From Isoetes taiwanensis (taxonomy: Eukaryota > Streptophyta > Lycopodiopsida > Isoetales > Isoetaceae), in the NCBI GenBank assembly GCA_021234155.1, contig JAJEKV010000024.1, positions 17,197,030-17,261,029 of the forward strand: a stretch of DNA of 64,000 nucleotides, read 5' to 3'. The notes under the pieces were generated by a model. It saw nothing but the letters and a program-made list of their open reading frames with translations, ran no database searches and was not told the origin of the DNA. Of this stretch, positions 1 to 64,000 are shown piece after piece. The number at the start of each line of letters is the position of its first letter. The stretch's first letter is position 1. Both the position numbers and the translations under genes were made by a program.

Positions 1-500
1 TACCAGCATGGTCAGCAGAGACTTTGGGGGTTATGTAATCGAAGACTCTGAAATGGCCATCATTTTGCTATTCCGGGCCCGAGGCCATTGTATTATATAT
101 ATCAGAAGTTTAGACTTGGAAGTTTAGACAAGTTCTGGCTTTTGTTGTCTCACCTTTTCCTTGGAGATTTCATGTATTCTCAGTGATTGTTCAAGATTTG
201 TCTTGACTCATTGTTCTCCCTTTCTTTCTGTTCTCTGGTTTTTCTGGTTTCTTATTGTTGCAAAATCCCCCGTAACACTTTCCTATGGAGGAGTTGTTTG
301 TTGGACACTAAGATTCTCATGGAGGATCGTTCTACAAGCTCTCCAGAATCCGGACCCCAAACAAGGATTTATACACATCACTTTACAATATGGGTCATGG
401 ACAAAGAGGATTACAAATTGAACAAGAGAGGCCAAAAAATGTGCAGAGGGTCCATCCTTTTGTCTGTGGGAACTGAAGCCATAGTTTTACCACTGTAATT
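1..500. other. no gene recognised at window start
   Basis: I see no coding region, RNA gene or clear repeat here. A short segment near 322-355 (ending in a run like ccggaccccaaaca) resembles one near 3520-3557 at the other end of the adjacent LINE. The two could belong to one interspersed repeat family, but I could not define its limits. Confidence 0.4.
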
Positions 501-594
501 AAAATTTAGTCGTGATTTCTCCACAACCTCTGTAGCATTGTCATACATTGGGAATATTAGGACTCTGTACATAACACCCCGCAAGGAACCCATA

Positions 595-1694
595 TCAATC
601 GATCTCAGGAAAGAATAGGAGAGCCGGATCGACCTCATTCTCATCATCTTCAATGATTATCAAATCTGACGCCACAGGATCCACCTGCCAACCAATGTTA
701 ATCCAATCAGGGGGAAAGGCGAAATACCAGAGAGGGGCTCTATCAGAGAAGTGGATCAAGGCTTCTCCATAAGCATCATATTTGGCCTTATGATGGTAAA
801 ACATGTCAGGGAAGAACAAAAGCAGTCTCTCATAGCAAAAAAGGAATTTGTCTAGCATAATCGCTTGGTATTCATTCGTAATAAATGGCTTAAGTTTAAG
901 TAGATCCAAGGTAATGCTCTATGTAAGGGGCCACATACGTTCATTGTTGAAGATTTCGGGAGCAGCTGCATAAGCCAAAAAGTCCTCGAACTGGATTGTA
1001 CAATTCATCAGCGTCGTCAATGCAATCAACATTTCCTATATAATGCCCTAATTTCAGCCAATTATCATTTGTTTTGTCTACTAGCTTGTTCTTACGAGCC
1101 ATGGCGACTTTAGTCAGTTCCACCTAGAAAGCAACTTTTAACCAAACAACATCCATGCTCTTATTAGAATAAGTGACTCTATTTCTATGCTTCCAGATGA
1201 CCCTCAGCCCAATTTTCAAGTTCGAATCCCCCATCCTCCAGGCACTTATTTAACCATCTCCAGAAGTCTCTAATTTTGCGATAGTCAAAGATATGCTTGA
1301 CTGATTCACTAGGATGACCACATAGCTTACAATAGGGTGAGATTGGGTTCGAAGCACTTATTACATATTAATTAACTTGATCTTTCAAAAAAAAAAAAAA
1401 AAAAGATATGCTTGACTGATTCACTAGGATGACCACATAGCTTACAAGAGATTGAGATTGGGTTCGAAGCACTGTTGCATCTGTAATGCCATGATGCAGG
1501 CATTTCCAAATAAAAGCCTGCATTTTTTGTTGCACATAGGATTTCGAGGCTTTACCCAGAATTTTGGTGAACTGGGAATCTGCCATTTAGCAAGACGGGA
1601 CTCGAGTTTAGCAAGAGCAATGATGCTAGAGCCTAAGGCCACCTTATATTTATTTGAGTTCTTAATAAACCAATCAAGATCTCTAGAGACTTGA
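595..1694 (-). pseudogene. C-terminal region of L1-type ORF2 (broken)
   Basis: Frames 1642-1442 and 1586-1368 encode overlapping parts of a zf-RVT-like region (KMQAFIWKCLHHGITDATVL). Frames 1123-941 and 909-595 hold further C-terminal sequence (for example WYFAFPPDWINIGW). They have no in-frame connection and are interrupted by the 46-bp insertion at 1359-1404. I assign them to the same LINE as the RT at 2418-3136 by order and strand. The most C-terminal part (909-595) is only inferred to belong. Confidence 0.5.
1290..1473. repeat. 69-bp direct repeats flanking a 46-bp poly(A) insert
   Basis: The sequence at 1290-1358 is repeated at 1405-1473 with a few mismatches. Between them lie 46 bp (1359-1404) ending in about 18 A residues. 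The geometry fits a very short, 5'-truncated poly(A) retroposition with an unusually long target-site duplication. Confidence 0.6.
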
Positions 1695-2417
1695 CATTCA
1701 TCAGAGTCCCCTACTACTTTTATTTAGCATTATAAATTCTTTTGTCAATTTTCTTTCCCCTGACAATGAGAGAAATTTCTTTCCAAGTTCTCCAAGGATT
1801 TCATGTCCAGATATGTTGGAGCTGGGTTATGCCAGTTTTCTTCTACTTTTTCCATATCTGAGGGTGTTGAATAGCCTAGACCTCCTGATCCTCTTCTGCA
1901 AAGATGCGGGAGAAAAGGGAGATAGTGGCTCCATCATAAGTTAATTTTTTGTGTTCGAATCCCTCTGCTACTTCATTCCAGGCAGTGAATATTCTCCTCA
2001 AAGGGGGAAAAGTATTGGGAGCACTTTTAAAATTGAAGTAAGCTGAGTCTGGAAGATGGTAGGCATACTTCTCCATTCCCAAAGGTTTACTGATTTTCAA
2101 CCAATATTTAATGAATTGCATTGCAGGAGTTTGCCACCCAGTAATAGCTTTCAAGACATACTTAGCACCTAAGGCCTGGTTCTATTTGTATAAGGATTTA
2201 AATCCCAATCCCCCCAGTGTAGGTGACTTCTAGCCATGCGATATAATGCATGCCTTCCCACAGGCAATCCCTCAAACATCTTTCAATGCTATTATAGGTA
2301 CTCTTGTTAGCAATAAGCACTGAGGAGAAGTAAATACGCGTACTGGCTAAGACAGAATTAGCAATTAAGGCACAACCTGGAAAGGAGAGGTTGGCAAATA
2401 TAGTGTTTTGCTGTTAA

Positions 2418-3136
2418 TTATTGACACAATGGGATTTCAAGCATTCTTGTTAGAGAGGTGGATGGCAAGAGGCAAACCCAGAAGTGTAATGGCATGGTTC
2501 TCAAGATTATGCCCCTAGTGTCCAAGGTGTCTACCGGGTGCTCCCATAGAATATTACACTTGGCTAGATTGAGCTTCACCCCTGAGATATTGCCAAATTT
2601 ATCAATACAATCAAGGAAGCAATTAAAGTAGTCTTGATTGACTTGAAGCATGACAAAGGTGTCATCTGCATATTGAAGTATAGTGAGTTGCTCACTTGTT
2701 CCAGGCATCGTCAGGCCTTGAATCTTAGATTCACTCTGAAGGAGCAGGAGTATCTTAGTAAGCATTTCTGCCACACATAGAAAAAGGTAAGGAGCCAGAG
2801 TGCAGCCTTTCTGACTCTTCTCCTTATGGGGAAGCGCTGAGTGGGGAGTCATTGACGAGTAAACAAGAGGAAGCCAGCTTATTGAGGGTCATGATCTTGT
2901 TAATGAGTCTGGGATGAATATCAATGTGGACTAAAGCCTTTTTGCAGAAAATCCCACCTTATGGTGTCATACACTCTCTTGAAGTCCAATTTCAGTAGGA
3001 GACAATTTTGCTTGGAGAGCTTGCTCCAATGTATAGCTTCATTTGTGGCTATATAGTTATCAAGGATATATGTACCTGATAAAAAGTTTGACTGATTGCG
3101 ACTAACATTATCATGGAGGTGATGCATAATTCTCAT
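2418..3136 (-). pseudogene. reverse transcriptase core of L1-type LINE (broken)
   Basis: The upper part (3136-2921) carries the FLSGTYILDNYIATNEAI and LKLDFKRVYDTIRWDFL boxes, equivalent to the plant L1 RT motif ending in KAYDxxxW. The lower part (2852-2418) carries the GCTLAPYLFL box and the YADDTF catalytic box, followed by a KLNLAKCN box. The two parts are separated by a stop and a frame change. It would copy LINE RNA at nicked chromosomal DNA, but it cannot be translated through as it stands. Confidence 0.75.
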
Positions 3137-3605
3137 AACGAGAATTTAGCCACAATTTTGTAAATAGAGTTTGTGAGAGAGATAGGTCTCCAATCTCCAA
3201 GGGCTTTGGGATTCTTCACTTTAGGAATCAAGGCAACAAGACTTGAGGTAAAGATAGGGTATAGAGCACTAGCTTCCCAGCCCCTTTGATAAAGTTCATG
3301 AAGTCCGACTTCATAAGAACCTCAAGAAGAAAGCCCTCCGGACCTGGAATTTTTTCCTTCTCCATCAATTTAAGAATGTCGAGGACTTCTTTATCATCTA
3401 AGATCTCATTATGGTCCTCCTCCATACCAGGGGATCTAGGATTCTTCACTCCATTTTGTATTGCAAAGCCCGAGTAACAATCTTTCTGTATTTGAGGGGT
3501 AGTTTGCAGGTGACAAGGGTTCTCACGGAGGACTGTCCCCACACCCGGACCCCAAACAATAGTGACAGGTAAAAGGCATCCTCGTGGGCTTCTCATGTTC
3601 ATCAA

Positions 3606-4040
3606 TCTGGTTCAACCTATATCCAACCTTCTATGAGTCCCAATTTATTGCTAAATTATCCCATTTAAGAAGACCAGATCTTCTTTCTTTATTCGCTCAC
3701 ATCCATCGATTTATTATGTTCTTTAAGCAATTTATACATGTTCAAGCTCTTACGGCCTGGAACTAAAGTGGATCCCATAGATCCGTTTACTATTTATCTT
3801 ATACCTGAAATGGAGGATCTGATTCGTTGTGATGATGCATCTTACTATATTAGGGCACATTTTTTGAGTCTAAGCATATATATTACGGACCAGGTTAGTG
3901 GGGTTTTTTTACTCTCCAAATATGGTAAGAGAAGGTCTTTTCCTTTCAAATATGCGCAATATATTTCCCTTCAGAATTGGTTGGCGGAACTGTTGGCGGA
4001 ACTGTTGGCGCCTTCGCAACTTTTTTGGTGACGATTTCGT
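3606..4040. other. probable 5' untranslated region of LINE A, with short tandem repeat
   Basis: There is no gene here. The segment lies between the minus-strand L1 remnant and ORF1 of LINE A and could be the LINE A 5' UTR. A 12-bp unit (ttggcggaactg) is repeated near 3980-4010. The LINE A 5' boundary could not be placed by a target duplication. Confidence 0.35.
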
Positions 4041-4713
4041 ATGACTAGGTCGAAGAAGGCCGGGTCTCCTCGCAAAGGAGATCCAGTAGAATATGATGGA
4101 GACTCGTCCCAGATACTTGCCAAGATGCTTGAAATGAAAAAAGAGATCACAGAACTCCAAAGCCTGCTAGAAGAAATGGTTAAGCAGAACACAGCACTGT
4201 CGACTCAAAATTTGGAATTGAAAGAAGCACTCAGCAGACCGGTGGAAAAAACTCAAACGGTTGATGTGCAGAGCATGGCGTCTCTGGTAGCAGAGTCAAC
4301 CAAGGAGCAGATTACCATACATCACGAGAGAATATTAGCGGAGCAATCAGATCAACAGCTCTCATAGCAGAACAGGAAGGTGAATACATCACTGAAACAA
4401 TTGATACCTTTTTTCGGGATGTTATGCATCTTCATGAACCACAATTTGTGCAAGGTAGAAGACTAGGTAAACCAGGAGGATATAATAGACCGATTCTGGT
4501 TAAATTCCGTAGTGTGGAAGCACGAGACCGGATATTACAGAACAGGGCTGTTTTGAATGGACAGAAGTTCTATTTAGATCCGGACTTAACCCAGCCCAAC
4601 TGGAAGCCAGGAAAATGGAATGGGAAAAAGTGAAAGCAGCAAGGGCAGAGGGTTTCGTGGCATATTTAGATAGAAATGGAAAGGCAGTTTGGACAAAAAG
4701 AAAGAAGGACTAG
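4041..4713 (+). pseudogene. LINE A ORF1 (RNA-binding protein), frameshifted
   Basis: The N-terminal part (4041-4367) is basic at the start (MTRSKKAGSPRKGD) and then forms a Leu/Glu/Lys-rich coiled coil (LEMKKEITELQSLLEEM), as in LINE ORF1 proteins that trimerise and bind LINE RNA. The second part (4424-4633 and on in another frame to 4713) has an RRM-like core with PILVKFRSVEARDRIL and a basic end (KAVWTKRKKD). Frame changes are needed near 4360 and near 4600, so this copy is broken. It sits directly upstream of the EN start at 4726, the usual two-ORF LINE order. Confidence 0.7.
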
Positions 4714-4725
4714 GAATTCAGGGCC

Positions 4726-5172
4726 TTGAAGGTCATGTTTTGGAATATACATGGACTTACACAAGCAAAGACAAATGCAATTACGGATTTGATTGAGCAT
4801 TTTGATGTGATACTGTTCTGTGAAACTTGGGAACATCAAGCTAGAGCTTTACTAGATATTGCTAATTTCATTTTGTTAGGCTCAACATGGAATTTAAAAA
4901 CACCTGGAGTAGGCAGAGGTAACGGAGGATTGGCAGTCTACATAAGGCCAGAACTGCAAACTTCAATCTCAATTGTGAGAGTACATGAACATAATCAACA
5001 CATGTGGATAAGAGTGAATATGCCTGATAAAGTGGTTCACATGGCTTTATGCTATTATGCACCACTAAATATGAGTCTATACCAGCAGCAGGATCTAGAC
5101 AGGAGAAATCCATTGCACGCTTTCTGCAAAGATATTATAGAATTCACTGAATTGGGAGAAGTACTAATTGTT
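4726..5172 (+). pseudogene. LINE A ORF2, endonuclease N-terminal part
   Basis: The start MKVMFWNIHGL, then FCETWEH, carries the APE-type exonuclease-endonuclease-phosphatase motifs (Asn and Glu metal ligands) found at the N-terminus of LINE ORF2. This domain nicks target DNA. The domain is cut after residues LGEVLIV at 5172, where the YR element begins. The missing next block (GDFNAR) resumes at 13153. Confidence 0.85.
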
Positions 5173-5295
5173 CGCATCGATCCGAGCCATCGGATCGCCA
5201 TTCTGGGGAGGGACGAGCCACTATATCAGGCTCTTTCCCCTTCAGCACCGGTTATCGGCGTCTTCTCACAGCAGCTTCCTTCCTTCTCCAAGCTT
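5173..5295 (+). repeat. A1 left terminal repeat of YR element
   Basis: It begins cgcatcgatccg exactly at the LINE A break. A small palindrome (GATCCG...CGGATC) lies at its outer end. It matches A2 (12097-12221) with few differences. Confidence 0.85.
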
Positions 5296-7414
5296 CAATC
5301 CTCCTTTGTCAATTCTTGTTCCCAATGACCTAATCGTCCTTTCCAATCCTTTTTCCCTGGCTCTCCTTTGCTCCAATTTTTCACTTCCTTCCCGATGAAT
5401 CCACCGTAATGCGGTCTGTTCATCATAGATCCAGTCTTTCAACTCTTTTCCGGTGCATCCACCATAATGCGGTCGGTTCATTAGTTTTTAGATGTCTTCC
5501 GCCATGTTTCGCAATACTCTGCTGGTTTTCTGCATGTTGTTATAGCGATCCTTGGCAAGGTATGAAGTATGGCTTTCTTCCCGATTTGCAAGGTATGCAG
5601 TATGGCTTTCTTCCCGATTCTGATGCATGCCAATAGTGAGGTCTGATTTCTCAAAAGGTTGCATGCTCATAGTCCTATTACATGGAGGGAGATCCGCGAA
5701 CTCCCCGAACTCCCCGATTGTTTTTGGGGTTGAGCCGCATGATATGGATTTTACTTTCGATGCTAATTTGGCAAATTCTTTTGATCCCTCGCTTTGTGCA
5801 TTTGAGGTTGCAATTTTTGTTGTCACGTAATCTACAGGCGGATCGGTTTACGGTTTTACCGTGGCATTCCTTTTATCCCCGGTTTGTTCGGGGCCTTCCT
5901 CCAAGCGGCCCTTTGCTCGGGCACTATTAATTCACTTAATGCAGGAACTTCGCCAACATGCAAAGGGCCCACATGCAAGGGATCGGTCTTTTTCGTTTTC
6001 TCTCAAGCTTTATTCAGACGGATCGGAGCTCTATTTCTTTGCCCAGTTTGTGATTCCACAATGGTCTCGAGGATTATGCTCGTTTTTGGTTTCTTGTAAA
6101 ATGTGATGCAATTTCGGTTGTAGCTGCATTGGATTTGGGCAATCTTCCCACGACCCAATTAAATTGCATGCGGTTATTCTTTGTTGTCTGTTTTTCTCTA
6201 TGTTCCTCCAAGTCCTCGATTGGGCTTAGTCCCGCCTCCAATTTCGGCTCTATTAAGTGGTTATCTTCACGACTTCTTCTTTACCTCCTCGATTCGACTC
6301 TTGACTCCATGGAATCCAATTTGACTGCAATCAGCTCCCCTGGCATTGTCTTGAATCCATTGTTTTAGTCTGCACCTTCTGGCCTCGGCTGTATTTCTTA
6401 CCTGGATATTACCTTAACCCTCCTGGCATCCGGGACAAATCGTGTTTTGCCGCGGGATTCTTGTTTTCCACATAGCATCTGGACAGATCCGGCTTCCTCC
6501 TTTTTTCGGCTTGCTTCCTGTTTTAAACCGCCGCCCTTCGCTTGTTGGAAGCCCCTGCCCACCTGGCAGGCCACGTGACAGCAGGGCCATCCTGCCGGCT
6601 AGATCCGGTGGCCCAGGTCTAACCCAGGCCCGCCCCACGCCAGCCCGTTCACCCTCCCGGGGGAACAGATAGGTGGCATCCCCGATTTAAGGGGTGCTCA
6701 CCCTTTACACCCCCATGGTTTTTATATACCCTTATCTAATTTGCTACACATTGCCTTGTTAACTCCTTGGCGGGACGTCGATCTTAACCCCATCCACTTA
6801 TTTTCAACCCAAGTAACTCGGCCACGATCTACCCTAGTCTACCAGAGGTTGCTTCTGCACCGGAATTTAGTTGGAACACGGTCTTGCCTCATACTAACCG
6901 GCTAATCTTTGCCCCCATAAGATGTACTGGTATTAATTTTTCTTTACATGGCGCCCTAGGTCCTCGGGCATACATTTGTGGTTTTATGGTCCTAGTTCCT
7001 TACTCATCCAGGTAACTTAATGTCGGCTTATTGTTCTGCTTTCGTTATTCTTTTTATTTGTGACTATTTCATGTTTTGATGCTAACCTTTGTTACAATGT
7101 TCTTCTCCAATTATGTTGCTAGGGTATATGTTATGGTTTTTACAATTTGGTTACACAGTTTTCGCCGTATTCTGGGTTTTTCCATTTCCACAGTTTGTTA
7201 TTTAGTTTTTAATGTTGAGACTTACAATGTTAGGAGCAGCCATATTTTGGTTTCACGTTCATCGTTTTTTGAAAGGTTGTTAAATGCTGCTTGTTTGAGA
7301 CCTTAGCGAGCGAGTTCTGCTATTTACAGTTTTCTAGTTGCATTTGGCTTTGTTGATGAATTTCGCTACTAACACTATGTCATTATGTTTTCATTTTCAT
7401 TTGGCATATCCACT
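5296..7414. other. interior of YR element, no recognisable gene
   Basis: This 2.1-kb stretch holds no recognisable coding domain. It has local duplications: a 'ccaccgtaatgcggtc'-type unit near 5400-5480 and a 'gcaaggtatg(a/c)agtatggc' unit near 5555-5605. A GC-rich block lies around 6530-6670. Open frames here are short and composition-driven. Confidence 0.5.
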
Positions 7415-9127
7415 TATCCTTCGCCGCCTAAGCGCCTGGGCTGCCGCCTAAGGGCCTGGGCACCCAGCGCTCGTTCTAGCTCATGTCCGATCTTGTTCAG
7501 GTGGTAGCCCAAGCCCAGCTATATCAACAGCACATCTCAACGGCCGCAGCAACCGCTTAGGAGCAGCAGATCGGCTGTATAGCAACCCACGGATCCGCCG
7601 AAAGTTTTCAACCCCCCGATCCAATTTGTTTTTTCCAGAATTCAGTTTGGTTTGGCGCCCCTGCCAGAGTTGGGTTTTGCACAAAGCCAGATACCTTGCT
7701 CCCGGTTTCCTTATAGATGAAAGTCTTGGTCTGCTCAGCCTAATACGATTCCATGTAAGTTAGCACGCTCTTGCCCAACACGAGTTGCTTTGTGGCCTGT
7801 TCAGGTCATCTGTCCGATTTGCACATCCGATTTGCACATCCGATTTGCACATCCGATTCTGCAAAGAGCGTTTCTGCTTTTGCGACAGGCCATGCACCAG
7901 TAACGACATCCCCACTCTCTTAGCATCAGGTTTTACCTCTTGTTCTTTTTGTTAACTTATTTCTATTTGCCCACCCATGACGAGAAAGGCTAAAGATATA
8001 GCAAGGAAGGCAGTGAAGGCTACGCCATGCCCGCCTCCTCCGCCACCTCCGCCAGCACCCATAGTTTCTGCAGATGCATCCCCAGTTCCCTGCAACTCGG
8101 CCACCTCACAGTCTCCCTTGCTAACAATTCAATCCAGGATGCAGTCGGTTTGGTCGGCAGTTACAGTTACAGCAAATTCTGTGCAGCTTCCTCTGGACAG
8201 TTGGGCGCAGGTTCTGGAAATATTGGAGCACTTGATGAGAGAATATATAGGTCATAATAGCTCCCCTTTGCCACAAGACAGATCTGCACACACCTTGCGC
8301 TCGGATGCCGTGATACAGACTGAGGCAGCCATAGAGGTACAGCCAGCCATAGCCACGTCCACAGTGAGTGTTGATGCTGCAGCCCAGACTGAGACAGTAC
8401 CGGAGAGGCCCCCATCCATGAATTCGAATGTTCAAGTGCAAGATGCAGCTCAGGAACATGCACAGGAACCAGCAAGAACGTCCGATGGCACACACATTCC
8501 ATGTATGGGCCAGCCTGAGCAGGACCGCTACTTGAACTTGCGTCTAGTAGGCGTCCCAGACATAGCCTCCTGCTCGGATAGCGAGACTGCTGCACATTTT
8601 TTCACGGATATTATGCACATCCGGAGTCCAGGAGCTTTTACAGCGCACCGAGTAGGTGCTCATCGGCCGGACCGGCCACGCCATCTTCTGGTACAATTCT
8701 CGTCATCCCAGGACCGGCTATATGTGCTACAGCATGGGAGTCACCTCAAGGGCACTCCCTTTTCGGTCCAGGAAGACCTCTCCCCAGTTCAATTAACTCG
8801 GCGGCATGATGAGTTATGTAAGGTTCGAGAGGCGAGGCTCCAAAGAAAATGGGCGGTCTATCGGGGAGGTAGCGCGCTTATTCTTGATCAGTGGCCTCAG
8901 ACCCCCTGGTTAGGCTACATCTAAGCGCACCAGTAATTATGTCTAGTCGCTTCTGTCTGGCTCGAGTTTGGTTTTGCGCTGTTCTTATGTATTTTGGCAT
9001 TGTTTTTGTTTTGCTTGTATTCCATTGTCTATATTGTTTCGGGCTTATGCCCCTTCTTTTGTATTGGGTCCCATAACCCGATTGGGTTTCCGAGGACGAT
9101 AAAAATTTTATCTTATCTTATCTTTTT
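7415..9127 (+). mobile_element. ORF1-only LINE (half-LINE) inside the YR element
   Basis: A 5' leader of about 560 bp precedes an intact 315-codon ORF1 (7977-8924). A 3' UTR follows that matches LINE family B (gtattgggtcccata block, stem-loop 9075-9088) and ends in (TTATC)n at 9108-9127. No EN or RT lies between ORF1 and the 3' UTR. The target probably contained cacTTATC at about 7408-7414, which would make the tail unit resemble the insertion site. The 5' edge is approximate. Confidence 0.65.
7977..8924 (+). CDS. LINE ORF1 protein, intact (315 aa)
   Basis: This is a nucleic-acid-binding ORF1p of a LINE. Residues 1-45 are basic then proline-rich (a run of Pro near 20-27). The middle is Ala/Thr/Gln-rich and low complexity. 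Residues ~180-300 form the L1-type RRM plus C-terminal domain, with LNLRLVGVPD, then FSVQEDLSPVQL and RRHDELCKVREARLQRKW. The ATG at 7977 follows an untranslated leader and gives one uninterrupted frame. No ORF2 follows, so the protein could serve a non-autonomous element that borrows RT from full-length relatives. Its GC-rich composition contrasts with the AT-rich flanks. Confidence 0.75.
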   Translation: MTRKAKDIARKAVKATPCPPPPPPPPAPIVSADASPVPCNSATSQSPLLTIQSRMQSVWSAVTVTANSVQLPLDSWAQVLEILEHLMREYIGHNSSPLPQDRSAHTLRSDAVIQTEAAIEVQPAIATSTVSVDAAAQTETVPERPPSMNSNVQVQDAAQEHAQEPARTSDGTHIPCMGQPEQDRYLNLRLVGVPDIASCSDSETAAHFFTDIMHIRSPGAFTAHRVGAHRPDRPRHLLVQFSSSQDRLYVLQHGSHLKGTPFSVQEDLSPVQLTRRHDELCKVREARLQRKWAVYRGGSALILDQWPQTPWLGYI

Positions 9128-11045
9128 ACTTTATGTTCGGGGATCATGTATGCGAATTGGATTAGGGGTGTTCCATTCCCAATTTTCGCTATTTCCTTCC
9201 TTTATCCACCTTCACTTGGGTGTCCTTTTGTTTTCTCGATGTTGTTTCTTCATATGTTCGCATTCTAAGTCATGTATATCTTGAATTCCATTTCTTCATC
9301 TCTACTTATGCTTGCATTTACCTTTTCTAAGCGTTATCTCTTGGTGCACTTGATCATGGTCTTGAGTTTTTGTGTCCGGCGTCTTATCATTCACATTTTT
9401 GCTTATTGGAATCCTTCGATTCTATTCGCTACTTGGCATTTCCAAGTATTCATGTGACCCCTTTCTATTTGAGCCTCTTCTGCTTCTCTCACGTTGATCT
9501 TCTATTTTGCAACCCTCTGTTTCTCAACCCATTCCGTTAATGCATCGTTATTTCAGGCCATACGTATGGCCCTAGCTTTATTTATACTACGTCTCCGTCA
9601 TTGTATTTTCATTTGTCCTTTTCTCCTATAGGGCTCACCCCTTGCACTCCACCCTGACCTAGGCACTCGAACCCCATCTTCTCCGTTTCCTTGGCCATAA
9701 TCTCACCTTTGATTCCTTAAGTCTCATTTTTGCTCGATTTCCTGTGTTTCACCTTAACCTTCATCTCCATTTCCATCTTAACTTTGCTCTTGTGCACCCT
9801 CGCTCTCTTATTCTTGTTCCAAACCATTGCTCAGCTCTTATGACTCTCTTTGCTAGGGGCAACCCAGTCTTATTTGGCACCTTGTAGTCCGCCTTTGACA
9901 TTCTTCTCTTTGCCATGTTTTTTTGCACTTTGTCCTGTTTGCATTTGAGCGCTCTTTTACAACTTATTTATCCTTTGAAGCATATTCACCTCATTGGTTT
10001 AGACTTCATGTTGTATTTTCATGTCGCTCGTGCTCCGTGATTGCTTGATTTCCCTTCTGTCCCCTTGCCGATGCTTGCCTCTTGCCATTTAGACTGCTGG
10101 ACTTCAGACGTTGGTATACTTTGTTTTTATTCTCTGGTTTAGGGCATATTTTTAAGTCGGTCCTTATGCATTTGACATCTTGAAAATGGAATTAGAGGTT
10201 ACATTGGAATTGTTTTTTGGGCAAATTGCATTTACGACATTGTTGGGTCTCTTATCTGTGTACTTATTTACACCTGGTGTCTAGTTTCCTATTGGGTTTT
10301 TATATTTTGGCGATATTCCTTCATGTAACCTATTTTGCTAGACGGCAAATTTCTACTTATCACGGTTTTTTTCCACCCGGATTGGGTGACGCTTTTCTCC
10401 ACCTTCCTGTGATGCTATCTTTTATTTTTCATGTATTGTGGATTTTCCTCGATTTCTAATCGCTCACATCGCTTTGAGTGCTTTCGTTGTTGTGCAGACT
10501 TGCCGCTTCCCCGTCATGCACATTCGCTCGCCTTATCCTTAGGCGTTCTTTTATATTTTACATTTCAACAGACGTTCTTCTTTTCTAACATGTTCCTTCC
10601 GCTAGTCCTTGTCTTTTTGGTTCCTTTATCATGTCCACTACTGTGTTTTTGCTTGAGTATTTCAGACCCTCCATATGGCCCTAGCTTTATTTATAATCCG
10701 TCATTTTACCTAGTCATTGTATTTTCATTTATCCCTCTCTACTATCTGGCTTACCTCCTTGCACCCCATCTTGATCTTAGCAGTTTTGACCCTGATCTTC
10801 TTCTTTTCATTGGCCATAACCTTGCTCTTGTTTGTTCTAACATGTCTACAACCTCTTTCATATTCATTCCTTCTTTTGCGTTCTAATAGAAGACCATATG
10901 TGTGGCACTAGCTTTAGTACTGATATGTCGCGGGGTTCCACATGATGCAGCTCGAGCTCACGGCCGCTGGCGATCTTCTTCTCACTCTCGCTGAGTGCTT
11001 CGTGACCCGACATGTAGCTCTTTATGTTTTTCGTTGTCAATTTGA
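9128..11045. other. pyrimidine-rich interior of YR element with ~1.1-kb spaced duplication
   Basis: No supported gene. The segment at about 9552-9650 (ccatacgtatggccctagctttattta...) recurs at about 10661-10770, and its start again near 10890. A short block at 10930-11010 (atgatgcagctcgagctc...) resembles the recombinase C-terminal DNA at 11927-12000, which suggests remnants of tandem or older YR copies. The plus strand is strongly T/C-rich, so the long open frames here are not convincing. Confidence 0.5.
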
Positions 11046-11950
11046 TTGAATTTAACATGGTTTATATGTTGTTGTGTGGCAGCTGCCTCTCGATTACTTG
11101 CTCCTCAGGAGGTCCCTTTGTTCCTCTCGACTTTGCTTTTGGTGTTTTCCGCCCGCGCCCCCTCTACTCTTACGACTTACATGGCTTTGTTCCGCCGCTT
11201 TGTTGTTTGGTGCCGCCTCCATGCCGTTTCTTATCTCCCAGCTTCCCCCTTTGTTGTTGCCGCCTTTTTTGCCACTCTTAATTATTCTCATCTGTCGCCC
11301 TCGTCCATTACTTCGGCCTCTGCTGCAATATCCTTTTTTCATCAAGTTTTCAAGCTGCCCTTCCCCGCTGTTCTTCCTTTACCGTCCTTGGCTCGTCAGT
11401 CTACTTCTCGTGGAGCTCGTCCCCCTCGCACATTGCTTCCCCTCATGCCTCAACATGTTCGCTCTATTGTTCTCCATTTTGCGCCACCCGCGGCCCCGTT
11501 CCCTTCTTTGGCCCGTGCTGCCCTCATCGTCCTTTCTTTTGCCGCTTTTTTACGCATCTCTGAGGCTCTCGCTCTTAACTGGCGTGATCCTTCTTTTTCG
11601 TTATCTCATGTTGACATTTTTATCCGCCGTTCTAAACGCGATCAACTTGCCCGCGGTCATACGGTTTCTTTAGCCCGTTTGACCTCGCTCGCATGCCCCG
11701 TCACTATTCTTCAACGTTTGATCTCCACCGGTTCTTACCATCTCCTCGATCCTCCGACAGGCGGGCCTCTTTTTCGCTCCTCCCCCTCTTCTTTGCGCCC
11801 TTTATCCTATTCGACTGCCCGCTTATGGTAGAGGGATTGCCTTTTGGCTATAGGCTTGGACCCGTCTCTTTATGGTAGTGCGCGTGCGCTGCGTCGCGAG
11901 GCCGGCATTCTTCGCCATGGGTTCTATATGATGCGGCTTCGTGCTCCGCG
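11046..11950 (+). pseudogene. tyrosine recombinase of YR element, decayed
   Basis: The frame 11046-11831 resembles a tyrosine recombinase. An N-terminal core-binding-like part (TYMALFRRFVVWC, PSSITSASAAISFFHQVF) is followed by catalytic box I (LRISEALALNWRD, conserved Arg) and a beta-hairpin with IFIRRSKRDQ. A stop at 11832 precedes the rest in another reading, where the usual His-x-x-Arg box appears as ARALRR and the region after GDW-like RRWRS lacks a clear Tyr nucleophile. The enzyme would cut and rejoin DNA through a 3'-phosphotyrosine. This copy is probably inactive. Confidence 0.65.
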
Positions 11951-12061
11951 ACGCTGGCGTTCCTCGTCTTCTCACTCTGCTTTCGTTTCCGTGACCCGTC
12001 TCAACATTGGGAGGTGTCGCGGCGGTTGGGCTTGTAGTTAGGAAGTTCTCACGGTAGTCGG

Positions 12062-12096
12062 CGGTTTTTGTGTCTATTGCGAGTCCCTTCCTCAAT
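12062..12096 (+). repeat. B1 internal repeat of YR element
   Basis: It shares the run ttttgtgtctattgcgag and following bases with B2 (13118-13152) and abuts A2 directly, forming a junction equivalent to a circularised element. Confidence 0.8.
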
Positions 12097-12221
12097 CGCA
12101 TCGATCCGGAACCATCGGATCGCCATTATTGAGGAGGGACGAGCCACTATATCAGGCTCTTTCCCCTTCAGCACCGGTTATCGGCGTCTTCTCACAGCAG
12201 CTTCCTTCCTTCTCCGAGCTT
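12097..12221 (+). repeat. A2 internal repeat of YR element
   Basis: It is a near-identical copy of A1 (5173-5295), starting at cgcatcgatccg with the same GATCCG...CGGATC palindrome. Differences are clustered near positions 12108-12127. Confidence 0.85.
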
Positions 12222-12330
12222 CCCTCCCTTCCCGCCTTGCTCAGGGGGACACGTCTGTTTCATGTTGTTCACTTTGCATTTACTATAATAATGTTTTTTG
12301 CGTCACTATCATGTCATTTGTCATATGTTG

Positions 12331-12500
12331 TTTTTATTTCCACCTTGAGGGTGATGCTATTTATTTCCACCTTGAGGGTGATGCTATTTTTTTCCACCTT
12401 GAGGGTGATGCTATTTTTTTCCACCTTGAGGGTGATGCTATTTTTTCCACCTTGACGGTGATGCTATTTATTTCCACCTTGAGGGTGACGCATACTTAAT
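12331..12500 (+). repeat. 25-27-bp minisatellite, about six or seven units
   Basis: Units of the type tttccaccttgagggtgatg are tandemly repeated with a variable T run between them. The array lies between A2 and B2 of the YR element. Confidence 0.85.
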
Positions 12501-12899
12501 TTCCACCCGCTGGGTGATGCTTTTTCACCTCTTGGGTGCTGATTTTATGTTCTAATTTGCTCTTCTTTGCAGGGGTTGATTGTGCGGCTTGCCTTGTCCA
12601 TGCCATGCATGTTAGTTCCTTCTAACCATTTACGGGTATTTTTGGGGTTCTTTTGAGCTGCTGCAGGTTTTTTGCGGTCGTTTGGGGGTCCTGCTTTTTC
12701 GACTCCGCCATCGACATGTCTCCTTCGTCTCTCCGGCGTCCGCCATCTTCTGGGGTCTTGCTAGATTGGTGTTCGCCAGCACATCATCTTTTTCGGTTCT
12801 CCAGGCAACACATTCGGGGCTTCTGCCGTCCTCTGGGGTCCTGCTATTTTTGGATTCGCCGTCCCTCCATCTTCTTCGGTTTTCCAGGCATCACATTCA

Positions 12900-12980
12900 A
12901 GGTTGTTGGCGACCATTTCTCATTAGGGTTTTCCTCGAAAACCCGAAAGGGCGGGGTTTTTTATCCCGGTGAGAAGTTGT
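12900..12980 (+). other. C/G-rich hairpin module shared with LINE family B 3' UTR
   Basis: The module reads cctcgAAAACCC-gaaa-GGGcgggGTTTTTT. It resembles the LINE B 3' UTR hairpins at 42754-42782 and 57755-57763 and, on minus, 49777-49806, which have ttcg as the loop. It can fold as a stem with a GNRA-type loop. Confidence 0.5.
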
Positions 12981-13117
12981 CGCCATTACCCTTCTATGTT
13001 GCCTGTGCACATTTCTTTTTATGGGGTAGTCCGATATTGTTCCTATGGTCGGCTACCCCTCTCTATTCTTCAAACCATTGTATACTGCTGCTGTGATGAA
13101 TGACAAGCCTATTCGGC

Positions 13118-13152
13118 CGGTTTTGTGTCTATTGCGAGTCCCTTCCCAGAAT
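13118..13152 (+). repeat. B2 right terminal repeat of YR element
   Basis: It ends ...cttcccagaat exactly where the LINE A endonuclease frame resumes (ggagattttaatgcg at 13153). It matches B1 at 12062-12096. Confidence 0.8.
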
Positions 13153-13311
13153 GGAGATTTTAATGCGCGGACCAAAGGAGCTCAGTCTGTCATATTTGAG
13201 CAACCAGGAGATGTTCGCTTATCAGAATATGTAGATCCAGACACTCTCAGACCTAGTTATTATATGGGCATGAGGAAGGTATTCAGGAAATATAGACAGC
13301 CTTTGATAATG
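13153..13311 (+). pseudogene. LINE A ORF2, endonuclease middle part
   Basis: It encodes GDFNARTKG, the conserved Asp/Asn catalytic block of LINE APE-type endonucleases, followed by YVDPDTLRPSYY and [12 protein letters not shown]. It continues the frame cut at 5172 and is cut again at 13311 by the Lon-fragment insertion. The next block (HLMGDYLLEL) resumes at 22208. Confidence 0.85.
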
Positions 13312-14338
13312 TATTTACCTGTTCGGCTTTGACACCGGATGATTCGCGTGCAGCACGTTCAAGGTAGTCGCGTGCAATATGCATCTTCTCATCAGTAATA
13401 TATCCAACTAACCGGATAACTTCCATACGGTCTAGTAGAGGGCTTGGAATCATTTCCACCAGGTTCGCAGTGCAAACAAATAGCACCTAAAGAAAAATTC
13501 ATGTGTTACAGCCACAAAGGAATGAATTCCAACCCTAAGTTTCATAAACACATAATAATTTCAAAAACATCATATAATGGAACAGCTTCAAGGAATAGGA
13601 CAGCAGTTCTATTCATCTTATGAGAGACTCAAAGAACTCCAAGAGAATGGGACTAGCATAACCATCACATCGAGTGCGAGAGACTTGGCCAGTCAAAACA
13701 CGATTAACTTTACTTCTCTAAGCACCAAGGTAACTATCGTAAAAGTGCTTACAAAGAGTATACTCACGAAAGTCGAAATCAAATTTCTACAACTCCTAAA
13801 CGTTGCCCTTAATAAGTTGATGAAGCATACGCTATGTAATGAACTTTGAACTTGATCCTATTTGTGAATTCATATAATCAATGCTCGATTGGAATAATCA
13901 ATTCCTGATTGGAATAAAGGTATTCGGGATCTTAACGTTTCTTGCACAATTCTAAGCATAAACATACTGGCTTATCAGAGTTATCACACGCATAAAGACC
14001 TCCTTTCCTTTGTACACTTCAATTAATACAAACTACCTATTATCCTACAAAGGTCAGCGACATTGTACAGATTTTAAGTTATATAACTCAGTCGCACCTT
14101 AGACAGGTCTATCGTAACATCGAGGTAGTGATCCAAAAAATTGGCATTTTGCTCCGGATCAAGAAGCTCAAGCAAAGCACTTGCTGGATCACCAGCATGA
14201 CCACGCCCTAACTGCATAAGAATGCAAAACTTAGAACTTGCACATAATATCATATGATCTGTCAGTAAATAAAAAATAATGACCTTATCAATTTCATCAA
14301 TCAAAACCAAGGGATTTGCAGTTCCGGTCGATTTTAAG

Positions 14339-15491
14339 CATTGGACCATTTTTTTTTATTTTTTTTTATTTTTTGAAAGTAAGAGTTGGTTTTGTCATTA
14401 ATTATAAAATCTCAGAGATACAATGTAATAGCATGCCTTTATAGATAAGCATACCAAAAAGTGTATCAGAATCAGCCAATCACAATAATAACAGGACACA
14501 TAAAAGAGTTTGTATCCAGTGAAAAGGATGAGTCAGAGTACTGAGCAGCTACACTTAAGAAGATCCGATGGTACTCCCGTTCTTGGAGAATAGAAAAATT
14601 TTGTGACTTCCGCAATGCAGTGTAGAATTTATGGACCTTGAGAGAGAACTGATAACCTGCCAAAATTGAATCCACCAAAAAGGTAAGCCAGCACTAAATC
14701 AAATAAGAACAAAAGCGTGTTTCCTGTAGGATGGGCCAACAGCAAGGATATATCAGGTCTGGGATGAGAAGACAGAATTGAAGTATGCATTGAATACATC
14801 TGTAGTTCCAAAAAGATAGTGATTGGGTGCCCAATTATTGTGGTAGCATAGACGGAACATGTCTCTTCCTTCCAAGAGTAAAAGAAGAGAACCATAGAGG
14901 TCGGCCAACAATTTGTGATTATAGTACATGGATCTGTACCTAGTCAGCTGAGCCTCATTAAGAAGGAAATTGTTAATTGACAGAAACATCCAAAGGCAAT
15001 GGAGTTGCACAACCTCTCTGCAAAAAATGCTTGCCCACAAATCTTCACTTTCTTTCAGGTGTCTCATATGCCCTTTTTTCATGAGAAATGATTCCATGGA
15101 GGAGGCAATGTCATTCTTCATAATGTGGTCATTTGAAGTCTGACTGAAAGGAGACTGGCTGTTGTCGAATTTATTGCTCCCCTCTCCACGCAGGAATTCA
15201 AGATACTCTAGGATCAACAGAGAGAAACAAGTTAGAATCCACAACATTAAGGTTTGAAGCAAATAAACTGTAGTGTCCCCTAAACTGCCCAAAGACCTCC
15301 CACTTCCTGTCAAAGTTAGTACCAAATTTCTTTTTATGAGCAGTTGCAATAGTCTCAAAGTCAAACTGAAAATGCATCTTAATCCAGAAGATAGAAGGAT
15401 TCTTATGACCATATAACACCCGATTTCTTGCTTTCCAAATATTCCACAAAGCAATGTAAATGATTGAATTTGTAAACATTGGACCATTTTT
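14339..15491 (-). mobile_element. 5'-truncated L1-type LINE in a Lon exon, with 15-bp target duplication
   Basis: The host exon sequence cattggaccattttt occurs at 14339-14353 and 15477-15491, flanking 1.12 kb (14354-15476). On minus the insert ends in an A-rich tail just before the duplication. It encodes a C-terminal zf-RVT-like segment of plant L1 ORF2 (IALWNIWKARNRVLYG near 15430). This is target-primed insertion of a 5'-truncated LINE. It splits the Lon block after GKMVQC, which is repeated on both sides. Confidence 0.85.
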
Positions 15492-16643
15492 CCAGGCATT
15501 GCTCCAACATATGTTCGCCGATGACCCTGGAAAGGAAACATGCTTCAGTCTATTTCCAACAGAAAGGAGGTCGAAATTTTCGCATGCTATTTCTTAGACC
15601 TTAATTTCAGCGACATCACTTAAACCCCCAACCGAAAAGCGAAAGAACTTGCGGTTAAGTGCATGAGCTATAGAACGTCCAATACTTGTCTTTCCAGTTC
15701 CCGGAGGCCCCTTTCCTGCAAAAAATACAAAAAGCTTTTACAAAGTAGGAGCAGGAAATTAAATAATGCAAAAACTCATTTTCTTGTCAATTTATGGAGA
15801 TTTAGTGAGTCAAATGTAGCCGCCACCTACTACTTATCTGACACATTATACTTGCCAGGCCCGAACCTATACTTTAGCCAAACATGCCCCCCTCTGGGTA
15901 ACAAGGAGTTCATTTAACTGCCATTTTACTTCCAGGACCATTTACTGACACTAGCATGTGAAAATTTTCACTAGCATGAAATAATAAGCTTTATGTATCT
16001 ATAAGACAAGTACAATATTATAGTTATTAACTCTTCTTTTCTATGTGGTAAGGTCTATTGGTTCTCCTTTCATGGTTTCCAATATGATTCCTCGTTTCAT
16101 GTTTTCGAAAATAAATGTTACATTCATCGCAAAAATATTTACTAAATACAAAATTGATCACAGACCACCCTATCTAATCCATAGTTGCGCCAACCTGCCA
16201 ACAGTGATGAGGTGTTTTCTCATTGGGATCTTGAGATATATATATTATATCATAAGTCTAGATAGAGGCAACCTTGTCCCACCCTAGATATTTCACCATG
16301 CTCTGGGATATGCAAATTGATAGAAGGATTATTAATTTTCTTCTCCAAAACGTGGTGCAGAGTGCAGACAAGCATTTCTGTAAATAGCACTATATCAAGG
16401 TTGCAAAGGAGAACTACAACAGAAGGAAAGGGAATGGAGCAAAATACAAACTGGCAACTGTCTACAGTCTTTGCTAATTAAGATAATCTGTATCCAAAAG
16501 TTCCACCATAAGGGAGTAATTTCAAGATAAAAAGCACCTTGGGGCTCCTCACATGCAGGGAAAAAATATAGGCTTAAATTACCTGGGTTCCAAGTCCTCA
16601 ACATCTCAGATTATCCAGACAGGCTGGTGCTGATAAATTCAAT

Positions 16644-16856
16644 TAATGGACATAGATAAACAATAGATGGGAAAACCAAAAACCTGTATTATGAGTTGAG
16701 GATTACAGCTAAATAAGAGCACACAGGAAATCAAGAGGTGCCGACTCTTAATCTCCTACATAGATGGCGCATCACCTCCCGGCATCTAACTTACTAAAAC
16801 ACGAGAACAACTCAGCAACTCTTGCTGACATGGCATCCAACTTGCCATTTCCAATA
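16644..16856 (-). repeat. 3' LTR of copia element
   Basis: It runs taatggacatag...tttccaata on plus, 213 bp. It is flanked outside by TCAAT and inside by the polypurine tract. Confidence 0.93.
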
Positions 16857-16867
16857 CTCCCCCTCAA
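16857..16867 (-). promoter_or_regulatory. polypurine tract of copia element
   Basis: On minus it reads TTGAGGGGGAG immediately before the 3' LTR, the expected primer site for plus-strand DNA synthesis. Confidence 0.8.
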
Positions 16868-16967
16868 GAGTTGCTCCCTAAGTCAACTGAAACTGAAAAT
16901 GCAAACAGCAATTTAGCATAAAGGAATCACTGAAACTGTCTACTGCAATCAAACCTTCGCCAAGCAA

Positions 16968-18973
16968 TCAAGCCTTCACCATTCCCATTTCATGAAGGCA
17001 TTCCAAAAACCTTTTCTTTGGAAGAGGTTTAGTTAAGGCATCTGCTGTCATAAACTGAGTTCTCAAATGCGTAATCACAATTTTCTTTTCTGCCACCTTT
17101 TCTCGAGTAAAATGATATTGGATCTCAATATGTTTGGCTCTTGAAAAGTTCCCTGGATTCTTTACTAAACTCACTGCTGCACGGTTATCATTGTATATTT
17201 CAGTAGGTCTGCGCTGTTCATACCCAAGTTCATTCATAAGCCTCCTGAGCCATATGGCTTCTTTTGTAGCTGCACAGACAGCCATGTACTCTGATTCACA
17301 AGTACTTACTGCGGTAGCTTTTTGCTTCTTACTGCTCCAACTCACAACTCCCCCTTGCAGCATAAAACAGAAGCCTGTGCGAGACTTACGAAGGTGAGCT
17401 TCCCCTGCATAATCAGCATCAACATACCCCTCCAAAAGAGGTGGAGAAGAGGGAGAAGCAGAATAACGCACACCAAGCATAGGTGTACCATGTAGGTAAC
17501 GAAGAATGCGCTTAATACCTTGCCAATGTTCAGGAAGAGGATGCTCTTGGAATTGACTAAGAGTGACAACACTCTCCGCAATATCAGGCCGTGTGCACAC
17601 CATAAGATGCATTAGGGATCCAATCTGACTGCGGAATGGAATCCCAAGATCAGAATCAGAGGCAGAATTGCCATGAATAGTACCTGATAAACTTGCTGAG
17701 GAAGCAGGTGTGCTAACACTTTTGCTGTACGTCATATTACATCTCTGAAGCAAAGATTCAACCGCTTTAGATTGATGCAAAGTAATAGTTCTCCGTTCCT
17801 TATCGCGAAGGACCTGCATTCCCAAGAAATATTTTAATTCGCCCAAATCTGTCATATGGAAGCGCGTAGCCAGATTTTGCTTTGTCTGAGCCATCAAAGC
17901 AAAGTTGTTAACAGCAAGAATTAAATCATCTACATACAGCACCACAATGATAAGGTGAGTGCCACATCGTTTGGAATAAATGTTCCAATCAGCTTCACTT
18001 CTTTGAAAGCCATGCGAGGTAAAGAAGTCATGGATAGTTTGATACCATAGATAGCCTTTCTGAGTTTACAGACCTTGTGAGGATCGGATACATATTCCTG
18101 AGGCTGTTGCATGTAAACATCATCATCCAAGTTACCATGCAAGAAAGCAGATTTTACATCCATTTGTTGGAGATCCAAGTCAAGGGCTGCTGCTAATGCA
18201 AGAACGACACGAACAGATGTGAGTCTCGCAACGGGGGCATAAGTTTCTTGATAGTCAATGCCGGCCTTTTGGGAACAACCCCGTGCAACAAGGCGCGCCT
18301 TATACTTTGAGATGCGATTATTCTCATCAAATTTTAACTTGTAGACCCATTTACAAGTAATGATTTTTCTGCCAGGGGGAGCTGTGCAAAGATCCCATGT
18401 ATTATTATCAATCAACGACGCATATTCCTCATCCATGGCGCATTTCCAGTGAGCACTCTCTTTGCTGTTTATTGCAGCTATATAATGCGCAGGTTCATGA
18501 TTGGAGACTGGAGTGTGGAAAGCTAGAAAAGCAGCACCTTTAGGTTTCTTGCTGGCCAAATAGTCAAGCATTTTTTCAGTAGGTTTTCTTGGTCTGGAAG
18601 ACCGTCGTAAGGCCACAGGAGTAGGGATCTCTTGATCACTTCCTTCCCCGGTTGATTCTGGCTCTGAGGGCACTTGTGGCTCACCATCAGATTCTTGATC
18701 AGATTCTTGATCACTATCAGGGTCGGAGCCAGAGGATGTTTCAAGGTCCAAAGGAGCATCAAAAGATTGCTCAAACAAAGGATCATCAACAGTTTTGCTT
18801 GAACGGCCAAAACTGAAATCATGCTCATCAAATACCACACTTCTTCGGATGATCATTTTTCTTAAAGAAGGGACATACAACTTGTATCCCTTTATGGCAT
18901 CTCCATATCCAACAAACATGCAAGGATACCGGATTTTCGCTCCTCCTTGGAGATATGAACATAAGCCTTGCAC
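16968..18973 (-). pseudogene. copia pol: end of integrase, reverse transcriptase and RNase H (two frames)
   Basis: The upper frame (18973-17930) holds the integrase tail, a Ser/Asp/Glu-rich linker and the RT start with TCKWVYKLKFDENN, ARLVARGCSQKAGIDYQETY and MDVKSAFLHGNL. The lower frame (17945-16968) holds the YVDDLIL catalytic box, then the RNase H region (GYVDADYAGE, STCESEYMAVCAATKEA, NDNRAAVSL, KHIEIQYHF). Frame is lost after the YGIK box near 18040, where a few residues normally present are missing. The RT therefore cannot be translated whole. RT copies the element RNA in virus-like particles in the cytoplasm. Confidence 0.9.
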
Positions 18974-20610
18974 CCAAATATTCTCAAGCCTTCAACTGTA
19001 GGCTTGACGCCACTCCAAGCTTCTTCAGGAACCTGATCAGCAACAGCTTTTGTGGGTACCCTATTGAGAATATATACAGCAGTATTGACTGCCTCGGCCC
19101 AAAATCTGTGACTAATGCCCTTTGAAAGGATCATGGCTCTGGCACATTCAAGAACTGTCCGATTCTTCCGCTCAACAATGCCATTTTGTTGATGCCCATA
19201 TGCTACGGACGTTTCATGTCTGATTCCTGCATCCAATAAGAAGTCACGAAATGCATCATTAATAAATTCCCCACCTTGATCTGTTCGCATGATTTTAATC
19301 TTTCTATCGCTGTAATTTTCTGCAAGTGCCTTCCATGCTTTGAAGTGAGAAAACACCTCTGATTTACGTTGAAGAAAATAAACCCAATTTTTACGAGTGA
19401 AATCATCAATGATAAGCAAGAAGAAACGAGAACCCCCAATAGATCGCCGTCTAGCTGGCCCCCAAAGATCCATATGGATTAATTCCAAAGGAACCTTTCC
19501 CCTTCTGTTGCTCTGTTTTGGAAAAGGTTTTCTGCTCAATTTGGCTAAGGCACAACCTTCACATATGCCAGATGATGCTTTGATGCTTGGAAGATGCTCC
19601 ACATATTTCTTCTCATTCATTTGTTTCAAAGCCTGAAAGTTCACGTGCCCCAATCTCTCATGCCAAATCTGATTTTGATCAACCACAGATGCACTCAAAG
19701 CTGTGTTCGGACTGCTGCACCAATCTAAACGATAGAGAGTACCCTCACAAATACCCTTTGCAAGAAGTTTACGCTGCTTATCCTTTATGTTGCACTGTCT
19801 GCCACCAAACTTAGCAGTTAGATCAGCATCGTCCAATTTTGAAATAGACAAGAGATTCACTTCAAGATCTGGTACATATAATGTGTTCTGAAGTTGGACT
19901 GTTCCTGTGGGCAGAGTTAGATCAACAACTCCAATACCTTTTATGTTGAGTTTCCCCTTTCCAATTTTTACTTTCCTCCCACATGAGATACTCTCTAGAT
20001 CTTTGAACAGGTCCTTTCTCCCAGTCATATGATCGCTGGCTCCAGAGTCCAAATACCATTTGCCTTCGGGAATTTTTGCTAGAAAACCCACACCATTAAT
20101 TGACCAAACGTCCTCCCATGCATCTACTTTGGATTGTGCTATTTTCAAATATCGGGTTCCTTGATTGAGGATATTACCCAGCAAAGACATTAGTCTGGAT
20201 AGAAGGATGGTTAGATACAAGACTAAGTTTAGAAGGCCTTGCACACAAGTGTCTAACTGTAACCATGCACAGCCTTCTATGCGTGTGGCCATGAATGCCC
20301 TGGAAGAAGAGATCATTGATTCATCACTTGATTCCCTGTCAGATTCATCTGAAGAAATTTTCTTTGAAGCTTTATGTGCCCGTGCATACTCACGTTTCTG
20401 ATTTGTTTCCCTTTTTACTTCATTCTTACGAGTGCTCTGTCTCCTTGCCTTCCTCCTATCTGGTTCTGAGCAATCTCTTGCAATATGACCAAGTTTATTG
20501 CAATTGAAGCATTTTCTAGTCTCGCTTCCTTCATGTTTAGCATTGAATGCATGTGTCTCCTTTACAGCAGAAGGCTTCTTTGCTAAAGCCTGATTTGATT
20601 CTTCCATCAA
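18892..20610 (-). pseudogene. copia gag end, protease and integrase
   Basis: In order: zinc knuckle CFNCNKLGHIARDC (~34-47), aspartic protease WYLDSGASDHMTG, GAG-pre-integrase HERLGHVNFQALKQ, then the integrase core with DLWGPARR (Asp), RTDQGGEF (Asp) and NGIVERKNRTVLECARAM (Glu). The frame is entered through a TAG codon at 20613-20611 after gag. It is lost near 18945, where the C-terminal integrase continues in another frame. The integrase joins the cDNA to chromosomal DNA with a 5-bp staggered cut, matching the TCAAT duplication. Confidence 0.9.
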
Positions 20611-21240
20611 AATCTATTGACATGCCCATTCAAGCTCTACATGTTCAGAGGACCCTATGAGATTTTTCACTCCATTGTACGTTGGTGTTAAACCAAGGAG
20701 CAGTGCTCCAACAATTAAGTCATCATCCAATCCCTTCTCCATGCCATGCAACTGAAGAGCAGCGGATTTTATCTTGGAGATGTACTCCTCTGCCGATGCA
20801 CAATCTTTAAGCTTTGTTGTGAAAACAATGGCATACAGATTGGCCTGCTGAGAAAAATGCTTTCTCTTATAAATTCGTGTAAGAAGCTCCCACGCTTCTT
20901 TTGCACTTGATGCAGCTTCAACCTGAGCTATCATAGTATCATCTAGATACTTCATGATCCTGTTTCGGGCCTGCCAGTCTTTCTGGAGCCATTTCAGCAC
21001 TGCCTGTCTGTCAAGCTCGACAGACTTGGAGTGATCTTCACTCCCTCCTGCCTTTGTGTCTTGAGTCATGCCTTTCAGCACACGTGCAGACGTGAGGGCC
21101 TGAGCCTTTTGTGACACATGTACTGGTTTTGGTTCATCCCCTGAGACGATTTGCCACAAACCCTTCTCTGCAAGCTTGCCTCTTACCTTAATGAACCAAT
21201 AGAAAGCGTTCCCATGGTTCAGTGTATCAATCTTTCCCAT
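20611..21240 (-). CDS. copia gag (capsid) region, 208 codons
   Basis: It starts MGKIDTLNHGNAFYW 60 nt inside the 5' LTR/PBS region. It contains the UBN2/retrotrans_gag-like core (NRIMKYLDDTMIAQVEAA, SAKEAWELLTRIYKRK, AEEYISKIKSAALQLHGM, ALLLGLTPTYNGV). It ends at a TAG that lies in the same frame as the downstream zinc knuckle and pol, so gag and pol are separated by one in-frame stop only. That stop could be a mutation or a readthrough site. Gag forms the particle that packages element RNA. Confidence 0.85.
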
Positions 21241-21285
21241 TGATGTGAATCTAAACCTTTAGAGACAAAGTTGGCTCACGGATCA

Positions 21286-21302
21286 GAACTGCTCTGATAC
21301 CA
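21286..21302 (-). promoter_or_regulatory. primer binding site of copia element (initiator tRNA-Met)
   Basis: On minus it reads TGGTATCAGAGCAGTTC directly after the 5' LTR, the typical plant copia PBS complementary to the 3' end of initiator tRNA-Met. Confidence 0.9.
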
Positions 21303-21515
21303 TAATGGACATAGATAAACAATAGATGAGAAAACCAAAAACCTATATTATGAGTTGAGGATTGCAGCTAAATAAGAGCACATAGGAAATCAAGAGGTGC
21401 CGACTCTTAATCTCCTACATAGATGGCGCATCACCTCCCGGCATCTAACTTACTAAAACACGAGAACAACTCAGCAACTCTTGCTGACATGGCATCCAGC
21501 TTGCCATTTCCAATA
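21303..21515 (-). repeat. 5' LTR of copia element
   Basis: 213 bp, 98% identical to the other LTR. Flanked outside by TCAAT (21516-21520). Confidence 0.93.
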
Positions 21516-21792
21516 TCAATAAGTTACCAACAATATAAATCTACTAGAAGATGCTTTAAAGTGCAACTTCCTACTTATTTTGAGATTCAGGTAGCTCCCA
21601 CTAGATGCTGGTGTGAAAATGATGCAGAAGGAAAGGAAACATCAGCAGCAGCCAGATTTAAACTCACCTTGTGCCGTACCACGGAGCTTTCCAACAGCAA
21701 TAAATTCAAGTATCCTCGCCTTTACGTCTGATAAACCATAGTGCTCATCATCAAGAATTTTTTGAGCTTGCTTTACATCGAAATTCTCCTCG

Positions 21793-22207
21793 CTGCAAAT
21801 CCATCATAAGCTCTAGAAAGAAAATACATGTGCATGAACACAACAAGCAACTATTTAAACCAGGATGACAATCGGAAAGATATCCACATGTTGACAGGGC
21901 ACCCTATTCTAGCTAAAATAGGTGCTTATTCCATGTGACTGTCTTCCTCATTGTCAGTTACTATTTTCATTCTAGACATAAACAAACCTTTCCTAATGTC
22001 ATTTGAAAGAGAAAGTGCCCCATTCAGTTTGCTACTGACTAAATATTGGCATAAAACAAATAATAAGCCTCTCTCTATCAGAGCATGAAAGCGACAATGA
22101 CAAGATGAGCAGATTTTAACTCATCCTTACAACCAAATACAAAAAATCTAAGTTGCTCCTGTAATGACCCCAAGGCAATGAAGTGAGCCAGTCCAAATTC
22201 CAAATAT
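21793..22207. other. intronic remainder of the Lon fragment
   Basis: About 400 bp upstream (on minus) of the first recognisable Lon exon. I see no further exon, hairpin or transposon terminus before the LINE A frame resumes at 22208. Confidence 0.5.
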
Positions 22208-24839
22208 ATGGTTCACCCTCATGCCCATCTAATGGGGGATTATTTGCTTGAACTGGGTACGATATGTGGTTTATCAATCATGAATGGGATCAGCAGATTC
22301 CCAAACTCAAGAGGTTCTACTTGCTTTACTCCGTTGGGGGAAAGTACAGTAGATTATGCAATGTCCCTCAAAGACTCTCACCTGGTCACAGATTTTGAAG
22401 TAAGCAACAAGTTGCCAGAATCGGACCATGCATATTTGAAAGTAGTCCTAGAAGGGACCACCACCAAACAGCAAACCGACAGGGCTTTCCAACCCAAACT
22501 AAAGCTGGATTACACAAAGCAAGCAACTTTCGAACAAGTCGTGTCAGATGGGCTCGCTCAGGCCAAATGGTCGGGGATCCTGGAGGCAGATGCTACCTTG
22601 CTGACTGAAGTTTTGATTCATGCTGCAGGCGCAACTTTTGGATACACAAAGCAAAGAAAACCAGGGCACCATTGTAATAGCTGGTGGGATCAAGATTTCC
22701 GAAGAGCCAGGGCAACACTGCTTAAAGGGAGCAGAATTAAACCAAAGTGGTATAAGGATCTGATCAGAAGTAAGAAGCGCGCATTTTTTAAGTAGAAACA
22801 ACATTCATTAGGCCAGTGCTTTATGAAATACCCAAAAGCATTCTGGTCTAAACTTCTTTCCACAAACGTATAGGGATCGGTGACAATAAACGGCATGTTA
22901 GAGATGGTGCAAACACTCTATCATCAGGAAGGAGCAGGATCAATGAGAAAACTCAGCATTAATGAACTCATGTTCACTGAAACTGATGTCAAGGAAGCTC
23001 TTGCACACATGAAAAATGGCAAGGCCTCAGATCTGCAAGGAATGTGCATTGAACTGTTCAAGTGGAGAGGAGATAATCGGATCACACTGATTACGCACCA
23101 ATTAAATGAAGCTGTCATTAATGGCCTACCACAAGTCTGGCGGGAGAACAAGATCATTCCGATCCACAAATCTGGCAGCAAGCTAGATGCCAAGAATTAC
23201 CGCACAATTCTGGTAGGCAACATGTTTTCCAAGCTGCTAGGCAGTCTGCTAGAGTACAAATTGAGCCGTTGGGCTGATGAAAACGACAAAAGAGCCATAT
23301 CTCAAGCAGGTTTCCGACGAAATCATAGTACTCTGGATCATGCACTAACTCTCCGAGTAATGTCAGAAAGAGCTAAATCACCCAGGAAAGTTCTATGCAT
23401 GGCTTTCATTGATTTCTCAAAAGCTTTCGATACCGTGCCCAGGGATGGCCTTGATAAGAGGATGGAAATGCTAGGTGTGCCAGAATCCTTGCGGAGCTCA
23501 GTAGCTTGCTTATATGAGGGTGTGATTATCAGATTGGGAACTGGAGAATCAGGCCTAGTACATAGCACCATAGGTGTACGACAAGGCTGCCCCCTGTCAC
23601 CTACCTTATTCGGCCTGTATGTTGACGAACTTGAAGAATGGCTTCAGAGCAGAGGAGTGGATGGCACCCAACTAGGAAACTTTGTGGTCCAACTCTTACT
23701 GTATGCAGATGACGTGATTCTTCTAGCAGACAGACCTGAAGTATTGCAGCGCCACCTTGACGTGCTGGCACATTTCTGTAGGGAGAAGAAGATGCAGGTC
23801 AATATGGGGAAATCCAAGATAATGATATGCGGGACTGTAAGTAGACCATATTTGTTTTACAATGGGGAAAAATTAGTAGTAGACTGTTACAAATACTTGG
23901 GTTTAGAGTTCTGCGCTAATTATAGATGGAAGGAGTGTATAAAGAAAAGAGTTGCTGGAGGTAAAGTGGCTCTATATGGCATGTTGAGAAAATGCCATAG
24001 ATTGTACCTCACGGATTGGGGGCTGAAAAAAAATGCTATTTAAGACTTTGGTGCAGACTGTAATACTGTATGGAGCGCCAATCTGGGGACCAGCCACCTC
24101 AAAAGAAAATTGGGACCAAATAGAAGTTGTTTTGAAGACTTTTCTGATGGAGGAATTGGGCATCAAACGACAAACCCCATATGCAATAATGCTGGCAGAG
24201 GCAGGACTTATTCCATTGGAAGCTGAAGCCTTAAATCTTACAATAAGTTTTGTAAATAGGCTGCAAAAACAAGATGATAGCCGCCTATCCAAGGAAGCAA
24301 TGAACCAATCAGTGGAATCGGGCTGGTATAAAGATGTTATGCAATGGGCTGAGAAATGGGGTATCACGACAAACAATTGGCCAGATACAGATGTGGAAGC
24401 GAGGGATTTGGTGCAGACGCTAGCTGTAAACAAAATATGGGCCAAATCAGGATCTCGGATGGACTATTACAGGGAAGAAGTCAATGCAATGGTCGTGTAC
24501 ACAACCCAGCCATATTTGGGATCGAAGGTACCAAGATGTACAAAACAGATTATCGCCAGATACAGAACCAGCTCTCACCGTTTGGGAGTCGAGACATGGC
24601 GATGGGCAAAGATTCCAAGGGAGGACCGAAAATGCATGTTCTGTAACTCAAGTGCAGTGGAAGACGAATCACATGTCTTCCTTCATTGCTCAGCATACCA
24701 GCACTTAAGAGATATATTTAACATCAGTTCCAGCTGTTTCCACTCATTGTTAGAGATGTCGCCTAATGTTTTAGGCGCGTACATGAAAAAGATAGAATCT
24801 CATAGATTACTCTTGTTAAAAGCAAGACAGATGTTGTAA
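22208..24839 (+). pseudogene. LINE A ORF2: end of EN, reverse transcriptase, zinc-knuckle C-terminus
   Basis: EN end: ILMGDY-like HLMGDYLLEL, STCFTP, STVDYAM, ESDHAYLKV (catalytic Asp-His) at 22208-22440. RT: MKNGKASDLQGM, AGFRRNHSTLDHAL, FIDFSKAFDTVP, GVRQGCPLSPTLFGLYVD, LLLYADDVILLAD (23700-23735) and KSKIMICG. C-terminus: CMFCNSSAVEDESHVFLHC knuckle near 24635. Lesions are TAG at 22793, TAG near 22868 and a frameshift in an A run near 24030. The enzyme would nick the target and reverse-transcribe LINE RNA there. Confidence 0.9.
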
Positions 24840-24905
24840 CCCGTTTGCTCCATGACCTTTCAAGGTCCAAAAAGGGGCATGATTTAAATTATTATTATTA
24901 TTATT
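24840..24905 (+). other. LINE A 3' UTR with hairpin and (TTA)n tail
   Basis: A GACCTT-tc-AAGGTC hairpin lies at 24854-24867. An ATTATT run, about 20 bp, ends the element. There is no poly(A), so this family is tailed by a microsatellite. Confidence 0.75.
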
Positions 24906-25978
24906 ATATTTGGTTGGCATCTAACAGACCTATTAATGTATAAGGTGATCGTATCTCAAGTTTCTGTAACGGACCTGTCGGGTTAACCTCCAGGTAATCC
25001 AAGATCCCATTAAAAACTTGTATTCACTGATAAATTGGTATGCATGAATTACATTATGTCAATGCAACAACATTCTCACAAAACTCAAGGTAAAGAATTG
25101 AATCTTTAATCTCAACACATCCAATTGCACGTTGAATGCAACTCTCATAAACATAATATCTGAATCTACTCAATCCAAAATGCTTCACGCTCTAAGAATC
25201 CACAATAACAAGTTTATACAATAGCCACAAAGCCTTGCTAAAGGCTCAAGAGATCTTAGATCTTTAACTCCATTTTGACTCTCCGCTGCACTTACACCAT
25301 GAACACATGTGGGGTTAGACATAAAGACTAAGTCAGGATTCGAAGCATTTAGGATATACTGGCATAATTAGCAAGACATATGTGTGATGTAACAATCACT
25401 AGAATCACTCTTAGACTTTGATACCTCACCTGAGAATCCCTCTATGCTATCCAGTAATGCAATATTAGCACATAATATGGAACAAAGATTATAAGGAACC
25501 ACATCATAATAAATAACTAAATACACATGTTATACACTTATATTTATGAGACAACCATAAATCATGAGAAACCATAAAATAACCATGAGATATCCATAAG
25601 TATGCAGTGCAACTCCAATTCCTACAGCCAACCAGGCTGACAGACCCTGCAGCAAATATGGGCGGGATAAGCCTGTACAACCTCCTAGCCTACGCCCAGC
25701 ACTAGGGAACCTCTTCTAAGCCATGTAGCGCAACGAAATACCCTCGCCGGGGTGACAACGCCCGATATCAAGAATAAGAACAACGCGAGTCCAAGCCACC
25801 GCAAATGGACTCCAACCCCGGAGCATATTCACTCATATATCAATCCATATCTTATCACATGGCCCATACGTCAAAGCTTAAACCATATTCATCACCATGA
25901 TTCAAGTATCCAGTATCACATCTCACATGCATTTCCACTACCACATTCTTATGTTGAATTTCAACCATTACATGCTAA
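24906..25978 (+). repeat. LTR-like segment, inverted copy at 45241-45548
   Basis: There is no gene. From about 24967 (tgtaacggacctgtcgggtt) to about 25275 the sequence matches, in opposite orientation and with moderate divergence, 45548-45241. Shared runs include tcaatccaaaatgcttcacg and aaagccttgctaaaggctca. It could be a solo LTR. The right limit is unclear and the remaining sequence to 25978 shows nothing recognisable. Confidence 0.55.
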
Positions 25979-26033
25979 CACATCAAAAACGATGCCCATA
26001 TCCTCCTTAAAATCCCCTTTAAAATCCCCCTTT
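25979..26033 (+). repeat. left terminal inverted repeat of CMC-like element
   Basis: CACATCAAAAACGATGCCC, then a short variable part and CCTCCTTAAAATCCCC. It pairs imperfectly with 38225-38268. Confidence 0.7.
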
Positions 26034-26460
26034 TTCGTGGAATGGACATGATTTTCAGAAACGGGGTATTTGGCCACAATCCCCCCGTTGTGATTTTGTA
26101 GATTAATATCCCCTTATTTGAATTTTTTTTATATCCCCCATTGCCATATGCAATGGTCATACCCCTTATGTTCATACCCCTTTCTAGGAACAATCCCCCT
26201 TTGTGATTTGTTTAATATCCCCTTATTCCGTTCATATTCCTCTTCTCAACCATCCTCCTTTTGTGACCTTGTAATTTAATATCCCATACTGTTAATACCC
26301 TTTTCTCAAAAATCCCCCCTTCGTGATTTTGTGTTTAATATCCCCTTATTTCGTTCATACCCCTCTTCTCAACCATCCCCCTTTTGTGACCTTGTATTTA
26401 ATATCCCGTACTAGTTAATACCCTTTTCTCAACAACCCCCCTTTTTTATTTTGTAGTTTA
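26034..26460 (+). repeat. left subterminal tandem repeats
   Basis: Degenerate units of about 60-120 bp have alternating blocks such as aatcccccct, tgattttgt, ttaatatccccttatt and cgttcatacccct. Such arrays serve as transposase-binding regions in CACTA elements. That role here is inferred. Confidence 0.7.
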
Positions 26461-26800
26461 TTTTGTAGTTTACTTAGATCAGATAATAAAGCATATGAAG
26501 ATGTAGATTTGAATGCAGATAGGATAGAATTGGATGTATTCATACAAAGGCACTCATGCATTCGTGTTAGAAAACATGAGAGAGCTTTATGATATTGCAT
26601 TATTTTTAGTGCTTTACTTTAAAGCATGCCAATGGATTGATAAGCTACCGCAGTAGAAAGCATGGATTCTATAAAACAAATTATGTTCCATACAAAAAAA
26701 AGAGAAACTGAAAATTATATGCAATTTCTTAATACCAGGACCATGAATATAGAAAGAACAAGTCAGTAAATCAGTCTATTAAGAGATCAAAGATCAGTAT
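26461..26800. other. AT-rich spacer in CMC-like element
   Basis: I see no gene or clear repeat between the left subterminal array and the minus-strand gene. Confidence 0.4.
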
Positions 26801-26801
26801 A

Positions 26802-28680
26802 TTAGTCATTCCTTATAGCCTGCCAACTAGGAGCTGACATCGAAAAACAAATCAGATACACAAAACCCCACTTGGTGAGCATTTTTTTTGCAGCCAACTC
26901 AGAATTTTGCTCTAGTAAGTGCTTTACTACTAGATCTAGCTTCTCTAATTGACTGAGGTTTCGAATACCTTTAAAAGTCCTTTGTCTAAACCTGTTTTGT
27001 TCTGCCATAATATTTGGAATTTGAGTGTACATCTCATTGACAGTTGAGATCTTCATTAGAAACATACAAACAACTTCTTTTTCTTTGACACTGAAAAATG
27101 AAAATGTCAATACATGTTAAAATGTCAATACATGTTAAAATGTCAATATAATGCATGCATGTTACCTTAAGTCCAACGTGTTAACAAGGACTGCATGTCT
27201 TTCTTGAGAAGATACAACGTCCTCTTCTTGCTCTGGATTTATAAATCCTGATTAGTAACTCGCATATAATATATAAAATGACAGAGAAAAAATATCTAAG
27301 TCTGGCGATTGCGTTGAAGCCTGTTCTTCTTTGCGACTTCCTCCATAATCTTGCTCCTTATTAATTTCTGTTGTAAATAAATGTTTACGCTTGAAGGGTT
27401 TTTAAAAAATCTGCATTATGCAAACTGGCAGCACTATGGCAGCACTATGTTTTCACATTTAGGCAGCACTATGGTTTCGTATTTAGAGCACAGAGAAAGA
27501 AAGCAAGAAAGCAAGAAAGAAAGCTTAAGCAAGAAAGAATGCAGAAAGCACAGAGATGAGCACACAATTTTACATACCTGAATTCCGAATTTCCTTACAT
27601 AACTGGACAAGAAGGAGGTCCTTTATTGGCCAGCAAGTAAACCCCTTTTCACACTCTCCCAAATTGTCTGCCCCCATGCTTGGAATTGGGAGAGGAGTCT
27701 GAGGAGAGAAAACTTGATTCACTTGCACTGACGCAATAGAAGCATCCGTCCTAATACTGTGGGATACTCCAGGACCAAGAAAGGCTCTCTCTCCCATGCC
27801 AACCACGATTCCTTGTTTAGCCAAGAGAACTTTTGATGACACTTGAAGTGTTGAGGCTGCAAGGAACATAAAGGATGCCACTAGATTATAGTCTGCAGAA
27901 TTTAAACTTGAAAAATTAAAATTACCTTCCAATTCTTTCTGCTTATGCAAACCTGTTCTAAGTCCAACTGATGAAACAGACATGGTAGTCCCTGTTCCTA
28001 TGGTTGTTTCACTTGTATCTATCTCATCATCATTGGACTCAAACTGCACATAATCATTTGGAACATAGACCACCTCGCCTTTACCAACTCGAGCAACATT
28101 TTTCTTATAAAAAGCTGAGCTTTCCAGTGCAGGTACATATAAAATATCCTTATTGTGAGGCAAGATCTCTATAATCACTACTTGCCCCAGTAGCAGCAAA
28201 TTTCACAGCAGTAGCTCTAGACTCCTTGAATTGGCTTAAATGTAAGGGTTGTTGGTTCCTCAACGGCATATAGAAACATCTTTTTTGATCCTTCTCGAAC
28301 TTTTATCGCAAGTAAACAATCAGCTTGCTTTTTTGCACCTTTCTGACCACTTGTACACTAAAACATCACAATAAATGAAATCAGTGGCAAAAATAAACTC
28401 AAATTCACTCATATTCAAACTCAATTCTTGGACTACAATGATTGTAGCATAATGACTTTCAGCATATGCACATAATGCACTTTCAGCATATGCACATAAT
28501 GGGGACTGCTGCAGGAATAAAAAATTTAGCTATGTGACAGTTTAGCTACCTGACGAATATTCTTGAGGTAACCAAGAATATGAGTTCGTACTTCTTTCTT
28601 GTGCCATGAAATGAGAACACCCTCACTGAAATCCATCATGTGTAGCCTGGGCATTATTTTCTCGTCAATGACTTTGCTTA
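26802..28680 (-). pseudogene. accessory gene of CMC-like element, unrecognised
   Basis: Minus-strand exons can be read at 28665-28553 (VIDEKIMPRLHMMDF, ISWHKKEVRTHILGYL, followed by a GT donor), about 28360-28200 (KKQADCLLAIKVREGSKKM, then ESRATAVKFAATGASSDYRD in another frame), 28199-27570 (VYVPNDYVQFESNDD, a Ser/Thr-rich stretch) and 27110-26802. Frame changes within exon 2 mean it is broken or my splice model is wrong. I do not recognise the family. It is transcribed away from the transposase gene and lies within the element, so a second transposon protein is likely. Confidence 0.45.
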
Positions 28681-28716
28681 ATTCTTCCCGCCCCTTTGTT
28701 CACTTCGAAGAAAATG

Positions 28717-31700
28717 TAGGCTGAGGCATTGGAAATCACTGCTCCAGCTCCAGTTCAAGGAGCTACTCCAGCTTGTGATGCCATTGAACACATTCGAGAT
28801 TCGAAATTGCAGAGCAGCATTGTAAGGTTGCAACATTGTTTGGATAAGCATCAGGTTAGCATTCATAGACAAGAGGAAATTTTCCATCATCTTTTTGATG
28901 GTTTTAAGAACGAAGAAAGTGATTCTCTTGCAAATTTGCTTTTGAGAACGAACTCAAATCTTCTACCTTCATCATGGCATAGGTAATATATAATAATGTA
29001 TAGTATTTGATGAGCTTGAAGATTCAAAAATTAACATGCTATTTCAAACTTAGGTTGCATGCCATGCTTAAGGACTTGGGATGTCCTTCTTTGCAGAAGA
29101 GGATGGTTCACATTTATGAAAAACAACTTGAGTTTGAATTGCTACTACTTGAGGATTTGATCAAGATGCTTTGGAGGAGTCCAACATTTTAAACAAATGT
29201 GCAGGTTGCTTGGAAAGAGAGAGATACATGGGGGGAAGGTATGGTTCATGAGTATTGGCATGATCGTAAATGGAAGGAGTGGAAGGCATTTTTTGATCCA
29301 AAATCTATGTGGGAATTGCCTGTTATTTGTAAGAATTGCGGTTCAATTTACAAAGCATTCCCCCCATCAGAGAAAGTTGAGACATTGGTAGAGGCTTGGG
29401 ATGAGTCTTTTTCATTTTAAAGATGAGTCTTTTTGCAAGATCAGTTTAAAGCACGTATTTTAAGGTAAGCATTACTAAAAAAGCACACTTTGTATAGGGA
29501 AATTCATGGAATATAGTCATTGGGTGTCAGCATGATGGGTTTCAGTTTTCCAAAAGCAAGCAATCTCGAACTAGCATGGTTTGCAATGTCATGTTTTTGA
29601 ATGGAGGGAAAAAACACGCTAAGCCATACCCAATTTTGTTTGTGCCACAAAAGGGGATAAAGGGAATTCAAAAGTTGCCAAAGAACTATATGAAACTCTT
29701 CTGTGACCCGCTTCTTCAAGAATTGAAAACTTTGTTTCTCAATGGGATTCACTTAGAAGGAGTAGAAGAAGTTGTTTGTATTGTTCTCTTCTTTCGGATG
29801 GGAGATCATCTAGCCCAGCTTGATCTCGGTATGTTTCTAGGTGGAACCAATTGTCGAAGAGGAAACCCAATAGTTTCTTATATTCAAACAGGTATATATG
29901 TTTATAGTTATCTCTTGACCATGGTTGTCTTATCTTATGCATCTTAATATAAGCTTTCCAACTCATTTCAGGTAGACAAGAGTTCGAAGGAGTCAGGCAT
30001 GTGTTCAGCAATGCTATGGAACAAGTCATAGATCCTACATCGAAAAAGACCCTGGCAGAATACTTGGACGTTCTTCAACAATGGCAAAGATCAACAAATG
30101 TTGATGTTTTGGAGAACTTTGGTCTCAAAGGAGAAAGCTTTTTGTGGGAGCTTCAAAGGCTCTATGGGTTTCACCCACATGAAGATCTCGTCTTTGACTT
30201 GATAGGAGCAGTGAAGTTCTTCATCAAGAAACTTATGGCTCTCCTCGAAGAAGACAATCAACTTCTTTTGAATTTAGATCAGATTGTGCAAGAAATTTGT
30301 ATGATTTATCTGCGTTTCAAGATTAGCAGATAAATCCGCTTCTTGAGCTAGTTGAGAGCGTTCCCTTAGAGTATTTATAGCCTTGTGCATCTCTTTCATT
30401 TTCATCAGCCGTCTTTGAGCCCCTCCCTTTGTGGTCGCCTATCCTCGCGTTGTAATTTTTTCTTAGGCGCACTCTTCTTGAGCCGCCTTGGAACTGCCTG
30501 TTGGATAGCTTGTCTCCTCTTCGCTACTTTGTTGAATATTGGATTTTCTTGTGTTTGCCTCAGTTCGTTTGGTCTCGGAGCATAGGGATAATCTCGAGGA
30601 GTTTTATGAGAGCCAGGATTTTCGTTTGCTTAGTTCTTGTGGGAAGCAGCGTGGGTTCCAGAGATTCTCTTCTAGTTAATCAGCAGTTAGGCCAACGTTT
30701 TTTCACTAGCAGCTTGAATCGGCTCTTGAGCACTTGGTTAGATTTTGTTCGGGCTAGCCTTTGGAATGCGTTACTGCATGTAAACGGCCAAGCTAGGGTT
30801 TGCGTCTGAGCTGCAGATTGCTGAGAGATTGTTGAGGCTGGGTTTGGGCAGAGTCTTTTGGAGAGACGATGGTTTCTTTTGTGTGAGCTCTCTCTGAAAA
30901 TTTGTGGCATCAAGCACTTGCCGACCAGGCTGGCATGGAGTTATGAGATGTTGTTTTATGATTTATTTCGTATGTTTTATTTCAAGGACAAGGATGCTTT
31001 CTCTGTCATTTGTTGCTTTAGCAGGTACAGGTTCGTCGGTCTCTGGGCGTGGCCATGAGCGTCGCATCCTTTAGTTGCCATAGCTTTCCTCGGAGAAGGC
31101 TTGTAGTTGCGTGGAGGTAATGTAGTTGTGAGATGAGCGTTACCTTCTTCACATACTCTGTAAGTCTTTCGCTATAATTGTTTGGCATGCAAGAGCTGTT
31201 TGGTTGTGTTCATCTTCAAGATGAGTATTTTAGATGATCTAATTGGTTTTCATTGCACTATGGAATTCCTTTTGTTGATGTCCAACGGCCTTTTGTGCAT
31301 CCTTAGATTACTCCATCTCCTATTCGTCTATTTCTAGCCATTTTGAGCTTCCAAGTTCATGTTCGTGTTTCCGATGCACTCCTTTTGATTTAACTGTGTC
31401 AAGCTGAGTGAAATATAGATCCCTTTCTCTACGCTTTTTTAGAACAAAGGTTATATTGGAATTAGAAGCGCTTGTTATTTTTGTCGTTGCACATCATTTT
31501 GTTGGTCATGCTTTTATGTTTGCTAGCTAGAGTAGAGAATTTTACCGAGGCTAGCTTCAGGCTAGAATGTCTTTGTTCAGAGCTTGGAATATGATGTTGT
31601 GCTGCAATTGGTGGCTCGTACTAAACCTATTGCAGTGTCTGAAGATACGTTCACCTAGAAGATTGCAAACTCATGGATAGTACTGGCTATGGACGTGTCT

Positions 31701-34700
31701 GGAGATGTCTAACCTCATTTGATTTGGGTGTTTCTTGAGCCTAAGGCATTCATCTCTGCGCTCTATGCCCTTCAGGAAAGTTAGTTCATGGGATCTCGTC
31801 TCTCTTGCAGGTGTTATTTGTATCGCTTGATCAGCAATTCGAATGTCTCTCTTCCTTTGAGTTTGTGCCGGTCTATTTGTGGTAATCTATTTCTATAGTC
31901 CAAGCTTCACATCACCGTTTTAGTTGTGGTAATCTATTTCTATAGTCCAAGCTTCACATCACCGTGCAGTAAATGCTTTTCTGGTGCAGTAAATGCTTTT
32001 CTGGCAGGTTTTGACTTCATCACAATTGTTATAGTTTTGGACAGTTTTTCATTTCTGCATACATAGTACATGCTGCGAGATTTTGTTAGATGTAGATTCC
32101 TGCTTAATGATTGTCTCTTTCCCATCTGTCTGAATTTGCTAAGGCTTTTCAGTTTGTGTTTGACCATTTACCATTTGTGTTAGTTGCAGCCCAGCTCGTA
32201 TTGATCTTCAGAACGTTGTGCAAGGCATTTTGGCCAGTGGAGGTGCAGCTGTTGTCTTGTGTTTCCTGCATAGCTGCCTTCGTGTTGTCTCCTCGTGATT
32301 CAAGAACCATGGCCTTAGATGGACGTGTTGTTGCTGGTTTCTCCACCGTGGTGTGGGAGCTGTGAGCCCTGTAAACCGCAAGAGATGTAGTACACAGCAG
32401 AACCATGCTCATAACCTAATAGTCCATGGCAATTTGTTATGTGTTGTGAACTGACCTTTTCTGCGCATGAACAGATGGATACATGCATGCATGCGACATT
32501 GATTTTTATAGTGTGTGCCTACTTGTCTTCGTTTATGGTGGCTGGATAGTTAACATATGGTTTCATGTATGTGACTTTCATTTTATAGTGTGTGCTTACC
32601 TTTTGCTGCTGCTGACTCTATAGCTAACTCTTGAAGTGGTGGAACAAGTTTATGCCACGTCCCTTTGATTTTGTTGGTCATCCTTGTTTAAGTCTGTTTC
32701 GTCTTGTAGTTATTGTAGTGCGTAGGTGTTGCTTTTTTATCTTGTAGTAGCTCTAACCGTAGTAGTATTGCTTTGTTTTTTAGTTTTGATTGTCCAGATA
32801 TCATTAAGCTTCGCCTTTTGCAAGAGTGGGAGTTAGAAGTGTGCATTCTGGATACAATTCTAAGCAGCAAGTAAGTAGACAGTTGACATGTGTTAGTTTG
32901 TGTGGTCTACGTCTCACACGTGTGTTCATTAGTTATTATGGCATGTTTTGCTTGGAGTGTGACAGCTCATGAGTATTCAGTAGGTATCAGTGGTTCTTTT
33001 AAGCAATTTTGTCCTCTCTTGTCCATTTCTAGATACGGTCTTGAGCAGCTAGTAGCCATTCATATTGAGTGGTTGTTATTTGAGTGTGTTGTTATGGAGC
33101 ATGTTGTCTGCATCTTGGTGAGTGTGTGTTTGTAGCTACGATGGTACAATTTTCACTTAGCATGTGGTTCCCTTAAGCCTGATGGTACAACCTTCACTTA
33201 GCATATGGATATTTAAGCCCTTGTGGATTCTTAATATGCAATTGTTGGGCTCTTTGTTCAATTTTGTCCTTGCCTTATCCTTTTTGCGCTTGTTGGGTAT
33301 GTTATTGAGCACGTTGTCTGCAACTTGTGAGTGTTTTCTAGTAGCCTAAATGGTGCAACTTTTACTTAGCATGTGATTCCCTTCAGCTTGATGGTACAGT
33401 CTTCGCTTAGCGTATGGATATTCAAGCCCTTGTGGATTTTTTAGCAAGACACTTTGAGTTGTTAGGCTCTTTGGTTCTATGTTGTCCTTGCCTTGTCTTT
33501 ATTTTCCCAGTCGGTTTCTTTTTTCCGTGGACCGCTTGGGTCCCTTAGTACGTCAGAATAGTTTCTTTGGCATTGTTAAGGTAGTTATCGTTGAGTTCTG
33601 TCCTCTTACGGGGAAATAAACTATAACTGTTGTGGTTAGCTATAGCTCACCTTCGTGGGAATCATCTGTAGTTTTTCTAGTCTTTTGTGCTATGTTGGTG
33701 CCCACAGGGGGTGGTATTGTTGTCCTTTCAACATTATGCTCATCTCTCTTGATTCATTAAATGGTATGAGTTGTTAACACCTTGTATCACCTGTCGCAGT
33801 AGCCTCAGGAACCTAATTGAGGGTGTCTGCTCAGAAACGGTGTCAATTGTTGGAAGGCTTGGAGTTTGAATCTTCCTTTTGGTAGTTTGACAGGACTCTT
33901 TGGGGCTTTATTTCAAGGTTCTTGGGGTTGAAATGCCTTCTAGATTTGTGCAGGTTTAGTTGGATATGGCATGGGTTTACCTTTTTCTTCTCTTTAGTTG
34001 TTAAATTTGTGATATTGGAGTTTTGTAGGGGCTACTTCACCTATTTTGTCCTTGCACATTGGTTCCGTTCTTCTAGTATTATGGGTTGTTAGGGTTTTTA
34101 ACTTGTTGGTGGGTGGTGTAGTAATTTTGGTTGCTTCTTAATTGATTTCCACTTGGAGTTTATGGGATGGTCTCTAGGTTAGTTGGTCCACGTAGTTTAA
34201 GTTGGTTGCGCCTGAGTGATCTTGAAGCTTTGGTCATTTGGTGTGGTATGCCCTTTTAAGGCTTAACAGCTCATTCTTGTGTGAGTCTCACATTGGTTGC
34301 AATGTTTTTGTAGTTCACTACTTATTGACCTTTGACGCTTGCTCGTCTGTTTCTTTGGAGTTGATAGTTACATACAAGAGGCATCTTCATTTGGGTTAGT
34401 TTGTTGGGTTTTGGAGGAATGATTTGCATCTTGTCATGCATTTTTAGATGGTGTTGTATGACAGTTGGAGCCTCGTCTACGCGTCACTTCTGACACTATA
34501 GCCTAGTTTTTGCAATTTCTGCTAATGGTAATATGATCCTTTAAGCTTATGCTGCTAGCATAGTATGGATCTTGTAGCTTTGTGCTTGTTAATTACGAGT
34601 TGCGTCGTTGTTCCCTCTGCGGTTGTGGAGGCCCGTTCGCCTTGGTCGAGTTTTGTGCCTAGATTGTGGTGGTTCATGCAAGATTGTTCACCCTAGTGGT

Positions 34701-37417
34701 CTTTTGAGCCTTATGTCCACCTTTAGCATAGTCCATGCCTTCATCCCTTTGCAGTGTTGTATACAGGTCATATCATACCCCATTTGAGTCATTAATTCCT
34801 ATACTTTTGTTTTGTAGAGTTTGTATTGCTAGTCCTCTACTTGTTAGTCCTTTCCACTCACGCTTCCTATTTTGCTCTAGAGTTGTTTGTTACATGCTTG
34901 ATGTGGGAGGCATCGTTAGTTGGTGGCCCGTCGGGTTTTGTTACGCGAATTGCATTTGTAGTGCTCCTTTGGAGGGCCTCTTACAGTTATTTGTGTGCTT
35001 GTGTTGGACCTTGTAGTTATGTACTGTTCAATTTCGAGTGTTGTCTACGTGCTCGGGTGGCGGTTTGGAGGGCAGTCCACCTCAGTAGATCCTTGTGCCA
35101 GTGTGCGGTGGTATACAAGACTGCTCAGACTTGTTGTCTTTCTAGCCTCCTTTTGCCTTATAGTAGTCGCCTGCTTGCAGTTTTTGTAGTGTTTTAGATC
35201 TCATTCACTTTGTTGTATGTCTGACCCTATTTTCATTGGAAGTTCAGTAGTTCTTGTTTCCATGGCCTCGTCTTCTGTCTATCCTAGTCATTTGGATCTG
35301 CTCTGTCCTGACGCTCATTTTTTCGTTGCCTCCTTTCTTTTTAGGTGATGACATGATTGTTTAGTCATTCGTTTTCCTCATTTTCTGCCTCTTTTTTCAG
35401 CATGGGTATTTGGTTGGGTGCAACTAGGCTCTAGAAGTATGATTTATCTGCGTTTCAAGATTAGCAGATAAATCCGCTTCTTGAGGCTAGTTGAGAGCGT
35501 TCCCTTAGAGTATTTATAGCCTTGTGCATCTCTTTCATTTTCATCAGCCGTCTTTGAGCCCCTCCCTTTGTGGTGCATATCCCGCCCCCCTCCCCCTCAT
35601 TTAAGCCAAGTAGCACGGTTGGAGTTTTCTTTTGCTCAATTCTCATAATGGTTTATGTATGATTTGGAGGGTTCGTATGGAAGGTCTTTGGGTGGAGGAT
35701 AATGGCCCTCGTGTCACATGATGGTGTTTTGGCGCGGTGGTCCTTGTGCCAGGGTTATGGTGGCCTTTGTGTCAAGTGATGGTGATGTGACTTGGGGTGG
35801 TGGCCCTCGTGCCAAGGTTATACTGGCCTTGGTGCCAAGACTGGGTCCATGTATATGTTGTTTCTTCCTTTTGCAGGGAGACGTCCTTTGCGGGTTTGCG
35901 AGAATCTTGGCATGTTGGGGTCGTGTTGGACGTTAGCGACGAAGGCCTTTGAATCTCTATGAACGTATTTGAGTTTTGGATCCTTTGTGGTACTTTGATG
36001 CTTTTGTATGCCCAAAAAGGCCGGTGTGCATGAGGGATTATTAGAAGTGGAATATTTTTGTACTGCTATTTTGGAAATAAAGGGGAGGGCCACATGGCTC
36101 ATTCATTCATTAGCATGGGTATTTGGTTGGGTGCAACTAGGCTCTAGAAATATTGTTGTCCCAAGTGAGCTTCGTAAAGGGCACTGGCCTGCTCAGCCCA
36201 GCAAATACTATAAAGGATTCAAAGGTGAGGATTATCAGAAGTTTGCTCAGTGGTGTTTAGCAGAAATGCTAAGGAGATTTCCAGATCATGTTATCCCAGG
36301 TAATTAATCTCATTTATATGTCTAGATTTTTATTTTTATTTTTACTCATATATACTTTGCAGTCGAAGTGAAGCAAATTGGAATTTTACTTGTAAAGTTT
36401 GTCCATTTCTTCTTCGGATGGAGTCGAGTTCATGGATGCTCAGAGCGTGATCTCAATAGGATGAGAAAGGTGCTTACATCTTGATGGGTAAAATCCGAGC
36501 AGCAATTTGGATGTAATGCATCTCCAAAGCAACATAAACTTGGTGAGTTCATCAAAAATTTAATTCTTAGTAGCATAACATTCTTAAATTTTTATTCTCA
36601 CTCTACAAGAGTTGGTGAAGTCATTGATGATATTTTGAGGCATGGACCTCATGATGGCACCTGGTGTTTCCCTCAAGAGCGAGATGTGAAGATCCATAAG
36701 CAAGTGAAGACCAACAACTTGGAAGTTGAACTTACCTATATGAAGTATCATTCCTTGAAGCCGAAGAAGGCAATCCTGGTGAGTACACTTTGAAAGAGGT
36801 ACATAAGTACATTTGGCTACCAGTTGGCATTCAAGACCATAGGAAAGGAATTATTCGAGTGCCATCAGTAGAAGTAGCTAAAAGCATTATGGATAAGTTA
36901 GAGTACCTTCCAAATCATTGTGGCTGCAAGGAGGCCATTGCCAAGAAGGGCATAGTTATAGGATCAGCCAGGAGTGAGCAAAAAGGGGTGATTATAGACT
37001 TGATTGGTTTATGGAGCTGAATGGTTTACATGGTCAAACACTTATGAAGAGGCAAAGTTACAAGTTTAAGAAGGTTCTTTTTTGTGGAACAATATATAAA
37101 GAAGGAGACTATGTGTCATCACAAGAGTTGAGTGAGGAAAACTATATAGAGCCCAAGGGTAATATATCAACAATCTTTGTTCATGAATCTGTTGGAGAGC
37201 TAAAGAGTTACTACAAGACAAACTACTTCTATCGAGGTAACAAAGATCCATTTACAGAAGCATGGATCCTTTCCTTAGATATAGCCTTTGGAAAGACCAG
37301 GTTTATTAACTCTCTAGTTCAAAAGTTCATCCCTGTGCCATACAATGATACAAAGATTCTAGGGTATGAGCTAATTCAACCACTTACGGACCAACATGTA
37401 ATCTTTCGACTGGTATA
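28717..37417 (+). CDS. DDE transposase of CMC-like element, many exons (TNP2-like)
   Basis: Probable exons: ~28720-28982, 29054-~29191, 29205-29419, ~29519-29891, 29972-30298, 35401-35436 and/or 36114-36299, 36363-~36470, ~36610-36778 and further frames to 37417. Motifs in order: CKNCGSIY (zinc-like), HDGFQFSKS (first Asp), YPILFVPQKG, LCDPLLQEL-like FCDPLLQELKTLF, MGDHLAQLD (second Asp), GGTNCRRG, YGFHPHEDLVFDL, and HGPHDGTWCFPQER with KTNNLEVEL (Glu). The layout matches the transposase domain of TNP2/CACTA and Plavaka-type elements. Some exon links need checking, and the TAA/TAG codons between blocks may mark decay or introns. It would cut and paste the 12.3-kb element. Confidence 0.65.
30299..30435 (+). 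repeat. R1: 137-bp repeat at start of transposase intron
   Basis: It begins with the splice donor GTATGA. An 11-bp perfect inverted repeat follows (GATTTATCTGC / GCAGATAAATC, 12-nt loop), then TATTTATAGCC. R2 at 35437-35574 is identical except for one extra G. Confidence 0.9.
30436..35400. other. long transposase intron, non-coding, with internal tandem repeats
   Basis: No gene is seen in 5 kb. Local repeats: 31878-31920 recurs at 31924-31966 (gtggtaatctatttctatag...). A block at about 33138-33262 recurs diverged at 33347-33472 (cttagcatatggatatttaa-type). The stretch is T/G-rich on plus and ends with a strong acceptor (polypyrimidine, TTTTTTCAG at 35400). Confidence 0.6.
35401..35436 (+). 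repeat. X: 36-nt mini-exon, copy 1
   Basis: It has a strong acceptor before and GTATGA after. It encodes WVFGWVQLGSR in frame with exon 29972-30298. It is identical to 36114-36149. Confidence 0.7.
35437..35574 (+). repeat. R2: 138-bp repeat, start of second intron
   Basis: It is near-identical to R1, including donor, hairpin and TATTTATAGCC. The sequence after it (35575-36113) is unlike the first intron and has diverged repeats of ggtggtccttgtgcc type at about 35700-35845. Confidence 0.9.
36114..36149 (+). repeat. X': second copy of the mini-exon, start of the main exon
   Basis: It is preceded by TTAG and continues without a donor into IVVPSELRKGHWPAQPS. It is identical to 35401-35436. Confidence 0.75.
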
Positions 37418-37555
37418 ATAAGTATTAATAAGATTACTGCAAAGGTTTAAATGTTATTAGTTACATTAGTGGTGTTCTCAAATTGGCAATCTAAAGCAAC
37501 ATCCACTTTCTAGAGCAAGAATCTCTGAAATATTAACTTAAATATAATCATTATC

Positions 37556-38224
37556 CTCCTTTTCCTTCATTCCCTTTTTTATGTGAATCCCTATTTCTCC
37601 TCATCCCCATTCTCCTCATCCCCCCATTCTAAATTGCAATTCCCCCATCGGGCCCTCATTACCCTTACTAATCTTACCCTCCATTCTAAATTGCAATTCC
37701 CCATTGTAAATTGCAATTCTCCATTGCTCCCTCATTACCCCTACTAACCCTGGCTACCCCATTTCTCGTCATCCCCCATTCTTCATTTTTTTAGTAGAAA
37801 TCCCCATATTCTAAATTGCAATACTCCTATTACTCCTTCATTACCCCCAGTAGCCCTGACTACCCCATTTCTCTGCATCCCCCATTCTTCATCTCTTACA
37901 GAAAATCCCCATGTTCTAAAATTGCAATCCCTCATTACTCCCTCATTACCCCTACTAACCCTAACTACCCCCTTTCTCCTCATCCCCCATTCTTTTTTTT
38001 TTTAAGGAATCCCCATGTTCTAAATTGCAATCCCCTTATTACTCCATCATTACCCCTAGTACCCCTGACTACCCCATTTCTCCTCATCCTCCATTCTTCA
38101 TTTTTTATAGAAAATCCCCATGTTATAAATTGCAATCCCCCCATTACTCCCTCAATACCCCTAACATAGAACTAAAATCCACTTCTCCTCAAAAAATTAT
38201 CCTTTGCTCGTCAATCCCCCATTT
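37556..38224 (+). repeat. right subterminal tandem repeats
   Basis: About six diverged units of roughly 110-120 bp: C-rich runs (ctaccccatttctcctcatc), then agaaatccccatgttctaaattgcaat. They are similar in style and strand composition to the left array. Confidence 0.8.
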
Positions 38225-38268
38225 CCAAAAGGGGGTATTTTAAGGAGGGTGTGGGCATTTTTTATGTG
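38225..38268 (+). repeat. right terminal inverted repeat of CMC-like element
   Basis: It ends ...TATTTTAAGGAGGGTGTGGG, then CATTTTTTATGTG and flanking TAA. The reverse complement matches the left end. Confidence 0.7.
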
Positions 38269-38271
38269 TAA

Positions 38272-41200
38272 CATTATGCAACCATGATTATACTATCATC
38301 TAGGCACACCATCTCTAGATATATCATTGCATAGAAGCACATAGAAGCCTAACTTTCCCTCCCCTAGGAAAGCCCTTTTTAGAATGTCATATGAACCACA
38401 GTGCAATTTTATTATCTATTGTTTAAATTAGGATTTTCCGATTTGGAGGAAAACCTTTTTAGTTTTTTTCCTACATGATTTTCCTAAGGTTTGGGCCCTT
38501 TTGGCTGCCGGGAAAAAAAAACCGATTTCAAAAAATCGAAATACCTATCTATTGTTGGATTTCAATTTCTCCAACCAATGCAATTTTTGGCAAATCGATT
38601 TCCTCCGTTTCGATTTTCGGCATGCATGTGCCACGATTGGGCCTGCATGCTTTCTTTCTAATCGTGAAAGGCATCAAAGGCTTCATAACTAAATTGGTTG
38701 TTTTACCTCCAGGCCCTTTTGGTAGAAACTGCAGGAGCTTTCTGTAATCGAGCAAAGGGTTTAGGTTTTTGCCTATGGCAGCAAAGTCTTCTATGGAGCT
38801 ATGTCAGGTACACTTTAGTAATCTAAAGAGCATTTTGCAAGACGCAAGGATGAAAGGGGAAAGCAGGGATCGACCAAGAAGCTGCAAGAAGAAGCACAAA
38901 CGAGAAGCACAAATTCAAATTTATGATTCAAAAAGGGTATAGAAAATACGTTGAAATTGTGATACAGGATAGGATCCAACTGATTAGTGGAGCTATTCAT
39001 TGATGCTGCCTTGGAGGCCAAATCCGACGCCTCTAAAGATCTATGGGTTCTCCTTAAATGCCCCTGCTGATCAAAAATTGTTCTTTCTATAATCCTTGCC
39101 TCCACCATATTTTACAGTTTTACAGAGGCGGATCTCCAATATTCGCTGCTCCATCACGCTTTACACTGGGCTTTGCCTTGATTTGAACAATGGTCGCAAG
39201 CTCAGGCCATGCCGAAGAGCAGAGGACGTGCACTGAGGAAGTTCTGATCAAGATCATTCTGCCTGTGTTATCAATTGCGAAGAAATGAAATGATCCATGT
39301 CTGGGTAATTCGTATTTGGGCAAGAACTTCGATCGCCACTTCATATCGCTTCCTGAGGTAAGATCCGATTCGAGATCTGAGTAGTTCCTAGAAGCAAGCC
39401 CTGCTAATTTCTTTTCTCCTTTGTTTATATTACTTCGAGCGCACACAGACCAATTAACCCAGGACTGCCGTAAGCCAACTTTTTTTCGCTGTAAGCTTTC
39501 TCTTTAGAGTTAGGGTGCATTCCCATTACCGTAGAACCCAGTTCTGGGAGTTTTGCCATGTAAGCAAATCGAAGGCTTGGCATTCTGAGTGCATATTTGA
39601 GCCTTTAGAGGCAGATAGAACAGTAGAAAATCTGCAATATCGGCTCCAATCGTAGTTTTATGCATCGCAGGGTTTTATGGAATTCTGTCTTCATCTCAAG
39701 TTTTCTGCTTTCCATTTTTTTTAAGATTAATCTTTATTGTTTTCCATAAGCATTGGCAGGTACTTGCCAGCATGAAGCATGAAGTATCAAGCCATTCTTC
39801 TTCTTCTTCTTCTTCTTCTTCTTCTTCTGTAATTGTTTTGGTTTGCCCAACAGATGCACATTTTGAAGCTTTTAAGTTTTGGATGACACTGCAGACAGCC
39901 GTTCTAATATTGTAAAGCCAAGGTATGCTGAAACATGTATATCCCATTTGGAATTCATGATTAAGTCGTCATAATCCCAATGTGGGTACATGCAAATTAT
40001 CTTGAAGCAGATGGAAGATGCTGACACATGCTTCAGTTTCTTAAGCAGGCCAAAAGATATACACTTATTCTATTTGCGTTGCAAATCGACATGTCTAGAT
40101 CATAGCGAAGGTGGAAAAGCTTCTTCTTGAAATAGGATCGTCACTTTTCTGTTTTTAATTGTTTTATGATAATTTATAGATAAGAAGAGTCTAATATATG
40201 TAAAAGGAGCAGATATTAGAGCTAGATGTTAGAGCTGGGAATTTTGTTGATGCACGTAGGCAGGATTACCTTATCATATTTGCGAGTATCTAGACGTCTG
40301 GGTGTTTACTATTCTACAAATTTGTACAGTTTGCTTGGAGTGAGCCTATATTGAGCATGTTCTACATGCTAAGAACAACCAAAATCATGATGTGAGGATG
40401 CTTGGATGCTAGATATATATATTGCTACAATTCTTCCTTAGTTTGTGGTGTTTGTGTTGTGCAGGTTCCATGCAAGGGTTGCAGGTGCTATGATATGGGA
40501 GGAGGAAAAGTATGAGATGGTAAATAAAGTAAGTAGAATCCTTCACTGAATTATTGTTCATTTCATTATCGAGAGTATCGCAGCCTTTGTATGTATGCCT
40601 ATTTTACATGAACATGACTTGAAGCAAATGTGAAAATGTTGGCCAGAATGGTACTGATAATAGTTTATTGTTTGAAACCATCACATTTGGGCATGGCCTT
40701 AAACTAGAGGTTCCTAGCATTCTACCTTTTTATTTCACAACTTCATTTATCAGAGAAGCACTTTATCTAGGCTTGATTAGTTGCAGTAAAACACTCTGAT
40801 CTTGCCGCAGCTTAATATATCATAATGTAATCTATTGCAAGTGCTTCATTGTCATTCCTTCTTTTTCATTTCTATTTTTGCTGATATACTGACTCCTGTT
40901 GTGGCTTTGCATGTCTATGATCAATGGTGTATCTGTATTCTCTGTGTTGAATACAAACGATGGGGACATGCTTAGATTGTTCACATTATTACTGGCTGCT
41001 ACTAGGTAATGAAGTTGTATCAAGTCTTCATGGTTTCTGCTACAAAATATCATATGGAAACTGCTAAATGTTTGAATTCGATGCGCCACACATTGTTGTA
41101 TTCATTGGCAAAGTTGGCAATGAATTTTAGCAAATATGTGTCTGTTACAAAAGGATTATATGCAATGTGGAAAAGCTCTTTACGTGTTTCACAAAGCTAT

Positions 41201-41780
41201 TAGGAAGCTACTTTTGTGCCTCCGACCGTAGAGATAACCTCCTTTATTTATATTTTATGTTTATGCGCTTCCTATGATTTCTCATCCATTACTGTCCACA
41301 TGTAACATTAAAGAAGTCTTGCTTGATGACACATTTCACATTCTCACTGCTTAATGATGTCTCAAAGTTGACATTTTAGCTGTTAAGAGGTGCTGGTAGA
41401 TTTATTTTAGTTGTAAGCATGTGCATCTTACTCAACTGTCCACTAAATATTTCATACACTATGTCAGGATGACTTCTAATACAAGAGCAGACTGTTCGCT
41501 CTCTCTCTTCTAATTTTTTATGTCTCCATCTCCAAGTTCTTTAACTTGATTAAAGTCCAAATTTTTGTTTTCAACTACTGGAAGGTCAGTGTGATTTTGC
41601 TACACATGACTATACAAATTAGCAGGGCCATATTTAGAAGTGGAGAGGTCTTGCCATTTTGGAATGAGACTATGCACACTGCATTCAGGAGACCCATTGC
41701 TTCTGCCAAAGCCAAGATGTGAAGGAATCCAAATTGTTTACATGTATGTCTTCGCCATGCAACAAATACCGTGCGTAGCT
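38272..41780. other. mostly non-coding; microsatellite and a possible exon pair
   Basis: A (TTC)n microsatellite lies at 39795-39828. A possible exon near 40465-40528 (FHARVAGAMIWEEEKYEMV, AG before, GTAAGT after) may splice to the frame 41009-41203 (MKLYQVFMVSATKYHMETAK). I do not recognise the product. Nothing else is supported. Confidence 0.35.
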
Positions 41781-41782
41781 AT

Positions 41783-42885
41783 ATGATTGGGGCCATCACC
41801 ACATCTGCTCGCACCGGTCGAAAGCCTGCCCTTCCAGACGGGTCGAGGTTTGGGGCCCTGGCCGCCTCTTTGGCGACACGGAATGACTTGGAGCAGGTGC
41901 GTAAGGCATTTTTGGCACGGGCACTTGGGGTGAAACCTTCAGCCCCCTATCGATTCTCGCCATAGAAATCGGATTCTTGCCGCCACAGTGGCAGCCCTTG
42001 ATAGACACATCGCCTATTTTCGTAAAGTGGTTACTATGGGTGATGCTCGGCCCCGCACCGGCTTACACTGTGGCCATGAGTCCGCAGCCGCTTAGGGCCC
42101 GTTGGAGGGGTAAGAGGGATCGCTGGTTCGCCAGATGGAACGTCGGCAGAGCACGATGCGTCTACCGGGCGCAATGGCCGACGATCGTGGCGGCCGCGGG
42201 AGTACTTAGATGCTTGTTTCCTTGGCAAGCTCGGGACCCCATTGCTCTAGAGCAGGTCAAAATGGCCCATTACAAGGAGCACATCAACCCCCAGTGTTAG
42301 CCCGGGGCCCACAACTCTACCAAGTTCCCACCGCCCCTCGAAACGCCAAGACTCATTGCCTCCATTCGCACAGTGCCCACCATCTTCGCGATCGAGACGG
42401 GCGGTGGATTGGGGAGCCCCGCCAGACAGGCTCTGTCGCCGCCAAACGGGTGCCATTGAGGATGAGTCTCACACTTTCCAGAGTTGCCCAGTGTTCAGTC
42501 AGATCCGGGCCAGATACGCTCCCTTAGTACGGCCGGACGTGCCCTTGCATTGGCTGATGAACACACCGTCGAGACGCGCCCCTCGGGTCATACATCCAGA
42601 GGTACCGGACCTCGCGAGGTCACATTTGCCCCGCTTTGGTGTCCGTGACTAGGCACTACGGGGTGGTGCATGATCAGATATATTGGGATGTTTCTCGCAT
42701 TTTATATGATTAGCACGGTTTGTCGGCAGGCCGATTGTTGCCACGGTTTTTCCCTCGAAAACCCTTCGGGGCGGGGGTTTTTTAATCCGGGCAGTAATCC
42801 GCTTGCTGCGTTTTTGTATTGGGTCCCATAGACCGATTGGTCTCCGTGGACGATAAAAGTACCTTCCTTCCTTCCTTCCTTCCTT
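41783..42885 (+). mobile_element. LINE family B, 5'-truncated copy with (CCTT)n tail
   Basis: Broken frames give LEQVRKAFLARALGV, then CRRQTGAIEDESHTFQSC, a zinc-knuckle like that of LINE A, at 42440-42500. The 3' UTR carries the TTCG hairpin (42754-42782), the gtattgggtccc block, the AGACC-gatt-GGTCT stem (42830-42843) and a CCTT tail (42862-42885). The sequence is GC-rich against AT-rich flanks. The 5' break is approximate and no target duplication was found. Confidence 0.8.
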
Positions 42886-44106
42886 CTATATAAGAAGTGA
42901 TGTCATTCAAACTTCATATTTTGACCCTATCATGGATGAATTACTTCTAGCCTTTGGTTTGCTAGCCTATCTATGATTGTAGGTATTCACAACGGGCAAG
43001 TTTTCAAAACATGAAATTCATATCTCAATCTACCAAAGGGAAGTCATTGTGATTATAAAGGCCCATCAACAAGGATAATGCACAATGGCAAGCTTTCAAA
43101 ATATGAAATTCATATCTTAATCTACCAAAGGGAAGTCATTGTGATTATAAAGGCCCATCAACAAGGATAACGCACAAGGAAAATTTCATTAACACTGGTA
43201 GTCCAAGTAAGATGAGTGATAACGTCCTCCATAAGTGATGGTCTGGCAACCATGATGCTATATGGTTACAAGTCATGGGAGATATTATACCCTTAAAAGA
43301 TAATCAGCTCTTTATCCACTTTATGCATTTTATATGGCAACAAAAGCCACACCATATTGGAAATAACACTTTCAATCTATTATAAGTTAACGTGTGCTCT
43401 TGGATGATGTGCTCTTAGGTGTCATATGATTTCGTAAAACTTTGCACATGATGCAATAACTGTAATGATTGCTCTCCTAAAATCTATGGAGGACGAGCAA
43501 TACTTTCTCTTCATTGCAATTTTAGTTTTAGTGTATTTCCTTCTACAAGTGCCACATGAAAGTAACAATGAAATAAAATTGGCTCAAGAACCTTCGTGCA
43601 TACGCATTACAAGGCACGCATATTCATCTAAACATTCCATGGCATAAAAGCCATACTCCCGACTCCAATACATTGGTGTGCAACTTCCATCCGCGGACTT
43701 AAAGTGAACAACCACATCAACTATAGAGGTGGACACAACCACATCAACTATAGAGGTGGACACAACGATCATGATGCATATACATTGCACTAAGACATGA
43801 GCCAACCATCATGGTGCATGTACACGTAACAAGACATGAGCATCCAAATTTAATGATTTAAGTATATTGTCAAGGCCTTCAATGCCCCAAAGTTAATGCA
43901 CCTCTTCTCAAGTTTCCCTTGGGACATCTAAGAAACCGTCATATATCCCTATGGGATGCTGTGGGATGTGAAACTGAACCCATAGGACACCTACAAATTA
44001 TTTAAATGCAACAGGAGACAACATCATCTACAAATGCAATGATGTAAGTCCAATTCCTACAATGAAACCGTACTTATGCCCGGCAACGCCGGGCACCCGT
44101 TACTAG
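42884..44106 (+). mobile_element. non-autonomous Helitron (3' end clear, 5' end tentative)
   Basis: The 3' terminus has an 8-bp stem TGCCCGGC-aac-GCCGGGCA (44077-44095), then CCCGTTA and CTAG (44103-44106) followed by T, the classical Helitron end. A possible 5' end, TCTATATAAG, lies at about 42884 next to the LINE tail, but the expected A before TC is not there. Inside are a 104-bp tandem duplication (42984-43170) and a short duplication at 43707-43760. No coding sequence. Confidence 0.6.
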
Positions 44107-45240
44107 TAATCTATGAATTGGGTTAAATCCCTAAACATTTTAACAATGAGGTCATGACTTGTCAATCAAATCTACTAGATCTGTTACTAAATACTTCATC
44201 TAGAGCATGCTTCATGCATCTTACCAGACCCGCGAGTGTTCCATACCAGACTTATGTCCAGAAGCTCCCATAAGCTTCCCAAGATCTTCTCCTCCATGGA
44301 GAAGCATCACACCTTAACTTTCTTTATCATTTATTCCCTTAGCTATATTAACATCCCATGAAATTCCTTAATGCTTTTTCTTAACTTCTGTTTATTCTTA
44401 TTAAGCCCCTATGTCCCATGCTGTGGTCACATCCAAAAGCCCCATAAACTATTCCAAAGGCTTCCAGTATTACAATTTAAGCATGTTCCTTCTTCTGTGT
44501 CTCTCACCATGACCTCACAGTTTAATTCTTATTCGTGCACAGATTATAACTTTGTTAATACACTCAATCTCTACAAATCTATTTTTGCATTCAAGCTCGT
44601 TCTCTTCATCATAAGAAGGAATCAATTTAATCCTTATTAATCTCATAACCAATCAATCTCATAACCAATCCAATTCTTAGATCTCTGAATTCAAGAATCT
44701 CTTTTCATTTATTCACAATTCAAAACATCCCCTAGTGTAAGTTGTAAACCACCCACCTGATAATTCTTTCAAGGACCCCTTGCAGATACTTGTGCCTCAA
44801 AAATTCCGCTTCTCACTCCAAGAATCAATCTGTAGAAGAAGGTACATGCGCAGTCAATTCTGACACATCTTCATAATTTCCACCATAACTCCACCATACG
44901 GATGAATTTCGGCTTGATCAGATCAATCAGGAAAGATGACTTGAAGATCTTTCTAGCAAAGTAAAAATTATCTGAATTGGATCTCGGGTTGCCGAGATAT
45001 GACTCTCCAAACTCCGGCCAGCAAAACTGCACAAAAATTACTCCTTCCACATCCTTCCAGAAACCCTCACAGAAACTGATGCCCTTTTTTTGTCTCACAT
45101 GAACTTTGTATAAACTTCTCATACATAGTATGTATTTCTTATGCACTGACCATTTGGAATAATCTCAATAAGCATCGATAGGAAAAGGTAAGTTACATAT
45201 CTATTAAGGGGCTAGGCATCATTGTGTAGTGTAAAGCCAG
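44107..45240. other. no gene recognised
   Basis: AT-rich sequence without a recognised domain or clear repeat, except possible continuation of the LTR-like segment whose matching part starts at 45241. Confidence 0.4.
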
Positions 45241-45548
45241 AATGGAGCTAAAAATCTAAGATCTCGTGAGCCTTTAGCAAGGCTTTTGTGGCTACTGGAT
45301 AAACTTGATATTGTGTATTCTTAGAGCGTGAAGCATTTTGGATTGAGTAGAATCAGATATTTATGTAAATGAGGGTTGCGCTCAATGTGTAATTGGATGT
45401 ATTGAGATTAAAGATTCAATTCTTTACCTTGAGGAATGTTGCTGCATTGACATAACATAATTCATGCATACCAACTTATCAATGTTAATGCAAGTTTTTA
45501 ATGGGATCTCGAGTTACCTAGAGGGTTAACCCGGCAGACCCGTTATAG
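45241..45548 (-). repeat. LTR-like segment, inverted partner of 24967-25275
   Basis: On minus it begins tataacgggtctgccgggtt and shares long runs with the left copy. Divergence appears well over 10%, so the two are old family members rather than ends of one recent element. Confidence 0.55.
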
Positions 45549-45559
45549 TTTCTCCTCCA

Positions 45560-45769
45560 TTGTACTATTGCAATGATATCGAGTCTTGCCTAAAAGAAAT
45601 ATCGTGCATTGTTGAAGCATTTCATAGAAATGGGTTCAAGAAAGATAAGCTTCTGCACATCATTGTAAACATGTTGCAGGCTAATGACTTCCCTGAGGCC
45701 AAATGTGATCCTTCTACATTAAGGAGACATCTCATTGGTCAAAAGCAAACATATATGGAATTAACCTAA
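45560..45769 (+). other. unrecognised 69-codon open frame
   Basis: The frame reads MYYCNDIESCLKEISCIVEAF... and ends LIGQKQTYMELT. Its composition is protein-like (balanced Lys/Glu/Leu, no low complexity), unlike random frames nearby. I do not recognise the family and see no partner exon. It may be a gene fragment joined to the LTR-like segment just upstream. Confidence 0.3.
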
Positions 45770-45990
45770 CAATCTGTATTCTATTTGGCATTGTTACATG
45801 CAGCAGTAGTTGTCTATGCGTGTTCAAGCAAATTTGTTATTTGCTTGCACCGTTATCTTTGTATATGTGGAGCAGCTGGCACATACATAACGATATAGGG
45901 AGTGGTGCTCAGCATACTCCATTATACATATTGGGTCTGTATGTATAGCTGTGGGTTGGTGGTGCCCCTCCCCCTCCCCCCTTCCCCCCG

Positions 45991-46048
45991 AGCACGCACG
46001 CACACACGCACACGCACACGCACGCATGCACGCACGCACGCACGCACT
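45991..46048. repeat. (CA/CG) alternating microsatellite
   Basis: Alternating gcac/acac units over about 58 bp form a purine-pyrimidine tract that could adopt Z-DNA. Confidence 0.9.
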
Positions 46049-46440
46049 CTATTGTGCAATCTTTTTTCTTCCAAGGATTCATTGACAAGAAAATGAAGGT
46101 ATTAAGACCCAGTTGTCGGTAAAGATAGGAGGCATCATTAAGATGCTGTACATTTATCCTTACTGAATGCAATATCAAATTTTCTAATGATTAGTAATTG
46201 GGAACGTTAAAGTGCTATGATTAACTGTCAATTAGAGGTATTACTAATAAATTGCCCACCGTTGGTGGGCTTTACATGTGACTATTCACCTTTTGTGATT
46301 ATTCCATGTGATTGTTCACAAACAATGGGGTAGTGATGTGTTACCAGTAGTTTGAGGAGCCCCTTAAATATCGGATGCCATCACTTTTAAACCATGGCTA
46401 TATCTAGGTCTTTAACATGTTAAAACCACATTTAATAACA

Positions 46441-46690
46441 ATGATGATAGTGAGAAAGAAGACAATGAGGATTATGGCAACCATTTCAAGAAACGTCGAA
46501 AAAATATAATCTATGAGGAAGAAGAGCATAAGGATTATGGCAATTATTTCAAGAACCGTACCAATTTTGCTCGCAAAGGATAGCTCAAATGATAAGTTAA
46601 GCTCAAAACCTCAAGGATCCTTCCGCACTTGGAAATTTTCATGTTCTTGTGCAGCTCAGTATGCCTGGCTGTCTTGTAGCAGACATTTGA
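46441..46690. repeat. dispersed copy of the 49.1/51.2-kb repeat
   Basis: The segment (gaggattatggcaacc..., then aagagcataaggattatggc and ctcaaaacctcaaggatcct) also occurs at 49119-49345 and 51203-51485. It marks a third, separate member of the local repeat family. Confidence 0.8.
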
Positions 46691-48029
46691 ACTGACGCAA
46701 AGAGCTTTGAGGTCATTTTGAACAGTATCTGTGCTTATGACTACAAACAAAATAAAAGGCAAGAAAAAATTAGATAGATGAGGTAATAGTGATGTGAGAG
46801 AACAATGGCAAATACTGTGGGATAGCATCCCTACATTACCTTTCTAGACTTGCAAGAATGTCATGAGAAGCAACACAAATTTAAAACCAATCTATATGTC
46901 TACTTGTCTTGTTGTAAGAATATAGGAAAAGATGAACTCTAAAACTAAGCTTCACGGCTACTTGTCTTGCTTGCTATGATTATGCAAGAATACCCAATGA
47001 ATATTGATTAAGGATTTGGCAAGAAAACATCCTCACATTCCCCAAAGTGTTCCCAGATAATTGATGGAGTAGCAACATACCTGATTCCTACAACAATGTA
47101 CGCTTTATCTACCCAGAAAGCAGAGCTGGTTTTACATTATCTTTATAGGAAAAGACTGAAAAGCTTCTTTGCTATTTCATACTAGACTGCAAACTACTGC
47201 GAACTTCTGCCCTCTATGTTCTTTACCACCGCAAGCCATGTGATCGTCCACAGAACCTCCAATAGCACATACCTTTGAAGACATGTTAATACACATTCCT
47301 GTAATAATTTGAATCCTTGTTTGGAAGCCAACATTGAATGCATCCTTGATATTGCATCTGCAAAAGTTGCAAAAAATATAAGTATGCTTACCAGATAAAC
47401 TAATAGAAACAAGTTCAGCCAACCTTCGCATGTTCATGATTCAAAAATCTAGCTTCACTACTAAAACAAATAAAACTGGCCCTTATAGTTTTCTTTAGCA
47501 TTTCCTAAGAAATAAACTCCCCTCGGGCTTATCCTTGTAATTAACTATTCCTGTTAAAAACATTTCTCATGACCTTGGCCAGAAATGTGAAAATGCTGGC
47601 AGATTGTTCTTCTACAGAATAAGAAGATTCTGGCCCCCTCTTCATGAAAAAAACAAAAGGGTTCTGATGAGGCCAATGCTTTGGCAAATGAGATGCATAT
47701 ACGTAGCCTTCTCCTGCTATCAAAAATCAAAAGTTTTGAGGAATGCGGCCATACCTTATGCCGAATGGCAACAATAGTTGAGGAAGGTGACCATACCAGA
47801 GGAAACTGCCAGCTGCCACTGGGCTAAATCCTTCTGCCGAATGCAAGCTTCTAGCCCGATACTTTGAAAAATAAATGACAAAAACGCCTTCCTATTGTTT
47901 ATGCCACTTTGAAAAGAAAGTGTATAATTACTTGTCGTTTAATTTTTTAAATGTTTCACATTTATTGCCATGTGGCACCTTCTATTGGTTGGACAATTTT
48001 AACATTTAATTGATCGGGGTGGAGGGCAC
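46691..48029. other. no clear gene; two possible minus-strand exons
   Basis: On minus, about 47365-47276 (AISRMHSMLASKQGFKL, CAG before and GTATGT after) and about 46742-46691 (STDTVQNDLKALCV, TGTAG before) look like exons. They are short and I do not recognise the product. Otherwise nothing. Confidence 0.3.
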
Positions 48030-48032
48030 ACT

Positions 48033-48790
48033 CTATAATGGGAAATTCGTCAACTAAATCTGAAAATCTGGTCTGAATATTACTTCACAACTGGTCCAAT
48101 ATAATTTGTGGAATTTGCAAATCCTATAATGCTAATGCAAAATCCTCTAATCTTGATACCACTATGGATGTTACTGTCTTGATGTAATGCTATATATCAA
48201 CTGATTGTACATCTTATAGAAACAACTTTCCAGTTACTGAAAGCACCTCTTACTGTAACTTGGTATTAATCTTGTCGAGTCAAAACTTTACTCAACTGCG
48301 TATTCCAACCATCTGAGAATTATTATTTGCGCTTATCAACGTGATTAACTAAATCTAAAAATCTGGTCTGAATATTACTTCACAACTGGTTCTATAATAT
48401 CTGGAGTTATCAAAGCCTATAATGCAAAATCATCTAATCTTGATCATGCAATACCATTACGGATGTTATGTTACTGCCATGATGTAATGCTATATACCAA
48501 CTCCATCTTATACAAATGACTCTCCAGCTACTGAAAACACCTCTTACTGTAACCTGGTATTAATCTTTTTGAGTCAACTACTTAATCTGGTATTTTTAAA
48601 GGTCAACTACTTGATTGACCTGGTATTAATCTTTTTAATCAACTACTTATTCCAACCATTTGAAAATCACTGTTTGCACTTATCAACATGATCAACTGAA
48701 TCTGAATATCTAGTCTGAATATTACTTCACAACGGGTCCAATATAACTTCTGGAGTTGGCAAACCTTATAATGTGAAAATCTAAGCTTGA
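48033..48790. repeat. tandem repeats of about 310-340 bp, roughly 2.5 units
   Basis: Starts near 48040, 48345 and 48690 share ctggtctgaatattacttca followed by a cttgatgtaatgctatat-type block. Units have diverged by substitutions and small indels. Confidence 0.8.
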
Positions 48791-48796
48791 TGCTTG

Positions 48797-51660
48797 TTTT
48801 ACTTTCTATAGTTATCTGGGGTCATGCTACTGGAAGAATAGAGATCATTCAGCAGTTATACAGTGAAAAAGCATTGCTAATAGAAGCGTAGCAAGGGTAA
48901 AGTAAAAAGAAAAGAACATCTATATTCCAATACTCACCACACTATCACGACGTAATTGGATATTGGGACTGTTTGGAGAAAAGGCGATGTTTATGTAAAT
49001 GAACTGCCAATAAAGCAATACAACCATGCCAACTACTATATTTCCTTAGAACTCAAATCAGAATTAAATAGTGATAAGGTGCTAAACTAAGACATGGAAA
49101 ATGCATCATTAATGCGTTTAATAAAAATGATGATAGTGAGAAAAAAGACAATGAGGATTATGGCAGCCATTTCAAGAAACGTCGAGAAAATATAAGATGT
49201 CCTATGAGGAAGAAGAGCATAAGGATTATGGCAACTATTTCAAGAACCGTATCAATTAGCTGGCAAAGGACAATTCAAATGATAAGTTAAGCTCAAAACC
49301 TCAAGGATCCTTGCCCGGTTGTCTTGCAGCAAACATTTGAACTGACGCATTCACAGTGCCAAATATTGTTTTACTTTCTATAGTTATCTAAGGTCATGCT
49401 ACTGGAAGAATAGAGATCATTCAGTAGTTATAAGAAAAAAAGCATTGCTAATAGACACACATCAAGGGTAAAGTAAAAAGAAAAGAACATCATAATATAT
49501 TCCAATACTCACCACACTATCACGATGTAATTGGACATTGGGACTTTTTGGAAAGAAGGCGATGTTTATGTAAATGAACTGCCAATAAAGCAGCACATAT
49601 TTCCTTAGAACCCAAATCAGAATTAAATTAGTGATAAGATGCTAAACCAAGACATGGAAAATGCATCATTAATAGAATAGAATAGAATAGAATAGGCTTT
49701 TAGCGTCCACGGAGACCAATTGGCCTATGGGACCCAAACAAAAAGAGAGCAGCAGGCGTATTACTGCCAGGATTAAAAAACCCCCGCCCCGAAGGGTTTT
49801 CGAGGGAAAAACCTTAGCAGGAATAGGCATGCTGGCACACTGTATAATTGCATAGGACAGTTCAATACCATCCCGTAGGATACAAACGAGTCCGTGCATC
49901 CATAACCTCATGGAGGTATGACCCCAACAAACCCACTGACGCCGTAGTCAATAACTGATGCAACGGCTGGCCAGGCACTAGTAGTTGAACATATCGCTCC
50001 CGGATATAGGCAAATGCCGGGCAGATCTGGAGGGCATGACATTCATCCTCAATCGCGCCCTGGTGGCAACACTGGCAAAGCCTTCCCGAGCCCAACGCCC
50101 CGTTTCAATTCGGAGGCGATGTGCCTCCGTGCAAATGGAAGCTATAAGTCTGCGCTTCTTCATGGGCAGCTGGGTGTACAAGTACTGGTGTGGGCCCCTT
50201 GTGAGCCTAGGATTGACTTGCTGCTGATAATGTGCCAGCTTAACGTGCGTCAGAGCCTCTGCATCCCAGAGCTTGCGAAGGAAAGCAGCATCTAGGTACA
50301 GTTTAAGTGCCTCGCGATCTTTCTTTGTCCCGACTGGGCGACTGTTTGCCTTGCCCCAAATAAGCGTGAGAACCACCGAGCTTGCTTGTCTTTCCAAAGA
50401 GATTTCAGGCGTTGGGGACCCATCGCCGTGGCCAAAGCAAGGTGGGGCAAGCGTGTATCAGCCATAGCGACCACCTTTTGGAAGTAAACGATATGGCATT
50501 CCAATGCAGCCCGTTGAAGGGGTAGAAAGCCTGTCTCCTGGAGTAGGATCTGGTACGGAACTGTGGACTTCACCCCTAGAGCCCGTGCCAAGAAGGCCTT
50601 CTGCACCTGCTCGAGGTCATTCCAGGTGTTGAGGGATATCACCGGACCCCACACTTCTGCCCCATACAAAAGGACTGGCTCAACCAAGGCCCGAAACAAA
50701 TGTGACTGGTGGCCCCAGGCATACAACTCTTGCCTTGTGGCTGTTGTTCTGCATGGCATATAGTGCTTTCCAACCCGCCGTGACCCGCAACCTGATAGCT
50801 GCATCCCAATGGGTGGTAGTTGAGAACTCAATCCCCAAGTACTATTCTATTCTATTCTATTCTATTCTATTGTAGGTCGGAGCCACCTTGCCCCTGGTAA
50901 GTGAATGTGGGAAGCCTTGGCTGACGGGATGATGCCACTAGCAGCACCCTAGTTTTGGCCAAGTTAACTCGCATGCCAGTGAATTGGCAAAAAGTGTCAA
51001 GAGCATCCAGGTGACGCTGCATGTCCTCTGGAGTATAGGCCATGAGGTTGACATCGTCAGCATATATGAGTTGTCGGATTGTGTGATGCATGAGATGTGC
51101 GCCCACAAATCCATGCTCAGAGAGCGAATCTTCCAACTGATCAATGTATAGGCCAAAGAGTGTGGGGGAGAGGGGGCAACCCTGATTAATGCATCTAATA
51201 AAAATAATGATAGTGAGGAAGAAGACAATGAGGATTATGGCAACCATTTGAAGGAAAGTCGTAAAAATAGAAGATGTTCTATGAGGAAGAAGAGCATAAG
51301 GATTATGGCAATTATTTTAAGAACCGTATCAATTATCTGGCAAAGGACAGCTCAAATGATAAGTTAAAATAAAAAAACCTCAAGGATCCTTCTACGCTTG
51401 GAACTATTCATGCCCTTTTGCAGTTGTGGGCTCAGTCTGCCTGGCTGTCTTGCATCAGACATTTGAACTGACGCATTCACAGTGCCAAATATTGTTTTAC
51501 TTTCTATAGTTATCTGGGGTCATGCTACTGGAAGAATAGAGATCATTCAACAATTATAAGGCGAAAAAACATTGCTAATAAGCGTGCATCAAGGGTAAAG
51601 TAAAAAGAAAAGAACATCATAATATATTCCAATACTCACCACACTATCACGATGTAATTG
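48797..51660 (-). repeat. three tandem units of about 0.6 kb derived from ATG12 intron/exon edge
   Basis: Units include ttttactttctatagttatc, then ccaatactcaccacactatc (near 48929, 49501 and 51625). The latter is the reverse complement of an ATG12 exon end and its splice donor. Units 1 and 2 leave the exon after about eight coding bases, whereas unit 3 continues into the whole exon. The LINE at 49674-51184 sits between units 2 and 3. Confidence 0.8.
49674..51184 (-). mobile_element. LINE family B, 5'-truncated copy with ATTAAT target duplication
   Basis: ATTAAT is at 49668-49673 and 51185-51190, and the empty site is visible in the sister repeat at about 49105-49125. On minus it starts inside RT (QGCPLSPTLFGLYIDQLED), then QLIYADDVNLMAY, a YLGIEFSTT block, LEQVQKAFLARALGV, the knuckle CQCCHQGAIEDECHALQIC, the TTCG hairpin, the AGGCC-aatt-GGTCT stem and a (CTATT)n tail. 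A pentanucleotide array at 50842-50872 breaks the frame before YLGIEF. Confidence 0.9.
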
Positions 51661-51897
51661 TTTGCGAAGAAAATCAATGATCTTTGCAAACTTCTCTGCA
51701 CCTTCGGTCTGAAACGTAGTCCATTGAAGGCATCATTAGTTCTGAAACAACAAAAAAAAATAGAGTTTAGCTCCAGAAGCAAAAGCCGAATCACCTTAAA
51801 CTTGAACAGTTTGAGTATTGGGGCATCTCCGGTTGCCCTAAATAGCACGACGACTAAACAATTGTCATGTGACATCATAATTTGCACCAACATTTAG
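51633..51897 (-). pseudogene. ATG12: ATG12 (ubiquitin-like autophagy protein) fragment, two exons
   Basis: The exon ending at 51795 encodes CLVVVLFRATGDAPILKLFKFK followed by GTGATT. After an intron with a TTTCAG acceptor, the exon at about 51700-51637 encodes TEGAEKFAKIIDFLRKQLHR and DSV, then GTGAGT. Both match the ATG12 ubiquitin fold start, which is conjugated to ATG5 in autophagosome formation. The final exon with the C-terminal Gly needed for conjugation is not seen downstream, where the tandem repeats lie. Upstream the coding sequence stops at the LINE remnant from 51901. Probably a gene fragment. Confidence 0.65.
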
Positions 51898-51900
51898 ATG

Positions 51901-54442
51901 CTAAACCAACCTTTGGAGACGGAAGAGGATATCTGTGACGATGAAGAACTTTTTGCCATTCCTAATGCAACAGAGAAGATGGAACCCATTATCAGTCTCT
52001 TCTAAGGAAGGCTCCAAATAGATAGCGGGCAAAGTCGGAGACAATGGGCAGCCTTGCTTTACCCCAATATTGCTATCATCTAAGCTTTGGCATTTTTCAA
52101 AAAAAAAAAAAAAAAGGAAACGATAATTGCACCCATACCTTATCATATAGCATCTTGACTGCAAGTTGATATTCCATAGGGACTCCAAGCTTGTCCATGC
52201 GCTGCCAGAGATTACTCCTTTGCACATTATCGAAGGCATTTGTGAAATCAACAAATAGTGCAAACATAGGTTTTTTCTTACCTATGACAGAATCCATCAA
52301 TGCTTTGAAGGTAATTAGATGATCTGTAAGCTTGGCCTATGACAGAATCCATCAATGCTTTGAAGGTAATTAGATGATCTGCAAGCTTGGCCCTTAGCCC
52401 GAACATTATATTCCTCAGTCCATCCACTAATTTTAGCATCAAGCATGGTAGCAAAAAGCCTCGAATATAAGCTACTAATCATTATCATTCTATTGTTTGG
52501 ATCCGATACTGCTTTATGCAATGCTATGACTCTATTTATCTGCCATAATTGTGGGAATCCCTCACGTAATGATGCATTAAATATCGAAACCAACACATTA
52601 GCCACAGAGGAGCCTGCCCATTTAAACATTTCTGTTGTTAGCCCCAAAGCGTCTGCCGCTTTTTCATTAGAAAGCTTTTGTAGCCCCTTAAGGACATCCT
52701 CAACAGTAAATACAAGGGTGTTAAACCCAGCTTCATGCTAGACCTCATCCAGCCCCTGCATATGATAAAGATCTTGCACTTGCTTCCACAAATCAGCCAC
52801 ATCGAGCATCACATTCATTGGTTTCTTAGGCTTAAGCCTTAGCCAAAACTTTTTGGGATCTGAAATCAAGTCTGCAACCATATCTTCATGTTTTTTTTCG
52901 CAAAAATGCTTTCTTTTTGGATTTTATCAGATGAATATATATACTCTTTCTTAACCATCATTTTATTTATGCCCCTGGCTGACTTGAATTCTTGTCTCTT
53001 TTGCTTACATTCCATGTCGAACCATCCATCACATGGAAGCTCCAATAATCTCCTTCTGGAAACAAAGCACTGTTCAGCTGCAGCGAGTACAAGAGAGGTC
53101 AACTGTTCACTTATTCCAAGTGCATCAAGTGGCCATTCACTTTGTGCAATTTTATCTTTACAAGCTTTTTCATACATCTCAGTTTTAAACCTGGACATAG
53201 AAATTTTCTTATTCTACATGGGGATATCATTATGTGTCCGCAATCTGGTTGCATGTATTTCTACAAGCAAGGGGACATGGTCTGACTCAGTACGTATATC
53301 CCCTACATAGATCCTTGCAATACTTTCAGCAAAATCAGCACGCTATTATAAAGTCCACTACACTCGCATCTTTACAAGTACACTTTCCTGAGCCCAAGTA
53401 TTTTGCAGCACCATTATACAATACCAAATTGAGTCCACTGCACATCTTTAACAAATGATATCCTTGCGGTTTAGGCCAACGAGATTTATCTGCAGATATA
53501 CGATTCCATCCACTAATAGCCAGCTCCTGGTCATCCAACATTTCCATCTAGATAGGATCTCTATTTGAGTTGCTAATAGCTGCTTGCTTATTTGCTATGC
53601 GACCATTAAAATCGCCAAGTAAAAGGATATTTCCATGCGGCATTAGCTCTATTATGTCCTGTTCCAAATGAAAAAAAGGGTCGTCCCTATCAAGATTTTT
53701 TGTATCATAGGTAGGCGATTCCCTTGGTAGGAAATAGCAACCTGCAACATATGTCTTTCCTTTTTTACCAGGTAATTCAATCCAAATATATTGTTTAGAG
53801 GCCTTGTGTTTAAGAACTGACACTGTTTACAAAAACTATGCAATGCCTCCAAATCCCCTAAGTCTCCACCCTTTTACATTCCAAACAAAATACGTACAAG
53901 TGAATCCCACAATGTCCGACAATCTTTTTTCTTCATGCTCACACGTCTTTAAGAAAAAAATAACATCAAAATTTAGCAATACATCATCTATAGTAGAAAC
54001 CTTAATAGCAGTTAGTGTATTTATATTCCAAGACCCGATCCTGATGGTCTAAAATTCCTAGCTATCTGTTACTACCACCTTGTCATTGCGCCAAGAAGTC
54101 TTTTGCCCTTGTTGTCTTGCCTGCTTGAGTATTTGTACCTGTTCTCCCTGTTTTTGGAACTGCTCTTTGGTAAGATCATCGTTAATCCATACATTTTGTC
54201 CCTTCAAAGAAGCTCTCTTTTTCAAGATATTGAATTTGCTGTCTCTACTGTTGAATTTAACCACCACATGCCTTGTCCATGATCCTTTTTTGCCCACACA
54301 AAATGCATCGACAATGCTTGCATCTACTACTTCCAGATTCTGCTGGAAAAATTGCACAACAACTTGCTTTGTGTCCTCTTTCCCTTCTTCTGGAAGTCCT
54401 ACCAAATGAGGGAGGGAGGGAGGGGGAGAGAGTACTTTTCAC
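51901..54442 (-). mobile_element. LINE family C, decayed, ORF1 to RT
   Basis: On minus: ORF1 RRM-like 54442-54058 (VVVKFNSRDSKFNILKKRA), EN 53823-53335 (HGNILLLGDFNGRIA, SVVDFII), linker 53198-52866, RT 52647-52097 (AGSSVANVLVSIFN; PMFALFVDFTNAFDNVQ), then NIGVKQGCPLSPTL near 52060. Stops and frameshifts are many. A T run at 52097-52115 and a 57-bp tandem duplication (about 52280-52390) interrupt RT. No YADD box or 3' end is seen, so the 3' part is deleted. Confidence 0.8.
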
Positions 54443-55385
54443 AGTGGAAGAAAACTATTTCCTTACAAGAACACGTGAAGATCCAAAACAATGAGAATAA
54501 GAAGACGAATACCTCGCAGTTCTGATAGTTCATTGGATAATTTATCTTTGCAATGCTTGCAGTGTCAAGCTTGCTCTAAAAATTACCTCCAAAATAAACC
54601 AAATCTTTAAAGAATGGAGTAGAAATGCGGAAAAGCAACAATCAAGGAATCGACAAGTTTGATGACTAGAAAAGGCATGGATCATAGTTACAACTATGAG
54701 CATGAGGGGGATCGTGAGTTTGATAAGGAGCATTTGAGGAGCATGATAACTTTGAATGGGAACTTGAACTCCGTTGCTCATGAGTCGTGTCGTTTGAGCC
54801 CACTCCACTCTTGTACTAATCTTCATTGAAGATCTTTGCTCTATTCAGAAGAACTTCATGTATCCAAGAATCAATTACAAACATCAAAGCTTTTTTGGCC
54901 TGCAAAGATTAGCAAATATCATTTTTTAAATTGTAAGAATCGATTACCAATAATATTTCTTACACTTCCGAATTACATGTTTTGGCTCTCGATTGTATGC
55001 TCTAGATCACCAATCACCAAAAAGGCAGGATACGAGATAAGAAGATGATTTTTTTGATCGAAAAATGGGTCCTCCAAATCGATGGATTACGTCCATCCAA
55101 AAAATCGTCTTTGATAGTGGAAACCCTTCTGGCGTCAAATTTGGAAACACTTCTGGGTTTGTTGATAATTTGGAAGGATTTTCAATTTGAAGCTTGGAAG
55201 GGTTTCCACTTCTAGGAACTCTAACCCAATTCGGGCTGAGATGGTTTGAGCAGGCTTCTATGGGAGACCAACATGAAACATGGTTTGAGGGGCTTCTATG
55301 GGAGACCAACAAAAATTGGGGCATACGTAAAACCATAGGTTGTATTGTCTATTTTCTAAAAGCTACCATATGTGGGCGCCATTCA
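54443..55385. other. no gene recognised upstream of the PMEI-pectate lyase gene
   Basis: AT-rich sequence with local duplicated phrases near 55240-55310 (cttctatgggagaccaaca twice). The start of the next gene's promoter is inferred just downstream. Confidence 0.4.
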
Positions 55386-55393
55386 TATATATA
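55386..55393 (+). promoter_or_regulatory. TATA box candidate
   Basis: TATATATA lies about 150 bp before the chosen ATG at 55542. It is the only good TATA motif close upstream. Transcription start is not shown. Confidence 0.4.
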
Positions 55394-55541
55394 GCCTACT
55401 AGTATGAAAAAAATGCTGTGATGGACAAGAAAATGCAGGCGCTTCATCTTCTACGTGGGCGTTTCGTTAGAAAGAAGCCCAAGGGATCGTTGCCTCCAGC
55501 TATTTCATCAATCCAATCCTCCTGCAGCTCAGCTATTGCAA

Positions 55542-57431
55542 ATGAAGGCCATGACACCACCAACAGCTCTTCATCTCCTTCTGATTCTCATATTTCTGTC
55601 GTCAGCTTTGGCCAATCTTAACAGTCTTGAAGCCAATGAAAGAGACGCAGTAATGAGCTTGGAAAAAGCCCAACAAAATTTGCAGAAAGCTGCAGCGGTT
55701 CATTTGTCAATCGGAAAATGTGATGTTCAAATTGCCGCTGTTATTTCTTCTCTGTCTAATGCCGAAACTTCTTTGCTTCAAGATCAGTACTCTGATGCCT
55801 TGGATCAAATTAGCAGCGCCCAGAAAACCCTTTCCGACTGCAACGAGGCGCTGGCATCTAGCAATGTATATTAGTCTTTGCTTTTTATATATTGATTGAT
55901 TTCATGGCCTTCGAAAATTTCTGATACAAATTTTTGCCTCTTAAACAGGTGCATTCAAGCAAAGCGTTACTGTTTCTGACGAAACAAGCATCAGCGTATA
56001 TAGAAGAATCCCAAAACTTGATCAATTTGTTTGCAACACAGGATCGAGCAAATGCGCCAGTACCAGCGACTACGGGTAAGAAATATTTACGGAAAAGATT
56101 TAGGGTTCTTGATAAATTAGGGCAAAAAAAAAGAAGAAAAATTTAGGGCTATTTTCTTTCAGTTTCAGATGCGCAAATGGGAGGGGACATAGACAGGTGT
56201 GTTGTAGATGGAAGCAAATGCCAGTATTCAAGCTGTGGAGTTGGGAGGCAGCTGCCGATATGCGCAGTAGGGTTTGCAGCAGGGGTGATAGGAGGGGCAA
56301 AAGGTAAATCTTATGTTGTAACAAATGAAGAAGATGATCCAAGGGATCCCAAAGAAGGCAGCTTAAGGTATGGCACAAACCTTGCAAGCACAGAACCATC
56401 AGGAATATGGATCACATTTAGCAGAGACATGGTTATCCGCCTTCATGAAATGCTTTGGATCAATAGCTCTACCACCATCGATGGCCGCGGGTTTAACATT
56501 ACCATCACAGGTCGTGAGCTTGTCCTTGGAGCTGTTAGCAACGTTATCCTCCATAACTTTCAGCTCAACACTGTCGGAGAAAGCGATACCGTGCATATTT
56601 TCTCAGGATCATCTAAAATTTGGGTTGATCATGTCACTTCTTTTGATGCTAACCTTGGCCTTATTTCTGTCTCCCAAGGTGCCACAGATGTGACAATTTC
56701 TAACTCTTTCTTGACCAATAAGGACTATAATATGCTTCTAGGAGCATCTGATGCAGATATAGAGGACAAAAAAATGAGGGTTACAGTTTACCGAAACTGG
56801 TTCAAAGACTCAAACCAGCAGCAACCACATTGCAGGTATTAATATCCAATGCCATTTTAATTGCAGTATTAAACCCTGCAGAATTATGAATTACTGATGA
56901 AATGCAGGCTGAAAATCTAGATTTCAATCCTTCCATAAGGCATAAATTTTTATCAAATCCATTTCATTAGTACAATATAGTCTTGCAAATTTAAACTTGC
57001 GTGGTACTGATAAAATTCGGTCTTGCAGATGGGGATACTGTCATGTGATCAACAACTTATATACCAATTGGGGGGATTATGCAATTGGAGCTAGGGCCAA
57101 TGGCAAGGTCCTGTCTGAGAGCAATGTGTTCATTGCAGGAACAAAAAGGGAAGTGACTCCTTGGCATGAAAACATGGGACCAGATTTTGACAATAGTGCA
57201 ACTATTCAGTCTTCTAATGATCTGCTGCTAAATAGCTCCACTTTTCAGCAGATGCAAGGCCTTGATCCTGCTCATACTGGTGCCATAAGTACCAGCTTGA
57301 CCCCCCAATATGAGAGCAGTGCCCATTATCCACCTGTTCATCCCACTAGCACCTTGGCTGCGCTTGTGCAGCTCTGCTCTGGAGCTCTTTTCGGCAAAAA
57401 ATTGGAAGAGTGTCAGCTCTTCCAGATTTAA
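55542..57431 (+). CDS. secreted PMEI-like/pectate-lyase-like fusion protein (508 aa), 4 exons
   Basis: Exons 55542-55865, 55949-56075, 56163-56835 and 57029-57431 have GT-AG introns and join in frame to TAA. Residues 1-24 form a signal peptide (MKAMTPPTALHLLLILIF...). Residues ~25-150 resemble the C-terminal helices of pectin methylesterase inhibitors, with two Cys (GKCDVQIAAV, TLSDCNEAL) and an YSDALDQISSAQ block. Residues ~157-500 are a plant pectate lyase beta-helix: SLRYG, IWITFSRDMVI, TIDGRG, IWVDH (304-307), VTISNSFLT, NMLLGASD, YAIGARA. Calcium/catalytic positions have changed: the DGLxD Asp pair is Leu315/Ser319, and the first Arg of RxPxxR is Gln370 (Arg375 kept). It is likely a secreted non-catalytic wall protein. 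The upstream ATGs at 55418-55455 would mask the signal peptide, so I chose 55542. Confidence 0.85.
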
Positions 57432-57737
57432 TTCCACCTTCCAATCCTTTGTGATCATTCATGTACATTTTGTCCCCCGATCAAACAGTAGCATTGGTCT
57501 TGAAGCTCTTATTTAGATTTAAGTTGATGTAGTTTTTATTGTTCTGAAATGGTTTTTGTATAATTCTTCCTTGTGTTTAGGATTAGCAGATGGAAATGTA
57601 TTTCCCATTTGCCTTTTATAGCCCATCATTCGTAGTATTATAAAACATTTCCCTTTTTTTGGAAAATTATCAAAATGCCTGGCCATAAAAATGTTATTTG
57701 ATTGGCCACAAAAATGTTATTATTGATGAAATAAGAA
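57432..57737. other. 3' flank of the pectate-lyase-like gene
   Basis: No gene. AT-rich, probably including the 3' UTR. A gttattattgatg/aatgttatttgattggcc duplication just precedes the LINE tail at 57738. Confidence 0.4.
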
Positions 57738-57872
57738 AGCGCCCTTCGGGGCGGGGGTTTTTTAATCCGGGCAGTAATCCGCTTGCTGCGTTTTTGTATT
57801 GGGTCCCATAGACCGATTGGTCTCCGTGGACGATAAAAGTACCTTCCTTCATTCCTTCCTTCCTTCCTTCAC
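57738..57872 (+). mobile_element. LINE family B, 3' UTR only (135 bp) with (CCTT)n tail
   Basis: It starts inside the TTCG hairpin (cgcccttcggggcggggg) and runs through the AGACC-gatt-GGTCT stem (57810-57823) to a CCTT tail. It is nearly identical to 42763-42885. It is an extremely 5'-truncated insertion. Confidence 0.85.
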
Positions 57873-60303
57873 ACAACGTGTAGATTTCACACAACGTATA
57901 GATGGGTTTTTGCAATGACAATAGAATAAGTGTTTGAAAAAAGATGAGCCGAACTTGTGAATTTTGACTATTATTGTGATTTAGATGAACTTGATCTAAT
58001 CTACAATGGTTGTAAATGTTTGTGCGCAAAACTTGTGAATTTCGACTAAAAACGCGTGCTTTGTACCAAATTTCCCTTCTCTCTCTCTCTCTCTCTTTTT
58101 TGTTTTTTGGTGGTGTGCTATGGGATTTGCGCTATGTTTGATAGTTCATATGTTATTTATAAACTTTTCCATGTTTTTTGAATATTTATTTTTTTTTTCC
58201 AAACTGGAAAAACATCATCTCCCACAACACACCATAGCACACCAAAACAAAAATTTACATATTTTTTATGCTTGCTTTTACAAAATTTTAGTTGAGAAAA
58301 ACATGTTTTAATCAAAAATTAGTTTCTTATGACGTGTTTTTTTACCAACTCATTTGAAGCTAATTTGTTTGAAGCATCCCGGCGCTGACACGTAAGTGCA
58401 ACTCAACTTTTCATTTGCACTTCTCATTTTCATTTGCACTTCATTAGTTTGAACTCTTTCTTGCTCTGCAAAGAAATCGTTTGATCTTCCTATTTCTTGC
58501 CCTGCAATCAATCCCATATTGGGAGCGAGGCGCGCTCTGCAAGCTGCTGAGGATTTGAACCCAAGATTTGTCAACGGATTCAAGATCTATTTTTTGAGAC
58601 CCACGCTTCAACAACAAAGGTAAGATGGTTCTAAACCTCCATAGCTGGAACACACTGGATAAGATATAGCAAGAAGCGGTAGAACCCATCATTTCTTACA
58701 AGATTTGGGTTCCATTTATTTTGTATTGAAGATCTCTTAGAGCAATCTTGGCGGAGCATTGGTAGCTATCCGGCACCATAGCCGCTTTGCAAGCAAGCTC
58801 CAGCTTATAATTTGGGATTTCGGCATTAAATCTGGCATCAAAGAAAGCGCCAAATCGCCCAAGGTATGGCTATGGCAGCCCTTTTCTATGTTCTTTTTTC
58901 TTTTTTCTTTTTTCCATTCTGGATTTGCGTTTGAAGGCTGATGAGATATGGCGGATTTGTGCTTCTGGAAATGAAGGCTGAGATATGGCGGATTTACAGG
59001 ATGCTTGTGCAATAATACGAATTTACAGATGGCGAAGCCCAGGATCAGAGGTTATAGCGGTTCTTTGAGCATGTTTGTGCTCCAATCTTAGGCTTGGGTG
59101 TAGGGCAGGGCAAAGGATTTGGGTTGCGTGCTTCTCAGAAAGATCCACAACTGTATCTCTCTCTAAGGTTGGCCACATGCATCTAATTTTTTGCTCTCTC
59201 GTGCTATATGGTGGAAGACAAAAATTATACCGTATAGCTCGAGAGAAAATGAGAGAGAAGTTCTCTCGAGGCCTAATATCCCCCCGTTGGAGCCAATTTC
59301 TACCCGCTCGCCGGATTTTTTCCCTCTATTTCCATTCTAGTAGGCTTGCTCATATGGAGTAAATCGCTCTTGAAGCATTTCTCAGAAGTTCGGATATGGG
59401 ATATTTCAAGGTTTACCAACAATGATCTTGATAGCAGGTCTTAGGGTTCTCGCAGTCCAATTTCGGTCAGAATCCATTAAAAATCCGTCGACTATGCCTC
59501 TGCCCTTGTAAATCATCATTGATATCAGTTTTTTGAGCATGGATCCGATAATTTTAGGTATGATTGCAATGCTTATGAGGGCTATTTTGCTTGGTTCCGC
59601 AATGCAAAGATTCTGCCTGCACTTGATACAAGAAAATGAAGTTCAAGATCCCATGGCAATAGTTGATGAAGAGGAGCCAATGGAAGACTATATTAGCTTT
59701 CATTGTGCATCTTCCATTTTACTTTTAGCTGCAACATCTTGGTTAAGGAGACCACCAAGAAGATTCTGGGTTTGTCAAAGACAAACCAGCCAATGGGATA
59801 ACATTGACAATCAGCCCAGAATTGCCTCCCATCATTCGAAGATGATACGTGGCATCAGTTTTAGAGAATAAAGAGAGGGTCATTTGAGAAACTGGTTTGC
59901 CTTATTGTACCATACTTCATCAGACCAGGGCAGAAGGTCGGGCCCCATGTCAATCCTAGGAAAGCTGTAGCTATGGTTCTCTATTTTCTTGCTATGACCA
60001 TTATAATTTCAAACCATGCTAGAACCAAACGATACACAATCTTTGTTTGTGCAATTTATAGAGGCAGACTAGCATACACAATGCATCTTCTTGGGGAATT
60101 TTTCTTGGAGGGTTTTTTCTTGACTGGTTAAGAGGGTTTTTTTTATTTCTAGTAGACGAAATTGTGAATTTTTTGGTGGCATTAACATGTAAATAGGATC
60201 TTTGGTGCCTAGGATTAGAACTTGAATTGGACAGTTGATTTAAATGGAGAATAACTTGGCACACATTTATTTAATAAAGTAATTGAAAGAAAACATAGAA
60301 AAC
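57873..60303. other. no gene recognised; microsatellite and one unassigned open frame
   Basis: A (CT)n tract lies at about 58077-58097. A 112-codon frame at 59533-59871 (MSMDPIILGMIAMLM..., LRRPPRRFWVCQRQTS) resembles the lead-in to PIF/Harbinger-type transposases only weakly, and I do not assign it. A short duplication (gatatggcggattt) lies near 58946 and 58983. Confidence 0.35.
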
Positions 60304-63300
60304 GAACATGTTTCAAAGGATTGATCGCAGGGCATCATCTGTAACTACAGGTTGGATGATGTCAATAGTCAATCTTGGATCTTGGTTTAATAGCCTTGCA
60401 AAGACATACATTATATGCTTGCATGGAGTATATTGCTTCTTCATTGTTCTAGCCTGGAAATCTGCACAGGTGCATGTTGGATATTTGCAAATGCTTACCT
60501 TGTAAGTTTCGTTTGGCCTTCTAATACAATACTCAACATGTAAGTGAGGTATGATGACTCTCGTTGAAAGCAGTTCACATTCCAAATGTAGAGCTTGTTC
60601 AAGTCTGATTTCTGCATCCTTCCCCAATTTTGTCCTTCTATTCATGCGTTTTCCAAACCGCTCCATAACTGTCATGGGCTTACTTGTCATGGGCTCACTA
60701 GAAGCTGTAGCATTGCATGAATTGATCCCTCTAATAGAGAAACTTCCTCTCTCCAATATTCCCAACTCTTGGCTGTTTAGATTGACCCCAGTACATACTG
60801 GCCAATCAACAGGTCTAACTGGCACATGTACTATATTGGTAGAGGGATACCATGTGTGTTGCATATGATCAGGGCAGAACCAAAATTTTTGTACGACCTC
60901 CCTTCCATTTGCTTTCCTTACCCCTGTAAAACATGGTGCTGCAGTGGATTTGGTTATAATCTTATTGATATAGGAATTACATTTCCTACCATTCGGCCCC
61001 AATCTTCCCTGGCACTTCACTCTACTACCTGGCTCAGTTCTTCTTATTGCCCACTCTTCGTCAGCCACATCAAACTCATGAACAACATATACTGCTTCAT
61101 CAAATACTATGTTACGCCTTCGTGATGCATCCATTCTAACTCTAGCTTGCGTATGAGCTCGCTTATCTGGACGATGACTTCCTGATCCCATGTCTCTGTT
61201 GTACTTTCGAATCTGTCTCTAGTTAAACAAGAACTGTTTGGTTGTTTCCTCCGGAACACGGATCTATGGGGCGGATTCGGTATGCAACACAAATTGAATT
61301 GATTTGCATTAACACAAACCGGAAGGACTTACATTGCTAGTAGCGGGAGTACCTAATCTTCGAATCAATGTAGCCAATCCAGGACCCGTGCCAACAAAGT
61401 TATGTTCTCTATGTGCTTTACACTTTGCACTTTGTAATACAGCTTCTGTCAGATCATGTAGACAAGCGTCATACAAGCTTATCTTATTGACGTAACCTCT
61501 TGATGCTAACCAGCTGGCATGTCTAGATTCAGATAAATTTGTGTTTGGTATCTGAGCTGCTGCAACTAGATCAACACCATCATGCATGAAATTACCCCAT
61601 CTACTAGCTCTTTGGTGCCACCATGCAAGCCAAGATCCCAATGCTGGTAAATCTCGTGGATTAGCTTTTCCTGGCCACCAAGAAATAATATTTTGATATG
61701 CCACTTCAGCTTCTTCCACAGAAGCTGCTGATCTCCATGCCCTGCATAAAGTTAAATGTTCTTGCCTATGCTCATGAATAATGAGTTTATTTGTATGTCT
61801 CTGTAGACACTGCTCCCAATGAAATTTACAACCACGTTCTCTTCCTTCCATTGGTTGTCCATCATTGAATACCAGACGAATGGCATTCCAATTAGCTTGA
61901 GCTTCGTCAGCCATAAATCCTCTAAATTGGGCCGGCTTAAAGCTCTTCAACATCATTACATTATTAAGCTTCTTCCGAACTTTGCTTTATGCAGGGATAT
62001 CTTGATTTTTCATCTCACAAGTTGCTATTGTCAATAGACAACGATACTGAAAAATTATAGAAAAAAGAAGTAAATATGTGTCATTAAAATGAATAAAATA
62101 GAAGTCCAATGAGTACCTAGGGTCATAAACATGACAAGCCAAAGTTGTCCATCCAGGGATACGTTTAACATGATCAAAATGAACCCAAGAATTTTCTAAG
62201 TCACCTCCAGGGCGCATTCTGTTAACAAGCTCCACTCCAGATCCAGGACCAGTTGTGGACATTTTGAATATATAACATCGACCAGTATGTTCATTGTGAA
62301 GTTGGTAGGGAAACTTGGATCCTTGAAAGAATTGATATCTGCAAAGATCTTGCTTCGGTAAAGAATCTTCCCAATCTCATCTTTTTGTGTGGTGCGACAC
62401 TCCAATGTCTTATTTATCCATTGACGTATCCTTTAGAACCAAGAAAATTGTCAAAAGACAAAAGAGATATATATTAATAGCAATATCTACATTAAGAAAA
62501 GTACCTTCGCTTATTGCAAAGGGGCTCCAATTGTCTCAGCAACCCGTCAATTTTATCTCGGTCCCACATGTGAATGTCAGAAGCTTCCTCTGTTGATATC
62601 AAACTATTGATTGTTATTTCCATGGCAATCTCTTTCTCTATTTCTTTTGGCCCTTTCCTAGCAACAGATCCACTGGACTTGGATTGAACCATTTGCTGCA
62701 TTTGCACTAGTTCTTCACGACTTGGTAGTGATCTAGCTGGGTGTTCATGCCTGCCAATATGAATGGCCAATCTAGTGTACCTGAAATTGTCAGGCAATAC
62801 GTAATAGATTATACATTGGCATAGCTCGATGCATGAAGGTTGTTCATCACAATATTCACAAGCCAAAACACCTGCATCCTTAGACAATGGACCAATAATA
62901 GGTTGCCTTTTCAGAGTTCCCTTCCATTGAACATCATTTGCAAAACCTCTAGAAAGAAAATAATCACAAGTAGGATTCATGCATCTTATGTGCCCACAAC
63001 ATTTGGAATACTTAACCACGCCATCAAATGCTTGACTTGTTTTCTCTGGCTTGCTCCAGATGTATGGATCAACTTTGCGTTCCATTCCAGACATGGACTT
63101 GAGTACATCAGGAGGCAACTCAAATACTATAGTATCATTATACTGAGATGGTAAATATTCCACTCCTTGTGCTATCTGTACTGACTGACAGATTTTTTTC
63201 AACTTACTAGTTCCAACGCTCCACAGAATTGACTCAAAAGTTGATAAAGGTTTCTTGGACACATCTCGATTAGGACTTTCAATCAATATTGGGGCATCAG

Positions 63301-63610
63301 GAGTGCCGATACAGATGGGTGCGCCTTCTACAGAAATAAAGTGACCATTTACTGCAAAAGCTCTATAGACAACTTCACCTCTGTCATTGGTAATCTCCGG
63401 GAGTCGTAAGGATCTACCTTCTCGACCATTAGAAGATTGAATTACACATAGCCCCGCTGCTTTAAATTGGAAACTATCACAAAGCCATTTTCTACTCATA
63501 CAACATTCTCCATTTTCAAAAGTAGCAAAGATTCTCAAACGCTTTCCTGGTGAAGTGATGATAACATCAGTTTTGGTGAAGGCCAGAATATCGCATTCGC
63601 CTAGATCCAT
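60304..63610 (-). pseudogene. MULE-like transposase or derived protein with SWIM zinc finger, one in-frame stop
   Basis: Minus exons: 63610-62504 (starts MDLGECDILAF; Cys/His cluster CCGHIRCMNPTCDYF and CEYCDEQPSCIELC; HIGRHEHPAR), ~62432-62343, ~62335-62116, 62044-61336 and 61217-60304. Exon 4 holds a MULE-type DDE block (FMADEAQANWNAIRLVF, GCKFHWEQCLQRH). The last exon holds a SWIM finger (CTCADFQARTMKKQ...CKH). One TAA interrupts the frame near 61991, before that block. Introns are GT-AG. It is a Mutator-like autonomous gene or a host-adopted relative, nearly intact. Terminal inverted repeats were not found; the right side runs close to the window end. Confidence 0.7.
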
Positions 63611-63779
63611 GTCAAAGATGAATAAAAAACTTGAATCTAACGAGCCAGTTTAAAAAAGATGAAACACAACATGCTTGAACGTTCTTAACAAAATTTTGTC
63701 ATAAATGCATAACGTTGTAGTTATGAGTGCTTGCCATAATCATAAAACCAAACATTATGAATGCCAATAGAACACTATC

Positions 63780-63990
63780 TATATCATAATCATAAAACGT
63801 TAGCATTAATTGTCATAAAACGTTAGTGGGGGTGCAAATGTGGGGCAAAATATTAAAACGTTAGCATTAACGTCATAAAACGTTAGTGGGGGAATGTGGG
63901 GTATTGGCAAATGTGGGGCAACCCGTTAGAATTTTTTGAGGCAAAAATTTGAGGCAACCCGTTAGAACGCAAAAATTCCTAAAGCATGTC
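63780..63990. repeat. short tandem repeats with aaaacgttag and gtgggg motifs
   Basis: Units cataaaacgttag, gtgggg(g)..aatgtggggc and caacccgttaga recur irregularly up to the window end. They lie 170 bp upstream of the MULE-like gene start and could be subterminal repeats of that element. That is inferred only. Confidence 0.5.
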
Positions 63991-64000
63991 TATTGCCCGC

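Follow-up and report, generated by a model that had tools for sequence, protein, structure and literature searches.

What does a plant gene encode when its pectate lyase fold is kept in an open frame but residues of the active site are replaced, and why would such a fold be preceded by a helical domain that resembles pectin methylesterase inhibitors (PMEI)? The locus that raises this question lies in the lycophyte Isoetes taiwanensis, in a window (the whole stretch of DNA analysed, 64,000 nucleotides) on contig 1028 of the assembly (G000). The genome searched for relatives comprises 1,658,258,908 bases in 1110 contigs; it includes a radial-spoke gene, with four exon matches on a single contig, in keeping with a plant whose sperm swim. 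The first-pass annotation had proposed a clean four-exon frame at this locus, and this was upheld: between 55542 and 57431 on the forward strand, four exons with GT..AG ends join into 1521 bases that encode 506 amino acids and a stop. Exon 3 has an alternative in-frame acceptor that moves its start to 56163, giving two forms that differ by 2 residues. From the hydrophobic N-terminus we infer that the protein is secreted. The features of the gene are as follows.

55385..55394, forward: candidate TATA-like stretch, read from the letters some 150 bases ahead of the start codon
55542..55865, forward: exon 1, with the start codon, a signal-like N-terminus (about residues 1-24), the first PMEI-like helices, Cys60 and Cys100; donor gtatat
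55542..55613, forward: probable signal peptide, residues 1-24 (MKAM...ALA), read by eye from the translation
55617..56075, forward: PMEI-like helical domain and linker, residues 26-150, spanning the intron at 55866-55948; assigned from matches to PF04043 below its cut-off in paralogues, the Cys alignment to 1xg2_B and decoy tests
55949..56075, forward: exon 2, with the last helix of the N-domain, then the linker
56169..56835, forward: exon 3, with a Cys-rich N-cap followed by the greater part of the PL1 beta-helix
57029..57431, forward: exon 4, with the end of the beta-helix, the C-terminal tail and the stop

The presence of a pectate lyase beta-helix in the same open gene was confirmed by Pfam, with a match to PF00544 over residues 248-407 (E 3.4e-27, 95.9 bits for a cut-off of 24 bits). 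This was the only Pfam match of the window protein above its own cut-off; Pec_lyase_N was not matched in Pfam at E up to 10, nor was a pectinesterase domain found in Pfam, and an NCBIfam search gave no informative match. The closest solved structures are Jun a 1 (1pxz, E 5.7e-41) and VexL (6fi2, E 4e-27). A search for close bacterial relatives was unproductive, as none of the 48 stretches matched by pattern in genome contigs encodes one, and Jun a 1 remains the best solved match. With Jun a 1 and plant PL1_1 proteins (PF00544) the window protein shares the beta-helix, the N-cap motif GF..GG..G..YVVT and the RxPxxR region. It belongs to a clade that differs from them in lacking the DGLxD pair and the substrate Lys and in having an extra N-terminal domain, and the window copy also lacks the catalytic Arg. 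In PelC the catalytic base is the Arg of this motif position. The replaced and retained positions are given below in PelC numbering, in which we take D131 (the Asp290 column) to be a calcium ligand and K190 (the Tyr337 column) to be the substrate Lys.

56585..56587, forward: Asp290, aligned with the calcium ligand D131 of PelC and kept; Asp in all five open genes of the family
56654..56656, forward: Leu313, replacing the first Asp of DGLxD; Leu in 15/15 other subfamily loci
56666..56668, forward: Ser317, replacing the second Asp of DGLxD; Ser also in 14/15 other loci of the subfamily, with Ile in L038
56726..56728, forward: Tyr337 at the position of the substrate-binding Lys; Phe in the four other open paralogues
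56819..56824, forward: Gln368-Gln369 (CAG CAA) where RMPHCR has the catalytic Arg followed by Met; Arg-Met in the four other open paralogues

The substitutions reported by the first-pass annotation are thus all present: the DGLxD site reads Leu313-G-L-I-Ser317 (the replaced codons start at 56654 and 56666), and Gln368 (codon at 56819) stands for the first Arg of RxPxxR, so that both the calcium pair and the catalytic Arg expected of a calcium-dependent plant pectate lyase are absent. A sequencing error at the catalytic Arg is unlikely, since the change from Arg-Met to Gln-Gln involves five base differences from the AGG ATG of the sister paralogue.

To establish which of these losses belong to the window gene itself, the same columns were read across its family. 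Four further paralogues with open exons (C1066, C925, C1050 and C907:44.2, or L009, L013, L014 and L015) have the same kind of PL domain, 57-66% identical to that of the window. Over 15 subfamily loci, the window apart, the first calcium Asp column holds Leu in every case, the second holds Ser in 14 and Ile in one, and the substrate Lys column holds Phe in 13 and Tyr in two. By comparison, DGL[IV]D is kept in 11/11 other PL1 loci (10 classical and one group-V-like, L019), a selection from the PL1 matches of the genome. The loss of the calcium Asp pair, two of the three calcium ligands, is therefore not the window gene's own, because it is clade-wide. The remaining columns are more varied. That of Asp131 holds Asp in six loci, Asn in four and Ala in three, with a gap or no coverage in two, and that of the catalytic Arg holds Arg in seven (L009, L013, L014, L015, L033, L034 and L037), Asn in four and His in one, three loci not being covered. 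To the extent that they were read, the loci with His or Asn at the Arg column are broken or incomplete, and so are L033, L034 and L037. Both Asp131 and Arg are found in the four open paralogues, in which the whole RMPHCR motif is identical; the window copy has the Asp but is the sole one of the five with Gln. Read from these alignments, the only motif losses private to the window copy are that of the Arg and that of the adjoining residue.

An IQ-TREE analysis based on a portion of the PL domain groups the five open genes in a single clade, separated from nine classical PL1 genes by a branch of 1.6 substitutions per site (support 100); a further classical gene, L048, was not matched by the extraction pattern and was left out. 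In an unrooted tree of a longer part of the PL domain, the window gene pairs with C1050 (support 88), and an attempt to root the clade internally gave supports of 37-42. The clade is also about 20 residues shorter ahead of the first calcium Asp than most of the classical genes aligned, although the classical L042 is itself short by 15.

We then considered the N-terminal domain. A search of the genome with that of the window returned eight matches, two of which are the window gene itself and six of which lie elsewhere. The helical domain is present in three of the open paralogues, C1066 (E 8.5e-10), C925 (E 0.018) and C1050 (E 0.18), the last two being accepted because they are placed ahead of PL1 exons. 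Matches were also found at C907:38.99 (L011), with a PL1 copy that contains stops, and at C1038 (L010), where only the start of the PL exon is visible. At C907:44.2 (L015; 44200500-44205500), where a signal-like start and a PL domain of the clade are seen, an exon-1 match to the N-domain was not found within the 5 kb examined. The sixth match, C1041 (L012; 8055000-8059800), is a solitary open N-domain exon with a signal-like start and a donor site, no PL1 match being listed on the contig; it is possibly a free-standing PMEI-like gene.

The kinship of this domain to PMEI was assessed by several approaches. PF04043 was not matched by the window protein or by its N-domain alone in Pfam at E up to 10, nor by the N-domains of C1050 and C1041. 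It was matched by two of the five family N-domains, those of C925 (E 1.9e-4, 22 bits) and C1066 (E 0.004, 17.7 bits), both below the curated cut-off of 29 bits. When a profile of the family N-domains was compared with the PDB, kiwi PMEI (1xg2_B) came third (E 0.15), below two COP9 subunit 1 sequences (E 0.0059 and 0.0082). Its alignment with the profile is gap-free and runs from Cys to Cys, with a spacing of 40 in both, the pair in the window protein being Cys60-Cys100. PMEI genes are abundant in this genome (71 matches), and 11 of their domains served for comparison (12 were retrieved and one was dropped for stops). Against these, hhalign gave a probability of 4.4% and a score of 21.0, which exceeds those of 200/200 column shuffles, narrowly (best 20.8). 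With hmmsearch, 3 of the 11 real PMEI domains scored above all 1062 reported rows from 1100 shuffles, and a fourth, at 10.5 bits, fell below the best shuffle at 10.6. Homology to PMEI above chance is hence found for the family N-domains and not for the window sequence alone.

A single-sequence model of the 83-residue part encoded by exon 1 shows two long helices; a Foldseek search with it returned no PMEI and nothing at E <=0.001 among the best 50 of 340 matches, mostly designed or unrelated bundles. Like the PF04043 inhibitors, and as in kiwi PMEI, the family domain has a helix pair with Cys-x39-Cys; unlike them it lacks the N-terminal hairpin and the Cys pair of that hairpin, so that of the two Cys pairs of a PMEI only that of the bundle is present. 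Each test is modest when taken alone, and together they favour a divergent PMEI four-helix bundle that lacks the N-terminal hairpin. The domain had been annotated as a PMEI-like half-domain; its kinship is supported by the paralogue matches, and such a bundle would describe it better than half a domain. The lack of a PMEI profile match had been named beforehand as a finding that would refute the annotation. That is literally what the window protein gives, and in our view the matches of its paralogues outweigh it.

The pairing of a PMEI-like module with a pectate lyase had been put forward as one not known to be a standard architecture. The two are indeed joined in one gene, but the same arrangement in three other open paralogues makes it a trait of the family rather than of this copy, and these paralogues, together with two common intron positions, rule out mis-joined genes or a lone fusion. 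The intron comparison took in two junctions: that between exons 3 and 4 coincides in 5/5 open genes, and that within the N-domain has an identical codon position in the window gene, L013 and L014 and is shifted by one codon downstream in L009. Among the PL domains of the five open genes, pS is 0.70-0.87 and pN 0.23-0.30 (dN/dS is not quotable, as dS is infinite in 6/10 pairs and 2.0-2.6 in the others). Because intron positions recur and synonymous change greatly exceeds nonsynonymous change, the frame of the window gene is not a matter of chance. Private changes over 326 ungapped columns number 12 in the window gene, 7 in L009, 9 in L014, 10 in L015 and 20 in L013, and by this count the window copy is not accelerated overall. 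Three of its 12 fall in the 7 active-site columns of the alignment (hypergeometric P 0.0012), or two in 6 columns when that of the Met is left out (P 0.017), these columns being taken from known catalytic sites but scored after the changes had been seen.

Several known systems offer points of comparison. PMEI-PME proteins likewise have a PMEI-like domain before a beta-helix enzyme domain that acts on pectin (PMC8990755, PMC3741192); in the window protein this second domain is a PL1 and not a pectinesterase. PLL group II proteins are described as carrying an extra N-terminal Pec_lyase_N (PMC5487484); the likeness is that of an additional N-terminal domain, and the difference is that Pec_lyase_N is missing here. 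Group V is described in the same source as divergent and poor in motifs; in poplar its members lack a predicted signal peptide and carry Arg instead of His at one substrate residue. Set against that description, WVDH and a hydrophobic N-terminus, judged here by eye and not by a signal predictor, rule out a group V assignment for the window gene; the group-V-like locus of this genome looks to be L019, which has WVDR and keeps DGLID. A small PLL clade found across land plants has been reported (PMC4108027), and the passages of PMC3017822 and PMC12693861 reached by a term search contain nothing that bears on a possible identity of that clade with the present one. No report of a PMEI-pectate-lyase protein appeared among the matches listed in the open-access PMC literature, as far as their matched text goes. 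As for processing, PMEI-PME linkers carry an RRLL-like motif, and none was seen by eye in the linker of the window protein.

The system that bears most directly on catalysis is that of the bacterial VexL (PL1_13), which is reported to be metal-independent, as is argued for PfPL1 (PL1_2), and whose Arg is described as the catalytic base (PMC11229556). Both share the PL1 fold with the window protein and neither has a PMEI-like domain in the aligned parts. At the DGLxD site VexL reads DRLLN, so that of its calcium pair the second Asp is missing and the first is in place, as are the Lys and the catalytic Arg. Catalysis can, then, survive an incomplete calcium pair, and the lost chemistry claimed by the first-pass annotation has to be apportioned differently: a loss of calcium Asp residues common to the clade is no proof by itself, and it is the loss of the Arg that makes lyase catalysis by the window copy unlikely. 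A metal-independent PL1 would keep the Arg in the absence of the calcium pocket. The Arg is present and both Asp residues are absent in C1066, C925, C1050 and C907:44.2, although VexL itself has the first Asp; the window copy has lost the Arg.

We give about even odds to the following reading, drawn from sequence comparison: the window gene belongs to a divergent plant PL1 clade and encodes a secreted protein that binds pectin without cleaving it, and its PMEI-like module serves as a pro-region or a partner-binding domain. The protein would be secreted and fold as a bundle and a beta-helix, a galacturonan chain would be held in the old groove without elimination, and the copy could shield pectin from its paralogues or compete with them. 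That it is still a lyase, through another base or on a different substrate, is very unlikely: the copy retains Arg373, which is the motif's second Arg, and most of its fold, but the base used by VexL and PelC is gone along with its neighbour, and its column holds no basic residue. The idea of a recently decaying, functionless copy deserves equally little credit, since the frame is open, the splice sites are intact, pN is well below pS and private changes are not in excess, even though the family includes many broken copies and fragments. It is improbable, too, that the dead lyase serves to tether to pectin a PMEI-like module able to inhibit PME. The Cys-Cys spacing is that of kiwi PMEI and the bundle helices are the part that aligns, but the hairpin and its Cys pair are missing and the domain is poorly conserved, at 25-43% identity to the domain of the window gene. 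Since the Arg-keeping paralogues carry the same N-domain, the module is more likely to be a pro-region or partner-binding domain of the family than an invention of a dead copy, and by analogy it may work attached to its enzyme domain, in the role of the PMEI-like pro-region of PMEI-PME proteins.

It is unlikely, although the chance is far from negligible, that no member of the clade is an enzyme. In that case catalysis would have been removed already in the ancestor, through replacement of two calcium ligands and of the substrate Lys and through a shorter loop, and the Arg would be a leftover that was lost last in the window copy. As a precedent VexL goes only part of the way, since it has the first Asp and the Lys that the clade lacks, and inactivity may extend to all members; the aromatic residues at the Lys position and the long branch to the classical genes point the same way. 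What speaks against a wholly inactive clade is the identity of the Arg and of the rest of RMPHCR in the four other open paralogues. In our main reading, the members that keep the Arg may be active lyases that dispense with the usual calcium site. A doubtful extension of this is that lycophytes possess PMEI-domain pro-lyases, that is, PL1 enzymes without the usual calcium site and with a PMEI-type pro-region, with at least one dead paralogue that would have been retained to bind pectin and regulate the active members. Plant pectate lyases are generally described as dependent on calcium, which ties pectin cutting to the calcium of the wall. If our reading is true, a PMEI module has been joined to a second class of pectin enzymes besides the pectin methylesterases, and a set of Arg-keeping and Arg-less members within one species would offer a test for calcium-independent pectin lyases and pectin-binding pseudo-lyases in plants.

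Some further observations were made in the course of these searches. At five loci (L049-L053, on C1053, C1081, C812, C112 and at 11.7 Mb of C1050), a repeated element of about 1-1.5 kb carries a piece of 136-232 bases of the C1066 (L009) lyase exon, with 97-98.5% identity to it and common flanks in 5/5 loci, which looks like the capture of gene sequence by a transposon. Several more matches to the lyase exon in the genome have the same extent as this piece, and stops. Two arrays of classical pectate lyases, at 12.30-12.56 Mb of C907 and 3.36-3.65 Mb of C1043, are apparently collinear, with near-identical scores and spacings, and look like a large duplication or an unmerged haplotype. Elsewhere in the window, a scan of 10 of the 39 long frames identified Copia-type (RVT_2, with integrase and zinc knuckle) and RVT_1 reverse-transcriptase frames at 16968-18065 and 18892-20613 on the reverse strand and at 22874-24043 on the forward strand.
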